NCBI GenBank assembly: GCA_021324885.1
Contig: JAJPIF010000001.1
Span: 62,001 to 126,000, forward strand
Source of the DNA: Pseudomonadota bacterium
GTDB lineage: Bacteria; Desulfobacterota; Binatia; Binatales; Binataceae
Reading direction: 5' to 3'
DNA: 64,000 nucleotides
This document shows positions 1-64,000 of this stretch, in pieces. Numbering within the stretch: position 1 is the first letter of the stretch; every line of letters begins with the position of its first letter. The notes under the pieces are model-generated. The model worked only from the letters and a program-made list of their open reading frames with translations, made no database searches and was not told the DNA's origin. The position numbers were made by a program, and so were the translations under genes.

Positions 1-796
1 GCGGCGCCCGCCCGTTGACCGGAACCCGGTTCACGCTCACCACACCGCCTGCCGTGGGACTGACGAAGAAATTCTTGCCCTCGCGGCGTATAATCGCGTG
101 CTGGGGCAGGACCGACTGATCACCGAACAGGCCGACGTCGCTCTCCTCAGCCCGCCCAATAACCGTAACCGGCTTGACCAAAGCATATTCGCGGCCCTCA
201 CGGGCATTGCGGCTGCCGCTGCGCACTACCATTAAAGAGCCGCGCTTGAGCAGTTCGGTGACCAGGCCGATAAAGAATCCGATTAGAGCGCCCAGCACAA
301 TGATTGCGATCGCGCGGCCGAAGGCCTGGGGAAAAGTAAGAGTCAGGACCTGATAGCAGACTCCGCCCAAAGCGCCGCCCAGAATCCCGCCCAAAGCGCC
401 GTTGCGCTGGCGGGCGGTCGAACGTGATGCGGTACCGACGCCAAGGCCGACGGCGATTCCCAGCACCGCCCATCCCACCGCGCGGCCGTACAGACCTCCC
501 AGTATGTCGAAAGTGACTTCGGCCACGATTAGTCCCGCCGCGCCACCGATTGCGCCGATGATGCCGCCGCTGCGGACGCCGCGCAGCGCTTGACGCCATT
601 GGCCAACGCTCAAGGCCTCGATCGCCGCGAGAAACGCGCCGATAAAAAGGCCAATCAGCGCGCCCAGCACCACGTCGCGCAAATAGACCGAGCGGATTCC
701 GAGAAACGGCTCGGCAGCCGCCCATGCGGCCAGACCGCCCAAGGCGCCGGCCGCAGCGTAAAACAACAACTTTTCGCGGGATACGTTAATCGCCAT
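1..796 (-). CDS. Multi-TM membrane protein with C-terminal FHA domain (partial, runs off left edge)
   Basis: Read from the sequence: an ATG at 796-794 opens a frame that stays open for 265 codons to the window edge, so the C-terminus is missing. The first ~190 residues are a chain of Gly/Ala-rich hydrophobic segments (about five or six TM helices, with GGALGG-type packing motifs). A cytoplasmic FHA domain follows, with VIGR, then VLPQHA where classical domains have VSRRHA, then VNG. The serine and arginine of the usual phosphothreonine-binding SxxH core are therefore changed, and binding may be altered. It lies 112 bp downstream of the receptor kinase stop and is probably the last gene of the phospho-signalling operon seen here. 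Function inferred: a membrane effector or docking protein controlled by the neighbouring kinases. Confidence 0.75.
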   Translation of the reverse strand, partial: MAINVSREKLLFYAAAGALGGLAAWAAAEPFLGIRSVYLRDVVLGALIGLFIGAFLAAIEALSVGQWRQALRGVRSGGIIGAIGGAAGLIVAEVTFDILGGLYGRAVGWAVLGIAVGLGVGTASRSTARQRNGALGGILGGALGGVCYQVLTLTFPQAFGRAIAIIVLGALIGFFIGLVTELLKRGSLMVVRSGSRNAREGREYALVKPVTVIGRAEESDVGLFGDQSVLPQHAIIRREGKNFFVSPTAGGVVSVNRVPVNGRAP

Positions 797-908
797 CTTT
801 ACTTGGCAACCGGGCAAGCTCACTCGCGGTGGAAGCCGGTGTCTGTTCTAAATGTGACAGAATGCCCAAGGTCACAGAATGACCAACCGCGCCGTGAACG
901 GCAAGCCT

Positions 909-3260
909 TCAGTTCACTCGCGCGCTCCAATTGCCCCGGTCGCCAGGAGGTTCTGACTGGAAACTGCCGCTCATGTCATCGCTGCGCCGCTGACCCTCGA
1001 AATAGAGCACCCTGCCGCCATATGGAACCTGGAACTCGATGTGATTGCCGCGGATGAAGCCGTCGATCGGTGTCAGGCCGTAACCGGACGCGTGAATTAC
1101 CAATTCTCCATGTAAAAAGCCATTGGGCTGCGGGCGCAACCGCAATTCGATCGGAATATTGTCGCTGCCGGCCAGGCCGTCGATACTTCCCTTGGCCACC
1201 GTGGGTGAGTCAAGGCTGGTGGGTGCGCCGCCGTAACCGCTGGAACTGGGCGCTGCCGGTAAACCGATCCCGGGGCTGAGACTGGCCGTCGTCGAGACGA
1301 CACGAAACCGTTTTTGCGCAAGGTATTGGCCGTTGAGATAAAAGTTGACGGTGTAAACGCCGGGCAAAAATGCATTCCCAGAAGAATTGCCGATCCGCCC
1401 GCTGAAACTGACTGTGCGGGCATTTTGCGGGACCATCCGCACGTCGTCGACGCTGCCCAACGTGTGACCGTCGGGCGCGATATAGGCGGCGTCCACCCGG
1501 TACTGATTCGTGTCCACCCCGTACAACCGGTTCTTAAAATCGACGTTCCAGCCAACGAACAAAACTTTGGATGCGTCGAAATCCCGGGTCGGACCTGACA
1601 GTGCGGTACCGCTCTTGGTGGTATTGCGAAATTGGATAGAAAGCAGTTCCAGTGGATGTTGACGGAGCAGGGCTATTCTGGCCAGGCGCTCCGCCTCGGC
1701 TTTGCGCGCCTCTTCCTCCGCGGTCTCGCGGGCTTTCTCCGCTGCTGCCGCCGCCTTGGCTTTCAATTCCGCATTGACGTCCTGGTCGATCGAAAACTGC
1801 TGCTCGGCAAGGAGATGGTCGTCGGAATAAAGCCCGACCTTATAATTGCCCAGCGGATGGTCGGTCAGAGACGGCATCAGCGCCACGCCGCTGAAATCAA
1901 CCTGCCTTTCCCCTGGTCCGACAAATCGGGAGGCGTCGCTGGAGGCGATTTGGAGCCCGTTCGGGTCGAAGAACTTCGCCTCGACCTTGTCACTGCGTCC
2001 CTCCAGCCCGGCCAATCGGTTCTTGAAAGTAGCCACCCACGACAGGTACTGGTCATTGGCAATCTCGGTATTGAGGAATTTGGCCCTGGGTTTGGACAGC
2101 GGTGTTCCCTCGCGCGTGGAAAGCTGCAAGGTCATTCGCTCGAACTGCAACGGATGCTCGCGTGCCTTTTCAACCAGTTCTTCGTGCTTCCAAGGCAGAC
2201 TGTCCACGAAGCTTTTGATTCCCAGTTGCTCCTGCAGGAGCGGGTTGGAGTAGATATAGGTGGCGCCGAAGGCCAGCGACCCCACCATGACCGTGAAAAT
2301 TAGAAACCCCAGCGCGCGGCGCAATCCGCTGCGCCGGCGCGGCGCCGGTAACGGGGTCGAGGTGACAACGCGCGTCAGGTCGGCAGTTCCGGTCCTGGGA
2401 CTGACGGCGATGGGCGCGCTGTCCAGTCCCGTGCCGTAGAGCATCATGTCGCGGAACTCGTCCACGCTCTGCGGCCTGCTCTCGACTTTGTAACCGAGCG
2501 CGCGATCGATAGCTCCGGCCAGATTCGGTGAAATACCGGGGCGCAGCGACTGAACGGGCGGAAAGCTGAAGGGTGGAAACTTCTCTGGGTCGCGGCCGGT
2601 CAGCACGTAATGCAGCGTCGCACCCAGCGAATAGATGTCGCTGCGCGGATCAACCTGTCCCTGATATTGCTCGGGCGGCGCAAAGCCCAGGGTGCCGATC
2701 ATCGTTCCCTTGCTCGCCACCTTGAATAGGCGCGCGATGCCGAAGTCGATCAGCATGACCTTGCCCCTGGGCGTAAGCATCACGTTGGAGGGCTTCATGT
2801 CGCGATAGACGATGGGAGGCGTAAAGCTGTGCAGATAGCTCAGCACTTCGCACAACTGGCGGGCGATATCAATTACGACCCCCTCATCCAGCGGATGGCC
2901 CAGCGCCGCCATCTCCTCTTCAAGGTTGCGGCCCTCGACGTACTCCATCACCAAATAATGGCGATTGGCCTGATCGAAACGGTCAGTGATTGCCGGTATT
3001 GAGGGATGGCGCAGTTGGGCGAGGGTGTCGGCCTCGCGGGCGAAGTATTCATTGGCGTCGCGCCGCTGCTGCGGGTCGATGAAGTGATCGACCATCTCCT
3101 TGATCGCGCAGGGCCGGTTGGCCAGACGCTGGTCCTGGGCGAGATAAACCACGCCCATGCCGCCGCCTCCAATCAGCTTCTGAATCAGATATCGCTTTTG
3201 CAGCACGGTACCGCTGGGAAGCGGTCCGGTCTGTGCGGCGGGCTGTGCGGAATCAGCCAT
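909..3260 (-). CDS. Receptor-type Ser/Thr protein kinase (PknB-like) with duplicated extracytoplasmic domain
   Basis: A 783-residue protein. The N-terminal Hanks-type kinase (about residues 20-275) has a glycine loop GGGGMG, ATP-site Lys54 (AIK), catalytic YRD at 152-154 with K156 and N159, DFG at 172-174 and APPE near 194, so it should be active. A proline/arginine linker precedes one TM helix (about 316-337). The extracytoplasmic part holds two related beta-rich domains: each has an aromatic-led strand ending in FKNRL (VATFKNRLAGL and VDFKNRLYGV), separated by an Ala/Glu/Lys/Arg coiled-coil-like stretch. A glycine-rich C-terminal beta domain follows. The start lies 3 bp after the stop of the PP2C-fusion gene, showing tight co-expression. 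Likely role: senses an envelope signal and phosphorylates FHA partners. The ligand is unknown. Confidence 0.9.
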   Translation of the reverse strand: MADSAQPAAQTGPLPSGTVLQKRYLIQKLIGGGGMGVVYLAQDQRLANRPCAIKEMVDHFIDPQQRRDANEYFAREADTLAQLRHPSIPAITDRFDQANRHYLVMEYVEGRNLEEEMAALGHPLDEGVVIDIARQLCEVLSYLHSFTPPIVYRDMKPSNVMLTPRGKVMLIDFGIARLFKVASKGTMIGTLGFAPPEQYQGQVDPRSDIYSLGATLHYVLTGRDPEKFPPFSFPPVQSLRPGISPNLAGAIDRALGYKVESRPQSVDEFRDMMLYGTGLDSAPIAVSPRTGTADLTRVVTSTPLPAPRRRSGLRRALGFLIFTVMVGSLAFGATYIYSNPLLQEQLGIKSFVDSLPWKHEELVEKAREHPLQFERMTLQLSTREGTPLSKPRAKFLNTEIANDQYLSWVATFKNRLAGLEGRSDKVEAKFFDPNGLQIASSDASRFVGPGERQVDFSGVALMPSLTDHPLGNYKVGLYSDDHLLAEQQFSIDQDVNAELKAKAAAAAEKARETAEEEARKAEAERLARIALLRQHPLELLSIQFRNTTKSGTALSGPTRDFDASKVLFVGWNVDFKNRLYGVDTNQYRVDAAYIAPDGHTLGSVDDVRMVPQNARTVSFSGRIGNSSGNAFLPGVYTVNFYLNGQYLAQKRFRVVSTTASLSPGIGLPAAPSSSGYGGAPTSLDSPTVAKGSIDGLAGSDNIPIELRLRPQPNGFLHGELVIHASGYGLTPIDGFIRGNHIEFQVPYGGRVLYFEGQRRSDDMSGSFQSEPPGDRGNWSARVN

Positions 3261-3263
3261 ACG

Positions 3264-5309
3264 TTATTCGGCGTTTATCACAATTACCGAGATATTGTCC
3301 GAGCCTCCTCCGGCATTCGCCGCCACCACCAGCTCCCGGCCAGCTTCCATCGGATCGTGCCGGCGCGCCAGGATTTCCGCGATGGCGGAATCCTCCACGT
3401 GAGCCATCAGTCCGTCGCTGCAAAGCAGCAGCCGATCTCCGCGCTTGAGCCGCAGCGTCATCGCTTCAGCACCCGCGGGCGCATTGGCGCGCGCGCCCAG
3501 GGAACGAGTGATCACATTTTTATGTTCATGATGGCGCGCCTGTTCGGGCGTGATTTGACCGATATCGACCAGGCGCTGAACCAACGAGTGATCCTTGGTG
3601 AGTTGGCGCAACTTTCCGCCCTCCAGCAGATAGGCCCGGCTGTCACCTACCCATGCAATCACAGCATCCGGGGGCGAGATCAGCGCGCTCACTGCAGTCG
3701 CCCCCATACCACGCGCTTCCGGGTGCTCCGTCTGATAGCCGATAATGTCGCGATGAGCCTGCTCGAGCGCCGACTGAAGGAGCTGCTCGCGCGAGCCGTT
3801 AACCGGCGGCGGCGTAACGGACTCCCTTTGAGCGCTGGCGCTGACATTGCTGCAAGCAACCCCACGCTCAACATAATACCTGATAGTCTCAACGGCAATC
3901 GCGCTGGCGGTTTCGCCCGCTTCAGCGCCACCCATCCCGTCGGAGACGACGTAAAGATAGTTGTAGGCGGGCGACACCTGCGAATCCTGCACCAGCTCCA
4001 CCGCCATCACCGAGTCTTCGTTGTGCTCGCGCACCATTCCGACGTCGGTGATACAGGCGGAGCGGATCCGCAACCGCGAATTAAGCTTGAGCAGTTCGGC
4101 TTTGAGCTGGTCCACCCCGGACCATCGATCGGCGGGTCTGAAGGCCAGGGCGCGCCGCACGATTTTCTCGAGGTCGGGCGAAACCACGTGAGGGGGATAG
4201 AACCGGATTGGACCGGCCTCTTCGCGCCAGCTCTCGCACTCGATGCGCTCCCCGGTCAGACATGTGTACAGGACGCAACCGATCGAAAACACGTCGGCGC
4301 GCTTGTCAACCTGCCGGGCACGATAAATCTCCGGCGCCGTATAACCATCGTTGAGAATAGGTTCGGCTTGAATTTCCGTATCGTTGCTCACGTAATCCAG
4401 GCTGATCAATTTGATCCGGCCATCGGCGCCGTAGGCCAGCGAGGTGGGGCAGATGTCGTTAACCCGCATGCCCCGATTGTGCAGATAAGAAACCGCCTGG
4501 CAAATCTGGATCGCAGCGCTCAATGCCTCGTGCTCAGCCATTGCGCCTGACCGCGACGAAAAGGGGCGCAGATCCTCGCCCGGATACACCAGGTAAACGC
4601 GTCCGTTCTCCGCAAAACCCTCCAACGCGCGATAGTATGCCGGATGGGTAATGATCTGCGACAGGGCGATCACGCGCTCAAACACTTCGCCCAAATCGGC
4701 GCGCGGAGCAGCCGGCGGTTCGACGATCGGCTCAGCACCCTCGGCAGCGTCTTCTGGCGGCGCGAGCTCCACGTCGTCCTGGATTTCCGCTTCGCCGGCC
4801 ACGCCATTAACGGCGGTCTGCGGCGTTGCGTCCTCAGCGATCGCGACGTCCGTATCGGCAGCGGGCTCGCCGCCTTCCGGCTCCGCCTTGACCTCCTGCA
4901 ATCCGTCAGCGGTTTGATCCGAAGGATTCGACGAAGCTGCCTGCGCCAGCGGCGGAAGTTCCCGAGTCTTGGCCTTTGGGCCGGCGGGATCCTCTTCCGC
5001 TGATGCCACCGTTTGCGGTTCTGCCTGAGGCGCGCTTTCCTCCGCCACCACCTCGGCAGCAGGTGCCACGCGCTCGCGCAGCATGAAGCGCTGGTTGGGA
5101 TCGTCGATGGCAATGGCGCGATAGCGATTTTCCTGGGAACTGCGGGCTATGACCTCGACGATCCTGAAGCGGCCTTGCAGCTCTTTGCCAACCTCGAGCG
5201 CTTCGAGAGCCACCACCGGCGGCGGGAGTTCATGCAGACCGCGGCCGCACTTGTCGCAAAAACGCGCATCGTCGGGTGCCGTCTGGCCGCAATCCGGACA
5301 TGTGATCAT
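3264..5309 (-). CDS. Zinc ribbon - pseudokinase - PP2C-type phosphatase fusion
   Basis: A 681-residue three-part protein. Residues 4-21 are a C4 zinc ribbon (Cys 4, 7, 18, 21). Residues ~40-405 have a protein-kinase fold interrupted by an acidic Ala/Pro/Glu linker (~84-205). Key residues are degenerate: the ATP-site lysine aligns with Arg78, the YRDxKPxN loop reads NDICPTS (Asp285 kept, Lys to Cys287, Asn to Ser290), and DFG is SLD (303-305); APE is kept at 325-327. Residues ~418-680 are a PP2C metallophosphatase with EHNEDS (428-433), SDGMGG (456-461), WVGDSRAY and a terminal GGGSDN, so the phosphatase looks intact. It overlaps the upstream kinase-FHA gene by 4 bp (ATGA). Likely reverses phosphorylation by the two flanking kinases, with the pseudokinase as regulator or substrate dock. 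Confidence 0.9.
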   Translation of the reverse strand: MITCPDCGQTAPDDARFCDKCGRGLHELPPPVVALEALEVGKELQGRFRIVEVIARSSQENRYRAIAIDDPNQRFMLRERVAPAAEVVAEESAPQAEPQTVASAEEDPAGPKAKTRELPPLAQAASSNPSDQTADGLQEVKAEPEGGEPAADTDVAIAEDATPQTAVNGVAGEAEIQDDVELAPPEDAAEGAEPIVEPPAAPRADLGEVFERVIALSQIITHPAYYRALEGFAENGRVYLVYPGEDLRPFSSRSGAMAEHEALSAAIQICQAVSYLHNRGMRVNDICPTSLAYGADGRIKLISLDYVSNDTEIQAEPILNDGYTAPEIYRARQVDKRADVFSIGCVLYTCLTGERIECESWREEAGPIRFYPPHVVSPDLEKIVRRALAFRPADRWSGVDQLKAELLKLNSRLRIRSACITDVGMVREHNEDSVMAVELVQDSQVSPAYNYLYVVSDGMGGAEAGETASAIAVETIRYYVERGVACSNVSASAQRESVTPPPVNGSREQLLQSALEQAHRDIIGYQTEHPEARGMGATAVSALISPPDAVIAWVGDSRAYLLEGGKLRQLTKDHSLVQRLVDIGQITPEQARHHEHKNVITRSLGARANAPAGAEAMTLRLKRGDRLLLCSDGLMAHVEDSAIAEILARRHDPMEAGRELVVAANAGGGSDNISVIVINAE

Positions 5310-6844
5310 GTTACTGCGCCTCTTCGAAACTCCAATGTTGCTCCGCCGATCACCACCTGGCAGCGGTCTTCCAATTTGTAGAGTTGATCGCGGCCCAGGC
5401 GCCCGCGGCCGGTGATGAACGTGCCGTTAAGGCTGCCGAGGTCGCGAATATAATAATCGTCGCCCCGTCGGATGATTTCAGCGTGGCGGCGCGACACACG
5501 ATCGGCGCCGACCTTTAGAACGCTCAAGTCGATATCAGCCTTGTTCGCGCTTGCCAGATTGCGCCCAACAATCGCTCTGTCACCGGTGATCGAAAACCGC
5601 AGCGGCTCGTTCTTGCAAATCAGGGTAACCGCCGGTTTGGCGGGTTGCGGCGCCGCCACTCCGTTGCGCGATGCCGTCTGAACAACCGCGGGACGCGAGA
5701 CCGGTGCCGGCGCGACTGCCTTGGCCACCGGCACCGGAGTCACCGGCCGAGCAGGGGCGTTGGCGACTGCCGGCCGCGCAGGAACGGGCGCCGGCGATGG
5801 CGGCCTGAGCTTGCCTTTGAGATCAGCGGTTTTGGCCGTGGGCGAAACCGCTGCTGACGAAACCGTAGGCGTTATCGGGGACGGTGCCCGAGCCGGTTCA
5901 TTTGCCGGGTGCGGCGGTGCAACCTTTCGGGCCGACGCCGGTACGTTGGCCAGTACCTGCGTGCGCATCGTGGCGATTGACGGTTCGCTCGCGGGCGCCG
6001 CTCCCCGCGGCAAAATCGCGGGCTCGCGACCGCCCTCGACAACGGGCAGCGCGTCGCGCATCTCGAGCGCCGATCCGGGCCGCTTGTTGGCGTCCTGTTC
6101 CAACGCCCACATCACCACCCGCTCCGTATCCACCGATACTTCGGGGGCGAGTTGCCTTACCGGGGGAAAGCTGAAAGGCGGTTCCAGTTGTGGGTCGCGC
6201 CCGGTCAGCAGATGATGCATCGTGGCGCCCAGCGAATAGAGATCCGAACGCGGCTCCAGTTTGCCCAGATACTGCTCAGGGGGCGCGTAGCCGACCGATC
6301 CGATTTGGGTGCCGCGCCCACCCGGCGGCAGAAAGCGCGCAATACCGAAATCGATAATCATCGCGCGCCCGTTCTGATCGATCATAATGTTGCCGGGCTT
6401 CAGATCGCGGTAAACGATAGGGGGATTTTGACTATGCAGAAAAGCCAGGACCTCGAGGATCTCACGCGCCCAGCGCACGACCTGGCTTTCCGGCACGCGC
6501 GCGCCAGCGCCCCGCTGGTCGAGCCATCCCTGGAGGTCGCCGCCGGCGATATATTCCATCACCAGGTAATGGCGTCCGCCCTCGGCGAAATAATCGATCA
6601 GGTTGGGGATTCCGGGATGGGACAGTGGGGCAAGCACGCGCGCTTCGCGGGCAAAATCCTCGACCGCTTTCTGCTCCTGGAGCCCCTGGCCAACGATCAT
6701 TTCCTTGACCGCAACCGGTCGGTTGGCCAGACGGGTGTCGTTGGCAAGATAGACGCGTCCCATGCCCCCGACTCCGATGACTTTACCGATTCGGTAGCGG
6801 CCGTCGAGCAGATGACCACTGGCAAGGGGCTCACCCGCTTTCAT
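5306..6844 (-). CDS. Cytoplasmic Ser/Thr protein kinase with C-terminal FHA domain
   Basis: A 512-residue protein. The kinase domain (about 14-270) has GVGGMG, Lys47 (VAVK), YRD at 145-147, DFG at 165-167 and APPE. It resembles the receptor kinase closely, sharing LANRP before the ATP-site lysine, LVMEY and SFPPV, so the two are probably duplicates. A long Pro/Ala/Val-rich unstructured linker (~280-400) leads to a canonical FHA domain (~405-510) with VGR, VSRRHAE and SLNGTF. No TM helix is visible, so it should be cytosolic. Having kinase and FHA in one chain suggests autophosphorylation-dependent oligomerisation or recruitment of phosphorylated partners; this is inference. Confidence 0.9.
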   Translation of the reverse strand: MKAGEPLASGHLLDGRYRIGKVIGVGGMGRVYLANDTRLANRPVAVKEMIVGQGLQEQKAVEDFAREARVLAPLSHPGIPNLIDYFAEGGRHYLVMEYIAGGDLQGWLDQRGAGARVPESQVVRWAREILEVLAFLHSQNPPIVYRDLKPGNIMIDQNGRAMIIDFGIARFLPPGGRGTQIGSVGYAPPEQYLGKLEPRSDLYSLGATMHHLLTGRDPQLEPPFSFPPVRQLAPEVSVDTERVVMWALEQDANKRPGSALEMRDALPVVEGGREPAILPRGAAPASEPSIATMRTQVLANVPASARKVAPPHPANEPARAPSPITPTVSSAAVSPTAKTADLKGKLRPPSPAPVPARPAVANAPARPVTPVPVAKAVAPAPVSRPAVVQTASRNGVAAPQPAKPAVTLICKNEPLRFSITGDRAIVGRNLASANKADIDLSVLKVGADRVSRRHAEIIRRGDDYYIRDLGSLNGTFITGRGRLGRDQLYKLEDRCQVVIGGATLEFRRGAVT

Positions 6845-6909
6845 TGCTCGTAATTATATCCTGTCCAACACGCGCCGAGAGCCACTATGGCGCTCCCATC
6901 GGGCGCGCT

Positions 6910-7572
6910 CTACGAAACGGGTTCGATCACAACCTTCAGGAAGGTCTTGCCGATGATAATCTCGTCGCCGTCCTTGAGGTCCTGCGGGCTACCGACGGCC
7001 AGGCGCGGCTGTCGGTTCACGTAAGTGCCATTGAGGCTCCCGATGTCCTCGATCGTCAGCTTGTTACCGTCCACCCGGATCAGGGCGTGCTTGCGCGAGA
7101 TCTTGGCTTCAGGATCGTCGGCCTCGAGGTCCACTTCCGGAAAAGCTCCGGTCTCGGGGTCCCAACGGCCCACCAGGTTGTTGCCCACTTCAAGCGGGAA
7201 CTCATGTCCGGGGCGATTGCCTCCGCGGATCAGTTTCAGCTTTGCCTTGATCGCCGGAGCCGCAGCGGCGGGTGGCGGCGTTGCTGCGGGCGCTGGCTCG
7301 GTCGCAGTGGGCGTGGCCGCAGGAGTCTCAGCTGCCGGTTCGGGTTGAGCGCCGGCGGCGGACTCGACCGCTGCCGTTTCCCCAACCGCTGGCGGAGGAG
7401 TTTCAGGCGGCACCGCGCTGGGAGAAATCGGCGCCGTGGGAGCTTCGGGCGTGGACGGTGGCGGCGTTGATGAAGCTGCGGCGCCGTTGGTTGCGGCAAG
7501 TTTGGCGCCGCAGCTATCGCAATAGTCCAGACCGTCCATGTTTTCGTAGCCGCATTCGTTGCACTTGATCAT
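6910..7572 (-). CDS. Zinc-ribbon/FHA adaptor protein
   Basis: A 220-residue protein. Residues 4-21 form a C4 zinc ribbon with cysteines at 4, 7, 18 and 21, exactly the positions in the neighbouring PP2C fusion. A low-complexity Pro/Ala/Thr/Glu linker (~25-115) follows, then an FHA domain (~120-218) with VGR, ISRKHA and SLNGTY, so the phosphothreonine-binding residues are intact. No membrane segment or enzymatic domain is present. It lies between the kinase-FHA gene (65 bp downstream) and the VWA gene (78 bp upstream) on the same strand. Likely an adaptor that binds a threonine phosphorylated by the adjacent kinases, as GarA/OdhI-type FHA proteins do; its target is unknown. Confidence 0.88.
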   Translation of the reverse strand: MIKCNECGYENMDGLDYCDSCGAKLAATNGAAASSTPPPSTPEAPTAPISPSAVPPETPPPAVGETAAVESAAGAQPEPAAETPAATPTATEPAPAATPPPAAAAPAIKAKLKLIRGGNRPGHEFPLEVGNNLVGRWDPETGAFPEVDLEADDPEAKISRKHALIRVDGNKLTIEDIGSLNGTYVNRQPRLAVGSPQDLKDGDEIIIGKTFLKVVIEPVS

Positions 7573-7650
7573 TTTATTTTAAACCTCTTGTACCCTGCTT
7601 GCGGGCCCGTTGCGCAGGGCTGCAAGGCGGTAAAATGGGATTTTCCTCAT

Positions 7651-8934
7651 CTATTGTTGTTTCAGCTCTTCCAGCATCTTGGGATCGAGCATTTGGGTTT
7701 TGCGCACGACCGCCTGCGCGTTGAGCAGGGTGGTCTTGGCCGCTTTGCCCTGCAGATTCTGCGTTTGCTGAATCTGATCCATGAAATTGGTCAGCGCCTG
7801 GGTCGCCTTTACGTTGCCCAGCCGCTGCGTACCCTGGATCGCGTTGCTCAGCAGGCGCGTTGCCCGGTCGACATTGCCCGCCTTCAGCTCCTCTTCCGCC
7901 TTGGTTTGCAGCTTCGCGATCGACACCTGATCGACGAGGTTCATGACCCGGCCGTTAACCTTGCTGGTCAGCGCCCGGTCCAGCGTGTAATCGATAGTAA
8001 TGTCGGCCGCTACGGACTGTTCGTCGGAGCCGGGAACCTGGTAATGGAAACTGGTTTGACCAATCCGCACCGCTCCGGGTTTACGCGGCGGCAGCACCAA
8101 GGTGATTAATACTGAAGCCGGCACCCCGGCTTCAAGGTCTCCGACCTGGTAGCTGATGCGTCGATCGGCGTCGACCAGCGGCTCCCCCAAGGGATAAATT
8201 TCCGGACTGGCGCGGAACGCCTCGCGAATCTGGACACCTTGCGACAAGACCAGATCGATCCGGCCGTTGCGCACCGAAACCGCGCGCAAACCGGTCAGCT
8301 CGTCCTCGAAAATTCCCGGAATTTCGGCGGAGTCGCCGATGAAGTGATATTTTCCGCCGGAATCCTGCGAGATCCGCATCAGCAGCTTTTCATTGAACTC
8401 GACTCCAACTCCCATCGCCGAGAACTGGATGTCCGGGTTCTGGCGAACCAGGTCGATACAAGCCATCTCTTCGTAAGTCTGGCCGTCGGTCAGCACCAGA
8501 ACGCGATTGAGCCGTTGCGGCGTCAGGTTCTTGCGAACCTCATCGATAGCAGCGCGCATCCCTAAGGCCATCTGGGTCCCACCGCCGATTTCGAGCAGGT
8601 CGATATCGTCGATCGCCCGCTTGGTTCCGGCCTTGTCGGTGGCGGCTCCGGAGGTCAATACCTGCGCCTTGTCGGCGAAAGCGACAATTGCGACTTTGTC
8701 GTCGGGATTGAGATTATCGACCAGGAACTTGACAGCTTCGACGACGAATTCCAATCGGCGCTCGTCGTACATCGAACCGGAACGATCCAGCACGACCCCG
8801 AGATTAAGCGGGAGGCGGGCGCCAGCTCCGCTTTGGGCAATTGCTTCGAGCAGCACGTACAGAACGAAATTTTCCGCGCTGGACAAGACATGCTCGCGGC
8901 TGGGCAAGGCTTGGAAAGTGAGCGGTTGGGCCAT
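7651..8934 (-). CDS. VWA-domain protein with complete MIDAS
   Basis: A 427-residue protein and the first gene of the minus-strand signalling island. The VWA domain (about 43-225) has the metal-ion-dependent adhesion site DRSGSM (Asp50, Ser52, Ser54), a GGGTQM threonine and VLTDGQ. A beta-rich region (about 225-335) and a helical tail containing LKAGNVDRATRLL complete it. No signal peptide or TM segment is visible, so it is cytosolic. An AAAGGGG-like Shine-Dalgarno stretch precedes the ATG. VWA proteins encoded beside PP2C and Ser/Thr kinases are known from TerY-P-type triads; here the VWA would be a metal-dependent scaffold or phosphorylation target. That role is inferred from context. Confidence 0.88.
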   Translation of the reverse strand: MAQPLTFQALPSREHVLSSAENFVLYVLLEAIAQSGAGARLPLNLGVVLDRSGSMYDERRLEFVVEAVKFLVDNLNPDDKVAIVAFADKAQVLTSGAATDKAGTKRAIDDIDLLEIGGGTQMALGMRAAIDEVRKNLTPQRLNRVLVLTDGQTYEEMACIDLVRQNPDIQFSAMGVGVEFNEKLLMRISQDSGGKYHFIGDSAEIPGIFEDELTGLRAVSVRNGRIDLVLSQGVQIREAFRASPEIYPLGEPLVDADRRISYQVGDLEAGVPASVLITLVLPPRKPGAVRIGQTSFHYQVPGSDEQSVAADITIDYTLDRALTSKVNGRVMNLVDQVSIAKLQTKAEEELKAGNVDRATRLLSNAIQGTQRLGNVKATQALTNFMDQIQQTQNLQGKAAKTTLLNAQAVVRKTQMLDPKMLEELKQQ

Positions 8935-9257
8935 TTCGACACCCCTTTCAACATTGTTAAGCGGCCTTGGTTAACCTGATCATTGCGCCCGATTGCGCGC
9001 AGCATTGTCCGTCCTGCGGAAGGCCGGACAGTACCGTTATTTCCAGGCGAGCCGTCCGCAAATCAAGCCATATTTTACGGACTATTTTGTCTAAATGGAA
9101 TTGAGTACGAAAGGGGGCGGCAGATCGGCGCCAGCTTCGGTCTGGTTTCTTGTCCAAAGCTGGCGTTTACCTGTTAGTTTTTTCGTTTCACCGATTGGAC
9201 TACCGTGCGGTGGTCCGTTATGACTGGTCAAAACACGAGAGGCTCGGGAGGTTTGCC
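8935..9257. other. Divergent intergenic region between the signalling island and the thiolase-like gene
   Basis: No open frame with a credible ribosome-binding site is present in these 323 bp. The region must carry the promoter of the minus-strand VWA/FHA/kinase operon and that of the plus-strand thiolase-like gene. A short inverted repeat TGTCCG...CGGACA lies near 9006-9031. The right end holds the good Shine-Dalgarno GGGAGG at 9246-9251 that sets the thiolase-like start. No convincing -35/-10 pair could be assigned by eye. Confidence 0.5.
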
Positions 9258-10424
9258 ATGAGTCTGCGCGGTAAGGCTGCCATAGCCGGCCTGGGAATTA
9301 CCAGGATGGGTAAGAATTACTCCCATCCTAATGCCATCGGCTTCGCCACCGAAGCGATCGAGCTGGCATTGGCCGACGCCGGACTGAGCCGCTCTGACCT
9401 CGACGGTGTGTTGGTCAATCCCGGAATGACCTGGGGCGCCGACGTGATGGCGTCCTATACCGTGCAGCAGGTGATGGGCCTCAAAGACATCCGGCTCACC
9501 GCCACCACCAATCTCGGCGGCGCCAGCGCAGCGGCACTGGTGATGCACGCCGCGATGGCTATTGACGCGGGAATGGCGAAAACGGTGGCATGCGTGTTCG
9601 CCGACGCTCCGTTGAAACCACCGAAACCCGACGCCAAAGGAGCAGGGGGTGGCGCCGCCTATGGCTTTGCCCGGGGCCTGAACGCAGCATATGGGCTATT
9701 TGGCGCCAATTCCGGCTACGCCATGGTCGCGCGGCGTCATATGCATGTTTACGGGACGACCAGCGATCAGCTCGGCGCGATTGCGGTGGCGCAACGTAAA
9801 TGGGCCAACCTCAATCCAATCGCCGAATTTTATAAGGAACCATTGACGATCGAGGATTACCACAGCTCACGATGGGTTGCGGAGCCGCTGCACCTTTACG
9901 ACTGTTGCCTGGTGAGCAACGGAGCAGTTTGCGTGATCGTCACCTCGGCCCAACGAGCACGGGATTTGAGGAAGCCTCCCGTGTATATACTGGGCATGGG
10001 ACAGGGCCATCCGGGGGACGATCCTGTGGATACTCTGGCCTCGGGTGCACCGATGGCCAAAGAGACCGCCTTCAGGATGGCGGGAATCGAGCTTCGCGAC
10101 GTCAATGTCGTCGAATTCTATGATTGTTACACCATCACGGTGCTCATCACTCTGGAAGACTATGGCTTTTGCGCAAAGGGCGAGGGTGGCCCATTTGTAT
10201 CCGATGGACGCACCGGACCCGGCGGGGTATTGCCAGTCAATACAGGTGGGGGGCAGTTGAGCGCTTATTATATGTGGGGCATGACGCCGTTATCCGAGGG
10301 TGTGATTCAGGTTCGTGGCGAGGGAGGCGCCCGCCAGGTACCCAAACACGATATCTGCCTGGTTTCAGGCAATGGCGGCATCCTGTGGACCCATTCGACC
10401 CTGGTGTTGGGAGCATCGGCCTGA
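9258..10424 (+). CDS. Thiolase-superfamily protein (SCP2/Ltp2-like)
   Basis: A 388-residue protein. The start at ATG 9258 is chosen because GGGAGG lies 6 bp upstream and the thiolase fold begins at once (GKAAIAGLGITRMGK). Typical SCP-x/lipid-transfer thiolase landmarks are present: FATEAIELALADAGL, NPGMTWGAD, EFYDCYT and a C-terminal SGNGG. Where classical thiolases carry the nucleophilic cysteine, this protein reads NLGGASAAAL, so the acyl-binding Cys appears absent. That pattern, with a DUF35 partner 24 bp downstream, resembles the Ltp2 aldolase/ChsH2 arrangement of steroid side-chain breakdown. It may act as a C-C lyase on acyl-CoA substrates rather than as a true thiolase. The family call is firm; the reaction is not. 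Confidence 0.85.
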   Translation: MSLRGKAAIAGLGITRMGKNYSHPNAIGFATEAIELALADAGLSRSDLDGVLVNPGMTWGADVMASYTVQQVMGLKDIRLTATTNLGGASAAALVMHAAMAIDAGMAKTVACVFADAPLKPPKPDAKGAGGGAAYGFARGLNAAYGLFGANSGYAMVARRHMHVYGTTSDQLGAIAVAQRKWANLNPIAEFYKEPLTIEDYHSSRWVAEPLHLYDCCLVSNGAVCVIVTSAQRARDLRKPPVYILGMGQGHPGDDPVDTLASGAPMAKETAFRMAGIELRDVNVVEFYDCYTITVLITLEDYGFCAKGEGGPFVSDGRTGPGGVLPVNTGGGQLSAYYMWGMTPLSEGVIQVRGEGGARQVPKHDICLVSGNGGILWTHSTLVLGASA

Positions 10425-10448
10425 AGCGCTCGGCGCGGAGAATCGAAG

Positions 10449-10862
10449 ATGACCGAACTAGTTAGACCAATTCCCGAAATCACGCCGGAGTTGCGGCCTT
10501 TTTTTGAAGGCAGCCGCAGGGGCGAGCTGGTCGTGCAGAAGTGCGGCAATTGCGGCGACTTGCGCTTCCCGCCCCATCGCATGTGCTCCAAATGTCTTTC
10601 CCGCGAGAGCTCCTGGACCCCGGTCAGCGGCGAGGGCGAAGTCTACAGCTTCATCATAATGCACCGCGTTTACCATCCGGCCTTCGCCAACCAGGTCCCG
10701 TACGCAGTGGCGATAATTAAGCTGAAGGAAGGGGCAAAAATGCTTTCCAACGTGATCGGGATTGACCCGCACGCGATCAAGTGCGGGATGCCGGTCAGGG
10801 TGTCATTTGAAAGATTGAACGATGAGGTGACTCTGCCGATGTTTCGGCCGGTTGGCAGCTAA
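10449..10862 (+). CDS. DUF35 zinc-ribbon/OB-fold acyl-CoA partner protein
   Basis: A 137-residue protein. It has an N-terminal helix (ITPELRPFFEGSRRGEL), a C4 rubredoxin-like zinc ribbon (CGNCG...CSKC) and a C-terminal OB-fold (GEGEVYSFIIMHRVYHPAF through VPYAVAIIKL). Domain order and length match the DUF35/ChsH2 family, which binds the CoA moiety and forms obligate complexes with thiolase-superfamily enzymes. It follows the thiolase-like gene by 24 bp on the same strand, so the two almost certainly form one enzyme. The substrate cannot be read from the sequence. Confidence 0.9.
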   Translation: MTELVRPIPEITPELRPFFEGSRRGELVVQKCGNCGDLRFPPHRMCSKCLSRESSWTPVSGEGEVYSFIIMHRVYHPAFANQVPYAVAIIKLKEGAKMLSNVIGIDPHAIKCGMPVRVSFERLNDEVTLPMFRPVGS

Positions 10863-10964
10863 CCATCCACTTAAAGACTACTTGAATTGTCTCAGGCGCT
10901 GAGCGATGCTTTAGCAGTACGCGCCCGGGGACGTTGTTCCGAGCGCCCGGAGGCGCAGGCAAAA

Positions 10965-12158
10965 ATGCACGTTCTAGACCCGAAGTACCTCAACAGGCTG
11001 GTCGAAACCTCACCCGACATCATCGTTGCCGTAGATATCAAGGGCACCATCGTTTATTACAACGATGGCGCCCGCCGCGGGTTACAGTATCCAGCCGAAG
11101 AAATTATTGGTCAAAACGTTACCCGGCTTTATCCCTCGATCGAGGAAGCGCGCCGGGTGATGAAAGCGATGCGTAATTCCAAGGATTCCGGGCGCATCTC
11201 GAGTTTCGAATCGACTTTCCGCAACAAGAACAACGAGATGATTCCGGTCGCCATCTCCGCATCGCTGATTTATGACGACGACCACAACGAGATCGGATCA
11301 ATCGGGTTCGCCCGCGACATCCGCGGGATGCGCCGGCGCGAGCAACTCGCCACCGCCGGCGAAATCGCTATCAGTCTGGCCCACGAAATCAATAATCCGC
11401 TCGAAGTCATCGTCAACAACCTGGAACTGCTGGCTCGCGACGTCGAAAGCCGCCTGAGCGACGCCGAGCTGGTGGTGGAAAGCGAACGCCTCGACTCCAT
11501 CCGCAGCGGCGTCGAGCGGGTCCAGGCGATCGTCCGACGATTGGACGAAATGGCCCGCAAAGGTACTTACGAAACCCGCGATTATCTCCAGGGCAAGCGG
11601 ATGGCCGACCTTGCGCCGCGCGCCTGTGAAGTGACTCAGCATGAAGCGGCGCCGGTGCGCGAATGGCCGCTGACAGGCATGTCGGTGCTGGTGCTCGACG
11701 ATGATCCGGCTGTCGTTAGTTCGCTGGCCGACCTGCTGCGGGCAGAACGATGCGTCGTGCATACGGCGCAGCGTCCCAGCAACGCCCTGGCATTGCTGCG
11801 AAACATGAAGGTCGACGCGGTCATCTCCGACGTCGTGATGCCGGAGATGGACGGCTATGAGTTCTATCTTCAAGTCAAAGAAGAACTGCCGAACCTGCCC
11901 GTAATCCTGATGACTGCCTACTACTACGACAAGGATCACATCATCAAGCGCAGTCGTCTGCGCGGGCTGGAAGGCGCGCTGTTCAAAAAGCCGATCAACC
12001 CGAGCAAGCTGCGCCAGGTGCTGCTCCAATGCCGCAACAAAAGCAACCAGCCGCAAAAAGGCCCGGTGCCGGTCCCCCAGGACGCCGCCGACGGCCATGC
12101 AGTCCCTCCGCCAAATCTTTCAGCCGCCACCCACGATTTCGCCCGTCCCAACCGCTGA
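10965..12158 (+). CDS. PAS - DHp (HisKA) - receiver protein lacking the HATPase domain
   Basis: A 397-residue protein. ATG 10965 is preferred because GGAGG lies 11 bp upstream; an in-frame TTG at 10887 would add 26 residues without a clear ribosome site. Residues ~5-110 are a PAS domain (VETSPDIIVAVDIKGTIVY through IGFARDI). Residues ~125-200 are a dimerisation/phosphoacceptor helical hairpin with the H-box SLAHEINNPLE. There the HATPase_c domain with N, G1 and G2 boxes should begin, but only a ~40-residue linker follows, then a receiver domain (~230-350) with DDD, phosphoacceptor VISDVVMPEMDG and the KP loop. It cannot autophosphorylate alone and may work as a phosphorelay intermediate or with a separate ATPase subunit. 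Confidence 0.85.
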   Translation: MHVLDPKYLNRLVETSPDIIVAVDIKGTIVYYNDGARRGLQYPAEEIIGQNVTRLYPSIEEARRVMKAMRNSKDSGRISSFESTFRNKNNEMIPVAISASLIYDDDHNEIGSIGFARDIRGMRRREQLATAGEIAISLAHEINNPLEVIVNNLELLARDVESRLSDAELVVESERLDSIRSGVERVQAIVRRLDEMARKGTYETRDYLQGKRMADLAPRACEVTQHEAAPVREWPLTGMSVLVLDDDPAVVSSLADLLRAERCVVHTAQRPSNALALLRNMKVDAVISDVVMPEMDGYEFYLQVKEELPNLPVILMTAYYYDKDHIIKRSRLRGLEGALFKKPINPSKLRQVLLQCRNKSNQPQKGPVPVPQDAADGHAVPPPNLSAATHDFARPNR

Positions 12159-12308
12159 CTTCGCTTCAAAACCTGTCGCTTAAAGATTCTCACCGCACTG
12201 CCTGCGCTCAAGCGGTGTACCTCAAGCAGGTGCGCGCGATCGACGCAGCGTCGAAGCGGATCACGCTGAAGCTTCGAACCCGGAAATTTACAAGCGGAGT
12301 TTGCCGGA

Positions 12309-13220
12309 TTGACTCCTTATCTCGGGCCCGGAATGCTCGATGACAAGGTGAACGTCACCCAGCAGTTTGTCGCCGACGGCTTGCGGCGAGCGCGCTACGT
12401 CACCAATGAACGCGTGGAGACGGCGGTGTATCTCGCACTGGTGCTGGAAAAACCGCTGCTGATCGAGGGTCCCGCCGGAGCAGGAAAAACCGAGGTCGCC
12501 AAAGTGCTGGCTCAGATGCTCGGCACCGAGTTGGTCCGTCTGCAATGCTACGAGGGTCTGGACGAAGCACGCGCGCTTTACGAATGGAATTACCAAAAGC
12601 AACTGCTGCGTCTTCAAGCCGATGAACAGCAGGGGCTGACCTGGGATCATCTTTCACAGCATATCTTTTCGCGCGAGTACCTGCTTGAACGCCCGCTGCT
12701 CAAGGCCATTTCCTCGTCCCAGGCCGTCGTCCTGCTAATCGATGAGATCGACAAGGCCGACGAAGAATTCGAGGCGTTTTTGCTGGAGTTGCTTTCCGAT
12801 TTCCAGATCAGCATTCCCGAATTAGGAACGATCCGCGCCCGACAACGCCCCGCCGTGGTGCTTACTTCAAACCGCGCGCGCGAACTTTCCGAAGCCCTGC
12901 GCCGGCGCTGTCTGCATCTGTTTATTGACTTTCCCGGAATCGAGCAGGAACGGCGAATCCTTGAATTGAAGATTCCTGGGTTGGACTCGGCCCTGGCTGC
13001 CGCCGCCGCCCGCTTCGTCAATTCACTGCGCAAGCTGGATTTGGCCAAGCAGCCATCGATCGCGGAAACCCTCGACTGGGTCCGCGCACTGGCGCAATTG
13101 GGGGTGAAGGAAATCGATCTGTCAGCAGTCCGCGCTACGCTCGGACTGCTGGTCAAACATGAGGATGATCGGTCCCTGGTGGAGAGCAAGTCGACCGCGC
13201 TCATCCAGCGCGCGCGCTAA
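12309..13220 (+). CDS. MoxR-type AAA+ ATPase
   Basis: A 303-residue protein. It has Walker A GPAGAGKTE, Walker B VVLLIDEIDKADEEFE, sensor-1 VLTSNRARELSEALRRRC and an arginine-finger region, as in the MoxR/CbbQ branch of AAA+ proteins. These act as chaperones that insert cofactors or remodel partners, usually with a VWA protein. No CoxE or VWA gene lies directly beside it; the nearest VWA gene is at 7651-8934 on the other strand. The TTG start at 12309 has GCGGAG 9 bp upstream; ATG 12333 is an alternative without a good ribosome site. Confidence 0.88.
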   Translation: MTPYLGPGMLDDKVNVTQQFVADGLRRARYVTNERVETAVYLALVLEKPLLIEGPAGAGKTEVAKVLAQMLGTELVRLQCYEGLDEARALYEWNYQKQLLRLQADEQQGLTWDHLSQHIFSREYLLERPLLKAISSSQAVVLLIDEIDKADEEFEAFLLELLSDFQISIPELGTIRARQRPAVVLTSNRARELSEALRRRCLHLFIDFPGIEQERRILELKIPGLDSALAAAAARFVNSLRKLDLAKQPSIAETLDWVRALAQLGVKEIDLSAVRATLGLLVKHEDDRSLVESKSTALIQRAR

Positions 13221-13313
13221 GCAACCGCGACCGCATGATCGGCTCAATCCCCAGCAAACACATCAATCCAATGAGCCCATCCGGCGCCGCAGGTATGAGC
13301 GGCGGCAGAGTCC

Positions 13314-14480
13314 TTATAGCGAAGCGTACATTGCTTCGATCAGGGCGCCAGCGCGCGTGTCCATGATCGCGTCGTTGCGCATCTTGTTCATCACGTAGGC
13401 AAAGCCGATGCGTGCGTCGGGATCGGCGTAGGCGATCGAACCGCCGGCTCCCGGATGGCCGAAGTTGCGGGGATTGCGTGCGTTGGGCGCTCCCGGTAGC
13501 GGCAGCATAAAACCCAGGCTAAACCGGGTGTCGCGCAGCAATACCATGTCCATGCCGCTTGATTGCTCGGTATGGCAGCGCCGGATGCTTTCGGCTGAAA
13601 GCACGCGCTTGCCGTCGACCTCGCCGCCACAGGCCAGCGCTCCGTAAAGCCGCGCCAGCGAGCGCGCGGTCCCGTGGCCGTTAGCGGCGGCAATTTCGGC
13701 GCCGCGCCATTCGCGCGTGTTGATCGTTTTAACCTGCATCAAGGTGGCAGGGTTGGAAAGCGCCTTGAAAGTGACGGATTCGGGATTCTTGAAGGCCTCG
13801 CTGAACAGGTTGGCTTCACCCGGCGCGGGCGGGTCCGCGCCGATCATCTGCGCCACGCGCGCATCGTTACTCGCGTCCAGACCGATATGAAAATCCAGGC
13901 CCAGGGGCTCCGCAATTTCCTCGCGCAGATAGGTACCAAGGGTCTTGCCGGTGATGCGGCGCAGGACCTCGCCGATCAGATATCCATAGGTGAATGCGTG
14001 ATAGCCGTGCCGGGTCCCCGGTTCCCACCAGGGAGTTTCAGCGGCCAGCGCTGAAGTCATCGCGTTCCAGTCGTAGAGCATTTCGCCGGGTATCTTTTGC
14101 CGCAGCGCCGGCAGTCCTGCCTTGTGATTCAGAAAGTGCTTGACGGCAATGTTTTCTTTGCCGGCCTGACCGAATTCAGGCCAGTAGCGCACCACTGGCG
14201 CTTCGAGGTCGAGCCGTCCCTGCTCGGCCAGGCGATGCAAACACATTGCGGCGGGACCTTTGGTGGTCGACCACACATTGACGATTGTGTCCCGCTCCCA
14301 CGCTTTGGTTTTGGCGCGATCGGAAAAGCCGCCCCAGATGTCCACCACAGAGCGATTGTCCAGCGTAATCGCGACCGCGGCGCCAACTTCCCCTTTGTTG
14401 GCGAAGTTCTGCGCAAACGCATCCTTGACTCGCGCAAAGCGCGGATCGACGTGTCCCTGAATCTCGACGTTGTCAGCCAT
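13314..14480 (-). CDS. Serine hydrolase of the beta-lactamase class C / EstB family
   Basis: A 388-residue protein. The start at ATG 14480 is chosen over an upstream TTG at 14510. The catalytic SxxK is VWSTTKG (about residue 80), the general-base tyrosine lies in HAFTYGYLIGEVLRR, and a C-terminal FGHPGAGGS motif replaces the KTG box, as is common in esterase-type members. No signal peptide is seen, which favours a cytoplasmic esterase or transesterase rather than a periplasmic beta-lactamase. It stands alone on the minus strand, convergent with the MoxR gene. The substrate is unknown. Confidence 0.88.
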   Translation of the reverse strand: MADNVEIQGHVDPRFARVKDAFAQNFANKGEVGAAVAITLDNRSVVDIWGGFSDRAKTKAWERDTIVNVWSTTKGPAAMCLHRLAEQGRLDLEAPVVRYWPEFGQAGKENIAVKHFLNHKAGLPALRQKIPGEMLYDWNAMTSALAAETPWWEPGTRHGYHAFTYGYLIGEVLRRITGKTLGTYLREEIAEPLGLDFHIGLDASNDARVAQMIGADPPAPGEANLFSEAFKNPESVTFKALSNPATLMQVKTINTREWRGAEIAAANGHGTARSLARLYGALACGGEVDGKRVLSAESIRRCHTEQSSGMDMVLLRDTRFSLGFMLPLPGAPNARNPRNFGHPGAGGSIAYADPDARIGFAYVMNKMRNDAIMDTRAGALIEAMYASL

Positions 14481-14577
14481 CTGCCCGATCCCTGGTGTAA
14501 GTTCCTGCAAAAGCTGAGGCTCTTATATCAAGACCGCAGGCCGCCCGAAAGGAACATCCTGCGGCCTATGCGGAAAT

Positions 14578-14604
14578 GGCTGCGTGAGACGGTCCCACGC
14601 AGCC
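14578..14604. terminator. Hairpin between the UDG and serine-hydrolase genes
   Basis: A perfect 9-bp inverted repeat, GGCTGCGTG (14578-14586) and CACGCAGCC (14596-14604), with a 9-base loop. It begins 10 bp past the stop of the minus-strand uracil-DNA glycosylase gene and lies upstream of the serine-hydrolase start. No long T run follows on either strand, so it is a weak or factor-assisted terminator candidate. Confidence 0.5.
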
Positions 14605-14613
14605 AAATTACCT

Positions 14614-15222
14614 TCAGCGCCCCGGATCGCGCATCGCTGCGGCGGCACGCCGCAGACGATCGAAGTCGCGCGCATATTTCTTGAGCGAATAGGCGCCTCG
14701 ATTGACGTATGCCGGATGGTACATGGGATATAGCCGCCATCGTCCAGCCTGAACAACCTGGGCGGCTGTGGGATCGAATTCCGCCCTGCTTCCTGCCAGG
14801 CAGGACCATACAATCCGGCCAAGGCAGGCGACCAGTTTTGGCCTGATCAACGCCAGTTCGGCTTCGAGATGGCCCCGGCAATTGGTGATTTCCGCCGTGG
14901 TCGGGTCGCGGTTGCGCCCCTGCGCGTCGCGCGGATTGCAGCGCACCAGGTTGGTGATAAAGACGCTTCGCAGGCCGGCGGCGGCAATCATGTCGCGCAG
15001 CAGATTACCGGAACGATCGCCGCTGAAAGGTACGCCGGTGCGGTCGCCGCCAAAGCGTCCGGGGGCGATTCCGACGAAAGCCACGGCGGCGTCGATCGCG
15101 CCCGCACCCGGCACCACCCGCGAACGGCATCGCACCAGCGCCGCGCATCGCTCGCAGGTCAGCATCGAGCGCTGCAGCGTGATCAGCCGTCTTTCAGCCG
15201 AAAGTGTCGCCATCGCCGTCAC
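14614..15222 (-). CDS. Uracil-DNA glycosylase, Fe-S type (family 4/5-like)
   Basis: A 202-residue protein. Motif 1 is GIAPGRFGGDRTGVPFSGD (about residues 51-69), motif 2 is the TNLVRCNP strand, and motif 3 is YHPAYVNRG near 167. Four cysteines at 23, 26, 95 and 115 match the CxxC...C...C cluster ligands of 4Fe-4S family 4 and 5 glycosylases. It should excise uracil from DNA to start base-excision repair. The usual GEAPG glutamate/aspartate is replaced (GIAPG), as in family 5, so family 5 (UdgB) is a reasonable subfamily guess. It lies 29 bp downstream of the DUF309 gene on the same strand. Confidence 0.87.
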   Translation of the reverse strand: MTAMATLSAERRLITLQRSMLTCERCAALVRCRSRVVPGAGAIDAAVAFVGIAPGRFGGDRTGVPFSGDRSGNLLRDMIAAAGLRSVFITNLVRCNPRDAQGRNRDPTTAEITNCRGHLEAELALIRPKLVACLGRIVWSCLAGSRAEFDPTAAQVVQAGRWRLYPMYHPAYVNRGAYSLKKYARDFDRLRRAAAAMRDPGR

Positions 15223-15251
15223 GGATCGCCGCGCCGATACGACCCCGGCGC

Positions 15252-15674
15252 CTATTCAATGAAGACAATCTTCGGGGCGCGGCGGCGCTCGATAAAGATC
15301 CGCGCGCGGTGACGCAGGGCGCCGGCCTGGAATTCGCCGGGGCTGGAGCGGATTTCCTCGGTCAAAGCGGAAAGTTCATTGTACAGCCGCTCGACGTCGA
15401 TTCCGGCATGGGCGGGGCGCAGTTCATCCAGTGACATCATCGCCTGCGAGAGCAGGTTGATGGTAGCCTGACGACCACCGCGCGCGAATCGCAGATGCAG
15501 TCCCGCAGCAATACGATGCAGCGCGCCGATCACCTGCTGGAGCGGTTCAGACGCGTCGCGTCCCGCGTATTCGAACTGCTCGCTGGCGGCGAAGTAGTCG
15601 CCTCGATTGAAAGCCTGGATCGCTTCCATGACGGCGGGCGGCAAAGCCGCGGACGAAGTTTGATTCCACGCCAT
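15252..15674 (-). CDS. DUF309 family protein
   Basis: A 140-residue all-helical protein. It carries the DUF309 signature AFNRGDYFAASEQFE, with the usual His of the HE pair replaced by Ser, then ALHRIAAGLHLRFARGG and a second helical hairpin. The molecular function of this family is unknown. It lies between thyX (33 bp upstream) and the glycosylase gene (29 bp downstream), all minus strand, so it is probably co-transcribed with these DNA-precursor and repair genes. Confidence 0.75.
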   Translation of the reverse strand: MAWNQTSSAALPPAVMEAIQAFNRGDYFAASEQFEYAGRDASEPLQQVIGALHRIAAGLHLRFARGGRQATINLLSQAMMSLDELRPAHAGIDVERLYNELSALTEEIRSSPGEFQAGALRHRARIFIERRRAPKIVFIE

Positions 15675-15707
15675 CGGGCAACATCCTTTGCGCCCCGGAT
15701 CTGGGCC

Positions 15708-16535
15708 TCAGATCTGTTCCTTTTCCTCGACTTCGTGGTATTCGCGCTCGGACAGGGCCCGCGCCTTATGGCTGCCATAAAGATTATACAGGTCGAACAG
15801 CACGCTCTTGTGCGGGCGGACCTTGCCCAGCGGGCATTTGCGCCAGTCTTCCAGCGACTCGTCGCAATAGCCCATGCGGTTCTCACCGCATTTGGGCTGC
15901 AGGTAAACCGCGACTTCGGGCAGAACTTTTTTGATCTCCGATCGCATCAACGCGACCATCCGACGGATCTCCCACTGGGCGCGCACGCACAGCCGCAGGT
16001 CGCAGATATGGAGCATCTCGGCGAAATTCACCATCACGTGAAAATTAGTCGGAGCCGCATTGGGCAGCACGAAGCGGGCGTCCTCGGCCGGAACGCCGGC
16101 GGCCAGTGCGCGCGCGTACAGCGCGGATATTTTGGCTGTCAGTTCTTCGTATTCCTCACCCAGGCCGGCGCGGTTCCACGATTCCGGCATCACGTAGGCC
16201 AACCGGTTTTCCTTGAACTTCACGTAGCGCTGGCTTTGCTGCTCGAAACTGATACCGATTCGATGGCGCACGAACTGATGGGACAGCGAGCGCGAGACAT
16301 TGCTGATGGCAAACCAGAACACCACCTGCTCCAGCGGCGAGGCATGGCCGGTCTTGAGGCGTTCGGCGATAAACTGGCGGATGCGGTCGTGGTTGATTCT
16401 TTCGCTCCGGATCTTTTCCCAGATTTCGACCGGCGATTCCGAGGAATAACAGGTCCGGTACGCCGCATACAGCTTCTCCAGCGGCATCGCCGCGAAATCG
16501 ACCAGCCTGACCGCCATCTGCGCCTGATTGCCCAC
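15708..16535 (-). CDS. thyX: FAD-dependent thymidylate synthase ThyX
   Basis: A 275-residue protein. The ThyX signature RHRIGISFEQQSQRY spans residues 90-104 and matches RHRxxSxxxxSxRY. The flavin-binding helix SRSLSHQFVRHR and the C-terminal LRLCVRAQWEIRRM segment are also present. It methylates dUMP to dTMP using methylene-tetrahydrofolate, FAD and NADPH. No thyA is visible here. The start is GTG 16535 with AAAGGG upstream; ATG 16517 is an alternative. It is divergent from pyrD across 150 bp, placing two pyrimidine-synthesis genes back to back. Confidence 0.95.
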   Translation of the reverse strand: MGNQAQMAVRLVDFAAMPLEKLYAAYRTCYSSESPVEIWEKIRSERINHDRIRQFIAERLKTGHASPLEQVVFWFAISNVSRSLSHQFVRHRIGISFEQQSQRYVKFKENRLAYVMPESWNRAGLGEEYEELTAKISALYARALAAGVPAEDARFVLPNAAPTNFHVMVNFAEMLHICDLRLCVRAQWEIRRMVALMRSEIKKVLPEVAVYLQPKCGENRMGYCDESLEDWRKCPLGKVRPHKSVLFDLYNLYGSHKARALSEREYHEVEEKEQI

Positions 16536-16685
16536 GGTGGGAAAACCCTTTTCAAATTATAGCTGCCGAGCGCGGCGAATTATATCCGAGGCTCGGATAC
16601 TTTCGGTAACGCACCGCGCCTGGATGTCCACAAAGTCCGACACGCCGCTAAAATTGCGATAAGCGGAGTACTCGCAGCGATCAAA

Positions 16686-17828
16686 ATGCAACGCACGTCG
16701 AATATGGCGTCGCCCGCCTCCCGACGCTCCCCGAGAAGCAGGGACAAAACTGGCGGCTCCAGTTTTATTGATCTTGTATGGTCTCGCGTTGCGCGGCCGC
16801 TGCTGTTCCGGCTTGATCCCGAATTGGCTCATCGTATCGTGCTTACCTTGCTGACCATAATGCCCGCGTTTGGGCGACAGAACGATTCTGACGTGTTGGA
16901 ACAGAATCTTTGGGGGATGCGATTTGTCAATCCGCTTGGGCTCGCGGCAGGTCTGGATAAGGACGCGGTGGCACTCGCGGCGTGGCAGACGCTCGGATTT
17001 GGTTTTGCCGAAGTCGGCACGATTACTCCGCGGCCACAACCAGGGAATCCGCGCCCCCGGTTATGGCGATTGCCAGAGCATCGCGCGTTGATCAATCGGT
17101 TGGGCTTTCCGGGTCTTGGGATGGAGGTCGCGGCGCGGCGGGTTGAGCGTCTACGCCAGCGACGCCCGCGGATGCGGATTGGCGTCAACCTCGGACCCAA
17201 CAAGGATACGCCGCCCGAACGTGTCGCCGATGATATCGCCGCGCTTGCGCAGCGGCTTGGCCCGGTGGCGGACTTCATCGTGATTAACATCAGCTCGCCC
17301 AATACACCGGGATTGCGCGAATGGCAGGCGCCGCAACATCTGCGGACATTGATCACGCGCGCGTTCGCGGGACGCCTCGAAGCAGGCGCGAACCGGCCGC
17401 CGCTGCTGATCAAGTTAGCGCCCGATATCGATTCCGATCAACTTCGACTGATTTGCGAAACAGCGATGGAACTGCGCCTCAATGGAATCGTCGCGACCAA
17501 CACCACGACTGCGCGCGAGGCCGTCGGCGTGCGCGCCGATTATCCGGGCGGGCTCAGCGGACAGCCCCTGAAATCGCGGGCGCGCGAGATCATCAGCCAG
17601 ATTTATCGTCACGCGGGCGGGGCTTTACCGATCATCGGCGTGGGCGGCGTGGCCAGCGCGGAGGATGCTTATGGGCATATTTGCGCCGGCGCCAATTTGG
17701 TCGAGTTGTACACGGGACTGATCTACGAAGGGCCGGGCCTGCCGACAACAATCGTGGATGGGCTGACGGCATTGATGGAGCGCGACGGATACGGCCGCAT
17801 AAAAGATGCCGTTGGCAGTTCGGCATAA
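16686..17828 (+). CDS. pyrD: Dihydroorotate dehydrogenase (quinone), class 2
   Basis: A 380-residue protein. It has PLGLAAGLDKDAVA, GFGFAEVGTITPRPQPGNP, INRLGFPG, GVNLGPNK and ISSPNTPGLR with the class 2 catalytic serine region, then GIVATNTT and IIGVGGV. The N-terminal helical extension (WSRVARPLLFRLDPELAHRI) is the membrane-associating domain of the quinone-dependent enzyme. It oxidises dihydroorotate to orotate, passing electrons to quinone. The start may be ATG 16686 or ATG 16704; neither has a strong ribosome site. Confidence 0.95.
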   Translation: MQRTSNMASPASRRSPRSRDKTGGSSFIDLVWSRVARPLLFRLDPELAHRIVLTLLTIMPAFGRQNDSDVLEQNLWGMRFVNPLGLAAGLDKDAVALAAWQTLGFGFAEVGTITPRPQPGNPRPRLWRLPEHRALINRLGFPGLGMEVAARRVERLRQRRPRMRIGVNLGPNKDTPPERVADDIAALAQRLGPVADFIVINISSPNTPGLREWQAPQHLRTLITRAFAGRLEAGANRPPLLIKLAPDIDSDQLRLICETAMELRLNGIVATNTTTAREAVGVRADYPGGLSGQPLKSRAREIISQIYRHAGGALPIIGVGGVASAEDAYGHICAGANLVELYTGLIYEGPGLPTTIVDGLTALMERDGYGRIKDAVGSSA

Positions 17829-17904
17829 ACCGCGCTTCTTGCTTGAAGTCACAGATGCCGTCACCGTCGGTATCCCGGAAAACGCGGAGCGGAAACCGAC
17901 GTGG

Positions 17905-20328
17905 TCAGTGGAAGAGGTTTTCCAGCGGCGCGATTGGATTGCTGGGGGGCGCGTTGCCCCCGCTTCCACCCAGGTATTTGCCCAGGCCCTTGTTGCCCAG
18001 ATAACGGTTGAGCAGCCTCGACCCCTGCTGCTCGACCGCGTGGCTGGCCGCGCGCTGTACCAGGACCTGCACGTCGGGCTCGATCAACGGATGGGGCAGC
18101 CTGCCGCGAATCAGCAGCGGGATTTCGATCTGTCCGCCCTGATTCTCCAGGTACACGACGTTTTTCTTTTCGGCCCGCAGTTCACTGGAGAATTGCGGCG
18201 ACATCAGCACATGCACCGACAGGTCGACGTTCTTATCCATATCGAACCAGCCGACGCCATTGACGGTATAGTCGTCGGACTGCACCAGGATGTCGTGGGA
18301 GGTCAGCCGCGGACCGGTTAACACAAAAGACATCCGCACCAGCTTGAGGTCGGTGTCGGGACTGGAGAACAGGGCCGGATGGCGTTGGACAATCGTCGGC
18401 GTGAACAGCGTGCCGATCGCCGGAATACCGTTGATCTTCTTGATTGCCGACCCGACTACATTGACGCCCAATAGCTTGCCCTGGATGACTTGAATTTTCC
18501 CATCGCCGGCAAGTGTCGGTTTGATCTCGTCAAAGTTCATTCCCCTGCCGGCGGCATCGATCTGCCCGCTCAGAAGGCCTCTGATTATACCGGCCGCCTT
18601 GGCGTTTTGTGCGCTCAGGGCCTGCTGCAGATCGATATGGTTGAGACTGACGGACGTCTGGAAGGGCCGCGGCGGCGCCAGCGCCGCGTTGGCTCTGCCT
18701 GCAATGGCTCCGCCGTAAGCGTCGAGCGTGAGCGAGGAAACCTTGACCAGTTTGCCGTCGTACTCAGCCCGCATGGCCAGATTGCGGTACGGAACATTGG
18801 ATACCATGCCCTGCCCGGAAGTGAGGTCAGTGGTAATGGTGAAGGCAGTGGGCGTCCCCGCCACCGTGCCGTCAGCCTTCAATTGGGCTACTTCCTCGTC
18901 GGGAGGACGATCGGGCATCAGTTGCGCCAGTTTGAAATCGTCGGCGCTGAACACATAGTTGGCACGCAGCGGTTGCAAAGACGCCGCCTGCCCCCGCACG
19001 CTGGCGTGCGCCGAGCCCAAATTGAAGTTGGTCGGCTCAAGCACCGCGGAGTTCCCGTCCAGGCGAACGGTGCCGGTCAGAGCACTGATTGCGGGAAGCC
19101 GGGTGCCCTCCGCCTTTACTCCGACCGCCGCCAACGCGATCGTGCCTCTGGCTTGAGGAACGGGGGCGGCCGACGCAACCTGCAGATGCGCTTCGCTGCC
19201 GCCCGATACCTCGTACTTGCTCAGCGTCGCCGCCATTTTGGCAATAGGCGCCAGATCGAAGTGATTGGTATCAACCTGCGCGCTCCAGGCGCCGTGTCCG
19301 AATTTCAAGTCGCTCAGACGAGCCTGGAGGTCGGCGAGCTTGACTATGGCGCTGCTTACATCGACCGCTGTTCCTTGGCGTGTTCCCGTGGCCGAGATTT
19401 GGAAAGGAGTGCCGGCAGGCTTGTCGAACAAACCCAAATAAACAATTCGGGCGGGAGTGAAATCGGTACTGGCAGCAAAAGTCGCGGCCTGGGGCGTACC
19501 CTTTATCCGGACTTTCACGGTTATCGGATCGGGCATGGAGAGCTTGTCCGGAATTCGGCTTTTGAGCTCGGGAATGTCGCGCAAACGGTCCAGATGGATC
19601 GGGCCGGCAATGACGTTGAGGGCAACCGGCACATCAAGCACCTGGATTGTCCCGTTATGCGTCAGCGGCCCGACCGTGCCGCTGAGGGAAAAGTTCTGTT
19701 TACCGCCCATCGCAGCCAGTCCCAGCCGCACGGGAAACGGCCGGCTGGGATTCATATCGGAGATGGCGAGATTGACGTGTCCTATGTGGATCGGGTTCGA
19801 GGCGCCGTCCTGAAAGGTGACCTCACCGTTTTTGATATCGAAGGTCTGAACCAGGAAATCGATCGGTATTCTGGGCGCGCCGTGATGCCCGGCGCGCGGC
19901 TGCGCTTGCGAGGCGGTCCTGCTGGCTCCCAGGGTCGCAATGTTAAGTCGTCCTGTGCGATCGCGCAGTACCCGAATCTCCGGGTTGAGCAGGTCGAGAC
20001 TGGTGATCAGGACATGGCCGGTCAGCAGGGGGAGAAGTTCGACTTTGCCCGAAACCTGCTTGGCCTTGAGGAAGGGAAGCTGCGAGAAAGCCGGATCATC
20101 GGCGATTTGCAGACCGGAGATTTCCAGGGTGACGCCCCATCCCAGGGCGATGTGGATATCCTGAGCCGCGACGTCACGCCCAAGCGAGCCGCTGGCGCGA
20201 TCGAGCAGATATTGACGATTATTGCGGACCAGGGAGTTGAGATTGAGCGCACCATACGTCAGCAGCCCGGCTATCAACAGGAGCAGAACTCCGAAGGTCA
20301 CTCCAGCCGCTACAAAAATTCTTCGCAT
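17905..20328 (-). CDS. AsmA-family envelope protein
   Basis: An 807-residue protein. An N-terminal TM anchor (about residues 5-27, GVLLLLIAGLLTYGAL) is followed by a long beta-rich periplasmic region. AsmA landmarks include LGRDVAAQDIHIALGWGVTLEISGL at the N-terminal end and FDEIKPTLAGDGKIQVIQGKL near the C-terminus. Members act at the inner face of the outer membrane or bridge both membranes in lipid transport. It is convergent with pyrD and single-gene on this strand. The call rests on architecture; the exact lipid role is unknown. Confidence 0.88.
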   Translation of the reverse strand: MRRIFVAAGVTFGVLLLLIAGLLTYGALNLNSLVRNNRQYLLDRASGSLGRDVAAQDIHIALGWGVTLEISGLQIADDPAFSQLPFLKAKQVSGKVELLPLLTGHVLITSLDLLNPEIRVLRDRTGRLNIATLGASRTASQAQPRAGHHGAPRIPIDFLVQTFDIKNGEVTFQDGASNPIHIGHVNLAISDMNPSRPFPVRLGLAAMGGKQNFSLSGTVGPLTHNGTIQVLDVPVALNVIAGPIHLDRLRDIPELKSRIPDKLSMPDPITVKVRIKGTPQAATFAASTDFTPARIVYLGLFDKPAGTPFQISATGTRQGTAVDVSSAIVKLADLQARLSDLKFGHGAWSAQVDTNHFDLAPIAKMAATLSKYEVSGGSEAHLQVASAAPVPQARGTIALAAVGVKAEGTRLPAISALTGTVRLDGNSAVLEPTNFNLGSAHASVRGQAASLQPLRANYVFSADDFKLAQLMPDRPPDEEVAQLKADGTVAGTPTAFTITTDLTSGQGMVSNVPYRNLAMRAEYDGKLVKVSSLTLDAYGGAIAGRANAALAPPRPFQTSVSLNHIDLQQALSAQNAKAAGIIRGLLSGQIDAAGRGMNFDEIKPTLAGDGKIQVIQGKLLGVNVVGSAIKKINGIPAIGTLFTPTIVQRHPALFSSPDTDLKLVRMSFVLTGPRLTSHDILVQSDDYTVNGVGWFDMDKNVDLSVHVLMSPQFSSELRAEKKNVVYLENQGGQIEIPLLIRGRLPHPLIEPDVQVLVQRAASHAVEQQGSRLLNRYLGNKGLGKYLGGSGGNAPPSNPIAPLENLFH

Positions 20329-20807
20329 TTGAGCACCACGCCGAAATCGACACGGTAGGTGTGGAAATTCTGCGCGAATTGACAGGGGTGACGCAACCGC
20401 ACGCGCGATGCCTTATCCGGCGACCAATGGCCATGGTTTGAACCGGTCGGCACTTCGGGATTGCTGTGGCACGTTAAATGTTAATTGATCTGTAGCAATT
20501 CCTATATGGGATCGGTGAAAAGTCCTCTATCATGTCGATTGAGTGGAGGCCGGAGCAAAAAACTTCGCTGCAGCCTGGTAAACGCGCGCTGATGCGCTTG
20601 AAACGTTCACGCGCAAACCGCGCAAGGGCGCCGCTGGCGCTGCGCAAGACGCGACTTATGACGCTATCTGTCTCGCGATCGCTGCGGTCGAAAAAACCGA
20701 CCGCCAGCGCACTAACCACCGCACGCCTGGCTTCAAAGGCGATAGCGTGGAAGTCTGCCCCGATGCCGAGCGGCAATGGCAATTCGGCGGCCAGCTCCGC
20801 CACCGGG
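20329..20807. other. Divergent region between asmA-like gene and ppx/gppA
   Basis: Of these 479 bp, the first ~200 are AT-richer and should hold promoters for both flanking genes. From 20532 the plus-strand frame of the phosphatase is open (ATG 20532), which would add a basic 92-residue N-terminal extension, but that extension has the Ser/Arg/Ala-rich look of non-coding GC-rich DNA. A second plus frame (about 20574-20880) and a minus frame (20474-20995) are also open. None has a recognisable domain. I see no RNA gene here. Confidence 0.4.
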
Positions 20808-22349
20808 ATGAAAATCGCCGCGATCGATATCGGATCGAACTCGATCCACATGGTTACCGCGCGGGTGAGCCATGGCGATTTTGAAATCCTCGATCGCGCC
20901 AAGGAGATGGTCGGTCTGGCGCGTGGCACTCTGACCAACGGCCGCCTGTCGCCCGAAGCGATGGACTTTGGGCTGAAGACTCTGGCCACCTTCAAACGCC
21001 TGGCTGAACGTCAGGGCGCGGACCCGATTCTGGCGGTGGCCACCAGCGCAGTCAGAGAAGCGGCTAACGGGGGCGAATTCGTGTTGCAGGCGTGGGAACA
21101 ATTCGGCCTGCATGTCGACGTTATCACGGGCAGCGAGGAAGCCCGGCTGATTTTCGGCGCCGCGCGCCATGCGATCGATTTTCGCGATCAGCGGCCGCTG
21201 GTGATTGATATCGGCGGCGGCAGCATCGAGATCGTTCAGGGCCAGGGCAACCGGATCAGATGGCAGAAGAGCCTCAAGCTGGGAGTGGTGCGGTTAACCG
21301 AACGCTTCTTCAAGTCGGACCCGCCCAAAAGCGGCGAGGTCGCGGCCTTCAAATCCTACGTCCGCGACAAACTGAGGCCGGTGTTCGCGCGGGCCAGGCT
21401 AACGCGGCCCACCATGATGGTAGGGACATCGGGAACGCTGCTGACGCTCACCGCGATGGCGGCGGCGCTGCGCAACGGATCGGTTCCGCACAAGCTGCAC
21501 AATTACGTGCTGAGGCGCAAGGCGCTGGACGAACTCACCGCGAAAATTCTTGCATCCCGCGCCCGCGACCGCGCCCGTATTCCCGGGCTGGAACGCCGCC
21601 GCGCCGATCTGATGCCGGCGGGCGCGCTGCTGGCCGCAATCCTGATGGACGGTTTGCGCCGCGACGAAATACGCGCCTGCGAGTGGGCCCTGCGCGAAGG
21701 AATCCTGCTCGACTTCATCGACCATCACCAGCGCGAAGTCCGCGCTGCCGAACATGTACCGAGCATCCGGCGACGCAGCGTATTGAGCATGGCCAGCCGC
21801 TTCCAGGCTGACCCGGGCCACAGCCAGCAGGTGGCCCGCCTGGCCCTGTGCCTGTTTGACGGCACCAGGTCTATCCACAAGCTGGATGGCGATGCGCGTG
21901 AACTGCTGGAGTACGCCGCCCTGCTGCATGACGTCGGTTTGTACGTCAGCCATTCCGGGCACCATCGCCATTCGCAATATCTGATCACACAGGGCGAACT
22001 GCGCGGCTTCGATCCGCGCGAGTTGCAGGTCATCGCGACGGTTGCGCGCTTCCATAAAGGCGCACCGCCAAAAGCCTCCAGCCCGGAACTGGAAGGCTTG
22101 GATCCGCAACGGCGCAAGCTCGCCGTGATGCTGGCCGCGTTGTTGCGCGTGGCCGACGGGCTGGACCGGACCCATCATGGAATCGTGCGCACAATGCATC
22201 TGGGACGCAGCAATGGGCGGCTGGAGATTTCGGTCGATTCGGCGGGGCGCGACGCTGAATTGGAGCTGTGGGCAGCCCAACGCAAATCCGAGCTGTGGGA
22301 AAAATGCTTTGGCCTGCCACTTTACTTTCACGCCAAGGCCAGCAATTAA
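20808..22349 (+). CDS. Exopolyphosphatase / pppGpp phosphohydrolase (Ppx/GppA) with C-terminal HD domain
   Basis: A 513-residue protein from ATG 20808, where the Ppx/GppA fold starts at once with MKIAAIDIGSNSIHMV. Phosphate-binding motifs follow: AVATSAVREAANG, GSEEARLIFGA, VIDIGGGSIEI and GTSGTL. The C-terminal part (about 330-500) is an HD-type domain with LLHDVGLYVSHSGHHRHS, as in two-domain Ppx enzymes. It hydrolyses terminal phosphates of polyphosphate or converts pppGpp to ppGpp. Two thymidylate-kinase-like genes follow immediately (8 bp gap), hinting at a shared nucleotide or polyphosphate pathway. The upstream in-frame ATG 20532 is possible but less likely. Confidence 0.9.
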   Translation: MKIAAIDIGSNSIHMVTARVSHGDFEILDRAKEMVGLARGTLTNGRLSPEAMDFGLKTLATFKRLAERQGADPILAVATSAVREAANGGEFVLQAWEQFGLHVDVITGSEEARLIFGAARHAIDFRDQRPLVIDIGGGSIEIVQGQGNRIRWQKSLKLGVVRLTERFFKSDPPKSGEVAAFKSYVRDKLRPVFARARLTRPTMMVGTSGTLLTLTAMAAALRNGSVPHKLHNYVLRRKALDELTAKILASRARDRARIPGLERRRADLMPAGALLAAILMDGLRRDEIRACEWALREGILLDFIDHHQREVRAAEHVPSIRRRSVLSMASRFQADPGHSQQVARLALCLFDGTRSIHKLDGDARELLEYAALLHDVGLYVSHSGHHRHSQYLITQGELRGFDPRELQVIATVARFHKGAPPKASSPELEGLDPQRRKLAVMLAALLRVADGLDRTHHGIVRTMHLGRSNGRLEISVDSAGRDAELELWAAQRKSELWEKCFGLPLYFHAKASN

Positions 22350-22356
22350 GGAATGG

Positions 22357-23094
22357 ATGACCGGTCTGTACGAGCGCCATCCGTACCCGGGCAAGCTTAT
22401 CGTCGTCGAGGGGATCGACGGCTCGGGTAAGTCCACGCAACTGCGCCTGATACATCGATGGTTGGAAGCGGCGGGCTATCGCGTTTTCTTCACCGAATGG
22501 AACTCCTCCGAACTGGTGCGCCGCGCGATTCGGCGAGGCAAGAAAAAAGGCCTGCTTACGCCCACGACGTTCAGCCTGCTGCATGCCGCCGATTTCGCCG
22601 ATCGGCTGATCTACCAGATTATGCCGCCGCTCAAGGGCGGAATGATCGTGCTGGCGGATCGCTATGCTTATACGGCGTTTACGCGCGACGTGGCTCGTGG
22701 CGTTGACCCTCAATGGGTGCGGGAAGTTTACAGTATCGCGCCGCGGCCCGACCTTGCGTTATATTTCAGAGTGCCCATCGAGGCCTCGTTGGAACGGGTC
22801 CTGACGGGACGGCAGAAGCTCAAGTATTATGAGGCGGGGATGGACTTGCGCCTGGCCAACGAAGCTACCGAAAGCTTCCGCATCTTTCAAAGCCGGATCC
22901 TCGAGCTTTACGACGCCTTGACGCACGAGTTCGACCTCAAAGTAATCGACGCCGTTCGCGATATCGACGAGCAGCAGCAGGTGGTCCGCCAACTGGTGAT
23001 GGACGTCATCCGCGGGGTCGAGCCGAAAAAACCTTATGAAAGACAGTCGCTTTTACGGCAACGGCCTGCCGTACAAAAAAACGGCCGGGCTTAA
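22357..23094 (+). CDS. Thymidylate kinase-like P-loop kinase (paralogue 1, intact P-loop)
   Basis: A 245-residue protein; start ATG 22357, 8 bp after the phosphatase stop, with AAGGAA upstream. The P-loop is EGIDGSGKST (residues 18-27), followed by VLADRYAYTAF (the DRY/DRH motif of dTMP kinases) and a lid-like VLTGRQKLKYYEAGMD. Length is a little above typical Tmk (~210). It is plausibly the dTMP kinase of this genome, but the Ppx linkage and tandem paralogue leave room for another phosphoacceptor. It overlaps the next gene by 59 bp. Confidence 0.82.
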   Translation: MTGLYERHPYPGKLIVVEGIDGSGKSTQLRLIHRWLEAAGYRVFFTEWNSSELVRRAIRRGKKKGLLTPTTFSLLHAADFADRLIYQIMPPLKGGMIVLADRYAYTAFTRDVARGVDPQWVREVYSIAPRPDLALYFRVPIEASLERVLTGRQKLKYYEAGMDLRLANEATESFRIFQSRILELYDALTHEFDLKVIDAVRDIDEQQQVVRQLVMDVIRGVEPKKPYERQSLLRQRPAVQKNGRA

Positions 23095-23860
23095 AGGCAG
23101 CCTGATCGTAATCGAAGGCACCGACCACGTCGGCCGTTCCACCCAGATTGATCTGCTCAAACCTTGGCTCGAGGTCGAAGGCTACGCAGTGGTCAGCACG
23201 CGATGGACCCGCTCCGCATTGCTTTATGAAACGATCGCGGAAGCCAAGGCTGGTCATCGCCTCAACGCCACGACTTTCGCGCTGCTCTATGCCGCCGATT
23301 TCGCCGATCGGCTGGAGAATGAAATAATCCCGGCATTGCGGGCTGGATTGGTGGTATTGGCGGACCGCTACATGTACACGGCATGGGCGCGCAACAAGCT
23401 GATGGGCGCCGATCCGACATGGTCGCGATCGCTGTTCGGCTTCGCCCTGGTGCCTGACCTGGTACTGTACCTGAAAGTTGACGTCGCTTCGCTGATCCCG
23501 CGCGCGCTTGAGGGTAAGGGGATGGATTACTGGGAGTCGGGTATCCATCTGGCCTTCGGCACGGATTTGTTCGAATCGTTTTGCAATTATCAACGCCGCC
23601 TCATCCGTGAATTCAATGCGCTTGCCAGGGAATTCAATTTCACCACTATCGACGCTCGGAAATCTCCCGAGTACGTACAGAAAAAGCTGCGCGAGCACAT
23701 CGGGGATTACCTGCGTCAGAGGAAGGGGGCGGCACAGAACGAAGCGGCGGCAGCTCAGCCCTTGAACTCGTCCAACGGCGCGAGGATTGAGCACGCGCAA
23801 TCCGCCGGCGCCAGCGGCGCCATCCAACACGCCCCGGACCGGGCGCAGGCCGCCAAATAA
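23036..23860 (+). CDS. Thymidylate kinase-like protein with altered Walker A (paralogue 2)
   Basis: A 274-residue paralogue of the upstream gene: VLADRYMYTAW, ALLYAADFADRLENEI and KGMDYWESG align with its neighbour. The P-loop reads EGTDHVGRST (residues 27-36), with Arg34 where the invariant Walker A lysine should be. A ~40-residue Ala/Gln-rich tail follows the fold. Loss of that lysine normally cripples ATP hydrolysis or transfer, so it may be a regulatory subunit pairing with paralogue 1. Start ATG 23036 lies inside the upstream gene, so the two are translationally coupled. Confidence 0.8.
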   Translation: MKDSRFYGNGLPYKKTAGLKGSLIVIEGTDHVGRSTQIDLLKPWLEVEGYAVVSTRWTRSALLYETIAEAKAGHRLNATTFALLYAADFADRLENEIIPALRAGLVVLADRYMYTAWARNKLMGADPTWSRSLFGFALVPDLVLYLKVDVASLIPRALEGKGMDYWESGIHLAFGTDLFESFCNYQRRLIREFNALAREFNFTTIDARKSPEYVQKKLREHIGDYLRQRKGAAQNEAAAAQPLNSSNGARIEHAQSAGASGAIQHAPDRAQAAK

Positions 23861-23897
23861 GCGTAGCGTAATTTTTCGAACATGCGGGGATGCGGCA

Positions 23898-24665
23898 ATG
23901 GCGAAATCGAAGCGGTTATCCCAGCCGAACGCCGGACGGCAGCAGTTATCTTCTGCCAAAGAGGTCTTTGATTCGCCTTTTAAGCAGCTCAAGAAAATTT
24001 ACCGCGTTCAGGTAAACCAAAAATCCTCGCCACCCTCGAAATCTCCCGAGGCACCTCAGTCGGCAACAGCGGCCACGTCCGACGAAATGGAATTGTTGCG
24101 CGAAGCATTGCGCGACGTGCGGCCGCTTGGCGGTCCACGTCATGCGCCGCCTGCCACCGAGACTGGCTCAACCCGCCCGCTTTCGGTTGTTACCGAGGAT
24201 GCTGAGGTTTTGGCGGAACTGTCCGACCTGGTCGCCGGACAGGGCGAGTTCGATATCACCGAAACCGAGGAGTATGTCGAAGGTGCGCGCGTCGGTCTCG
24301 ACCCCAGACTGATTGTCAGACTGCGCCGGGGCGAGTTTCCAATCGAGGCGCACCTGGACCTTCATGGCATGACCCAGGCAGATTCACGGCAGGCGCTGAC
24401 GGAATTCATCCAGGAGTCGGCGCGCAAGGGCCGGCGCACGGTGCTGGTCGTGCCGGGCCGGGGACTTGGTTCGCCGGGTGGAAAGCCGGTCCTCAAGCAC
24501 GCGACCGTTCACTGGCTCTCGCACGGGATGCTCTGCGGTTACGTGTTGTGCTTCGTGACCGCGCGGCCGACCGACGGGGGCGCCGGCGCGATCTACGTGC
24601 TGCTGCGACGCGACCGGCGGCGGGCACAGTTCGACGTGCTCAACGGGACTAAACGCCACGACTGA
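23898..24665 (+). CDS. Smr-domain protein
   Basis: A 255-residue protein from ATG 23898. The N-terminal half is charged and probably disordered. The C-terminal Smr domain (about 165-250) has HLDLHGMTQADSRQAL, VVPGRGLGSPGGKPVLK and a GGAGAIYVLLRR final strand. Stand-alone Smr proteins are nucleases acting on branched DNA or on mRNA in stalled ribosomes (SmrB type). It may be the last gene of the ppx operon (38-bp gap). Confidence 0.88.
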   Translation: MAKSKRLSQPNAGRQQLSSAKEVFDSPFKQLKKIYRVQVNQKSSPPSKSPEAPQSATAATSDEMELLREALRDVRPLGGPRHAPPATETGSTRPLSVVTEDAEVLAELSDLVAGQGEFDITETEEYVEGARVGLDPRLIVRLRRGEFPIEAHLDLHGMTQADSRQALTEFIQESARKGRRTVLVVPGRGLGSPGGKPVLKHATVHWLSHGMLCGYVLCFVTARPTDGGAGAIYVLLRRDRRRAQFDVLNGTKRHD

Positions 24666-24692
24666 TTGCGAATCCGGCCCCGCGGCAGACGC

Positions 24693-27229
24693 ATGCCTGA
24701 CTTACCGGCTGAATCAGCCCAGCCAGTTCCTTCCTCGACCATCCCGGCGGGATTGAAGGGGCTCAGCAGCGCTGAAGCGCTCGATCGGTTGAAGAAGCTT
24801 GGGCCCAATCGAATCGGCGCCCCGTCGGCCTTCGGGAAAATCAAGGAACTGATCTGGACCGTTGCCGATCCGATGGCCTTGATGCTGGCGGTGGGCGGCC
24901 TCGTTTACCTGGCGCTCGGCCAAAGACGCGAAGGTTTTGTGCTGCTCGCGGCCGTTATTCCGGTGCTCGGGATCGACGTGCTGATGGAGATGCGATCGCG
25001 GCGCGCGCTCAGGAGTCTGGCCCTCGTCGTTGCTCCAGGGCCAGGGTAGTGCGCGACTCAATCGAGCGCGAGGTCCCGGCGGAGGAACTGGTCCCCGGCG
25101 ATCTCATTTTTGTGGCGGAAGGCGACGTTGTGCACGCCGACGCCCAATTGCTCCAGGCCGCCAACCTGACGGTTGACGAATCGCATCTGACCGGCGAGGC
25201 GGAGCCGCAAGCCCGGACGCCGGACCTCCCGATGGCGGCCGAACTGTGGGCCGGCTCCCGTATATTGACCGGCCATGGTTACGCCCGGGTCTCGGCCACC
25301 GGCGAGCGGACGCGTTATGGCCAACTGGCCCGGCTGACGCGGCAATCAGCCGCCGAGATCACGCCGCTGCAGCAAAAGATCGCGCGCATGACCGCCCGGT
25401 TTTTCGCCGCGGCTCTGGCCGCGGCCGCCGCGGTTTTCGCGTTCCGGCTGTGGCGGGGTCAACGGCTGGACCAGTCGTTCCTGTACGCGATCAGCGTTGC
25501 GATGTCGGCCGTCCCCGAGGAATTCCTCCTGGTTTTCACCGTATTTCTGAGCGTATCAGCCTGGCGGCTTTCGCGTCATAAGGTTTTGGTGCGCCGGCTG
25601 ACCAGCGTCGAGACCCTGGGCTCGACCACCCAAATCTGCCTGGACAAGACCGGCACCCTGACGCGCGGCACGTTCACCCTGCAGACCCATCTGGTGCTGG
25701 ATCCGGAATGCGGCGAGCACGGCCTGCTGGAAGCGGCGGTGCTGGCCTGCGAGATCCATCCCGGCGATCCGATGGAACAGGCAATCCTGCTGCACTGCCA
25801 GGAACACGGCATCGACGTGCCCCAGCTCCATCAAAAATGGCTGCTGGCTTTGGATTATCCCTTCGACCCGATCGGCAAGCACATGTCGCACGTGTGGAAG
25901 TATCGTAATGGCCGTCCTCCGTCGGGGGCCGGGTCTCGAATTGTCGCCAAGGGCGCGCTTGAGGGCATCCTCGCCCACTGCCGAATCGATCCGGAGCAGC
26001 GCAATCGGGCGGAAGCCGCCAACCGGGAAATGGCGGCTGCGGGAATCCGGGTGCTCGCGGTCGCCAGCCGGTGGGGCGAGCCGCAGCAGGGCGGCGATTC
26101 GCTCGACGGGTTCACCGGCACGCGCGAGCAGGATGAGCGCGAGCTGACGTTGCATGGGCTGATCGGATTCCAGGACCCGTTGCGGCCGGAAGTGGGCGCG
26201 GCGGTCCGGGAGTGCCAACAAGCGGGCATCAGGCTCAAGCTGGTAACCGGCGACCATCTGTTGACCGCGCATGCGGTGGCGGAAGCGGCCGGCATCGCGC
26301 ATCAGGACGACCGCATTGAGACGGCCGACGCGATCGAGGGCCTCAGCGGCAAACAATTGCAGGATCTGGTCGAACGCACCGCAATCTTTGCCCGCGCCCG
26401 GCCGGAGCAGAAATTTGCCATCGTGGATGCGCTGCGCGCCGCCGGCGAAATCGTGGCGATGACCGGCGACGGTATCAATGACGCGCCGGCGCTGCGCCGC
26501 GCCCATATCGGGGTCAGCATGGGCCGGCGCGGCACGGCGGTCGCTCGCGAAGCCGCCGATCTGGTTCTGCTCGACGACAACTTCAGCTCGCTGGTCGCGG
26601 CGATCCGCGAAGGACGGCGTGTCTTCGCCGATCTCCAGAGCGCCTTTTTGTACCTGGTCGCATTCAAAACGATGGTTGTCGCCGTCGCCCTCTCCACACC
26701 CCTGCTGGGTATGCCAATTCTGCTCCTACCAGTGAACCTGGTCTGGCTGGAACTGATTGTTCATCCAGTCTCCGCGCTGGTGTTCGACAGCGGACGCGGT
26801 TGCGCAGCACTAATGAGCCGTCCGCCACGGGCCCTCGCGGCAGCGGTAATTCCGTTGCGATCCGGTCTGATCGCGGCCCTCTCCGGAGCATTGGTGGCCT
26901 GCGGCGCGCTTATGCTCTACCACTATCGCCTCGATTATGGCGAGGCGTACGCGCGCACGATCGCGCTTACCACGATTGTTGCGGGTAGCATCGTTCTGAC
27001 CGCGGCTGAGCTGGCGCGCGATCGCGCGCGCAGCGCCAGTCGCATACCACTGGGTCTTCGATTTTGGATCGTGAGCGCGCTGGTGGCGGCCAGCCTGCCG
27101 CTTCTGATCTCGATTCCATCTGCCGCCGATTTACTTGGCATCAAATGGGTTCAACCGCGCGATTTCGTCCTGGCTTTGCTGATCGCGCTGGCGGCCACGG
27201 GATGGCGCGTGGCCGGCCCAATGGCATAG
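24693..27229 (+). pseudogene. Cation-transporting P-type ATPase interrupted by a single-base frameshift
   Basis: Two abutting frames encode one P-type ATPase. Frame A (24693-25049) carries the N-terminal domain and first TM pair and ends at TAG 25047-25049. Frame B carries the rest: actuator TGEAEP, DKTGTLT phosphorylation site, TGDGINDAP hinge and C-terminal TM helices. If one base is restored in the CCAGGGCCAGGG tract at about 25034-25046, the protein reads through as VVAPRARVVRDS and reaches about 845 residues, the normal length. The TM4 motif is VPEEF, not the Ca-ATPase PEGL. It may be a real pseudogene, programmed slippage or an assembly error. Ion specificity is unclear. The Rho-independent terminator at 27234-27269 ends it. 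Confidence 0.85.
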
Positions 27230-27233
27230 GAAT

Positions 27234-27269
27234 AAAAAAGCGGAGCCTGTTTTGCCGGCTCCGCTTTTT
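27234..27269. terminator. Bidirectional Rho-independent terminator
   Basis: A perfect 13-bp stem AAAAAGCGGAGCC (27235-27247) and GGCTCCGCTTTTT (27257-27269) with a 9-base loop. It sits between the convergent P-type ATPase and atpE genes and has T runs on both strands, so it should end transcription from both sides. Confidence 0.92.
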
Positions 27270-27288
27270 CCGAACGGGCGGTGTCTCG

Positions 27289-27630
27289 CTAGATTTTCGC
27301 CTGCAGAATGAAGGCGATCACCAGGCTGTACAGGGTTAGCGCTTCGATAAAGGCCAGGCCGATAATCATCGGGGTGAAGATCTGACCGGTGCTGCTCGGG
27401 TTGCGCCCAATCGATTCCATTGCCGAAGCGACCATCCGGCCTTGCCCCAAACCTCCGCCCAGCGCCGCAATCCCGATACCGAGGTTGGCGGCAAGTGCAA
27501 TGAGTCCCGCACGCAGCGGAGCTTCTTGGGCAACCGCCGCTGCGGGCGCTCCCTGAGCCATCGCCAACAGGGGCATCACCAGCAGCATCAGCGCGACCGC
27601 GACCAATGCGAATCCCAAACGACGTAGCAT
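27289..27630 (-). CDS. atpE: ATP synthase F0 subunit c with N-terminal signal-like extension
   Basis: A 113-residue protein; start at ATG 27630, preceded by GGAGG with ideal spacing. Helix 1 ([23 protein letters not shown]) and helix 2 ([21 protein letters not shown]) form the c-ring hairpin, with the ion-binding Glu96. The residues after it (EALTLY) match proton-type rings rather than the EST...Y sodium signature. An N-terminal hydrophobic stretch ending LLAMA-Q gives a ~25-residue signal-like extension, an uncommon but known feature of some c subunits. It is the last gene of the hemL-atpZ-atpI-atpB-atpE cluster. Confidence 0.95.
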
Positions 27631-27739
27631 TTCAGTTTCCTCCTTGCTCACCCGATCCTGCGGCGCTCTTGATCCTTCTCTGTCATCTACCACTCCGCCG
27701 TTATCGCGAGCGGGCGCACATTGCGGGTTGTTGCTTTTC

Positions 27740-28438
27740 TCAGTGCTCGTGGCTTTGCGCGAGCTTGACGTAGCTCATGGTCAGTACCATGAAAATCAGG
27801 GCCTGAATCACGCAAACGATCGAGGCCAGCGCGTAGAACGCCAGCGGCACAATCAGATAGGTCAGGCCGGTGAACAGATGCAGCACCTGATGGTCGGCGA
27901 ACATGTTGGCTGCCAGACGAAGACCGAGGGAAAATGGCCGGAAAAGATTGTCCGCCACTTCGATCGGAAGCATGATCGGCGACAGCACCAGCAGAGGTCC
28001 CAGAAAGCTGCGCAGATAGCTGATGCCGTTGCGTCTGAACCCCTGGTAAACGAAGTAAAAAAAGCAAATCGTGCCGAGAGCGAAAGTGAGATCGGAAAAA
28101 CTGGTCGGCGGTTCGATTCCGGGGATAAGTCCGAAAAAATTGGAGGCCAGAATAAACACAAACAGACTGCCAAGAAATGGCACCAGTTCGCGGTAATGAT
28201 GTGAATCCATCACACCCGCCACGAACCCGTCGACCCATTCCACCATAACTTCGGCAACCGACCGCAGAGTTATGCTTTCATCGGGAATCGTGGGATCGGC
28301 AGCGGCGGCCAGGGTGGCACGCGCGAGATAACCGAATACCAGCAGCAAGGCCATCACGATCCAGGTGCCGACCAGCACTTCGGGAATCCGTCCGCCGCCA
28401 ATCAATTCCAAAAATGACACTGTCTTTTGCAAGCGCAA
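27740..28438 (-). CDS. atpB: ATP synthase F0 subunit a
   Basis: A 232-residue membrane protein. The essential arginine lies in [15 protein letters not shown] (Arg174). The [24 protein letters not shown] and [17 protein letters not shown] helices are family hallmarks. It forms the half-channels beside the c-ring. It is 37 bp downstream of atpI. No F1 genes or subunit b appear in this window, so F0 and F1 operons are separate in this genome. Confidence 0.95.
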
Positions 28439-28475
28439 ATCCTCTTTTTCAACTCAGCGAGCCCGCACATTGACC

Positions 28476-28877
28476 TCAAACACCGTCCGGTGAGACCCGA
28501 TGCTGGCCAAGGTTGGCGCGCGCGGTTTCGATCAAGACGGCGATCATCTGGGTCAAAACGCCTACGCCGAAACCGATCCCGTCAATTCCGGTATGGAACA
28601 GGGTGAGGTAAACCAACCCGATAAAAAGCACCAGTTTTATGGGCAACGCGATTGCGCCCCATGTGCTGCCCGCGCCGCCGACGGCTCTGGCCAGCAGTAT
28701 CCGGACCACAAACGTGAGCAGAAAGACGTTGAGAATCACCACACCCGCGCCCAGCAGACAGCTCAAAGCAGCGGCCTGCGAACGGAAAATGAACAGCAGC
28801 AGGGCGGCCGCACACGCAATAATTGCGTTGGTGCGTTGAATGGCGCCGATGGCCGGCAATGTCCGCGTCCCGTCCAA
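28476..28877 (-). CDS. atpI: ATP synthase subunit I-like membrane protein
   Basis: A 133-residue protein with about four TM helices. The frame is open from 28934, inside the atpZ gene, but a TTG at 28877 lies 8 bp after AAGGA and 1 bp after the atpZ stop, so I place the start there. It resembles AtpI/UncI in length, topology and position just ahead of atpB. AtpI assists c-ring assembly in some bacteria. Confidence 0.75.
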   Translation of the reverse strand: MDGTRTLPAIGAIQRTNAIIACAAALLLFIFRSQAAALSCLLGAGVVILNVFLLTFVVRILLARAVGGAGSTWGAIALPIKLVLFIGLVYLTLFHTGIDGIGFGVGVLTQMIAVLIETARANLGQHRVSPDGV

Positions 28878-28878
28878 T

Positions 28879-29088
28879 TCAATTTTCCTTTTGGAAATCG
28901 CGTAGAATGCTAACCAATCGATAAAAACCAGCAAAGACCCCCAGCAAGAACAGCGTCAGGGTCAGATAAGGATCGGTTTTGAAGTAGAGGTCGAGGTAAT
29001 GGCCGAGTACCGCCCCGGCCAGCATCGGCGAAGAAAATTCCACGCCCGCCGCGCCATATCGTGCCAGCTTGATGGGGCTTAAAGGCAT
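28879..29088 (-). CDS. AtpZ-like small F0 accessory protein
   Basis: A 69-residue protein with two TM helices: AAGVEFSSPMLAGAVLGHYLDLYF and LTLFLLGVFAGFYRLVSI. The AtpZ/AtpQ family has the same GxxLGxxLD...LFxLGxxAGF pattern. Start ATG 29088 overlaps the hemL stop by one base (TGATG), so translation is coupled. Family members are associated with ion (often Mg or Ca) uptake or F0 assembly. Confidence 0.78.
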   Translation of the reverse strand: MPLSPIKLARYGAAGVEFSSPMLAGAVLGHYLDLYFKTDPYLTLTLFLLGVFAGFYRLVSILRDFQKEN

Positions 29089-30380
29089 CAAATGCTCCCC
29101 GATTCCAGCAAAGATTCCATCGCGGCCTCGACGGTCCGTTGCAGGTCCTCGCGGCGGTGAGCCAGCGAAATGAACAGCGCCTCGAACTGCGAGGGCGGCA
29201 GAAAAATACCCCGCTTGAGCATCGCCCGGAAGAAACGTGCGAAGCGTTCCCGATCGGCCCGCTGAGCTTGGACGGCATTGCCAACCTCGCCCACGCCCAG
29301 GAACAATGTCAGCAGCGAGCCGACACGGTTAACGCATCCGACCACCCCGCTTGCAGTCAGAGCAGACAGAAAACCCGATTCCAGGTAGGCACCGGCCGCC
29401 TCGAGCCGCTCATACGTGCCATCCGCGGCCAGAATCTTCAGTGTCTCTAATCCGGCACGCACCGAAAGCGGGCTGCCCGACAGCGTCCCAGCCTGGTAAA
29501 CGGCCCCTGCAGGTGCGAGCAGATCCATCAGTTCGGCGCGTCCGGCCACCGCGCCGATCGGGTTTCCCCCGCCGATAATCTTGCCCAGCATGATCAGGTC
29601 GGGTTCGGCGCCATACAGTTCATAAGCAGCGCCGAAGCGCAGGCGGAAGCCGGTGATCACTTCGTCGCAGATGAGCAACGCGCCGTTGCGATGAGCCAAC
29701 GCGCTGAGTTGCTGTAAAAAGTTCCCCCGCGGCTTAACCACTCCCATGTTTGCGGCCACCGGCTCCACGATTATGGCCGCGATTTCGCCGGGGTGCTGGT
29801 CAAAACATCGCTCCACCGAGGCATAGTCGTTATAGGTGGCAACCAGTGTCAGCTGCGCAAGTTCGGGTGGCACCCCTGGACTGTCGGGGACGCCCAGTGT
29901 CATCGCGCCCGAACCAGCCCGCACCAGCAACGAATCAGAATGTCCATGATAGCAGCCGTCGAACTTGACGATCATGCGGCGTCCGGTAGCGGCGCGGGCG
30001 ATTCGCAACGCGGTCATGCCGGCTTCGGTGCCGGAAGCTTGTAGGCGCAATTTTTGTGCGATTGGAACAACGGCGCAAATCAGTTCAGCCAGTTCCACTT
30101 CGAGACGGGTGGGTGCTCCATAGCTGAAGCCCGACCTGGCCTGATCGGCGACCGCGCTTACCACGCGGGGCTCAGCGTGCCCGAGGATAGCAGGACCAAA
30201 AGCGCCCACGTAATCAATATATCGATTGCCGTCTTCGTCTTGAACGTACGCTTGATAGGCCGAAGCGATGAAGCGCGGCGCCGCGCCGACCGCCTTCCAG
30301 GCGCGCACCGGGGAGTTCACTCCTCCCGGCGTGCAGCGAGTTGCACGTTGAAAGAGCGCGTTGGAATGATCGCTATTCAT
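29088..30380 (-). CDS. hemL: Glutamate-1-semialdehyde 2,1-aminomutase
   Basis: A 430-residue PLP enzyme. Start ATG 30380 (AGAGG upstream) is preferred to an upstream frame extension. Motifs include TPGGVNSPVRAW, YIDYVGAFGPAILGHAEP, GTEAGMTALRIAR and LICDEVITGFR, and the PLP-lysine in LIMLGKIIGGGNPIGAVAG. It makes 5-aminolevulinate in the C5 haem pathway. It leads the cluster containing the F0 genes, an unusual but workable pairing of haem and energy genes. Confidence 0.95.
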   Translation of the reverse strand: MNSDHSNALFQRATRCTPGGVNSPVRAWKAVGAAPRFIASAYQAYVQDEDGNRYIDYVGAFGPAILGHAEPRVVSAVADQARSGFSYGAPTRLEVELAELICAVVPIAQKLRLQASGTEAGMTALRIARAATGRRMIVKFDGCYHGHSDSLLVRAGSGAMTLGVPDSPGVPPELAQLTLVATYNDYASVERCFDQHPGEIAAIIVEPVAANMGVVKPRGNFLQQLSALAHRNGALLICDEVITGFRLRFGAAYELYGAEPDLIMLGKIIGGGNPIGAVAGRAELMDLLAPAGAVYQAGTLSGSPLSVRAGLETLKILAADGTYERLEAAGAYLESGFLSALTASGVVGCVNRVGSLLTLFLGVGEVGNAVQAQRADRERFARFFRAMLKRGIFLPPSQFEALFISLAHRREDLQRTVEAAMESLLESGSI

Positions 30381-30777
30381 GTTTAATGAGCCTCTGCCAA
30401 TGAGTTCCGCAATGCTGCCATTAGTACGCGCCCATGAAGCCGTCAACAACTCACCTTGAGCGCACAAAACCATTGGGCCACAGCGATTTCATGCGCACTA
30501 TTCAAAATGGGGCCGAGGTGATAAAAAAAGTCGTAGCCGGGAAACGACCCATTCCATAGCATTTTCGGAACTTTTCCAAAAATTTTGTGCTCAGTCTTGC
30601 ATGTGTCCGTTAAAGAGTTTAACTCTGCTGGCTTCTGGCCCTTGTAACCGAAGCTGAATGTTTTAGTTTGGCGAAATTGTTTACTGCCTGTTTCATGAGC
30701 GGTTGCTGCAGATTTTGGCAAAAAATAGCTGACAGGATGCATCGGACTGGAGTAGTCAAGCAAAAACAAGGCAAAGG

Positions 30778-30803
30778 TGAACTGTTCTGCATAGAGCAGT
30801 TCA
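30778..30803. repeat. 26-bp inverted repeat upstream of dnaA
   Basis: The arms are TGAACTGTTCT (30778-30788) and AGAGCAGTTCA (30793-30803) with a 4-base spacer and one mismatch. It lies 97 bp before the dnaA start and 24 bp before a second dyad. It could be a repressor operator; it does not resemble a DnaA box. Confidence 0.6.
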
Positions 30804-30826
30804 TCTGAGAAAAAAGTACGAACGAA

Positions 30827-30848
30827 GTTATTAACAATTGTTGATAAC
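30827..30848. promoter_or_regulatory. 22-bp dyad with two opposed DnaA-box-like 9-mers in the dnaA promoter
   Basis: GTTATTAACAATTGTTGATAAC is palindromic except for one base pair. Its arms read TTATTAACA on the plus strand and TTATCAACA on the minus strand, each one mismatch from TTATNCACA. It overlaps a plausible -35 element (TTAACA). Paired weak DnaA boxes at this position would fit autoregulation of dnaA; this is inference. Confidence 0.5.
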
Positions 30849-30899
30849 CTTGTGAGTAATTTGCCCGGTTTTTGGCCGGAGTTTATTTCGGAGGAAGAA

Positions 30900-32273
30900 A
30901 TGGACGCTCTCTGGCAGCGGGTTGCAAGTCGAGTACGTGACCAATTGGGCGAGGTTGGTTTCGAGACCTGGATCACGCCGCTCAATTTTGTCGGCATGGA
31001 GGGAAGGACTGCCACCATCAAGGCTCCCAACAAGTTTTTTCGCGATTGGGTCAACGATCGCTACCTCGATTTGTTGCGTGACTCGCTTTCCGCGGAAGCG
31101 GGAATGAGCATGAACGTTACCCTGGTGGTCGACAACCACAACGGCAACGGAAAGCACCCAACAACCGTCCACAAGCCGACCGCTGCGCCAGCACAGCCGG
31201 CGCCCCCGGAAACCAATGGATCCGCCCGCGAAGGACGGACACAGCTCAATCCGCGCTATACCTTTGCCGAATTCGTCGTCGGTTCAAGCAATCAGTTCGC
31301 ACATGCTGCCGCCCAGGCGGTGGCGAATCAACCCGGCGAGAAATACAATCCGCTCTTTGTCTATGGCGGCGTCGGTCTGGGCAAAACGCATCTGGCCACC
31401 GCCATCGGCCACCAACTTCAGGCCGGCCAAGACCGCCCGCGCAAGGTGCTTTTCGTCCCGGCTGAAATCTTCATGAATGAATTGATAAGCTCGCTCAGGC
31501 GCGATCGGATGGGTGAATTCAAGGAGAAAATGCGGCGGGTCGATGCACTCATACTCGACGACGTGCAGTTCCTTGCCGGGCGTGAACGCACCCAGGAGGA
31601 ATTCTTCCATACATTCAATTCCCTGCATGCCGAGCGCCATCAGATTGTACTCACCTCCGACAAGGCTCCGCGCGACATCGCCGGGCTCGAGGAGCGGCTG
31701 CGCAACCGGTTTGAGTCGGGGTTGATCGCTGATATCGCGCCGCCCGACCTTGAGACCAGGGTGGCGATCGTGCAAAAAAAGGCGGCGTTGGAAAATCTGC
31801 AGCTGCTTCCAGACGTTGCCCTCTATGTCGCCCAGAATGTTTCATCCAACGTGCGCGAGCTGGAGGGTTGCCTGACCCGGCTGGCCGCTTTCGCCTCGCT
31901 CAATAAGTGCGCGATCACCGTGGATTTCGCCCGGCAGGCACTCAAAGACCTGGTTCGTGAACAGGAAGTGAAGCTGGATATCGATTTGATTCAGAAGCGC
32001 GTCTCGGAGTTCTTCCACATCAGGCTGGTGGACCTCAAATCCAAAAAACGCACCCAGCATATCGCCTTTTGCCGCCAGGTCGCGATGTACCTGTGCCGCA
32101 AGCTGACCGACAGTTCCTTTCCCACCATCGGAGACCGCTTCGGCCGCGACCATTCAACGGTAATCCATGCCTATAACCTGATCTCGCGCCGGGTCAGCAA
32201 TGATTCAGGATTCCGTCACTCGATCGAAAAAATCGAGCGCGACCTCAAGAACATTCGTCCGGACGCGGCATGA
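30900..32273 (+). CDS. dnaA: Chromosomal replication initiator DnaA
   Basis: A 457-residue protein. ATG 30900 has GGAGG 5 bp upstream; the in-frame GTG 30852 lacks one and lies upstream of the predicted transcript start. Domain I begins [22 protein letters not shown]. Domain III has Walker [10 protein letters not shown], Walker [10 protein letters not shown] and sensor [10 protein letters not shown]. Domain IV has the DnaA-box-binding signature [15 protein letters not shown]. It opens oriC and loads DnaB. dnaN follows after 228 bp. Confidence 0.98.
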
Positions 32274-32501
32274 CCTGTGGACAGCGCTGTGAGCAAAATC
32301 GATGAAATCAACAGCCGGAGGAAGCCAGAGGGCATGCGGCCATGTCCAACGATACTTGAAGGTTCGTGGTCCACAGTCTTGTCGACAGCAATTCCATCGT
32401 GCAGGGAAAGATTTTCCGCAGCTATCAACCAATCAACATCTCCTACTAATGGATCTGTTTTTTATAAAATTAATGAAGATCAGAAGGATCATAGCGCCTG
32501 A
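32274..32501. other. dnaA-dnaN intergenic region
   Basis: These 228 bp contain weak DnaA-box-like sequences (TGTGGACAG at 32276-32284 and TGGTCCACA at 32367-32375) and an AT-rich block before dnaN (TTTTTTATAAAATTAATG near 32459-32476). No gene is visible. The features suit either a dnaN promoter or part of oriC, but the boxes each differ from TTATNCACA at two or more places. Confidence 0.4.
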
Positions 32502-33641
32502 ATGGAACTAAAAGTTGGGCGTTCGGCATTACTGAGCGGACTTAATCTGGCCCAAGGCATCGTGGAGCGGCGCAACACGGTACCAATTCTGGGCAATGTA
32601 CTGATTGAGGCCTCGGAATCCTGGCTTGCGCTTGCCGCCACTGACCTGGAAGTCGGGATGCGAACCAGGATCGCGTGCGAATCGGCTCATCCCGGCGCGG
32701 TCACGCTTAACGCGCACAAGCTGTTCGAAATTGTGCGCGAGGCTGAGACCGACGAGGTTTCCTTGCGATCGCTCGACGGTGATTGGGTCGAGATCAGGTG
32801 CGGCCGGGCGCGCTTCAAGATGATGAGCCTTGATCCGCGGACATTTCCGGCGATGCCGACGGCGGCCGAAAAGGCCGACGCAGCCGCGCCGGCTGACGCC
32901 GGTAGGACCGAACTGAACATTGGCGCCAAAGTCCTGACCACCATGATCGACAGGACCATCTTTGCAGTCAGTCCTGACGAAACCCGGTACAACTTGAGCG
33001 GCGTTTATCTGGAATGCCCGGCGCCGGACACGGTCAGGATGGCCGCGACCGACGGGCATCGGTTATCCATGATTGATCGGCCCGCCCCGGGCTTCTCGAT
33101 GAAGGGCGGCGCTATTCTGCCGCGCAAAGGACTAAACGAACTGCGCCGGCTGCTGGACGGCAGCATCGAGGGCGACACCATGCTGTGCGTGGAGGCGCAA
33201 CTGGCATGGGTCCTTCAGGGCAACACTGAAATTTCGATGCGCCGCGTCGAGGGTGAATTCCCCGACTATCGGGGGGTTATTCCCAAGACTTCCCGTTATC
33301 AGGTCGCGGTTGGCCGCGACGCCCTATTGGCTGCGCTCAAGCGTACCGCGATTTTTTCCAGCGAACGCTATCACGGGATCAGGATTACGCTCGCGACCAA
33401 CAGCCTTACGCTTTCTTCGACCAGTCCGGAACTGGGAGAAGCCAGCGAGACCATCGACGTCGATTTTACCGGTGACGAGTTCTCGGTTGGTTTCAACGCT
33501 ACCTATCTGCTTCAGGCCGCGAGTGCCGTGTCGCCGGAATCGGAGATCATGCTTGGCCTTACGGATGAGGTCAGTCCCGGGGTTCTAACCACGCCCGAGG
33601 ATTCGGCCTTCCTGTACGTGGTAATGCCGATGCGGCTTTAG
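32502..33641 (+). CDS. dnaN: DNA polymerase III beta sliding clamp
   Basis: A 379-residue protein. It starts MELKVGRSALLSGLNLAQG and has the three repeated clamp domains, with VPILGNVLIEA, ATDGHRLS and the C-terminal VVMPMRL that ends most bacterial clamps. It encircles DNA and tethers polymerase III. recF and gyrB, which often follow, are absent here. A strong hairpin lies 17 bp downstream. Confidence 0.98.
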   Translation: MELKVGRSALLSGLNLAQGIVERRNTVPILGNVLIEASESWLALAATDLEVGMRTRIACESAHPGAVTLNAHKLFEIVREAETDEVSLRSLDGDWVEIRCGRARFKMMSLDPRTFPAMPTAAEKADAAAPADAGRTELNIGAKVLTTMIDRTIFAVSPDETRYNLSGVYLECPAPDTVRMAATDGHRLSMIDRPAPGFSMKGGAILPRKGLNELRRLLDGSIEGDTMLCVEAQLAWVLQGNTEISMRRVEGEFPDYRGVIPKTSRYQVAVGRDALLAALKRTAIFSSERYHGIRITLATNSLTLSSTSPELGEASETIDVDFTGDEFSVGFNATYLLQAASAVSPESEIMLGLTDEVSPGVLTTPEDSAFLYVVMPMRL

Positions 33642-33657
33642 CGACCGCATGGCTACT

Positions 33658-33692
33658 GCCGAGCATGCGCCCGCGGAGGGCGCACGCTCGGC
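33658..33692. terminator. Hairpin downstream of dnaN
   Basis: A 15-bp stem with one mismatch: GCCGAGCATGCGCCC (33658-33672) and GGGCGCACGCTCGGC (33678-33692), loop GCGGA. It lies 17 bp past the dnaN stop and faces the convergent HTH gene. There is no T tract, so it is a terminator or transcript-stabilising hairpin. Confidence 0.55.
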
Positions 33693-33735
33693 GCAGAAAA
33701 CAACTTCGGCGCGATCGCGTACGCCTGGCAATTAT

Positions 33736-33960
33736 TCACAGCGAGGCGTGTGACGTGCGTGTGTTGCCACCGCGTTCGATCGCGCTGCGCCGGCACCAGC
33801 GGTCGATCTCGTCGATTTTGAAGCGCCAACCGCCGCCGAGCCGGAATCCAGGGATCTCGCCGCGCTTGACCAGTCGGTAAATGGTTGACTGATGACAGTG
33901 CAGGTATTTTGCGAGATCCTTGACGGTTACGATTTCCCTTGTCATTTCCTTGTTCAGCAT
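33736..33960 (-). CDS. Excisionase-type helix-turn-helix protein
   Basis: A 74-residue protein. It matches the MerR/Xis small HTH family: TVKDLAKYLHCHQSTIYRLVKRGEIPGFRLGG followed by the WRFKIDEIDRW wing. Start ATG 33960 has GGGGTG upstream; ATG 33945 is the alternative. Such proteins bind short inverted or direct repeats as excisionase-like architectural factors or small regulators. No integrase is near, so a stand-alone regulator is more likely than a phage remnant. Confidence 0.8.
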   Translation of the reverse strand: MLNKEMTREIVTVKDLAKYLHCHQSTIYRLVKRGEIPGFRLGGGWRFKIDEIDRWCRRSAIERGGNTRTSHASL

Positions 33961-34263
33961 AGCATCACCCCGTTCAGAATTACGGCTCGCTGCGCTTTAG
34001 CAGGCCGACCGGACCCGGAAAGCAAGGCAGGTGCTCCTTCCACGGACGGCTTCCGGGGCATAATCCGCCCTGAAAATGGGGGGCCAGGAGTGACCACGAC
34101 AAGAGCGGAAGCGAGCCGCCAAAAACTACAGTTAAAAGCGTATGTTTGCGATGAGCACTGAGTCAATGAAGTAGTTGTCCCCACAAAGGGATATTTTGTT
34201 GTCCGCCTCCAGCTTCCGTACAACCTATCCCTGTGCCATGCTGAAAGCGCAGGCGAAAGGCTC
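33961..34263. other. Divergent intergenic region, no gene seen
   Basis: These 303 bp lie between the HTH gene (minus) and the YchF-like GTPase (plus). A minus frame at 33954-34223 is open but has no domain and no good ribosome site. I looked for an SRP-type RNA because of a CCGGACCCGGAAAGCAAGG stretch, but the conserved tetraloop context is missing. GAAAGG just before 34264 serves the GTPase. Confidence 0.4.
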
Positions 34264-35307
34264 TTGAAAGCAGGAATAATCGGACCACGCGGGGCAGGTA
34301 AATCAACAGTTTTTCACGCTCTTACCGGCCTGGCCCCAATCCCGTCGCAACAATCAAGGAATCGCGCGCGTCCGGGCCAAATTCGCGTCCCCGATCCGCG
34401 TTTGGATTTTCTTGAGCGCGTTTGTGGATCCAAAAAAAAGATTCCCGTCGAATTGACGGTGATCGACTTCGCGCCCGGTGTGAAGGAGACCAAACCCGGC
34501 GCCGTACTTGACGCTAGCTTGATTCCGCTGATGCGGGAACTCGATGCGATCCTGATCGTGGTCGCCAGTCCCCTTATCGGTGGGCCGCCTTTGCTGCCGA
34601 CACTGAAGGCTATTGAAGACGAATTGATATTTGCCGACTACGAGCAGGCCGAGCGTCGGCTCGAGCGCATCAGGAAAGAGCGCACGCCCGATGAGGTCGA
34701 GCGCGCGGCTTTACAATCCGTGCTCAGCTGCCTTGATCATGGCGCGCCTCTGCGTATGCTTGAACTCGGCGTACAGGAACAAAAGGTGCTGTCTCATTTT
34801 TGTTTCCTGTCGCAAAAGCCGGCGTTGCTGGTGGTTAATTGTGCCGCGGAAGAGGCCTCGCAGCCGGCGCCCCCGCAGGAGCTTGAAGCCTTGCAGGCCC
34901 GAGGCATTGAAGCTTTCCGGATGGCGGCGGCGTTTGAGGCGGAATTGTGGGAGCTGGAGGAAAATGAGCGGGATGAACTTCTGCGTGAAACTGGTCTAAG
35001 TGCCAGCGCTGCCGATCGGCTCATTGCTGCTCTGTACCGGCGTTTAGGCCTGATAACCTTCTACACCGCGGGCGAACCCGAGGCGCACGCGTGGGCTCTG
35101 CCGGCCGGCTCCACGGCACTGGAGGCCGCGGCGAAGATCCACAGCGATATTGCGCGTGGATTCATCCGCGCCGAAGTTATCTCTTTTGCCGATTTCGAGC
35201 AGTACGGTTCCGAGACCAGGGTGAAAGCGGCCGGACGGCTGCGGCTGGAAGGGAAGGATTACGTTATGCACGACGGCGACGTAATCCATATCCGCTTCAA
35301 GATCTGA
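34264..35307 (+). CDS. Divergent YchF/Obg-type GTPase with C-terminal TGS domain
   Basis: A 347-residue protein starting at TTG 34264 with GAAAGG upstream. The G1 loop is GPRGAGKST; G3 is DFAPG; the G4 position reads VVNCAAE, which recalls the NxxE of ATP-preferring YchF proteins rather than NKxD. The central helical coiled-coil (YEQAERRLERIRKER) and the C-terminal TGS domain (LITFYTAGEPEAHAWAL to VIHIRFKI) fit the YchF/Ola1 architecture. It is more divergent than housekeeping YchF and could be a second family member. A ribosome- or translation-related role is inferred from the family. Confidence 0.82.
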   Translation: MKAGIIGPRGAGKSTVFHALTGLAPIPSQQSRNRARPGQIRVPDPRLDFLERVCGSKKKIPVELTVIDFAPGVKETKPGAVLDASLIPLMRELDAILIVVASPLIGGPPLLPTLKAIEDELIFADYEQAERRLERIRKERTPDEVERAALQSVLSCLDHGAPLRMLELGVQEQKVLSHFCFLSQKPALLVVNCAAEEASQPAPPQELEALQARGIEAFRMAAAFEAELWELEENERDELLRETGLSASAADRLIAALYRRLGLITFYTAGEPEAHAWALPAGSTALEAAAKIHSDIARGFIRAEVISFADFEQYGSETRVKAAGRLRLEGKDYVMHDGDVIHIRFKI

Positions 35308-35481
35308 CCTGGAATCGGCGTTTCACCGCCTCTGCAAAAAATCGCAAGCGAGGTCCCGCTGATGAGAACCTCGCCAAACCGCAAGCGCTTTTGACTTGCG
35401 AGCCTTGTGCAGGCCTGAGAAAATGTCCCGATTATACTCTGAATTTGGACTTACCTAACTGACCGACGACCTTGACTCCTG

Positions 35482-36531
35482 ATGCGCCGCCTCGAAACCA
35501 TCTTCATCGTTGTTGGCATCGCGTTTTACGGATGGCTCATTCACAGCATCGGCCTTCACTCGGTGTTCGCCAACCTGACGCGGGTGGGATGGGGAATCGG
35601 CGTCACCATCGCGCTGGAAGGGGTGGCGCGGATCGCCAACACCCTGGGATGGCGCACAGTCATTGAGCGTTGCCCGCGCGGTTTGACGTTTTCCAGGCTG
35701 TTCGCGGCGCGGATCGCTGGCGAGGCGATCGACTACACCACGCCATCGGCGCAACTCGGTGGACAGGTCGTGATGGCGCTGATGGTGCGCGACGAATTGC
35801 CGATTGCGGCCGGCCTGGCCACCGTGGTGATCGCGACATTTGCGGAAGCGATCGGCCAGATTGGGTTCATCTGCGGCGCGCTGCTGCTCTCGGTCAGACT
35901 GGCGTCTTCCCTGCACGACGTGTTCTGGCCGATCATCGGAGGCATCGGCATCACCGTCGCGCTGGCCGCGGGTTTGTTCTACGTGCAAAAGAAACGGCCG
36001 TTTTTCCATCTGTGGAAGGCGGCGGCCAAACTCGATCTGCCCGCGCTGGCCACGGTCGAGATTGGGGAGGCGTCGCAGCAGGCGGACGCGATGCTGATCG
36101 ACTTTTACCAGCGCAACCGTCTGCGGCTGGCTTTATCGTGCTTGTGCTATCTGTTCGCGTGGAGTCTCGGGCCAGTTGAAATCTACCTGCTGCTGGGTTT
36201 CCTGGGGCAGAAATCCACGCTTGAAGTTGCGCTGTTGACCGAGGCGTTGGGCCTGTTAATCGAACGCGCGACCTTCATGGTCCCGGCCAAGCTGGTCAGC
36301 CAGGAAGGGGGCAAGGCGTTGATCCTTGGGATGCTGGGTTATGCGCCCGGTACCGGCTTTACGGTGGGTCTGCTGCGTCGAATCAAGGAGTTGTTCTGGG
36401 TGCTGCTTGGGCTCTCATCGCTGGGCGTGTACCGCTTGGGCGAAAGCGGCGCGCCGATGGTCAGGGAAGCGAGCGCGTCCGAGGATTCGCTTGCGCGCTC
36501 CGGCGAAAACCTTAAAGGTTTCGGTTTATGA
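35482..36531 (+). CDS. Flippase-like membrane protein (LPG synthase TM-domain family)
   Basis: A 349-residue protein with about eight TM helices. It has LGWRTVIERCPRGLTFSRLFAARIAGEAI and TPSAQLGGQVVMALM, typical of the UPF0104/HpnL family of lysylphosphatidylglycerol-synthase-like TM domains without the catalytic part. Members are implicated in lipid or hopanoid transport. Its stop overlaps the next start (ATGA at 36528-36531), so the two are coupled. Confidence 0.85.
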   Translation: MRRLETIFIVVGIAFYGWLIHSIGLHSVFANLTRVGWGIGVTIALEGVARIANTLGWRTVIERCPRGLTFSRLFAARIAGEAIDYTTPSAQLGGQVVMALMVRDELPIAAGLATVVIATFAEAIGQIGFICGALLLSVRLASSLHDVFWPIIGGIGITVALAAGLFYVQKKRPFFHLWKAAAKLDLPALATVEIGEASQQADAMLIDFYQRNRLRLALSCLCYLFAWSLGPVEIYLLLGFLGQKSTLEVALLTEALGLLIERATFMVPAKLVSQEGGKALILGMLGYAPGTGFTVGLLRRIKELFWVLLGLSSLGVYRLGESGAPMVREASASEDSLARSGENLKGFGL

Positions 36532-37316
36532 AAAAGCTATTCGGTGTTCTGGCCACGCTTTTGGCCGCCATGATTGCGTCTCCCCTTTTGGCGGGCGTGA
36601 TCCTCCATCAGGAAATCACCACCAGCAACGGTGCCAACACCACGACCAGCCATCGCACGGTGATGGTGCAGGGTAACAAGCAGAAGGTGGAGACTGGCGA
36701 GCAGAGCATCATCCTCGATTTGGATGCGGGAAAAATGATCCTCCTCAGTCCCGCGTCCAGAACCTACACCGAACTGCCATTCCCGCCGCACGGGCAGATG
36801 GCCGCAATGATGCAGAACATGGGCGGCGTCAATCTGAATTTCACCAAGACCGGCAAAACAAAGAAGCTGTCGGGCTACCCATGTCAGGAATACGACAGCA
36901 GCGCGAAATCCGCCATGGGTGAATTCAGTGCCAGGGGCTGCTTCTCCTCGGCAGCGCCCGGAGCCGCCGCTTATGCGTCGTTCAGCCAGACGATGGCACG
37001 TAAATTCGAAGAAGCCGGGATGGCAAAGACCAGGGGTATGCAGCCCGACGGCATACCAATGGAGCTTGAGACCACCACCAAACTGAGGGGGTTTAATATT
37101 CCGGGAATACCACCCGAGCAGGCTGAAAGACTCAAGCAGATGATGGCCAATCGTCCACCGACCACGACCAAATCCGTGACGACCAGCGTCAAGGTCGCGG
37201 AGCTTCCCCCCGATACCTTTGGCATTCCCGCTGACTATACGGAACGCAAGGTGGCATTGGGCGGCCTTGGAATGGGCGCGCCGGCGCCCGCTCCGACGCC
37301 CTATGAGGGCGAATAG
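36528..37316 (+). CDS. Exported DUF4412-type protein
   Basis: A 262-residue protein. A clear Sec signal peptide (KKLFGVLATLLAAMIASPLLAG) is followed by a beta-rich domain with YPCQEYDS, as in DUF4412 periplasmic proteins of unknown function. The C-terminal tail is Pro/Ala-rich. It is translationally coupled to the flippase-like gene, suggesting that both serve an envelope lipid pathway. Confidence 0.75.
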   Translation: MKKLFGVLATLLAAMIASPLLAGVILHQEITTSNGANTTTSHRTVMVQGNKQKVETGEQSIILDLDAGKMILLSPASRTYTELPFPPHGQMAAMMQNMGGVNLNFTKTGKTKKLSGYPCQEYDSSAKSAMGEFSARGCFSSAAPGAAAYASFSQTMARKFEEAGMAKTRGMQPDGIPMELETTTKLRGFNIPGIPPEQAERLKQMMANRPPTTTKSVTTSVKVAELPPDTFGIPADYTERKVALGGLGMGAPAPAPTPYEGE

Positions 37317-37346
37317 GCGATCGTGTTCAGGTCGGCTGCGTTTGCG

Positions 37347-38957
37347 CTACATGCGCACGACGCCGAAACTGCCGGCTGGGGGTATCGGCGCGTTGTACGA
37401 CGCGGCAATACCAAGCGCGAGCGCGGCGCGGGTGTCGAGCGGATCCAGCACGCCGTCGTCCCATAAGCGCGCGGTCGAGTAATAGCAGCTCGATTCCAGC
37501 TCGTATTTTTCGCGCGTAGGACGCACGAATTCCGCCTGCTCCGCCTCGCTCATCACCTGCCCTGAGCGCTTTAGCTGGTCGAGCTTGACGGTGAGCAGGG
37601 TATTGGCGGCCTGCTCGCCGCCCATCACCGAGATGCGCGAGGTGGGCCACATGAAGAGCAATCGCGGACTGTAAGCGCGCCCGCACATACCGTAGTTGCC
37701 CGCGCCGTTAGACGCCCCGATTATCACTGTGAACTTGGGCACCTGCGCGTTGGCCACCGCGTTGACCATCTTGGCGCCGTCTTTGGCGATGCCACCCTGC
37801 TCGTAGCGCTTGCCGACGATAAACCCGGTAATGTTCTGCAGAAAGATCAGGGGGATGCGCCGCTGGCAGCAGATCTCGATGAAGTGGGTTGCCTTCAAGG
37901 CCGATTCGCTGAACAGCACGCCGTTGTTGGCAATAATCCCGACCTGGTAGCCGAACAGACGCGCAAAGCCGGTGACCAGCGTGGGACCGTAACGCGGCTT
38001 GAATTCGTGCATTCGGCTGCCGTCGACCAGGCGCGCGATCACCTCGTGTACATCATAAGGCCTGCGCGTATCTGCCGAGACGATGCCGTATAGCTCGGCC
38101 GGATCGTAATAGGGTTCTTCCGGCTCGATCTGGCCAGGGGGATCTCCCGGCGGCGCAGGCAGGTTCTCCGCAATGGAGCGCGCGATTTCCAGAGCGTGCT
38201 CGTCGTTTTCGGCCAGATGATCGCTGACTCCTGAAATCCGCGTATGTATGTCGCCGCCGCCCAATTCCTCGGCGCTGACTTCCTCGCCGGTGGCGGCGCG
38301 GACCAGCGGAGGACCGCCAAGGAAAATCGTGCCCTGTTCCTTGACGATAATGTTTTCATCGCACATCGCAGGCACGTAGGCGCCCCCCGCGGTGCACGAT
38401 CCCATCACCACGGCGATCTGCGCGATGCCGGCCGCGGACATCCTGGCCTGGTTGTAGAAGATGCGACCGAAATGCTCGCGATCGGGGAAAACCTCGGCCT
38501 GCATCGGAAGGAACGCTCCGCCGGAATCAACCAGGTAAACGCAGGGGAGCCGGTTCTCCATCGCAATTTCCTGCGCGCGCAGATGCTTCTTAACCGTGAT
38601 TGGATAATAGGTGCCGCCTTTTACGGTCGCGTCGTTGGCCACCACCACCGTCTCGCGTCCCATCAGGCGGCCGATGCCGGTTACCAGACCCGCCCCGGGT
38701 GCGTCATTATCGTACATATTGAAGGCGGCCAGTGGCGACAGTTCCAAAAACGGCGCGCCCGGATCGAGCAGTCGGCCAATGCGCTCGCGCACCAGCAGCT
38801 TGCCGCGTTGGGTGTGGCGCGCCCGGGCTTCCGGCGGACCGCCCAGCCGTGCCTGCTCGATGTGCTCGCGCAGTTGGCGCACTGCCGCTTCCATCACTTC
38901 CCGGTTGTGGCGGAAATCCTCGCTGGCTGTATTTACCCGTGATTCGATCCGTTCCAT
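37347..38957 (-). CDS. Acyl-CoA carboxylase carboxyltransferase (beta) subunit, MccB/PccB-like
   Basis: A 536-residue carboxyltransferase with both crotonase-like halves. Motifs include [46 protein letters not shown], the central [11 protein letters not shown] acyl-CoA site and [19 protein letters not shown]. The FLGGPPLV and NITGF segments are closest to methylcrotonoyl-CoA carboxylase. It transfers CO2 from biotin to an acyl-CoA. No biotin carboxylase alpha subunit lies in this window. It is divergent from mutS2 across 101 bp. Confidence 0.9.
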
Positions 38958-39058
38958 TGGTTTACCTGGTGCCCAGACGGCGCGATTGCGCTAAATTCTG
39001 GATCGCATGTCTATGTCTATCCGTTCCGCCGCCCGGCGCAAGTTGGTGTCGTTTCCCG

Positions 39059-41383
39059 ATGCGAGCGCGCGACCTTAAAGCTCTGGAATTCGACAAGGTG
39101 CTCAGTCTCGTCAGCGCTCTGGCGGCGTCCGAGCCGGGGCGGCGTGAGGTGGCGGCGCTCACCCCTTCTACCGACCCTGACACAGTTCGACGCCGTTTGC
39201 GGGCGAGCGCGGAACTGGTCCAATTGCGTGCTCATGCCGGCTCGCTGCCCATTGGGGAGTTCAAGGATCAGCACCAGTTTTTCGGCGTGGCCGCGATGGA
39301 GGGTGCGACGCTGGATGGCAAATCGCTGCTCGAGGTGCGCCAGTTCGTGCTCGCCGCGCGCCACCTCGAAGCGTTCCTGCGTTCTCGCTGCGAGCGGTTT
39401 CCCGCAGTCGCCCAACTGGCCAGTTCGCTGCTCGCGCCCAAGGAATTGGCTGACGCCCTGCTCAAGGCGTTGGCCGAGGACGGCGGTTTGCTTGACGATG
39501 CCAGCCGCGAACTCAAGCGTTTGCGCACGCGCTTGCGCGACGAGCGCGCCGATCTGGAACAGCGGCTGGGCCGGATGCTCGATCAGACCGGAATGCAGCC
39601 GTTTCTCACCGATCGCGTGGTCACGATCCGCAACCGCCGCTTCGTCCTGCCGATGAGACCCAACTACGCCGAGCGGCTGGAGGGAATCGTGCAGGATCGT
39701 TCGGTATCGGGCGAAACGCTGTTCGTGGAGCCGTTGTGGGCGGTGGGTCTGAACAACCGCCTGATGATGATCGAGCGCGAAGTCGAGGCCGAAGAGCGCC
39801 GGATCCTCGCTCAGCTTACCGCGATGGTGCGCAGCTACCTGCCGCAGTTGCGCATGACCTTTGATGCACTGGTGGCACTCGACGCGCTCAACGCGCGGGC
39901 GGTGTTTGCGGAGCGGTATCGTTGCGTGGAGCCGGCACTGGTTGAGAGCGGCCTCAAGCTGGTCGCCGCGCGCCATCCGCTGCTGATGGCGCGCGGGCGC
40001 AGCGTCGTGCCAATCGACGTGCACATCGGGCCGAACCGGCGCGGGATCGTAATCTCGGGTCCCAATACGGGCGGCAAAACCGTCGCCCTCAAAACCATCG
40101 GGCTGCTTTGCCTGATGGCGCAAAGCGGGCTGCTGGTGCCGGCTGAGAGCGGCACCCAACTGATGGTGTTCAGCAGCATCTGCGCCGACATTGGCGACGA
40201 ACAATCGATCGAGGCGGACTTGTCCACCTTTTCCGCTCACATCGCCAACCTGGCCGGGATCATGCGCGAGTTGGAGGAGCCGGCGCTGGTCATCCTGGAC
40301 GAGCCAGGGGCCGGCACCGATCCGGCCGAGGGAGGCGCGCTTACCATCGGATTGATCAAGTATCTGGCGGCACGGCGATGCGTTCTCGCGATCGCAACTC
40401 ATTCGACCGCCGTCAAGCTTTACGCCTACAGCAGCGCTGAGCTGGAAAGCGCCGCAGTAGATTTTGATGAACGCCACCTCACACCGCGATTCAGGCTCAA
40501 GCCCCACACTGTGGGCCAGAGTTTTGGTTTGGCCGTCGCCGAACGCCTGGGCCTGCCTGGCGAAATTATCCGGGCGGCGCGCGACGCGCGTCCTGCCGGC
40601 AGCGCGGAACTCGACGACGCGCTGCGTCGCCTGGAGCATCAACGCGAAGAGTTGGCGCGCCAGACTGAAGAGATGCGGGCCAGGGAGCGGGAGCGCCAGC
40701 ATAGTCATCAGGCGGTGATGAAGGCGGCGGCGGAGGCGGCTGCTCGCGCTGCCGCGCAAAGCGAAAAGGTACGCGCCGATTTCCGCCAGATGAGCGCGCA
40801 ATTCCACCGCGAAGCGGCCCGTCTGCTCGACGAGATTAAATCATCGCGCCGGCCGCGCAGCGAGATCCGCCAGTTCATCGAACGCGCCGCCGCCGAGGTC
40901 GGTCGAATTGCTCCCGAAGCTCCCGCCGAACCTGCGGACACGCAGCCGCTTAAGATCGGCGACGTGGTCGAATTGGCCGATTCCGATATCCAGGGCGAAC
41001 TGCTGGTGCTCGAGTCCGATAAGGCGGTGATTGGACGCGGCGGACTGCGGATCGAGGTCGCGCCTGGACGCTTGCGCCGCGCCCGCCAGCCCAAAGCCCC
41101 GCCGTCTGCGCCGGTTGTCGTCAGCCCGCTCCACCATGATACCGCGGAGGTCAACCTGATCGGGATGCGCGCGACCGACGCCTTGCGCCGCCTTGAGGAA
41201 TTCCTCGATCAGGCCTATTTGACCAACAAATCCGAGGTTCGCGTAATCCACGGCGTCGGCTCGGGAGCCTTGCGTCGCGCGGTGCATGAGTATCTCTCCA
41301 CCTCGCCCTATTGCACCGGCTTTCACGAGGCTGAACCGCATGCGGGCGGTGCCGGCGCGACTATCGTCCAGGTCGGGCTTTAG
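39059..41383 (+). CDS. mutS2: MutS2-family DNA/ribosome-associated ATPase with Smr domain
   Basis: A 774-residue protein from ATG 39059; an in-frame extension to 38732 overlaps the divergent carboxylase gene and is rejected. Landmarks: MutS core (LPMRPNYAERLEGIVQDRSVSG), Walker A GPNTGGKT, Walker B VILDEPGAGTDP, an Ala/Glu/Arg coiled coil, and a C-terminal Smr nuclease domain (VRVIHGVGSGALRRAV). The Smr start reads LIGMRA in place of LDLRG. MutS2 suppresses recombination or rescues collided ribosomes. No classical ribosome site is seen, so initiation may be leaderless. Confidence 0.93.
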   Translation: MRARDLKALEFDKVLSLVSALAASEPGRREVAALTPSTDPDTVRRRLRASAELVQLRAHAGSLPIGEFKDQHQFFGVAAMEGATLDGKSLLEVRQFVLAARHLEAFLRSRCERFPAVAQLASSLLAPKELADALLKALAEDGGLLDDASRELKRLRTRLRDERADLEQRLGRMLDQTGMQPFLTDRVVTIRNRRFVLPMRPNYAERLEGIVQDRSVSGETLFVEPLWAVGLNNRLMMIEREVEAEERRILAQLTAMVRSYLPQLRMTFDALVALDALNARAVFAERYRCVEPALVESGLKLVAARHPLLMARGRSVVPIDVHIGPNRRGIVISGPNTGGKTVALKTIGLLCLMAQSGLLVPAESGTQLMVFSSICADIGDEQSIEADLSTFSAHIANLAGIMRELEEPALVILDEPGAGTDPAEGGALTIGLIKYLAARRCVLAIATHSTAVKLYAYSSAELESAAVDFDERHLTPRFRLKPHTVGQSFGLAVAERLGLPGEIIRAARDARPAGSAELDDALRRLEHQREELARQTEEMRARERERQHSHQAVMKAAAEAAARAAAQSEKVRADFRQMSAQFHREAARLLDEIKSSRRPRSEIRQFIERAAAEVGRIAPEAPAEPADTQPLKIGDVVELADSDIQGELLVLESDKAVIGRGGLRIEVAPGRLRRARQPKAPPSAPVVVSPLHHDTAEVNLIGMRATDALRRLEEFLDQAYLTNKSEVRVIHGVGSGALRRAVHEYLSTSPYCTGFHEAEPHAGGAGATIVQVGL

Positions 41384-41415
41384 AAGCTGTAATGCAGGCG
41401 CAACGGGGCTCGGGT

Positions 41416-41985
41416 TCAAGCGCCATCCCCGGAGCGTCGGATAGCGGTCTTATTCAAGACCACCGGACGCGGCCGGTCGCGGCGCGCATCGACGATACAG
41501 AAAAAGCCAAACCTGGCGCGTCCAAGCGCGCGCAGCTGATGGGCCTGATTGGGTCCGATATAAATCGTATCCATCGGTTGGAGCATGTAATTCCGGTCCC
41601 CAACGCGGACCGACCCGCGTCCGCGCACGCCGATCACGACATGAGCGTGACGATGTTGCTCCAGGCTGGTGTGGCCGCCCGCCTCCAGTTCGAAATAACG
41701 CAGGTGAAACGCGATGCGCTCGCCGAGTTTTCCGGCCAACACTTGGCGCGAGGCGCCGGCAAATTCGCCTCCGGCGTGCGCGCTGATTTTGTAGGGTTCC
41801 ACTTCGACATGTTCCCAGCGGTATTGACGGCGAAACCGCCGCAGCACTGGCGGCTCATCGCTTTTGGCCTGTGCCGGCGATTGGCCCGCCGTCTTCGCAT
41901 CGGTGGGAGCGATCTTCGCGCGTGCCGATCTACTGGCCAAACGTGACCACCACCTTGAGCGCTTCCTGGCGTTGCGCGGTTTCAA
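41416..41985 (-). CDS. Cupin-domain protein
   Basis: A 189-residue protein. The C-terminal ~110 residues are a cupin with metal-binding motif 1 HTSLEQHRHAHVVIGVRGRGSV and motif 2 MDTIYIGPNQAHQLRALG, so it probably binds a metal. The basic ~45-residue N-terminus overlaps the upstream dehydrogenase gene by 56 bp; a TTG at 41937 is a shorter alternative start. Co-transcribed with the alcohol dehydrogenase. Substrate unknown. Confidence 0.82.
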   Translation of the reverse strand: MKPRNARKRSRWWSRLASRSARAKIAPTDAKTAGQSPAQAKSDEPPVLRRFRRQYRWEHVEVEPYKISAHAGGEFAGASRQVLAGKLGERIAFHLRYFELEAGGHTSLEQHRHAHVVIGVRGRGSVRVGDRNYMLQPMDTIYIGPNQAHQLRALGRARFGFFCIVDARRDRPRPVVLNKTAIRRSGDGA

Positions 41986-42952
41986 AGGCCTGGGTGACCT
42001 GCGCCAGGGGAAAGCTGTGGGTTACCAGATCCGCGGCGCTCAGCACGCCGCGCTCCACCAGGTCCATCGCCTGACGGGTGTCGTCCGGACCGCACGAGTA
42101 GCTGGTGATGAAGCGCGTATCGTTGAAGTAAAGGTCGTGCGGCCTGATCGTCATCTCTTCATCGGGCGCGGTCGCGGTGAATTGAACCACTGTCGCGCCT
42201 TTGCCCGCCAATTCCAGCCCGGTTTGCAGCGCACGCACGGTTCCCGGTCCGACGATGACCACGTCAGCCATCGCGCCGTGAGTCAAATCGCGGATCCGCT
42301 CGACCAGATCATTATCGGCCACGATTGCATGATCGGCGCCCAGCTCAAGCGCGCGCCGCGCTCGGGTTTCGAACAGATCGATCCCGAAGATCCGGGCGGC
42401 GCCGGCGTGACGCGCCAGCACCACATGCATCATGCCCATGATGCCCAGCCCGATCACAACGATGGTATCGCCCGGCCGAATGCCGGAACGCCGCAGGGAT
42501 TTGATCACGCAGGCCGAAGGCTCGATCAGGACGCCGTCGAGGTCCTGGACGCTGTCGGGCAGCGCCAGCGTGTCGCGCTGGTTCACCGCGCTGACCAGAA
42601 AATACTCAGCCATCCCCCCGGGGTCGATCTTGCTGCTGCGCCACGTCGGACATTGCACATACTCGCCGCGCCGACATGCCGCGCATTGAAAACAGGGCGC
42701 GTGATGATGCACAAAAACCCGCTGCCCCGGGTGAAAGTCGCGCACCTCTGGGCCCACTTCCTCGACTACCCCGACGGGTTCGTGGCCCAGAACCAACGGA
42801 GCCTTGCGCCGGATATACCAGGGCATGATATCGCCGGAACAGATACCGCAGGCGGTTGCCCGCACCAGCATGTCGCGGGGACCGACCTCGGGTCTGGGAT
42901 GATTTTCCACGCGGATGTCACCGAAGTCATACAGGCGTGCCACCTTCATCAT
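41930..42952 (-). CDS. Zinc-dependent MDR alcohol/polyol dehydrogenase
   Basis: A 340-residue protein. Catalytic zinc ligands are in CGICSGD and GHEPVG; the structural-zinc loop is CFQCAACRRGEYVQC. The Rossmann motif GLGIMGMMH binds NAD(P). It resembles threonine/sorbitol-dehydrogenase-like medium-chain reductases, oxidising a secondary alcohol or polyol; the substrate cannot be told. The start is within VM-MKVARLYDF at 42952. It overlaps the cupin gene by 56 bp. Confidence 0.9.
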   Translation of the reverse strand: MMKVARLYDFGDIRVENHPRPEVGPRDMLVRATACGICSGDIMPWYIRRKAPLVLGHEPVGVVEEVGPEVRDFHPGQRVFVHHHAPCFQCAACRRGEYVQCPTWRSSKIDPGGMAEYFLVSAVNQRDTLALPDSVQDLDGVLIEPSACVIKSLRRSGIRPGDTIVVIGLGIMGMMHVVLARHAGAARIFGIDLFETRARRALELGADHAIVADNDLVERIRDLTHGAMADVVIVGPGTVRALQTGLELAGKGATVVQFTATAPDEEMTIRPHDLYFNDTRFITSYSCGPDDTRQAMDLVERGVLSAADLVTHSFPLAQVTQAFETAQRQEALKVVVTFGQ

Positions 42953-43027
42953 GATCGGAACTTCCCAGCCGCGGGCATCCGTGTCAACAACGTGTGTGCG
43001 GCTGCCGGAGCTGCTAACCTGTAACCC

Positions 43028-43459
43028 ATGCCGCGTCCAACCTGTCCCCCAATCGCCGCCGACGTGATCATCGAGATCGACGGCCGCATAGTTCTAATCG
43101 AGCGCAGGAATTATCCGTATGGATGGGCGATTCCGGGCGGCTTCGTCGATATTGGCGAGACGGTCGAGGATGCCGCGGTGCGCGAGATGCGCGAGGAGAC
43201 CGGGCTTGAGGTGGAAATCGTCGACATGATGGGCGTCTATTCAAGGCCCGATCGCGACCCGCGCGGGCATACCGTCAGTGTGGTGTACGTCGGCCGCGCA
43301 CATGGAACTCCGCAGGCTGCCGATGACGCCAAATCTGCGGCGCTCTTTTACCCTGACGCGCTGCCCTCGCCGCTCGCCTTCGATCACGCCGAAATCCTGG
43401 CGGACTACAGGCATTATAAGCAAAGCGGCGAGCGCCCCGCCCCGTGGCGCAGACGGTAA
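43028..43459 (+). CDS. Nudix hydrolase (ADP-ribose pyrophosphatase-like)
   Basis: A 143-residue protein with a perfect Nudix box, [24 protein letters not shown] (GX5EX7REUXEEXGU, about residues 38-61). The PYGWAIPGG entry and [16 protein letters not shown] tail are typical of ADP-ribose/NADH-type enzymes. It is divergent from the dehydrogenase gene across 75 bp. Confidence 0.9.
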
Positions 43460-43566
43460 GCATCTATGGTCTCTCCCCGATGGAGTCTGGTCGACTTTCC
43501 TGCGCAAAAAACCGACTACATCAGAATGCGGGGGAAACGGAAAAGACGGTGCGATCGGCGAAGCTT

Positions 43567-46500
43567 TCAATTGCGCGGCAGCAGTTCCGCGGCCGGTTGG
43601 TGGCCTGACCCATTCGCGCCGCTTGACGGCTCCTCCGGCAGCGAGAGCATTATCACGCTGCGCACTGCGACCAGCAGCGGGGCCAGGGCGATGGCCGGCA
43701 GGCCCCGGACCTCCGCGAGCAACTGTTGCACGTGCTGTAAGCGTTCGGGCTTCATCAGGCTCAGCCGGCGCAAAATCTCCGCGCGTTCATCTTCCTTATA
43801 ATCGGCGAGGATTGCGCGGGTCAGGCGCAGCCGGGCGGCACGCAAGCCTTCGTCCAATTCCTGCGCCGCGCGTCGCTCCCAGCGATCGGTGGTATCGACG
43901 GCGCGGATGGCTTTCTCCAGCAATGCGAAATCGATGGCTTCGGCCAGTGCAAAAAAGACCGCGGCGACCCGCTCAGGCGGAAGGTCGAGTTCCTGGCCGA
44001 TGTGAATTATCTCGATCAGATGGTCGGCGAAATCCAGCCGTGCCAGTTGATGAGCATCGGCTTCCGTTAGACCTGCGATGCGCAATTCGCGGTAATATTG
44101 CTCGAAGCGCTGGCGTTCGCCGCCGGCGAGGAAATCCTCAAATCGTGCCGCCAGTTCGGCAAAAGCCGGATGCATATTGCTGGTCGCCTGGCCCAGAGAG
44201 GCGGGCTCCGACCGGCCCCTCAGCACGACCCGGGTTGCCCCGAGGGCAGCGCGCCACAAAGCCGTCAGCGCCTGCATCTCCGCCTCCAGCAGGAGTTCAT
44301 TGCCGCGCGCCTTGATACCCTCAAAAGCCGCCCGCAGTCCGATACAGTCCGAAGCGATCAACCAGGCTCGCACCACTTCTTCGGTGCTGACCTCGAAATC
44401 CCGCGTAAGTCCGAACACGAAGGTTGCGCCCATGGTATCGACCAGTTCGTTAACCAACCGGGTGGCCACCAATTCGCGGCGCAGGCGGTGATGCGGCACT
44501 TCCTCGCCAAACCGCTGCACTATTGACGACGGGAAGTAGGAGCGCAGATAGCGTTCGACCAGATAGGAATCGTCAACCAGCGCGGAGCGCTGCAGTCGAT
44601 CGCTGAGGTCCAGTTTGGTGTAGGCCACCACGACCGCCAGTTCGGGCCGGGTCAGGCCGGGAAAGCGCGTATGACGTTGCGCAAGCGCTTCGGGCGTGGG
44701 CAGCGCCTGCTCATCGCGCCTGAACAGGCCGCGCTGTTCGATCGCGGTCATGTGTTCGCGAAAGACGCTGGTGTCGGCGCGGCTGCGCACCTGTTCCAGA
44801 CTGAGCAGCAGGACCTGATCGCGATTGTCGCGCAGCACCTGTCCGGCCACTTCATCGGCGACGTCCTGGAGCGCGGCGTTGCGTTGCGCGAACGAAACCG
44901 TACCGCGCTTCAGCGCCGGGGCCAGCAGTATTTTCAGATTGACCTCGTGGTCGGAAAGGTCGACGCCCGCCGAGTTATCGATCGCGTCGGTGTTGATGCG
45001 CCCGCCCCGCAGCGCGTATTCGATCCGCGCTTTCTGGGTCAGGCCGAGATTGCCTCCCTCGACCACTATTTTGGCGCGTAATTCGGCTGCCGTAATACGA
45101 CAGGTGTCGTTGGCGTGATCGCCCACCTGCGCGTCGGTTTCGTCGCTGGCCCGGACGTAGGTCCCGATACCGCCGTTGTACAGCATATCGACGTCGGCGC
45201 TCAGGATGGCCCGGATGAGGCTGTCGCTATCCAGTTGATCGGCTTCCACTTTGAGGGCGGCGCGCACTTGCGGGCTTAGCGGGATGATTTTCTGGCCGCG
45301 GCGGAACACGCCGCCGCCCGCGCTGATCACGGCGGGATCGTAATCCGACCATTGCGACTGTGGCAGTTCGAACAGGCGCTTGCGTTCGGCAAAACTCCGC
45401 CCGGGGTCCGGATTCGGATCAAGAAAGATATGACGATGGTCGAAGGCGGCCACCAGTTTGATGTTGGCGGACTGCAACAGGCCGTTTCCAAACACGTCGC
45501 CCGACATATCGCCGATCCCCACCATCGTCGCCGGCGCGCCATGCTCCAGGTCGCGTCCCATTTCCCGCAGATGGCGCTTGGCCGATTCCCAGGCTCCGCG
45601 AGCGGTGATGCCGAGTTTTTTGTGGTCGTAGCCGTGAGTGCCGCCTGAGGCGAAAGCGTCGCCCAGCCAGAAGCCCCGCTCTTGCGCTAGATCATTGGCG
45701 ATATCAGAAAATACCGCCGTGCCCTTGTCGGCTGCGACGACCAGGTAAGGTCCGTCGTCGTCGAGAACCTTGACGCGCGGCGGGTGTGCCACGTGGCCGT
45801 CAACGATATTGTCGGTCAGGTCTAGCATCGATCCGATGAGCGTGTTGTACGCATCGATCACATCCTGCTGACTGAAATTGCCGCCCGTGGCCTTGAGGAT
45901 GAAACCGCCTTTGGCCCCCACCGGCACGATGATCGCGTTCTTGACGGTCTGGGTTTTCATCAGGTCAAGAATCTCGGTGCGAAAATCATCGAGCCGATCA
46001 CTCCAGCGAATACCGCCGCGTGCGATTTTGCCGGCGCGCAGATGGCATCCCTGCATCCGCGGAGTATCGACATGAATTTCATACAGCGGCGCCACCTCGG
46101 GCAGATCGGGAATCCGCCCGCTTTCGAACTTCAGGACGATCCTGGGCACCGGATGACTCAACGGCTGAAAATAGTTGGTTCGCACGGTGGCCTCGACCAT
46201 CGCCAGTATGCGCCTTGCGATGCGGTCGTCGTTGATGTTGTCGACGGCGCGGAGCGCTTCCACATAGGCCGACTTCATCCGCTCCAGTTCGGCGGCGGCG
46301 GTATCGCGCTCGGGATGCGTGCGGGCAATGAAATAATCAACCAGCTGGCGGGCCAGGTTCGGATAGGCCAGGAAGACCCGGCGCAGCGCCGGCCGCGAAG
46401 GCGCCAGTTTCATCTGGAAGGCCGCCGCCAGGTAGGCGCGCAGCAGCGCCGTCTCGCGCCATCCAAGCGCCGCGGTCAAAGTCAGCGTGTTGAGCGGATC

Positions 46501-48372
46501 GTTTTCGGCCAGACCGCTGCGCACCGCGCTCAATGCTTCCGCTAGCAGCGACGCGCCGGGATATTTATCCAGCGGGCGGCGGTCGTGCCCTTCGACCTCA
46601 AAGGTGAGCACAAAGGCGGGCTCGCGGCGCCCCTCGACGCGGGGCCGCAGTTCGTGGGCGTCCTCGGACAACACTCTGATGCCAAAGTTCTGCAACAGCG
46701 GCATCAGGTCGGAAAGCACGATCGGTTCGTGCGCCTGAAAAATTCTGATCTGCGCCGCGGCGCCGGCTGCGGATGGCGCGCAGACTTCGACCGACGCGCT
46801 GCCGCCGGCCAATGCCGCTTCGACCTGCTCGATATCGGCGATTGCGCGCTCGACGTCGGTGGTGGCCCGGTATTCCGCCGCAAAGGCGTCGCGGTAGCGG
46901 GCGGCCAGGTCTTCGCCGTGCGGCTCGCCGAATTTTTCGATCAGCTGTTCCTTGAGCCGATCGCTCCAGGTTCGTGTCAACGCGGCGATCTCAGCCTGCA
47001 GCGCCGGCACAATGGCGGGATTGGGTTTGGGCGCGGCGAAACAGAAATGCAGGTGCGCGCTATAACCTTCGCGCAATTCCAAATGATAATAGACCGGCCT
47101 GGCTGCCAGCCGCTGGGCCAGCAATTCCTGGATCTGCATCCGCACCTCGGAAGAGAAACGCTCGCGCGGCAGCAATACCATCACCACCACCATCCGGCGC
47201 TGCGCGTCGGGCAAAATCGTCACGCGCACGTCGGTATCGCCAAAGGAAGCAATGATGGCATCGAGTTCCTGGCGCAGTTCCTTGACCGAGGCGCGAAACA
47301 ATTCTTCCTTGGGCAGACTGTTGAACGCGGCGACCAGTTCCTTGTAGTCGTGCGACCCCGGCAGCAGACGTTCGTCGTCAAGCAGTTGACGCAGTTTGTC
47401 CCGCAGGATTGGCACGTGCTCGGCTTCTTCAACCGCGGCCTTGGAGCTGAACAGCCCCAGGAAACGGTCGAAAGCGACGGTGTGTCCGCCATTGCCGGTG
47501 CGGCGGATTAGGATATCGTCCATCGGTTCCACCCGGTGAACATGGGACTGGATGTGGCTTTTGCTGACGATCAGCAACGGTCCATGCGCCAGCATCTCGG
47601 GCTCGATCGATTCGATCGTGTCGAATTGCCGGCGCCCGTCTCCGCCCAGCTCCTCCCGCAAAATCCCGAGCGCGGATTTCTCGTCGCGCATGAAGGCCGG
47701 ATTACCCGCAGCAGGGGCGGCCGTATAGCGTTCGTAGCCCAAAAACAGAAAGCTGCCGTTGACCAGCCAGCGCAGGAACTCCCGCACCTCCACCAGCTCG
47801 CGGATCGGGGCGATCTCATCGCAAATCTGCAGCGCCCGCGCGGTCATTTTCGGATAGTCGCTGGTCGCCGCGAGCACCTCGCGCATCCGGCGCTCGATTT
47901 CCGCCGCCATATGCTGTGCTGCCGCAGGGTCCAGTTCGCTCTCGAAGATCGCCTCGACCACAGACTCGCGCGTTTCCCGCGCACTGTTCTCCTCAAACGA
48001 GATCAGGCGGCCTTCGCGGTCGCGCGCGGCGGTAAAAATCGGATGGAGCAGCGTGAGTACGCGCAGGTCGCTCTGATGCAGATAGCTGCGCCAGCTATCC
48101 ACGATAAACGGACAATCGGGCATCGCGGTCACAATCGCCGTCACGCGCTCTCCGCCGACCACGATCGTTGCGGCGCCGGCTTTGACCGGCTGCGCGCGGA
48201 TCGCGAAGAATTCAAAAGCGTCGCGCGCAATGCGCAGGCGCTCGGCCTGGGAGATTCGCGCTGCCAAATCCTCGGGCAGACGTTTGAACAGCCGCGCGGC
48301 GAAGACTTCGACGTGTCGCGATTGCTGCGCCTCCGGACCCGGTGCATTCTGCGGCGAGCTTGAATTAGTCAC
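43567..48372 (-). CDS. NAD-specific glutamate dehydrogenase, large (L-180/GdhB) class
   Basis: A 1,601-residue enzyme of the ~180-kDa class. The N-terminal ~700 residues are regulatory ACT/PAS-like domains; the catalytic centre (~760-1170) includes KTQTVKNAIIVPVGAKGGF, GIGDMSGDVFGNGLL and AAFDHRHIFLDPNPDPG; a helical C-terminal domain follows. It converts glutamate to 2-oxoglutarate and ammonium with NAD. Start GTG 48372, with AAGGGG upstream. It is monocistronic and convergent with the Nudix gene. Confidence 0.95.
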   Translation of the reverse strand: MTNSSSPQNAPGPEAQQSRHVEVFAARLFKRLPEDLAARISQAERLRIARDAFEFFAIRAQPVKAGAATIVVGGERVTAIVTAMPDCPFIVDSWRSYLHQSDLRVLTLLHPIFTAARDREGRLISFEENSARETRESVVEAIFESELDPAAAQHMAAEIERRMREVLAATSDYPKMTARALQICDEIAPIRELVEVREFLRWLVNGSFLFLGYERYTAAPAAGNPAFMRDEKSALGILREELGGDGRRQFDTIESIEPEMLAHGPLLIVSKSHIQSHVHRVEPMDDILIRRTGNGGHTVAFDRFLGLFSSKAAVEEAEHVPILRDKLRQLLDDERLLPGSHDYKELVAAFNSLPKEELFRASVKELRQELDAIIASFGDTDVRVTILPDAQRRMVVVMVLLPRERFSSEVRMQIQELLAQRLAARPVYYHLELREGYSAHLHFCFAAPKPNPAIVPALQAEIAALTRTWSDRLKEQLIEKFGEPHGEDLAARYRDAFAAEYRATTDVERAIADIEQVEAALAGGSASVEVCAPSAAGAAAQIRIFQAHEPIVLSDLMPLLQNFGIRVLSEDAHELRPRVEGRREPAFVLTFEVEGHDRRPLDKYPGASLLAEALSAVRSGLAENDPLNTLTLTAALGWRETALLRAYLAAAFQMKLAPSRPALRRVFLAYPNLARQLVDYFIARTHPERDTAAAELERMKSAYVEALRAVDNINDDRIARRILAMVEATVRTNYFQPLSHPVPRIVLKFESGRIPDLPEVAPLYEIHVDTPRMQGCHLRAGKIARGGIRWSDRLDDFRTEILDLMKTQTVKNAIIVPVGAKGGFILKATGGNFSQQDVIDAYNTLIGSMLDLTDNIVDGHVAHPPRVKVLDDDGPYLVVAADKGTAVFSDIANDLAQERGFWLGDAFASGGTHGYDHKKLGITARGAWESAKRHLREMGRDLEHGAPATMVGIGDMSGDVFGNGLLQSANIKLVAAFDHRHIFLDPNPDPGRSFAERKRLFELPQSQWSDYDPAVISAGGGVFRRGQKIIPLSPQVRAALKVEADQLDSDSLIRAILSADVDMLYNGGIGTYVRASDETDAQVGDHANDTCRITAAELRAKIVVEGGNLGLTQKARIEYALRGGRINTDAIDNSAGVDLSDHEVNLKILLAPALKRGTVSFAQRNAALQDVADEVAGQVLRDNRDQVLLLSLEQVRSRADTSVFREHMTAIEQRGLFRRDEQALPTPEALAQRHTRFPGLTRPELAVVVAYTKLDLSDRLQRSALVDDSYLVERYLRSYFPSSIVQRFGEEVPHHRLRRELVATRLVNELVDTMGATFVFGLTRDFEVSTEEVVRAWLIASDCIGLRAAFEGIKARGNELLLEAEMQALTALWRAALGATRVVLRGRSEPASLGQATSNMHPAFAELAARFEDFLAGGERQRFEQYYRELRIAGLTEADAHQLARLDFADHLIEIIHIGQELDLPPERVAAVFFALAEAIDFALLEKAIRAVDTTDRWERRAAQELDEGLRAARLRLTRAILADYKEDERAEILRRLSLMKPERLQHVQQLLAEVRGLPAIALAPLLVAVRSVIMLSLPEEPSSGANGSGHQPAAELLPRN

Positions 48373-48449
48373 GCCATGAGCCCCTTTCTCTTAAAGGCGC
48401 GGATTCGCGGTAGCGCGCTCCGCGCCTCAGCCGTGACTATAATAGAAGG

Positions 48450-49766
48450 ATGAGCCGTGATGGCGCTACGCTGCGCGTATCCGCAAAAGCCGGGTCCAAG
48501 CGGACGCGCCCGACCAGCGAGCTCGAGGTTGAGATCGAGGATCTGACGCTCGGACCCTGGGGCATCGGCCATATCGACGGTAAGGCGGTGATGGTACCCA
48601 ACAGCGCGCCCGGCGACGTGTTGCGCGTTTCGATCACCGAAAGTCGCCGCGACTATTTGCTCGCGCGTCTGAACAGCGTGCGCGCCGGCGGTCCTGCGCG
48701 TCGCGCCGCCCCCTGCGCTTTCCTGCCGCGATGCGGCGGATGTGATTGGCAGCATATCGATTATTCACAACAGGTGGCGGCGAAGGGCCGCCTGATTGCC
48801 GCCGAACTCAACCGCGCCCTGGGGCTGGAGCTTGATCCTGTCGGACTGGTGATTCCCGCCCCGAAGGAGTTCGCTTACCGCTCCCGCGTCCGTCTCAAGG
48901 TGCGCGGCGGCTCGGTGGGATTCTTCGAAACGGCCAGCAACCGTTTGGTCGAAGTCGATCGATGCCTGATCGCTGACGATGAATTGAGTTTCGAGCCCGC
49001 CCGTCGCCTGGCGCGCGTCTTAATCGGCCGGTGCGAAGAAATCGAAATCGTCAAGGCGTCCGACCGCCAGGTTCTGGTGGTTTATCTTCGCGGGCGTATC
49101 CAGTCAGCCGATGAAACCAAAGCCAGCGAAGCGATGGCGGGCGGAGAGAGGATAGCGGGGATTATCCTGCGCGGCGCGGGCAGCCGCGTTACGCTCGGCG
49201 AGGTTGCGGCAACGGTTGAGCTGGAGGCGGGAATGACTGTGCGGGCCGACGCGGACGCCTTCAGCCAGGTTAATCATACCTGCAACCGCCGATTGATCGC
49301 TTCGGTGATGGAGCAGGCGGCAATCGATCCGGGCGTCCAGGTGCTTGACCTTTTTTGTGGAGGGGGTAATTTCAGCCTGCCTGCGGCCAGACGTGGCGCG
49401 CGGGTCCTGGGGGTCGATGCGGATCCGATTGCGATTACCGCAGCGCAGCGCAGCGCGGCGCAACTCGGGCTTGAGCAAGCGCGCTTTGTCGCGATGCAGG
49501 CGCAGGAGATGGCGCCGTTCCTGCTCCGGGCGGGTCATCGGCCGCAGGTCATCATCCTCGATCCGCCGCGCAGCGGAGCCCGGGAGTTGATGAAGATGAT
49601 CGGGGCCCTACAAGCGGCACGTATCGTGTATGTCTCGTGCAATGTAGCGACGCTGGCGCGTGATTTGCGGATGCTGCGCGGCAGCGGTTACGCCGTGGCG
49701 TCGGTCAAAGGCTTTGATTTCTTTCCCAACACCCATCACTGCGAAGTTTTGGCGCTATTGACTTGA
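48450..49766 (+). CDS. TrmA/RumA-type (uracil-5-)-methyltransferase
   Basis: A 438-residue protein. An N-terminal TRAM domain (LEVEIEDLTLGPWGIGHIDG) is followed by the iron-sulfur cysteines CAFLPRCGGCDW. The SAM domain has VLDLFCGGGNFSLPAARRG and ILDPPRSGAR, and the nucleophilic cysteine is in YVSCNVATLARDL. It methylates a specific uridine, probably in 23S rRNA (RlmD/RlmCD-like); the exact site is inferred. Divergent from the GDH gene across 77 bp. Confidence 0.92.
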   Translation: MSRDGATLRVSAKAGSKRTRPTSELEVEIEDLTLGPWGIGHIDGKAVMVPNSAPGDVLRVSITESRRDYLLARLNSVRAGGPARRAAPCAFLPRCGGCDWQHIDYSQQVAAKGRLIAAELNRALGLELDPVGLVIPAPKEFAYRSRVRLKVRGGSVGFFETASNRLVEVDRCLIADDELSFEPARRLARVLIGRCEEIEIVKASDRQVLVVYLRGRIQSADETKASEAMAGGERIAGIILRGAGSRVTLGEVAATVELEAGMTVRADADAFSQVNHTCNRRLIASVMEQAAIDPGVQVLDLFCGGGNFSLPAARRGARVLGVDADPIAITAAQRSAAQLGLEQARFVAMQAQEMAPFLLRAGHRPQVIILDPPRSGARELMKMIGALQAARIVYVSCNVATLARDLRMLRGSGYAVASVKGFDFFPNTHHCEVLALLT

Positions 49767-49833
49767 AACGACGGCGGCTCATATTGTTACCATTAAGCTG
49801 AAGGTCCCGCCTCGGCGAGTTTAAGGCTGTCAG

Positions 49834-50079
49834 ATGGCCAAGCAAGAGAAATCTCCTCGACCAAAAATCACTATCATTCCAGGCCGCGGGGTCGCTCAGA
49901 CCATCAACTATCTCCTCGAAGACCGCGACGATCTCGAATGGATAATCGCGGTGGGCCGGACCAAGAACGGCGAGCTCTTCTTCTATGATACCGGGGGAGA
50001 CATCGTCGAGGACCTTGGCACGCTCGAATACCTGAAGTCACGTATCGTCAGGGCCCATTTCGGTGACGAGTACGAATAA
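49834..50079 (+). CDS. Small conserved-looking protein, unknown
   Basis: An 81-residue protein starting MAKQEKSPRPKI with AAGG upstream. The rest is compact alpha/beta: VAQTINYLLEDRDDLEWIIAVGRTKNGELFFYDTG, ending in an acidic EYE. No TM segment, cysteine or known motif. Codon use fits the neighbours and the frame is well defined, so it is likely real. Possibly co-transcribed with the methyltransferase 67 bp upstream. Function unknown. Confidence 0.65.
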   Translation: MAKQEKSPRPKITIIPGRGVAQTINYLLEDRDDLEWIIAVGRTKNGELFFYDTGGDIVEDLGTLEYLKSRIVRAHFGDEYE

Positions 50080-50111
50080 AAGCGTCACCAGCCACTGTAA
50101 CCCCGCTCGCC

Positions 50112-50540
50112 CTAAAAGCCCTGTTCGATCGCCTCACGCGGCGCCCGCGCGTAGATAACTCCGTTTTCGACCTCAAGCGGAATCCGAAACAGAAACTTGC
50201 CGCATGTTCCCGCCGGTCCGGCCAGGCATTCCCCGGTTCTGGGTTCATAGAGCGCGCCATGGGTCTGGCACATCAGGTAGCGGCCTTTCTCCTCGAAAAA
50301 GTGATTGTCGACCCAGTCCATGGCGATCGGAATATGACGGCAGCGGTTTACGTAGGCGCGCAGTTCGCCGCCGAAGTTGACGACAAAGCATTCCTCGTCG
50401 ATGCCGCCAATCGGCAGCATGAACTTGCGGGACTGGCCCGGCGCGATCTCCTCCGCGCGCGCGACCACGAATCGCGGGGCGCTCTCATGCCTGCTTTTGC
50501 CGGCTCCCGGCCGGGAATTCTTACGCGGCGGCGCGGCCAT
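50112..50540 (-). CDS. Rieske-type [2Fe-2S] ferredoxin
   Basis: A 142-residue protein from ATG 50540. The cluster ligands are RCRHIP (Cys-x-His) and MCQTHGALYEP (Cys-x2-His), with the second box ending in a GALYEP turn as in soluble Rieske ferredoxins. The C-terminal helix EAIEQGF follows. It is a soluble electron carrier or the ferredoxin part of an oxygenase; no oxygenase lies nearby. A TATAAT at 50550-50555 places the transcript start almost at the ATG, suggesting leaderless translation. Confidence 0.88.
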   Translation of the reverse strand: MAAPPRKNSRPGAGKSRHESAPRFVVARAEEIAPGQSRKFMLPIGGIDEECFVVNFGGELRAYVNRCRHIPIAMDWVDNHFFEEKGRYLMCQTHGALYEPRTGECLAGPAGTCGKFLFRIPLEVENGVIYARAPREAIEQGF

Positions 50541-50549
50541 CGAAGATAC

Positions 50550-50555
50550 ATTATA
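50550..50555 (-). promoter_or_regulatory. -10 element (TATAAT) of the Rieske gene
   Basis: A perfect TATAAT on the minus strand ends 9 bases before ATG 50540. Transcription would start 2-3 bases before the start codon, giving a leaderless mRNA; no Shine-Dalgarno is present. No clear -35 was found. Confidence 0.4.
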
Positions 50556-50637
50556 ACATCCGCAAGGACCTGATTGTGCCTTGCCGCAGTCTGGCAGAGG
50601 CCGTAGCATCGGTAAATGCGGCCTGTATGCCGCCGCG

Positions 50638-51876
50638 ATGGCGCCAATGGAGAATCCCAGAATTCGCCCGGTTGAGGCTTTTCCGGTTGAACACGAGGGT
50701 CAAACGATGATCTGCCTGCGGGATCCGATGGCGATTGCGCCGCAGCCGATCCTGCTCGGGATCGGAGGTTACTTTCTAATCACCTTGTTTGACGGAAAGC
50801 ACTCGCTGCCGGAGCTTCGGGAGGCTTACTCGCGCCAATTCGGTAAAGTGCTGGCCGCCGGAAAAATCGAGGAATTGATCGCGGCTCTGGATCAGGCGGG
50901 TTATCTGGACAGCCCGAATTTCGCCGCGCGCCGCGCCGCTATTCTCGATCAGTTCAACGCCAGCAGCGAGCGTCCCGCTATTCACGCCGGTCTTTGCTAC
51001 GAGGGAGACGCGCGCAAGCTGCGCGAAGAACTGGCTGCCTTCTTCGATCCTCCCCAGGGTCCCGGACGCAGCCCGCGAAACCGCAACCATGCGGCGCCCG
51101 CCGGTTTGATCGCGCCGCATATCGATCCGCGCCGCGGCGGCCCGGCCTATGCTCACGCATATTACGAATTGATGGGATGCGAGCCGCCGGAGCTTTTCAT
51201 AATTCTGGGAACCTCGCACTACGGCGCCGGGCCGGAACTGTTCACCGCCACCATGAAGAATTACGTGACGCCCCTGGGCGTGGTCGAGACGGATCGAGAT
51301 TTCGTTGCGCGCCTCGCAAAACGCTACACTGGCGGCGATCTCTTTGCCGACGAGCTGCTCCATCGCAACGAGCATTCGATCGAATTCCAGGCGTTGTTTC
51401 TGTCATGGGCACTTGGAACGCGCGGCTACAAGGTGGTTCCAATTCTGGTTAGTTCCTTTCATGAAATGGTAGCGGCGGGAAGGATGCCCGCTGACGATCC
51501 GCGCGTCGGGTCCTTCATTGAAGCGATGCGTGCGGAACTGGCCGCGCAATCGCGTCCCGCATGCATCATCGCGGGAGTGGATTTCGCCCACGTCGGACGT
51601 AAATTCGGCGACGATCGCGCGGCCGACGACGAGTTCGTCAAATGGGTCGAGCGGGAGGACCGCGACCTGATCGGGAACATCGTGCGCGGCGACCCCGAGG
51701 GCTTCTTCCATGCGATCGACAAGGACAAGGATCGCCGGCGAATCTGCGGACTTTCACCGATGTACACGCAGCTGGAACTGCTGCGTGGACGGCGCGGACG
51801 CCTGCTCAAGTACGACGTCGCGATGGAGCCGCCAACCCAGTCCGCGGTGACTTTTGCCAGTCTCCTGATCGAGTAG
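50638..51876 (+). CDS. AmmeMemoRadiSam system protein B (Memo-like) with N-terminal winged-helix domain
   Basis: A 412-residue protein. The N-terminal ~110 residues (YFLITLFDGKHSLPELREAY and AALDQAGYL) look like a PqqD/peptide-recognition-type winged helix. The C-terminal Memo fold has APHIDPRRGGPAYAHAYYEL, ILGTSHYG and ACIIAGVDFAHVG with the metal-binding His/Asp residues. Family function is uncertain (possibly radical-SAM-linked); partners A and the radical-SAM subunit are not in the window. Start ATG 50638 or 50647. Confidence 0.85.
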   Translation: MAPMENPRIRPVEAFPVEHEGQTMICLRDPMAIAPQPILLGIGGYFLITLFDGKHSLPELREAYSRQFGKVLAAGKIEELIAALDQAGYLDSPNFAARRAAILDQFNASSERPAIHAGLCYEGDARKLREELAAFFDPPQGPGRSPRNRNHAAPAGLIAPHIDPRRGGPAYAHAYYELMGCEPPELFIILGTSHYGAGPELFTATMKNYVTPLGVVETDRDFVARLAKRYTGGDLFADELLHRNEHSIEFQALFLSWALGTRGYKVVPILVSSFHEMVAAGRMPADDPRVGSFIEAMRAELAAQSRPACIIAGVDFAHVGRKFGDDRAADDEFVKWVEREDRDLIGNIVRGDPEGFFHAIDKDKDRRRICGLSPMYTQLELLRGRRGRLLKYDVAMEPPTQSAVTFASLLIE

Positions 51877-52032
51877 TCGGCGCCGGGCTGGGGTTTTGAC
51901 CTCGAAATCCCAAACAGTGATAATCTCCCCGGTGATCCGGCAGGCGGCGCTGGATGGGCGGGAGACGTATCGCAGACCCGTCTTCGGGCAGGTTGGAATT
52001 GCGACATTTTTGCTGCGGGAAAGTTTTTGAAA

Positions 52033-52602
52033 ATGACTCGACAGGCATCAATCGTCCACAACATCCCCGGCCGCATGCGAATCAGAATTCCGTCGGCCAA
52101 AGCTGACCCCAACTTTCTCGAGCAGGCGCGCGTCGCCCTGGCTGCCTTGCCCAATGTGGTGGAAGTAACGTCGAACCCTCTGACCGGCAGTCTTTTGGTG
52201 GTGTACTCTCCGGCTTCTCAGCGCGATTTTGAAGGCGCGTTGAAGATGGGCAATGGCAGTCCGCTGCCCTTTGACCTGCACAAGGCCGGGAACCCGCAAT
52301 CCGCCCCCAGGCGCACAAGCCGCCGGCATCGCAAATCTGAATTTGCGCGCATGGTGACGGACTTCTTGAGCGCAATGGACGACGCCATCAGAGAGAACAC
52401 CGACAATGTACTTGATCTGAAAACGCTGGTGCCGCTGGTGCTGGCCGGGCTGGGTTTCACGTATGTCAGAACCGCAAAAGGAACTCCGGTCTGGCTGACG
52501 TTGATGATCTTCGCCTTCACCTCTTTCATGGCATTGCAGGCCGGCGCCGAACCCGCAGCCGCTGTAGAGAGTGAGATGTTGGCCGAGGAGATAGTTGGCT
52601 GA
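52033..52602 (+). CDS. HMA-like domain protein without CxxC, with two TM helices
   Basis: A 189-residue protein from ATG 52033. Residues ~1-65 have a ferredoxin-like HMA fold (NIPGRMRIRIP through LTGSLLVVYS) lacking the metal-binding cysteines. Two C-terminal hydrophobic segments (LVPLVLAGLGFTYV and LTLMIFAFTSFMALQAG) anchor it. The N-terminus of the P-ATPase at 53030-56074 has a matching domain (VPGRARFKVP, LTGNVLVIF), so the two are probably functionally linked. Confidence 0.75.
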   Translation: MTRQASIVHNIPGRMRIRIPSAKADPNFLEQARVALAALPNVVEVTSNPLTGSLLVVYSPASQRDFEGALKMGNGSPLPFDLHKAGNPQSAPRRTSRRHRKSEFARMVTDFLSAMDDAIRENTDNVLDLKTLVPLVLAGLGFTYVRTAKGTPVWLTLMIFAFTSFMALQAGAEPAAAVESEMLAEEIVG

Positions 52603-52949
52603 ACGGCGCTTTGACCCGCGTTTGGCTCATCTGAAAGAGATCAAAAGTATACCAGCGGTTTTCCAAGCCGTCCCACGTTCGCTGTCTGCCTTGCGGACGC
52701 GGTCTTGCGCCCGCAGGGCTGAAAGCGTCAGCGGGCCGTGTACCCGCCTGCGTGCGCTGACCACCAGCGTCACTGCCGAACCGCTAGAGTGAACGGCCGG
52801 GGTTGCGCCGGCCAAGCCTGAGCGGGAAGGCGTCGATGTGCGTTTGCTTGATTTAGCGACATAGTCGCGCGTTCGTAACACTGCGGTATTGTTCAGCGGC
52901 TAATCTCAGTTTGTTTTAAGCGGCGCACTGGCGCTTCGGAGGAAAACCA
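52603..52949. other. Intergenic region upstream of the microprotein
   Basis: These 347 bp show no convincing protein frame; a minus frame at 52627-52881 is Ser/Arg-rich and has no ribosome site. Its right end holds the strong Shine-Dalgarno GGAGG at 52938-52942 that serves the microprotein. No RNA fold was recognised. Confidence 0.4.
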
Positions 52950-53033
52950 ATGTTCGTGTCTATCCTGTTGGGGGTAATGGAGATGCTCCTGACCCGAATC
53001 CTGATATCGCTGGTGGAATCAATCCTGCTTTAG
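52950..53033 (+). CDS. 27-residue hydrophobic microprotein
   Basis: ATG 52950 follows GGAGGAAAACCA, a near-perfect ribosome site, and the frame runs to TAG 53031-53033. The peptide is a single amphipathic-to-hydrophobic helix (starts MFVSILLGVMEMLL, ends LVESILL), with one Arg, one Thr and two Glu. It ends tail-to-tail with the P-ATPase, overlapping its stop region by 4 bp. It resembles small membrane regulators in size and composition, but no homologue can be named. Confidence 0.6.
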   Translation: MFVSILLGVMEMLLTRILISLVESILL

Positions 53034-56000
53034 CTGATAATGCGGCCGTTGGGTGCGGGCGGCGACGAAAAATGTTTCGCCCATTCGTTGATCAGCATCG
53101 GGAGCGTGGCGCCTGCCGTGATTGCCAGGCCGTCGGCAAGATTGACTGCAGTAATCCCGAGCAGACGGCGCAACGCCGGCACCATGAATACCGCCCCTTG
53201 CAGAACCAGAGATCCCACCACGGCAAGCGTCAGGTAAGGATTGGATTGGCGCCCGGCGAGTTCGATGAAACTGCGACTTTCTGACCGCGAAGGGAGCGCA
53301 TGAAGGACTTGTCCGCCAACCAGCGCGGTGAATCCCAGGGTGCGCGCACGCGGTCCTCGGCCGTACACCGCGCCGCCATAGGCGTATGCTCCCAAAGCTC
53401 CCGCCGCCAACGTCAGCGATTCAAAACCAATCCGCCGGAGATCGCCAGGCCGTATTATGGGCTCGCCCGGATCGCGCGGCGGCTGATCCAGCAGTCCGGG
53501 TTCAGGCGGCTCCAGCGCCAAGGCCAGCCCGAGCGAGGTGTCGGAAACCAGATTAATCCAAAGCAGTTGAATCGCAGACAACGGTTGTCCCAAGCCGGCA
53601 GCCATCGCCGCGATCGTCATTATCACCTCGCTGAAGTTGGTCGAAAGCAAAAAGTGGACGGCTTTGCGGATGTTCTTGTAAGTGGTTCTTCCCTGCCCGA
53701 CTGCCACCAGCATCGTTTCAAGTTTGTCGTCCTCAAGTACAACATCAGCCACCTCGCGCGCGACGTCGGTGCCGGCTGTGCCCATCGCAATGCCAATGTC
53801 GGCCGCTTTCAGCGCCGGACTGTCGTTGACGCCGTCGCCGGTCATCGCCACGACCTTGCCCGCCCGCTGCAAGGCCCGCACGATTTGAAGCTTGCAACCG
53901 GGACTTACCCGCGCAAACACATCGACCCGCTGCGCCAGACCTCTGAGAACGTCAGGATCGAGATCGGCCAGTTGCGCGGAATCGACTATTTCCAGCGAAC
54001 CATTGCGGCTTAAGTTCAATTCATTGCCGATAGCGTATGCCGTCGGGCTCTGATCGCCGGTGATCATGACGGTGTCGATGCCGGCGCGGTGAAACCCCTG
54101 GATCGCTTCGGCCACTCCATCGCGAACCGGATCGGCCAAACCTACCAGACCCAGCCATATCAGATCATCGTGGTGGTCGCCGCGGACCGGTTCGATCTGG
54201 TCCTCGCGAAACGCGCATCCCAGCACACGCAGCGATTTGCCGGCCATCGCCTCGTTTTCGACCTCGATCGCGCGGCGATCGTCATCCATCAACTCGACGA
54301 TATTTCCGTCTTTGAGTTGGTACGCGCACATTGCCAACACCTGCTCGGGGCTGCCTTTGACCGCGGTAACAAAGGAGGGCGGCGCAGCGGTCCGGCGATG
54401 CAGCGTGCTCATGAAACTGCGGTCCTCCGATCGCAGCGTCACGCTGAGAACCGGCAGGCTGTCACGCAGTTGAACGATGTCCAGGTTCGCGCCGAGGGCG
54501 AGGTCGACCAGGGCATTCTCGGTTGGCGAACCGATCAGTCTGAAAGCGCCGCTCTGCCGGTCGATCAGCGTCTCGCTGCACAGGACGCCGGTTTCGAGCA
54601 GCCGTCTGACTTCGAGCGGGAGTTCGGAGCCGGCGAGCGGGCGGACGTTTTCCCAAAACGCCTGGTGTTTGATTTCAAACCTTCTGCCTCCCGCGTACAC
54701 CTCCACCACCGACATCCGGTTCAACGTCAGAGTACCGGTCTTGTCCAGGCAAATGGTGCTTACGCAGCCCAGGGTTTCGACTGCGTCCAGCCGGCGGATC
54801 AAAACGTGCTCGCGGCGCATGCGGGCGATTCCCAGGGCCAGAATCGTAGTGGCAATGGCGGGCAGCCCTTCGGGAACCGCGGAGACCGCCAGCGCGATCG
54901 ATGTCTGAAGCATCTGGATCGTCCCATAGCCGCGCAGCAGACCGATTGCGAACAACCCGAAGCAGGCGCCGCCGACCAGAATCGCGAGCTGCCGCCCCAT
55001 GCGGTCGAGCTGCTGCTGCATCGGAGTGCGTGGCGCGTGCGCCTGGCTGGCAACCAATTGAATCTGGCCGATTTCGGTAAACCGTCCGGTCGCTACCACC
55101 GCCGCCAGACCCTGCCCACCGGTGACCAGCGTGCCCATGTAAACCATGTTGACGCGATCGCCCAAAGGCGGATTGGCGCCATGCAAGGGATGGATGGTTT
55201 TCGTGACGGGCATGCTCTCGCCAGTCAGCGTTGATTCGTCCACGGTCAGGCGATCGGTTTGCACGAGCCGGCTGTCGGCGGCGACGTAACTGCCGGGGCG
55301 CAGCACCAAAATGTCGCCAACCGTCACACGGTAGGCGGGGATTTCTCGCAACTTGCCTCCCCTGACCACCACGGCTGACCGCCTGGCTACTTTTTTCAGC
55401 GAATCGATCGTTCGTTCGGACTGGCTTTCAGTCGCGTAGCCGATCGCGGCGTTGAGCGCCACGACGCCCAGAATTATCGCCGCGTCCGCCGCTCCGGCGG
55501 TCAGTATCGAAATCGCGCTGGCGCCGATCAGCAGCATGATCGGGGTGGAAGTCAACTGATCGAGCAAAATCGCCAGTTGCGATCTGGTGGCCGACCACGG
55601 CAGGAGGTTGGGTCCATGCAGCTTGAGCCTGCGGGCGGCGGTCGCGGAATCAAGCCCGGCTCGCAGCGACGTGCCCAGGCGCGCCAGCACCTCGTCAGCG
55701 CTCATCTTGTGCCAGGCTTCGGCTTGTTCCCGATTGGAGACTTGGGCCGGGCGTCGCTTAATCCCGGCAGGAGCTACGCCATTGCGCCTGGCGGCAGGCG
55801 TGGCGAAACCATCGATGGCCTGACCAATAAACCCGGCGATCTGTTCAGTGGAATAAGAACTGTCGAAAATGACCAGCACGTTCCCGGTCAACTCGCTGGC
55901 GCTGACGCGTCTAATGCCGTCAAGCGCAGCGAGCCTGCTTTCCAAAATCCGTTTCATGAAGGGTGAACGATGCAGACCGGGGACTTTGAAACGGGCGCGT

Positions 56001-56074
56001 CCTGGAACCGCGGTATGGACCGGCTCCACTTGCGCGGTGTTTTGCTGCAAACGGGTGTTGTTAAGTGAGTTCAT
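53030..56074 (-). CDS. P2-type (Ca-like) cation ATPase with N-terminal HMA-like domain
   Basis: A 1,014-residue pump. Residues ~15-90 are a cysteine-free HMA-like domain (VPGRARFKVP, LTGNVLVIF). Then come a cation-ATPase N-domain, actuator TGESMPV, TM4 AVPEGLPA (the Ca-ATPase PEGL motif), DKTGTLTLNRM, hinge TGDGVNDSPA and TM6 NLVSDTSLGLALALEPPE, where N, S and D fall at the SERCA ion-site positions. It should export Ca or a related divalent cation. Start ATG 56074 lacks a clear ribosome site. Unlike the broken ATPase at 24693, it is intact. Confidence 0.92.
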   Translation of the reverse strand: MNSLNNTRLQQNTAQVEPVHTAVPGRARFKVPGLHRSPFMKRILESRLAALDGIRRVSASELTGNVLVIFDSSYSTEQIAGFIGQAIDGFATPAARRNGVAPAGIKRRPAQVSNREQAEAWHKMSADEVLARLGTSLRAGLDSATAARRLKLHGPNLLPWSATRSQLAILLDQLTSTPIMLLIGASAISILTAGAADAAIILGVVALNAAIGYATESQSERTIDSLKKVARRSAVVVRGGKLREIPAYRVTVGDILVLRPGSYVAADSRLVQTDRLTVDESTLTGESMPVTKTIHPLHGANPPLGDRVNMVYMGTLVTGGQGLAAVVATGRFTEIGQIQLVASQAHAPRTPMQQQLDRMGRQLAILVGGACFGLFAIGLLRGYGTIQMLQTSIALAVSAVPEGLPAIATTILALGIARMRREHVLIRRLDAVETLGCVSTICLDKTGTLTLNRMSVVEVYAGGRRFEIKHQAFWENVRPLAGSELPLEVRRLLETGVLCSETLIDRQSGAFRLIGSPTENALVDLALGANLDIVQLRDSLPVLSVTLRSEDRSFMSTLHRRTAAPPSFVTAVKGSPEQVLAMCAYQLKDGNIVELMDDDRRAIEVENEAMAGKSLRVLGCAFREDQIEPVRGDHHDDLIWLGLVGLADPVRDGVAEAIQGFHRAGIDTVMITGDQSPTAYAIGNELNLSRNGSLEIVDSAQLADLDPDVLRGLAQRVDVFARVSPGCKLQIVRALQRAGKVVAMTGDGVNDSPALKAADIGIAMGTAGTDVAREVADVVLEDDKLETMLVAVGQGRTTYKNIRKAVHFLLSTNFSEVIMTIAAMAAGLGQPLSAIQLLWINLVSDTSLGLALALEPPEPGLLDQPPRDPGEPIIRPGDLRRIGFESLTLAAGALGAYAYGGAVYGRGPRARTLGFTALVGGQVLHALPSRSESRSFIELAGRQSNPYLTLAVVGSLVLQGAVFMVPALRRLLGITAVNLADGLAITAGATLPMLINEWAKHFSSPPAPNGRIIS

Positions 56075-56408
56075 CCGAATGATTTATGCCAGATGGGTGA
56101 CAAATCGCGTACGCTGAATAAAATTGGTGCTGACCGGTCGGTGTTAAGGAAGACGCGAGGCAAAGCGACAGGCCAAACCACGATGATATCCGAAGGCCGC
56201 GGCTATTTGTAGCAAACGGCGGCTGGGGCGCGATAGTTCGGGAAGCAGTCAGGGATTTGGCGCGCTCCAGCAAGGGTCAACGTCACCGGCGATTAGCCGC
56301 GCGCCCCGGCTCATTGCGCGATCACCATAAAGCGGTTGCGAAAGCCGCCCAGGTAAATATAACCAGGTTGTCGATTCAGCCTTTCTCTCCGGCGGGGACG
56401 GTGGCAGC
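56075..56408. other. Intergenic region upstream of the Ca-type ATPase
   Basis: These 334 bp separate the ABC transporter stop (56409) from the ATPase start (56074), both minus strand. Small frames here (for example 56061-56273) have no domain. The region presumably carries the ATPase promoter; no clear -35/-10 pair was assigned. The hairpin content is low. Confidence 0.4.
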
Positions 56409-58238
56409 TCAACGAGGTTTCGCCGCTTGATTTGAACCATTTGAGGTGCCGTCCTGGTCCGTGAGTGCGCGGGCTTCGGAGCCGTTTCCGCCCGGCGCCT
56501 GGACCTCGGGGTGAGCGTCAGGCTCCAGGTTGATGGTTTGGCGGTGGAACTTGCGCAGGCTGGGCCGATGTCCAATGCTGACGAACGCTGTCGGCAGTTG
56601 GGTAAGCTGTGAATACAGCTTTTCCTCGGCGGCCAAATCAAGGGAGCTGGTGGCCTCGTCGATAAAGGCGAAGCGCGGGCGGTTGAGCAGCAGGCGCGCG
56701 AACGCCAGCCGCTGCTGCTCTCCTCCCGAGAGCACGTCCGCCCAGTGTAGCTCAGCGTCCAGACCTCCGAACTGTTCGGGCAAATGCGCCAGACCGACGG
56801 ATCGCAAGACCCCCAGCAACACCTCGTCATCGACGGCGCCGGCCCCCGGGTACTGGATCTGCTCGCGCAGCGAACCGAGCACCAGATACGGTTTTTGCGG
56901 CATAAAAAGGATCTCCTGCGGGGGCGGGCGCAGGATTCGGCCGCTGCCAAATCTCCATATACCGGCGACCGCTCTCATCAACGAAGTTTTGCCGACCCCG
57001 CTGGGTCCATTGATCAGCACGGAATCGCCATCACGGAGTTCCATCGACATATGGCGCAGCAACTCCCGCGTGCCGTCGGGCGTGATCAGGCTCACATCCT
57101 CGACCGACAGCTCGCCCGGCGCCTCAGTGACTTCGATACGCGCATGCGCCGCCGTCTCTTCGGCGGAGGCGGTAGCGCAGTGCTCTTCAAACGCCGCCAA
57201 ACGATTTACCACCGAAGCGTAATCGGTGAGCGCCTGAAACTGGTCAACCACCAATGAGAGCGAGCCTTGCAAAACGGAAAAAGCATAGGCAGCCTGGGTG
57301 AACTCGCCGAGTTCGAAACGGCCCGAAAAATAGGCGCCGGCCAGCACGAAGTACGGCACCATCGTGGCGGCGTTGTCGTAAGCGTTGGTAAACAGGGCCA
57401 GATGGCGCTGCCAGAGAATAAGCAGCTTGTAATTGCTGACCACATTGAAAAATCGCCGTCTCAACTGATGCATCTCGTCGGACGCGCCGTTGTACAGAGC
57501 GATCGCTTCGGCATTGTCCCGCGTATGCACCAGCGCAAAGCGGTAGTCGGCTTCGAATCGCTGCTGATTGAAGTTGATCACGACCAGGCGCCGGCCGATG
57601 ACCGCGGCCAGCCAGGTGCCGACCACCGCATAGCCGATCAAACATACCGCCAGCCAGTGCGAAATTTCCCAGAGAATGCCGAAAAATGTTACCGCGGTCG
57701 CAACCGCCTGCAATACGGTCATCGAGTAGTTCAACGCGCCGCCGGTAAAGCTGTTGATGTCCTCGCTGATTCGCTGGTCGGGATTATCCACCGTGTGATC
57801 GCGCATGATGTAGTAAAGGGCGTTGCGGCTGAGCATGCGGTGGACGAACCTCCCGGTCATCCAGTCGCGCCAGTCAATCGAGAGCAACCCCGTGATATAG
57901 GGGTAAAAGGCCGCGATCGGGACGAATATAATGATCCAGGCGACGAACAGCAGCATCAGACGGTAGAAACGCGCCGCATCTTTGTTCTGCAAGGTGTTCA
58001 TCACGTCGCGTGAGACATAGCTGAAGACCGCCTGCATCCCGATAGTGCCGAGACTCAGCACGACCATCACGCCGATCAGGATGAGCGCCTTTCGGCGACG
58101 CTCGGACACCCAATACGGCCGTATCAGCCGCCACAGGCGCCGCCAGAACAAACGATCGAAGCGGTCGGAAGTAGAACTGTTCAGAGCGGGATTCTGCGCT
58201 GAAGGTTGTGCGTCGGCAGGTGAAAAATCATGGTCCAT
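56409..58238 (-). CDS. SbmA/BacA-type ABC transporter (fused permease and ATPase)
   Basis: A 609-residue protein from ATG 58238. The N-terminal ~370 residues have six TM helices with the SbmA/BacA signature (WRDWMTGRFVHRMLSRNALYYIM, VDNPDQRISEDINSF). The ATPase has Walker A GPSGVGKTS, signature LSGGEQQRLAFARL and Walker B FAFIDEATSSLD. This ABCD/YddA-like class imports peptides, vitamin B12 or acyl groups; the substrate is unknown here. Monocistronic. Confidence 0.9.
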   Translation of the reverse strand: MDHDFSPADAQPSAQNPALNSSTSDRFDRLFWRRLWRLIRPYWVSERRRKALILIGVMVVLSLGTIGMQAVFSYVSRDVMNTLQNKDAARFYRLMLLFVAWIIIFVPIAAFYPYITGLLSIDWRDWMTGRFVHRMLSRNALYYIMRDHTVDNPDQRISEDINSFTGGALNYSMTVLQAVATAVTFFGILWEISHWLAVCLIGYAVVGTWLAAVIGRRLVVINFNQQRFEADYRFALVHTRDNAEAIALYNGASDEMHQLRRRFFNVVSNYKLLILWQRHLALFTNAYDNAATMVPYFVLAGAYFSGRFELGEFTQAAYAFSVLQGSLSLVVDQFQALTDYASVVNRLAAFEEHCATASAEETAAHARIEVTEAPGELSVEDVSLITPDGTRELLRHMSMELRDGDSVLINGPSGVGKTSLMRAVAGIWRFGSGRILRPPPQEILFMPQKPYLVLGSLREQIQYPGAGAVDDEVLLGVLRSVGLAHLPEQFGGLDAELHWADVLSGGEQQRLAFARLLLNRPRFAFIDEATSSLDLAAEEKLYSQLTQLPTAFVSIGHRPSLRKFHRQTINLEPDAHPEVQAPGGNGSEARALTDQDGTSNGSNQAAKPR

Positions 58239-58420
58239 ACCTCTTAGACGTTGCCGGGCTGATTTTGTTTGCTGACCGTGGTTTGCCGGCCGGTTTCCGG
58301 ATGCTTGAGGCAGGTCTGCGCGCTTGCGGCTCATCGCGCCGGCGCGTAGTTAACGCAAAGGCAACATTCCCGCCAAAATCCCGCTTCCCTCCCCGCGATA
58401 GGCTGTTATGCGGAAGTCGT

Positions 58421-58891
58421 ATGAAAGACCGAACCAGACCGATGTTGAAAACCGCGCAGAGCGAGTCCGAGTCCGGCTATTTTGAATTCGAAGGGGCGGT
58501 GCTCCCCGTCCAGGTGCGGCTCGCCGTGAACACGTCGCATGCCCGCAGCGGCGAGCGGCTGCTTATGCTGGCGGTGTTGACCGACGCGATCAATATTTTC
58601 CTCAAAGCCACGGCCGAGCGCCGGCTCTGGAGCGACACCCGCAACTGGATCCGGAGCGTCAGTTCCGATTGTCATACCATCACTTTCGAGGATGCGTGCG
58701 ACGCTGTGGGCCTCGATCCGGCTGCGTTGCGCGAACGTTTGTTTCGCCTGAAATACGGCGGCCGCGGCGCTGACTTGCCGCGGCGGCGCTGTGCCTTGAC
58801 GCTCAAGCCGCCCGCAACCTCGCGCGGTCCGGTCAAAGTCGCGCCCATGCGTTCGCGCGGGTCCGTAAGGCGGGGACGCGCGAGCATCTGA
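58421..58891 (+). CDS. Small hypothetical protein
   Basis: A 156-residue protein from ATG 58421, with GGAAG 5 bp upstream. Its core (LTDAINIFLKATAERRLWSDTRNWIRSV...EDACDAVGLDPAALRERLFRLKYG) looks like a real helical fold, and a basic Arg/Ser tail follows. The central helical part is reminiscent of small proteins seen in other deltaproteobacterial-type genomes, but I recognise no named family. It is divergent from the ABC transporter across 182 bp. Confidence 0.6.
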   Translation: MKDRTRPMLKTAQSESESGYFEFEGAVLPVQVRLAVNTSHARSGERLLMLAVLTDAINIFLKATAERRLWSDTRNWIRSVSSDCHTITFEDACDAVGLDPAALRERLFRLKYGGRGADLPRRRCALTLKPPATSRGPVKVAPMRSRGSVRRGRASI

Positions 58892-58973
58892 TTCCCGGGT
58901 GATCAGGACAAAGGTTTTTGTCGATTCCAATCGGGGGCCTCGCCGCGCCCGGCGCTCGCTGCGCCGCGTTAAA

Positions 58974-59002
58974 TTTAACCTTCCCTTAATCAGAGCTTAA
59001 GA
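58974..59002 (+). promoter_or_regulatory. Tandem 11-bp repeats (Pho-box-like) upstream of the ArsR-family gene
   Basis: Three 7-mers with 4-base spacers: TTTAACC (58974-58980), CTTAATC (58985-58991), CTTAAGA (58996-59002). The 7+4 geometry and TAA core match PhoB-type boxes. The second 7-mer is identical to one in the pstS array. The last repeat sits about 10 bp before a weak -10 (AATGAT, 59016-59021). Confidence 0.6.
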
Positions 59003-59069
59003 ACGTGCGCCATGAATGAATGATAGGTCACGGGTTGAAAAAACGGAGAATGCTGGACAATCGGCGGCA

Positions 59070-59381
59070 ATGAAAGATAACACCGCGGTCGCAGCGCTGA
59101 GCGCTCTGGCGCAGGAGACCAGGCTGGCGATTTTCACCATGCTTGCGCACAGCGAGTGTGCGGGCCTGAGCGCCGGCGATATCGGCGGGAAGCTGAATAT
59201 ACCGCTGGCGACCCTCTCCTACCACCTGAGTCTGCTCAAGCGCGCCGGGCTGGTGAGTTCACGCCGGCGTGCGCGGATGATCATCTATTGCGCCAATCCG
59301 GCAGCGATCGACGGCCTCATTGAACATCTGATCAAGCATTGCCGCCTCGACAGTGCGCTCAAGGCGCGCTTTGGGCATTGA
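59070..59381 (+). CDS. ArsR-family winged-helix transcriptional regulator
   Basis: A 103-residue protein. ATG 59070 is preferred to ATG 59016 because a -10 falls at 59016-59021 behind a Pho-box array, so the transcript begins downstream of it; 59070 also gives the usual ArsR length. The HTH is SAGDIGGKLNIPLATLSYHLSLLKRAGLV. Cysteines at 30, 74 and 91 do not form the ELCVCDL arsenic site. It lies upstream of pstS and is probably in the phosphate regulon. Confidence 0.85.
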   Translation: MKDNTAVAALSALAQETRLAIFTMLAHSECAGLSAGDIGGKLNIPLATLSYHLSLLKRAGLVSSRRRARMIIYCANPAAIDGLIEHLIKHCRLDSALKARFGH

Positions 59382-59417
59382 GTTGACGCCCTCCAGCCGC
59401 GCAGTGCCGGGGTCGAA

Positions 59418-59457
59418 CTTAATCCTTCCATAAATCTCATGTAATTCGCCCGTAACT
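59418..59457 (+). promoter_or_regulatory. Four-repeat Pho-box-like array upstream of pstS
   Basis: Four 7-mers at exact 11-bp period: CTTAATC (59418-59424), CATAAAT (59429-59435), TGTAATT (59440-59446), CGTAACT (59451-59457). The TAA core is in register each time. CAATAAT at 59466-59472 lies where the -10 of a PhoB-activated promoter is expected (about 10 bp downstream). No good -35 is present, as usual for Pho promoters. Confidence 0.7.
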
Positions 59458-59514
59458 TTGTCGCCCAATAATGTCTGCCGCTTTTTCAACTCCAAAAAAA
59501 GGCAAAGGAGAAAC

Positions 59515-60549
59515 ATGCGACAGAAGACGATTGCCGCCGGACTCGGCGTCCTCGTACTGGTACTCGGCGGCCTGGGCTCGGCGTCCGCCCAGATATTGAT
59601 CAATGGTGCCGGAGCGACCTTTCCCTATCCGCTTTATTCGAAATGGTTTGACGTTTATACCAAAGTCAATCCTTCGGTCCGCTTCAATTATCAGTCAATC
59701 GGCTCGGGCGGCGGCCAAAAGCAGTTGCTCAGTCGCACGGTGGACTTCGGCGCCAGCGACGCTCCGATGAGCAATGAGCAACTGGCGAAAGCGCCGGACA
59801 CAATTCTGCATTTTCCAACCGTCATGGGCGCGGTCGTGATCACTTATAACATTCCGGGTATCAAAGCTCCGCTCAAGCTCACCGGTCCGGTTGTGGCGGA
59901 TATCTGGGCCGGAAAAATCACCAAATGGAATGACAAGGCACTGACCAGCCTCAATCCCGGAATTGATCTTCCGGACAAGGCAATCTTCGTGTGCCATCGA
60001 TCCGACGGCAGCGGCACCACCTTCATATTCACTGATTATCTGTCAAAAGTAAGCGGCGAATGGGAAAAGACAGTCGGCAGAGGAACCGCGGTGAAATGGC
60101 CGACCGGTCTGGGTGGCAAGGGCAATGAGGGCGTCAGCGCGCTGATCGAACAGACGCCGGGCGCGATCGGCTATGTGGAGTTGATTTATGCGATTACCAA
60201 CAAGCTGCCATACGCGACCATACAAAATCGCGACGGCGGCTGGATCGCGCCGAACCTCGAATCGGTGACCGCCGCAGCGGCCGCCGACGCCTCTGACATC
60301 CCGGCCGACTTCCGCGTCTCGATCACGAACGCGCCGGGCAGGCAATCATACCCGCTTTCGTCATTTACTTATCTGCTCGTTTATCAAAAGCAGACCGACG
60401 CGGCCAAAGGCAAGGCGTTGGTGGGTTTTCTGCACTGGATGCTGACGGACGGACAAAAGTACGCAGCGCCGCTGGACTATGCGCCGCTCCCCTCTGCGTT
60501 GGTGCAACGGGAGGAAGCGCAGATCGGAAAAATCACGCTGCCCAAGTGA
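59515..60549 (+). CDS. pstS: Periplasmic phosphate-binding protein PstS
   Basis: A 344-residue protein. AAAGGAG lies 5 bp before ATG 59515. A Sec signal peptide (GLGVLVLVLGGLGSASAQ) precedes the binding domain with INGAGATFPYPLYSKW, SIGSGGGQKQ and HRSDGSGTT. It captures phosphate for the PstCAB importer, but pstCAB do not follow here. The array of Pho-box-like repeats upstream fits phosphate control. Confidence 0.96.
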   Translation: MRQKTIAAGLGVLVLVLGGLGSASAQILINGAGATFPYPLYSKWFDVYTKVNPSVRFNYQSIGSGGGQKQLLSRTVDFGASDAPMSNEQLAKAPDTILHFPTVMGAVVITYNIPGIKAPLKLTGPVVADIWAGKITKWNDKALTSLNPGIDLPDKAIFVCHRSDGSGTTFIFTDYLSKVSGEWEKTVGRGTAVKWPTGLGGKGNEGVSALIEQTPGAIGYVELIYAITNKLPYATIQNRDGGWIAPNLESVTAAAAADASDIPADFRVSITNAPGRQSYPLSSFTYLLVYQKQTDAAKGKALVGFLHWMLTDGQKYAAPLDYAPLPSALVQREEAQIGKITLPK

Positions 60550-60719
60550 TGAAATCAGAGCAGTGCGCGTCGCTTTACTCAGATGTGGTCAGCGCAGGCT
60601 CAGGACCGGAATTATGGCTCACCAGGTTTTTGGTGCGAGCGATGGACACTCAGTGGCGATCGCGGCTGCCCGAAAAGTGATACGAAGGAAAAGTTCTTTT
60701 ATTCGAGGAGGTAATGAGA

Positions 60720-61013
60720 ATGGGTCATTCAAAATCAAGCGCCGAAGCTAAATTAGCCATCGGCTGCGCACTGGCGATTGCCGGTTGCGTGGGAATCGTT
60801 TCTATTGCCGCGGCCAGTTCGGTGCCGAAAGTAGAGGACTGTGGAATCGTCACGATTTCCACTCCCAATAAGTACATCTGCGATGGAAAGGTGTACACCG
60901 CGTATGAACTTCAGCATTTAAGAGAAAAGTCCGAGCAAACGCAGAAAATGGATCCCCGAATGCCGTCGAACGATTCGCAAAGTCGGCAAACGTCAGGTTC
61001 CAAAAACCGTTAA
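60720..61013 (+). CDS. Small exported hypothetical protein
   Basis: A 97-residue protein. ATG 60720 (GAGGAGG 9 bp upstream) is preferred to ATG 60714. An N-terminal signal or anchor (LAIGCALAIAGCVGIVSIA) precedes a mature part with two cysteines (VEDCG, YICDGK) that may pair, then a Lys/Gln/Ser-rich tail. No known family recognised. It may be expressed with pstS, 170 bp upstream. Confidence 0.65.
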   Translation: MGHSKSSAEAKLAIGCALAIAGCVGIVSIAAASSVPKVEDCGIVTISTPNKYICDGKVYTAYELQHLREKSEQTQKMDPRMPSNDSQSRQTSGSKNR

Positions 61014-61098
61014 TTAGCCGCGCGATCGAACGCGGAGGTCAAGAACGTTGAGGGTGCCTGCATTTTTGACGCTTTCAACGATGCAGACAGGAGAGGGT

Positions 61099-62844
61099 AT
61101 GTTAACGCTGTTCAAAGGATGCACTAGCACACTTGGGCGCCGGCGGCGAGGAAGCGTGGTGCTCCTGTCCTGGTCAGCGGCGATACTGTCAACGGCGCTG
61201 CTGATGTTAACCGGCGCCACGTCGCCGCTTTACGCACAGGCTGGTTTCGCTCCTTCGGTAACCAGTGGAACCAGCGCGGCTGCGGCCACCACCACGATGA
61301 CGCTATGGACCGATCCGCGCACCGGCCAGGTGTTCACGAGACCGGGGCGCGGACGTGTGCCGATGAGCTTCGCAATCGTAAACCCCGCCGCCCAGCGAGT
61401 CCTCCAGCAGCAGCTGGAAGACCAAAAGGCCGAGACCGCCAGACTTGCCCGGCAACTGAATGAACAGCGGACGCAGACCACGGCCGTTGCCAAGCAGGTC
61501 AACGACATCACCCCGGCCTGGCAGAATTATGTGGGCAATCTGAAAAACAAGGTGTCCGTAGGAACGCTGGTCTGGTTCGACTACGGTTTGTTCACCCACA
61601 CCGGCTGGGGTCCGCAATGGCTGACCCAATTCAACGCCCCAGGCCCGGGCAACAACATGTACAACTCCTTCTATCTCAACCGTGCTTATATAAATTTTCT
61701 CTTCAGTCCCACCGAGGACTGGACTATCCGGGTAACGCCGAATATCTACACCATGACCGGCCCCACCACCAACCAGTTAGTCGGTCGTAACAGTGCGTAT
61801 TCCAACTCGCTTATCGGGAATCTGGGCTACCGGCTTAAATACGCCTATCTCCAGTACAATACTCCGTTCAAAGCGCTGGATATACGGAGTATGGCGAAGG
61901 ACACGATCCAGATTGGCGAAATACCCCAGCCTGAAACGGCATGGGAAGAAGATCTGTACGGATTCCGCTACGTCAATCTGACCACGTGGAACTGGGCTGA
62001 ATCTTCCACCTTTCCGGGCATCGCCATACAGGGTCCAATCACCTTTGGTCCGGAAGACCTGCAGTATATTGACTATAACATCGGCGTCTTCAATAACGGC
62101 GGCTTCCACGCGCTGGAACTGACTAATACCACGCAGTTCCAGGGCCGGGTGTCAATCTATCCGTTTGGTGCGAAATGGCGTTTCGACGGTCTGGGCCTGA
62201 CCAGTTATTATACTTATGGCTGGAACAACGCGACGCCTGATACGGCTAACCTGCCGGCGGCGCTGAAAGGATCGAGCGCGGTGCAGGAGCGCGTGGCCGA
62301 GATCGTGGCCTACACGGCGGAGACGTGGGGGCTGGCCTTCGAGTACGATTGGGGCCGCAACGCGTGGAGCGTTGGCAACGAATTTTCGTCGTCGGGTCCG
62401 CCGGCAGCTTTCGGTCTGACCCCCAATCTCAACGCGGCTCTGACCCTTGACCAGCAAGCGTACGCCAACCTGGCCGGCGCTCTGCTGGGTAATGGCAGGG
62501 CCTATCAGCAGGGCTTCAACTTCTTCGGCCATTATCACATCCCGGGAACTCGGCTGACTGTGTTCGGCTGGCTGAAGCAATGGAATCCCAACACGCAGGT
62601 CGCCACAAATCCGTTCGATTTCCAATACTTTGTGGTGGGCGTCTCGTATCAGTGGAACGAGTACCTGCGGTTCGCGTTGGACACGCAAAATACCCTCTTT
62701 TACCATGATCAATACAACTTTCCGGTGTCCTATGCCAAAACGTTTGGTTTCACGGCCCCGACCGGATTCAAGTCAGCTACGATTCCGGACGTTGTGACTC
62801 GGGATACGCACGCGGTGATGCTCAATGCGGAGTTCGCGTTTTAA
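61099..62844 (+). CDS. Outer-membrane beta-barrel porin
   Basis: A 581-residue protein; ATG 61099 has AGGAG upstream. A signal peptide (about 1-45, ending GATSPLYAQ) precedes a coiled-coil-like Gln/Ala stretch (QQQLEDQKAETARLARQLNEQ), then many short alternating strands and the C-terminal AEFAF, whose final Phe marks outer-membrane barrels. It resembles carbohydrate/phosphate-type porins by size; no close family can be named. A role in phosphate entry is suggested only by position. Confidence 0.82.
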   Translation: MLTLFKGCTSTLGRRRRGSVVLLSWSAAILSTALLMLTGATSPLYAQAGFAPSVTSGTSAAAATTTMTLWTDPRTGQVFTRPGRGRVPMSFAIVNPAAQRVLQQQLEDQKAETARLARQLNEQRTQTTAVAKQVNDITPAWQNYVGNLKNKVSVGTLVWFDYGLFTHTGWGPQWLTQFNAPGPGNNMYNSFYLNRAYINFLFSPTEDWTIRVTPNIYTMTGPTTNQLVGRNSAYSNSLIGNLGYRLKYAYLQYNTPFKALDIRSMAKDTIQIGEIPQPETAWEEDLYGFRYVNLTTWNWAESSTFPGIAIQGPITFGPEDLQYIDYNIGVFNNGGFHALELTNTTQFQGRVSIYPFGAKWRFDGLGLTSYYTYGWNNATPDTANLPAALKGSSAVQERVAEIVAYTAETWGLAFEYDWGRNAWSVGNEFSSSGPPAAFGLTPNLNAALTLDQQAYANLAGALLGNGRAYQQGFNFFGHYHIPGTRLTVFGWLKQWNPNTQVATNPFDFQYFVVGVSYQWNEYLRFALDTQNTLFYHDQYNFPVSYAKTFGFTAPTGFKSATIPDVVTRDTHAVMLNAEFAF

Positions 62845-63187
62845 CGCGGTTGATGTCTGTCAGGATGTCAGCAAACGGCGCAGCGCCAGCGCGGTGCGGA
62901 TCATTGCCGCACTGGCGCTGGCCGCCGGTATATCAGCTTGTCACGTGATCGAGCCCTGGCCTTTCGACTCGTCGTCGCCTGTTCCCGGCAGCGAAAGTCC
63001 GATACCGGCCAGGCAGTGGATAGGCAAGTACCTGTCAGACGTGACCGCGAAGCTGGGTCCTCCGACCAGCGTACAGCCAATGCTGCAGACGGCGGGCCAG
63101 ATGATTGTGTATTCGCGTCCGGGAGCACATTACATTTTCGAGACCGCACCGAATGGTAAGATTGTAAGTGCGGTCCAAACCGACTGA
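62825..63187 (+). CDS. BamE-like lipoprotein (paralogue A)
   Basis: A 120-residue lipoprotein: the lipobox LALAAGISAC precedes Cys39. The mature domain reads WIGKYLSDVTAKLGPPT, MIVYSRP, HYIFETAPNGKI, resembling the BamE/SmpA fold. It overlaps the porin gene by 20 bp, so it is co-translated. GTG 62894 is an alternative start. Paralogue B follows 26 bp later. Confidence 0.78.
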   Translation: MRSSRFNAVDVCQDVSKRRSASAVRIIAALALAAGISACHVIEPWPFDSSSPVPGSESPIPARQWIGKYLSDVTAKLGPPTSVQPMLQTAGQMIVYSRPGAHYIFETAPNGKIVSAVQTD

Positions 63188-63213
63188 CACGAAATGTTTA
63201 TCAGGAAGGTTTT

Positions 63214-63561
63214 ATGAGCCGAGTCCAAGGTGATTTTAAGGCCGCGCAAGTTACAGTGACGGGATTGGGGGGATGCGGTCGGCGGCGCGCGGTCGGAAGC
63301 CTTATGGCAGTGCTGATGGCCGCTGCGCTCTTGATGGGCGGCCCGGTTTATGCTGCACGACCGATTCATACAAGCCGCAGATACTGGATTGGCAGGAACA
63401 TTTCCGAAGCCGAAAAGGAATTCGGAACACCGACGTTTTCGGAGCAGCTTGTGGAAACCGGTGGCCTGCTGGTCATCTACGCGAGGCGCAAGGACAGCGT
63501 GCATTTCGTTTTCGAAACCGATCCGGGGGGCAAGATTATCAAGGCGGCGCGAATTGAGTAG
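63214..63561 (+). CDS. BamE-like exported protein (paralogue B)
   Basis: A 115-residue protein with AGGAAGG before ATG 63214. A TM/signal segment (SLMAVLMAAALLMGGPVYAA) precedes a domain aligned with paralogue A: WIGRNISEAEKEFGTPT, LLVIYARR, HFVFETDPGGKI. Paralogue A has a lipobox; this one does not, so it may be periplasmic. Likely a tandem duplication within the porin operon. Confidence 0.75.
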   Translation: MSRVQGDFKAAQVTVTGLGGCGRRRAVGSLMAVLMAAALLMGGPVYAARPIHTSRRYWIGRNISEAEKEFGTPTFSEQLVETGGLLVIYARRKDSVHFVFETDPGGKIIKAARIE

Positions 63562-63582
63562 TTTTCTTACCCCGAAGCCGCG

Positions 63583-63614
63583 CGGGTGGAAAGAACGCCC
63601 CGCCTTTCCACCCG
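63583..63614. terminator. Hairpin after the BamE-like genes
   Basis: A perfect 11-bp inverted repeat CGGGTGGAAAG (63583-63593) and CTTTCCACCCG (63604-63614), 10-base loop, 22 bp past the last stop. No T run, so a Rho-type or weak terminator is possible. Confidence 0.6.
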
Positions 63615-64000
63615 CCGGCTTGCCTTCCGGTGTCGCGTTAGATAGCCATCTGGTGGACAAAGCTGCCGGCTCAATCGTATGCTGAATGCCCCGCGGGGTC
63701 AGGCCCCAGCCGCAGTCGAATTGGCGAGGTTGCGGACTGCTGAGGCCATCGCGTTCGTAACGGATAATTGCGCCTGGGTCGGATACCGGGTATATCGCCC
63801 GATGGAAGCGTCAGGTTCGACGGTATGGGACTGGTAAAGACCACGCCGATCGGACAGTTGAAAGCGTTGGGGAGGGCGCCACTGCCCGGACCGGCAAGCC
63901 GTCAGGCCCGGTGCCGCGTTGCGAATATTCCGGCGACCAAATCAAACCGCGGCTTGCTCGCGTTTGCCGGCGCGAGTCCGCCACGTTCATCTGCCGCGCC
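63615..64000. other. Right edge: unresolved, possibly degraded coding
   Basis: No confident gene. A minus frame ending at TGA 63701-63699 reads a natural-looking C-terminus (GRYTRYPTQAQLSVTNAMAS) but has no start and an upstream stop at 63944-63942. A plus frame 63679-63837 (52 codons) also looks plausible. Frame breaks suggest either a decayed gene entering from the right or non-coding DNA. Confidence 0.3.

Follow-up and report, generated by a model that had tools for sequence, protein, structure and literature searches.

In this work we have analysed a window of 64,000 nucleotides (the whole stretch of DNA examined, within which all positions below are counted) from a 4.5-Mb genome of Candidatus Binataceae, a family of Binatota bacteria living in soil. 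An operon on its minus strand is best read as a bacterial relative of the ArnA/ArnB module of Sulfolobus, with its own kinases and with a zinc ribbon-pseudokinase-PP2C fusion protein as its phosphatase. With a probability of roughly 0.6, we propose that this fusion is the eraser phosphatase of an ArnA/ArnB-like phospho-switch, docked via its pseudokinase and via a phosphorylated threonine, Thr115. The operon runs in the order vWA protein, zinc-ribbon FHA protein, kinase-FHA protein, fusion and transmembrane kinase; the stop of the kinase-FHA gene overlaps the start of the fusion by 4 bases and the next gene begins 3 bases past the fusion stop. The features of the operon are as follows.

909-3260, minus strand: kinase whose catalytic motifs are intact, with a linker followed by a hydrophobic, membrane-like segment (Pfam Pkinase, 131.6 bits; syntenic orthologs), here called the transmembrane kinase
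2376-2390, minus strand: GTADL (Thr292), a T-x-x-L motif after the kinase domain of the transmembrane kinase
3264-5309, minus strand: zinc ribbon-pseudokinase-PP2C fusion, 681 aa (open reading frame, Pfam, orthologs)
3270-4073, minus strand: PP2C phosphatase domain of the fusion, five metal-binding Asp intact (D432, D457, D556, D632, D671)
4080-4697, minus strand: pseudokinase helix C and C-lobe, with NDICPxS for HRDLKPxN and SLD/GLD for DFG
4707-5054, minus strand: disordered, hypervariable insert of about 115 aa (residues 86-201) between beta3 and helix C
4956-4991, minus strand: conserved motif DPAGPKAKTREL in the insert, with Thr115 as the proposed phosphorylation site
5058-5192, minus strand: pseudokinase N-lobe, where ENRYRA replaces the G-loop and Arg78 the beta3 Lys
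5238-5300, minus strand: N-terminal zinc ribbon with four Cys (C4, C7, C18, C21), all invariant
5306-6844, minus strand: active-type kinase with a C-terminal FHA domain (Pfam)
5819-5836, minus strand: AKTADL (Thr339) in the kinase-FHA linker
6910-7572, minus strand: zinc-ribbon FHA protein, ArnA-like (Pfam FHA; PDB ArnA 5a8i, E 1.3e-12, residues 3-190)
7651-8934, minus strand: vWA protein, ArnB-like (Pfam VWA; PDB 8s05 chain A, E 5.5e-12, residues 46-382)
7687-7743, minus strand: tandem KTxxL motifs (AKTTLL, RKTQML; Thr401, Thr413) in the C-terminal tail of the vWA protein

All Binataceae loci with sufficient flanking sequence share the five-gene order, and the fusion is present in 39 of the 41 Binataceae genomes searched, the two without it being assemblies in 260-430 contigs. 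A second Binatia family encodes a version that is 45-46% identical over the matched part, in the four-gene order vWA, zinc-FHA, fusion, kinase; the kinase-FHA gene was not found elsewhere in these genomes, where the best matches fall on the other operon kinase. Both families are known here from metagenome-assembled records alone. The fusion was not found in the rest of the class as sampled, and within the class the vWA gene and the fusion are distributed almost identically, genera g44 and g48 of the second family having neither. Weaker matches elsewhere in the phylum (L050-L053) were rejected as fusions, since they are separate, adjacent genes for an active kinase and a PP2C. The window's own genome also has, on contig 16 (L002, L004), a separate active kinase gene beside a single-domain PP2C gene.

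The original prediction had described the fusion as a zinc ribbon, a kinase-like region and a PP2C domain, and this order is borne out by the open reading frame and by matches to Zn_Ribbon_1 at residues 4-24 (26.0 bits, cut-off 25), Pkinase at residues 217-397 (60.1 bits, cut-off 31.7) and PP2C at residues 444-673. The match lacks the first 51 positions of the Pfam kinase model because the insert splits the N-lobe. In a full-length AlphaFold2 model, built with 16 aligned sequences, the N-lobe strands lie at residues 48-56, 61-67 and 74-81 and helix C at 207-219, followed by the C-lobe to residue 410 and then by PP2C. Phosphatases occupied the top 50 Foldseek matches of the whole model throughout, for which reason the kinase part was modelled and searched on its own. 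For residues 36-412 the best match was PknB of M. tuberculosis (5u94; E 5.4e-12), and the VIA comparison with PknB gave a Z of 25.2 over 245 residues at 3.2 A and 23% identity. The kinase half is predicted to have a bilobal Hanks-type kinase fold, on which the profile score and the structural match agree, and residues 40-405, the region originally named as kinase-like, fold as a kinase as far as prediction reaches.

Judged by its residues, the kinase half is a pseudokinase throughout Candidatus Binataceae and also in the second Binatia family. The losses that had been predicted all stand, and they are fixed. Arg78 takes the place of the ATP-site (beta3, VAIK) Lys in 37/37 Binataceae sequences. 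The catalytic loop reads xNDICPxS in all 37, with Cys287 at the Lys and Ser290 (Ser or Ala) at the Asn position. Ser303-Leu304-Asp305 sit at DFG, where the 37 sequences show S/G-L-D/E, position 305 being Asp or Glu in every one. Also in accordance with the original prediction, A325-P326-E327 (APE) is kept and is invariant in the 37, as is the helix-F Asp. The analysis adds three features: the catalytic-loop Asp285 is kept and invariant in the same set, an ENRYRA-like stretch, in which E60, N61 and Y63 are invariant, stands in for the glycine loop, and a disordered insert of about 115 residues lies in the N-lobe. All 37 family members lack the VAIK Lys, HRDxKxxN and DFG Asp by which an active Hanks kinase is recognised. 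In the second family the catalytic loop has Pro at the Lys position and, in 4/5 sequences, Glu at the position of Asp285; position 78 is Arg or Ala (Ala in 3/5), and DFG is again lost. With the same losses fixed in 37 Binataceae sequences and written in other letters in the 5 of the second family, they are, as a sequence pattern, far beyond chance.

Could the kinase half nevertheless use an unusual active site to transfer phosphate or AMP, which would make the fusion a bifunctional enzyme? Asp285 is invariant, Arg78 and Asp/Glu305 could form the Arg-Asp pair proposed for the DYD pseudokinases, and SidJ and SelO are pseudokinases with other activities (PMC12599244). However, the beta3 Lys, the loop Lys and Asn, the DFG Asp and the glycine loop are all lost together, and the second family dispenses with Asp285 (Glu in 4/5) and with Arg78 (Ala in 3/5). 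We consider bifunctionality very improbable, and catalysis by the kinase half is very unlikely. Perhaps it binds nucleotide without catalysis, as the invariant Asp285 and the possible Arg78-Asp305 pairing, which resemble the DYD proposal, may indicate. The fusion shares the beta3 Arg of the DYD family but has GLD or SLD instead of DYD. CP1 pseudokinases are fused to COG3899, and no COG3899 domain was among the Pfam matches of the fusion, which has PP2C instead. Nor do the signatures of GLW (GLW for HRD) and ActPs2 (Asn for the HRD Asp) match NDICP, these families of the 42-family scheme being compared by their description in a review. Origin of the pseudokinase by duplication of a neighbouring kinase was also considered but is not supported: in the tree all Binatia pseudokinases fall together (98/95), separate from the two neighbour kinases, on a long stem that does not point to a particular source.

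To our knowledge, almost no bacterial pseudokinase has an assigned function. In the Binataceae mean identity is 69% in the C-lobe, 70% in PP2C and 25% in the insert. The C-lobe is conserved like the phosphatase and far above the insert, and the pseudokinase is therefore under selection rather than decaying; this conservation is a strong argument against decay and implies that the role is non-catalytic. The original prediction had suggested that a dead kinase fused to a phosphatase serves substrate docking or allosteric control. This remains plausible and is strengthened by the conservation of the C-lobe, but the setting in an ArnA/ArnB-like operon gives a more specific reading, in which the threonine motif of the insert is as likely to be the docking element as is the kinase fold itself.

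Relatives of the module were also found outside the phylum. A conjugative Nostoc plasmid (L134, plasmid3) encodes vWA, zinc-FHA, fusion and kinase proteins, and Deinococcus plasmids (L135-L137) encode kinase, FHA and fusion proteins, with the vWA gene adjoining in D. radiodurans. Given these plasmid locations, one of them conjugative, the module may be mobile. The PP2C proteins of Nostoc and Deinococcus (BAY80452.1, WP_010889593.1) resemble that of the window in having a kinase-like region before PP2C and in belonging to a vWA-FHA-kinase operon, but they lack the zinc ribbon and are 24-27% identical. Their kinase-like region gave no Pfam kinase match and is more eroded; it aligns with the Binatia pseudokinase in hhalign (98.3%, E 1.6e-14). 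A Chloroflexi locus also encodes a zinc ribbon-pseudokinase-PP2C protein. Adjoining it and several active kinases is a PP2C protein (L068:10344-11918) which follows a kinase N-lobe remnant only, with a second zinc ribbon inserted before the beta3-like LLLERE. The eroded region in Nostoc and Deinococcus, like this remnant, would fit an evolutionary relic which the phosphatase simply carries along. In the Binatia families, by contrast, the C-lobe is as conserved as PP2C and has many invariant family-specific residues, which argues strongly against a relic, and we give this explanation hardly any credence.

The PP2C half keeps SDGMGG and SDN, as had been predicted, and it looks like an active PP2C (PPM) phosphatase with a complete active site. 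Aligned to tPphA, its D432, D457, D556, D632 and D671 fall on positions which we take to be metal ligands, and these residues and Arg427 are invariant in 42 sequences. The closest solved fold is PstP (1txo; Foldseek E 1.6e-21, TM 0.91 by target length), and the NCBIfam equivalog NF033484 (Stp1/IreP) scores 229.7 bits against a cut-off of 230. PRK14559 (NF011149), a serine/threonine phosphatase of 642 aa, is likewise a long protein that ends in PP2C, but its PP2C part alone aligns with the fusion (119 bits, cut-off 374).

The insert has a pLDDT under 50 and is hypervariable, apart from a run of about twelve residues, DPxGPxAKTx[ED]L. Ala113, Thr115 and Leu118 are invariant in 37/37 Binataceae sequences; every one of these fits A-(K/P)-T-x-(E/D)-L, and 35/37 have AKTx[ED]L unbroken. 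When the inserts were shuffled, T-x-[ED]-L arose in 5% of cases, and for AKTx[ED]L the figure was 0.04%. The second Binatia family has neither the insert nor the kinase-FHA gene, and the insert motif occurs only where the kinase-FHA exists, a co-occurrence which amounts to one evolutionary contrast. Most likely, Thr115 becomes phosphorylated and an FHA domain recognises it, so that the phosphatase is docked onto the complex which it resets.

It may instead be that the pseudokinase works without the insert motif, as an allosteric or dimerisation domain which sets the state of PP2C through contact with an active kinase, in the manner of PknB and MviN, Thr115 being just a phosphorylation site that tunes it. 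The second family keeps pseudokinase and PP2C without the insert, and therefore the core function cannot need Thr115; moreover, the C-lobe and segment 353-378 are strongly conserved (75% within the family, 44% between families). What such a domain leaves unexplained, however, is one invariant motif in a hypervariable insert and its recurrence in the kinase-FHA protein. We regard this alternative as unlikely and prefer docking via both the pseudokinase and phospho-Thr115.

Similar threonine motifs are found on the other proteins of the operon. The Thr and the Leu at +3 are invariant in the insert (37/37 rows), in the kinase-FHA linker (39/39, all [KR]-T-x-[ED]-L), in the transmembrane-kinase linker (48/48, mostly GT(A/G)xL in 42 Binataceae rows and ATxxL in 6 second-family rows) and in the vWA tail (23/23, both families), these rows being related sequences, some from genomes in two collections, so that the counts are not independent. 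The Thr is never Ser in Binatota rows, as expected if FHA domains, which bind phosphothreonine specifically (PMC3953482), read these sites. The vWA C-terminus also carries three tandem KTxx[LIM] motifs in Nostoc (L134:450-1844) and Deinococcus (L154), with shuffle P of 0.0004 and 0.00005, respectively. No clear T-x-x-L motif is present in the zinc-FHA protein of the window itself or of the second family. In most Binataceae zinc-FHA orthologs the linker contains PTGE[IL], which is absent from the window protein and its nearest relative.

As a pattern T-x-x-L is loose, and its flanks differ between the proteins (AKTx[ED]L, GTADL, KTQxL), as they might if these were independent kinase sites or protein-docking sites with no shared code read by FHA domains. 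Against independence, the Thr is strict and the +3 residue always Leu in Binatota, tandem copies recur in the vWA tails of three phyla, and at least one FHA protein is encoded in each operon with enough flank. We find independent sites rather doubtful. Taken together, the similar tags suggest, at the level of sequence, a self-contained phosphorylation switch related to the archaeal one. A stricter version, to which we give somewhat less than an even chance, would be a closed phosphothreonine code in which kinases, phosphatase and vWA protein are all T-x-x-L-tagged for shared FHA domains, the pseudokinase having gained its tag by the insert in step with the kinase-FHA gene and the phosphatase being recruited by the very mark that it erases. 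Across the whole genome AKTx[ED]L occurs at 15 places, compared with 7 for the reversed pattern, and outside the operon none lies in the linker of a signalling protein; we therefore claim no client. No gene neighbouring the module points to one output, and nothing suggests a role in defence, as the PADLOC hits (PD-T4-6, mad6 and others) reflect generic similarity between kinases.

In Sulfolobus, ArnC phosphorylates Thr residues in the C-terminus of ArnB, the FHA domain of ArnA then binds tightly, and PP2A reverses the association (PMC6509490, PMC12852372, PMC7472852). The window resembles this system in its adjacent zinc-FHA and vWA genes, whose sequence matches extend over several domains, in its dedicated Hanks kinases (ArnC and ArnD in Sulfolobus), in the Thr residues of the vWA C-terminus and, by its proposed role, in a phosphatase which reverses the complex. 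It differs in that its operon encodes, in the place of PP2A, a PP2C which forms one protein with a zinc ribbon and a pseudokinase, that one kinase has its own FHA domain and that T-x-x-L is also found on the kinases and the phosphatase. The motifs themselves are not identical either: the ArnB tail carries TRRI, TRRI and TRKI, part of them phosphorylated, and of T353 and T363, the sites at which ArnB was phosphorylated in experiments (PMC12852372), T353 has R at +3 and does not fit T-x-x-L.

On this basis we propose the following sequence of events. The operon kinases would phosphorylate the T-x-x-L threonines in the vWA tail and in the linkers of the kinases themselves, as well as Thr115 of the pseudokinase, and the FHA domains would read these phosphothreonines and so assemble the components. 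In the Binataceae, an FHA domain would bind phospho-Thr115 and so keep the phosphatase on the complex; the likeliest candidate is the FHA domain of the adjacent kinase-FHA protein. The dead kinase would be a non-catalytic docking or regulatory domain acting through its conserved C-lobe face, a role suggested by conservation. Finally, PP2C would strip the phosphates and the complex would dissolve.

The TerY-phosphorylation triad consists of a TerY-type vWA protein, a kinase and a PP2C; the vWA-TerF-like model scored 26.8 bits here, under its cut-off of 29.4. Several known systems share parts of the arrangement described here. The composite proteins of Pseudomonas (BMC Genomics 2005, PMC1262709) also combine PP2C and kinase in one polypeptide, but they begin with PP2C and their kinase domain is reported as a kinase, whereas the fusion in the window has the opposite order and a dead kinase. 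MviN of Mycobacterium (ActPs3; PMC12599244) is a bacterial pseudokinase in which a phosphorylated flexible segment recruits an FHA protein, as we propose for the fusion; however, it is a membrane protein without a phosphatase fusion, and the flexible segment is a C-terminal tail rather than an N-lobe insert. In the Fha-PpkA-PppA system of type VI secretion, a kinase, a PP2C and an FHA reader act on one phosphothreonine, as we propose here, but that system regulates a secretion apparatus and, as described, has no ArnB-type vWA protein or pseudokinase (PMC3953482). Kinase-PP2C fusions, bacterial pseudokinases and FHA-phosphothreonine switches are each already known; in the literature searched, which covers the field in part, we found no report of their combination, of the ArnAB-like operon setting or of the shared tag.

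A pseudokinase fixed in an operon of defined partners offers a testable site, Thr115, and a testable reader. Nostoc and Deinococcus are tractable hosts in which to ask what the module controls. If our reading is true, the archaeal ArnA/ArnB switch would extend to bacteria, where it would have gained a phosphatase of its own.
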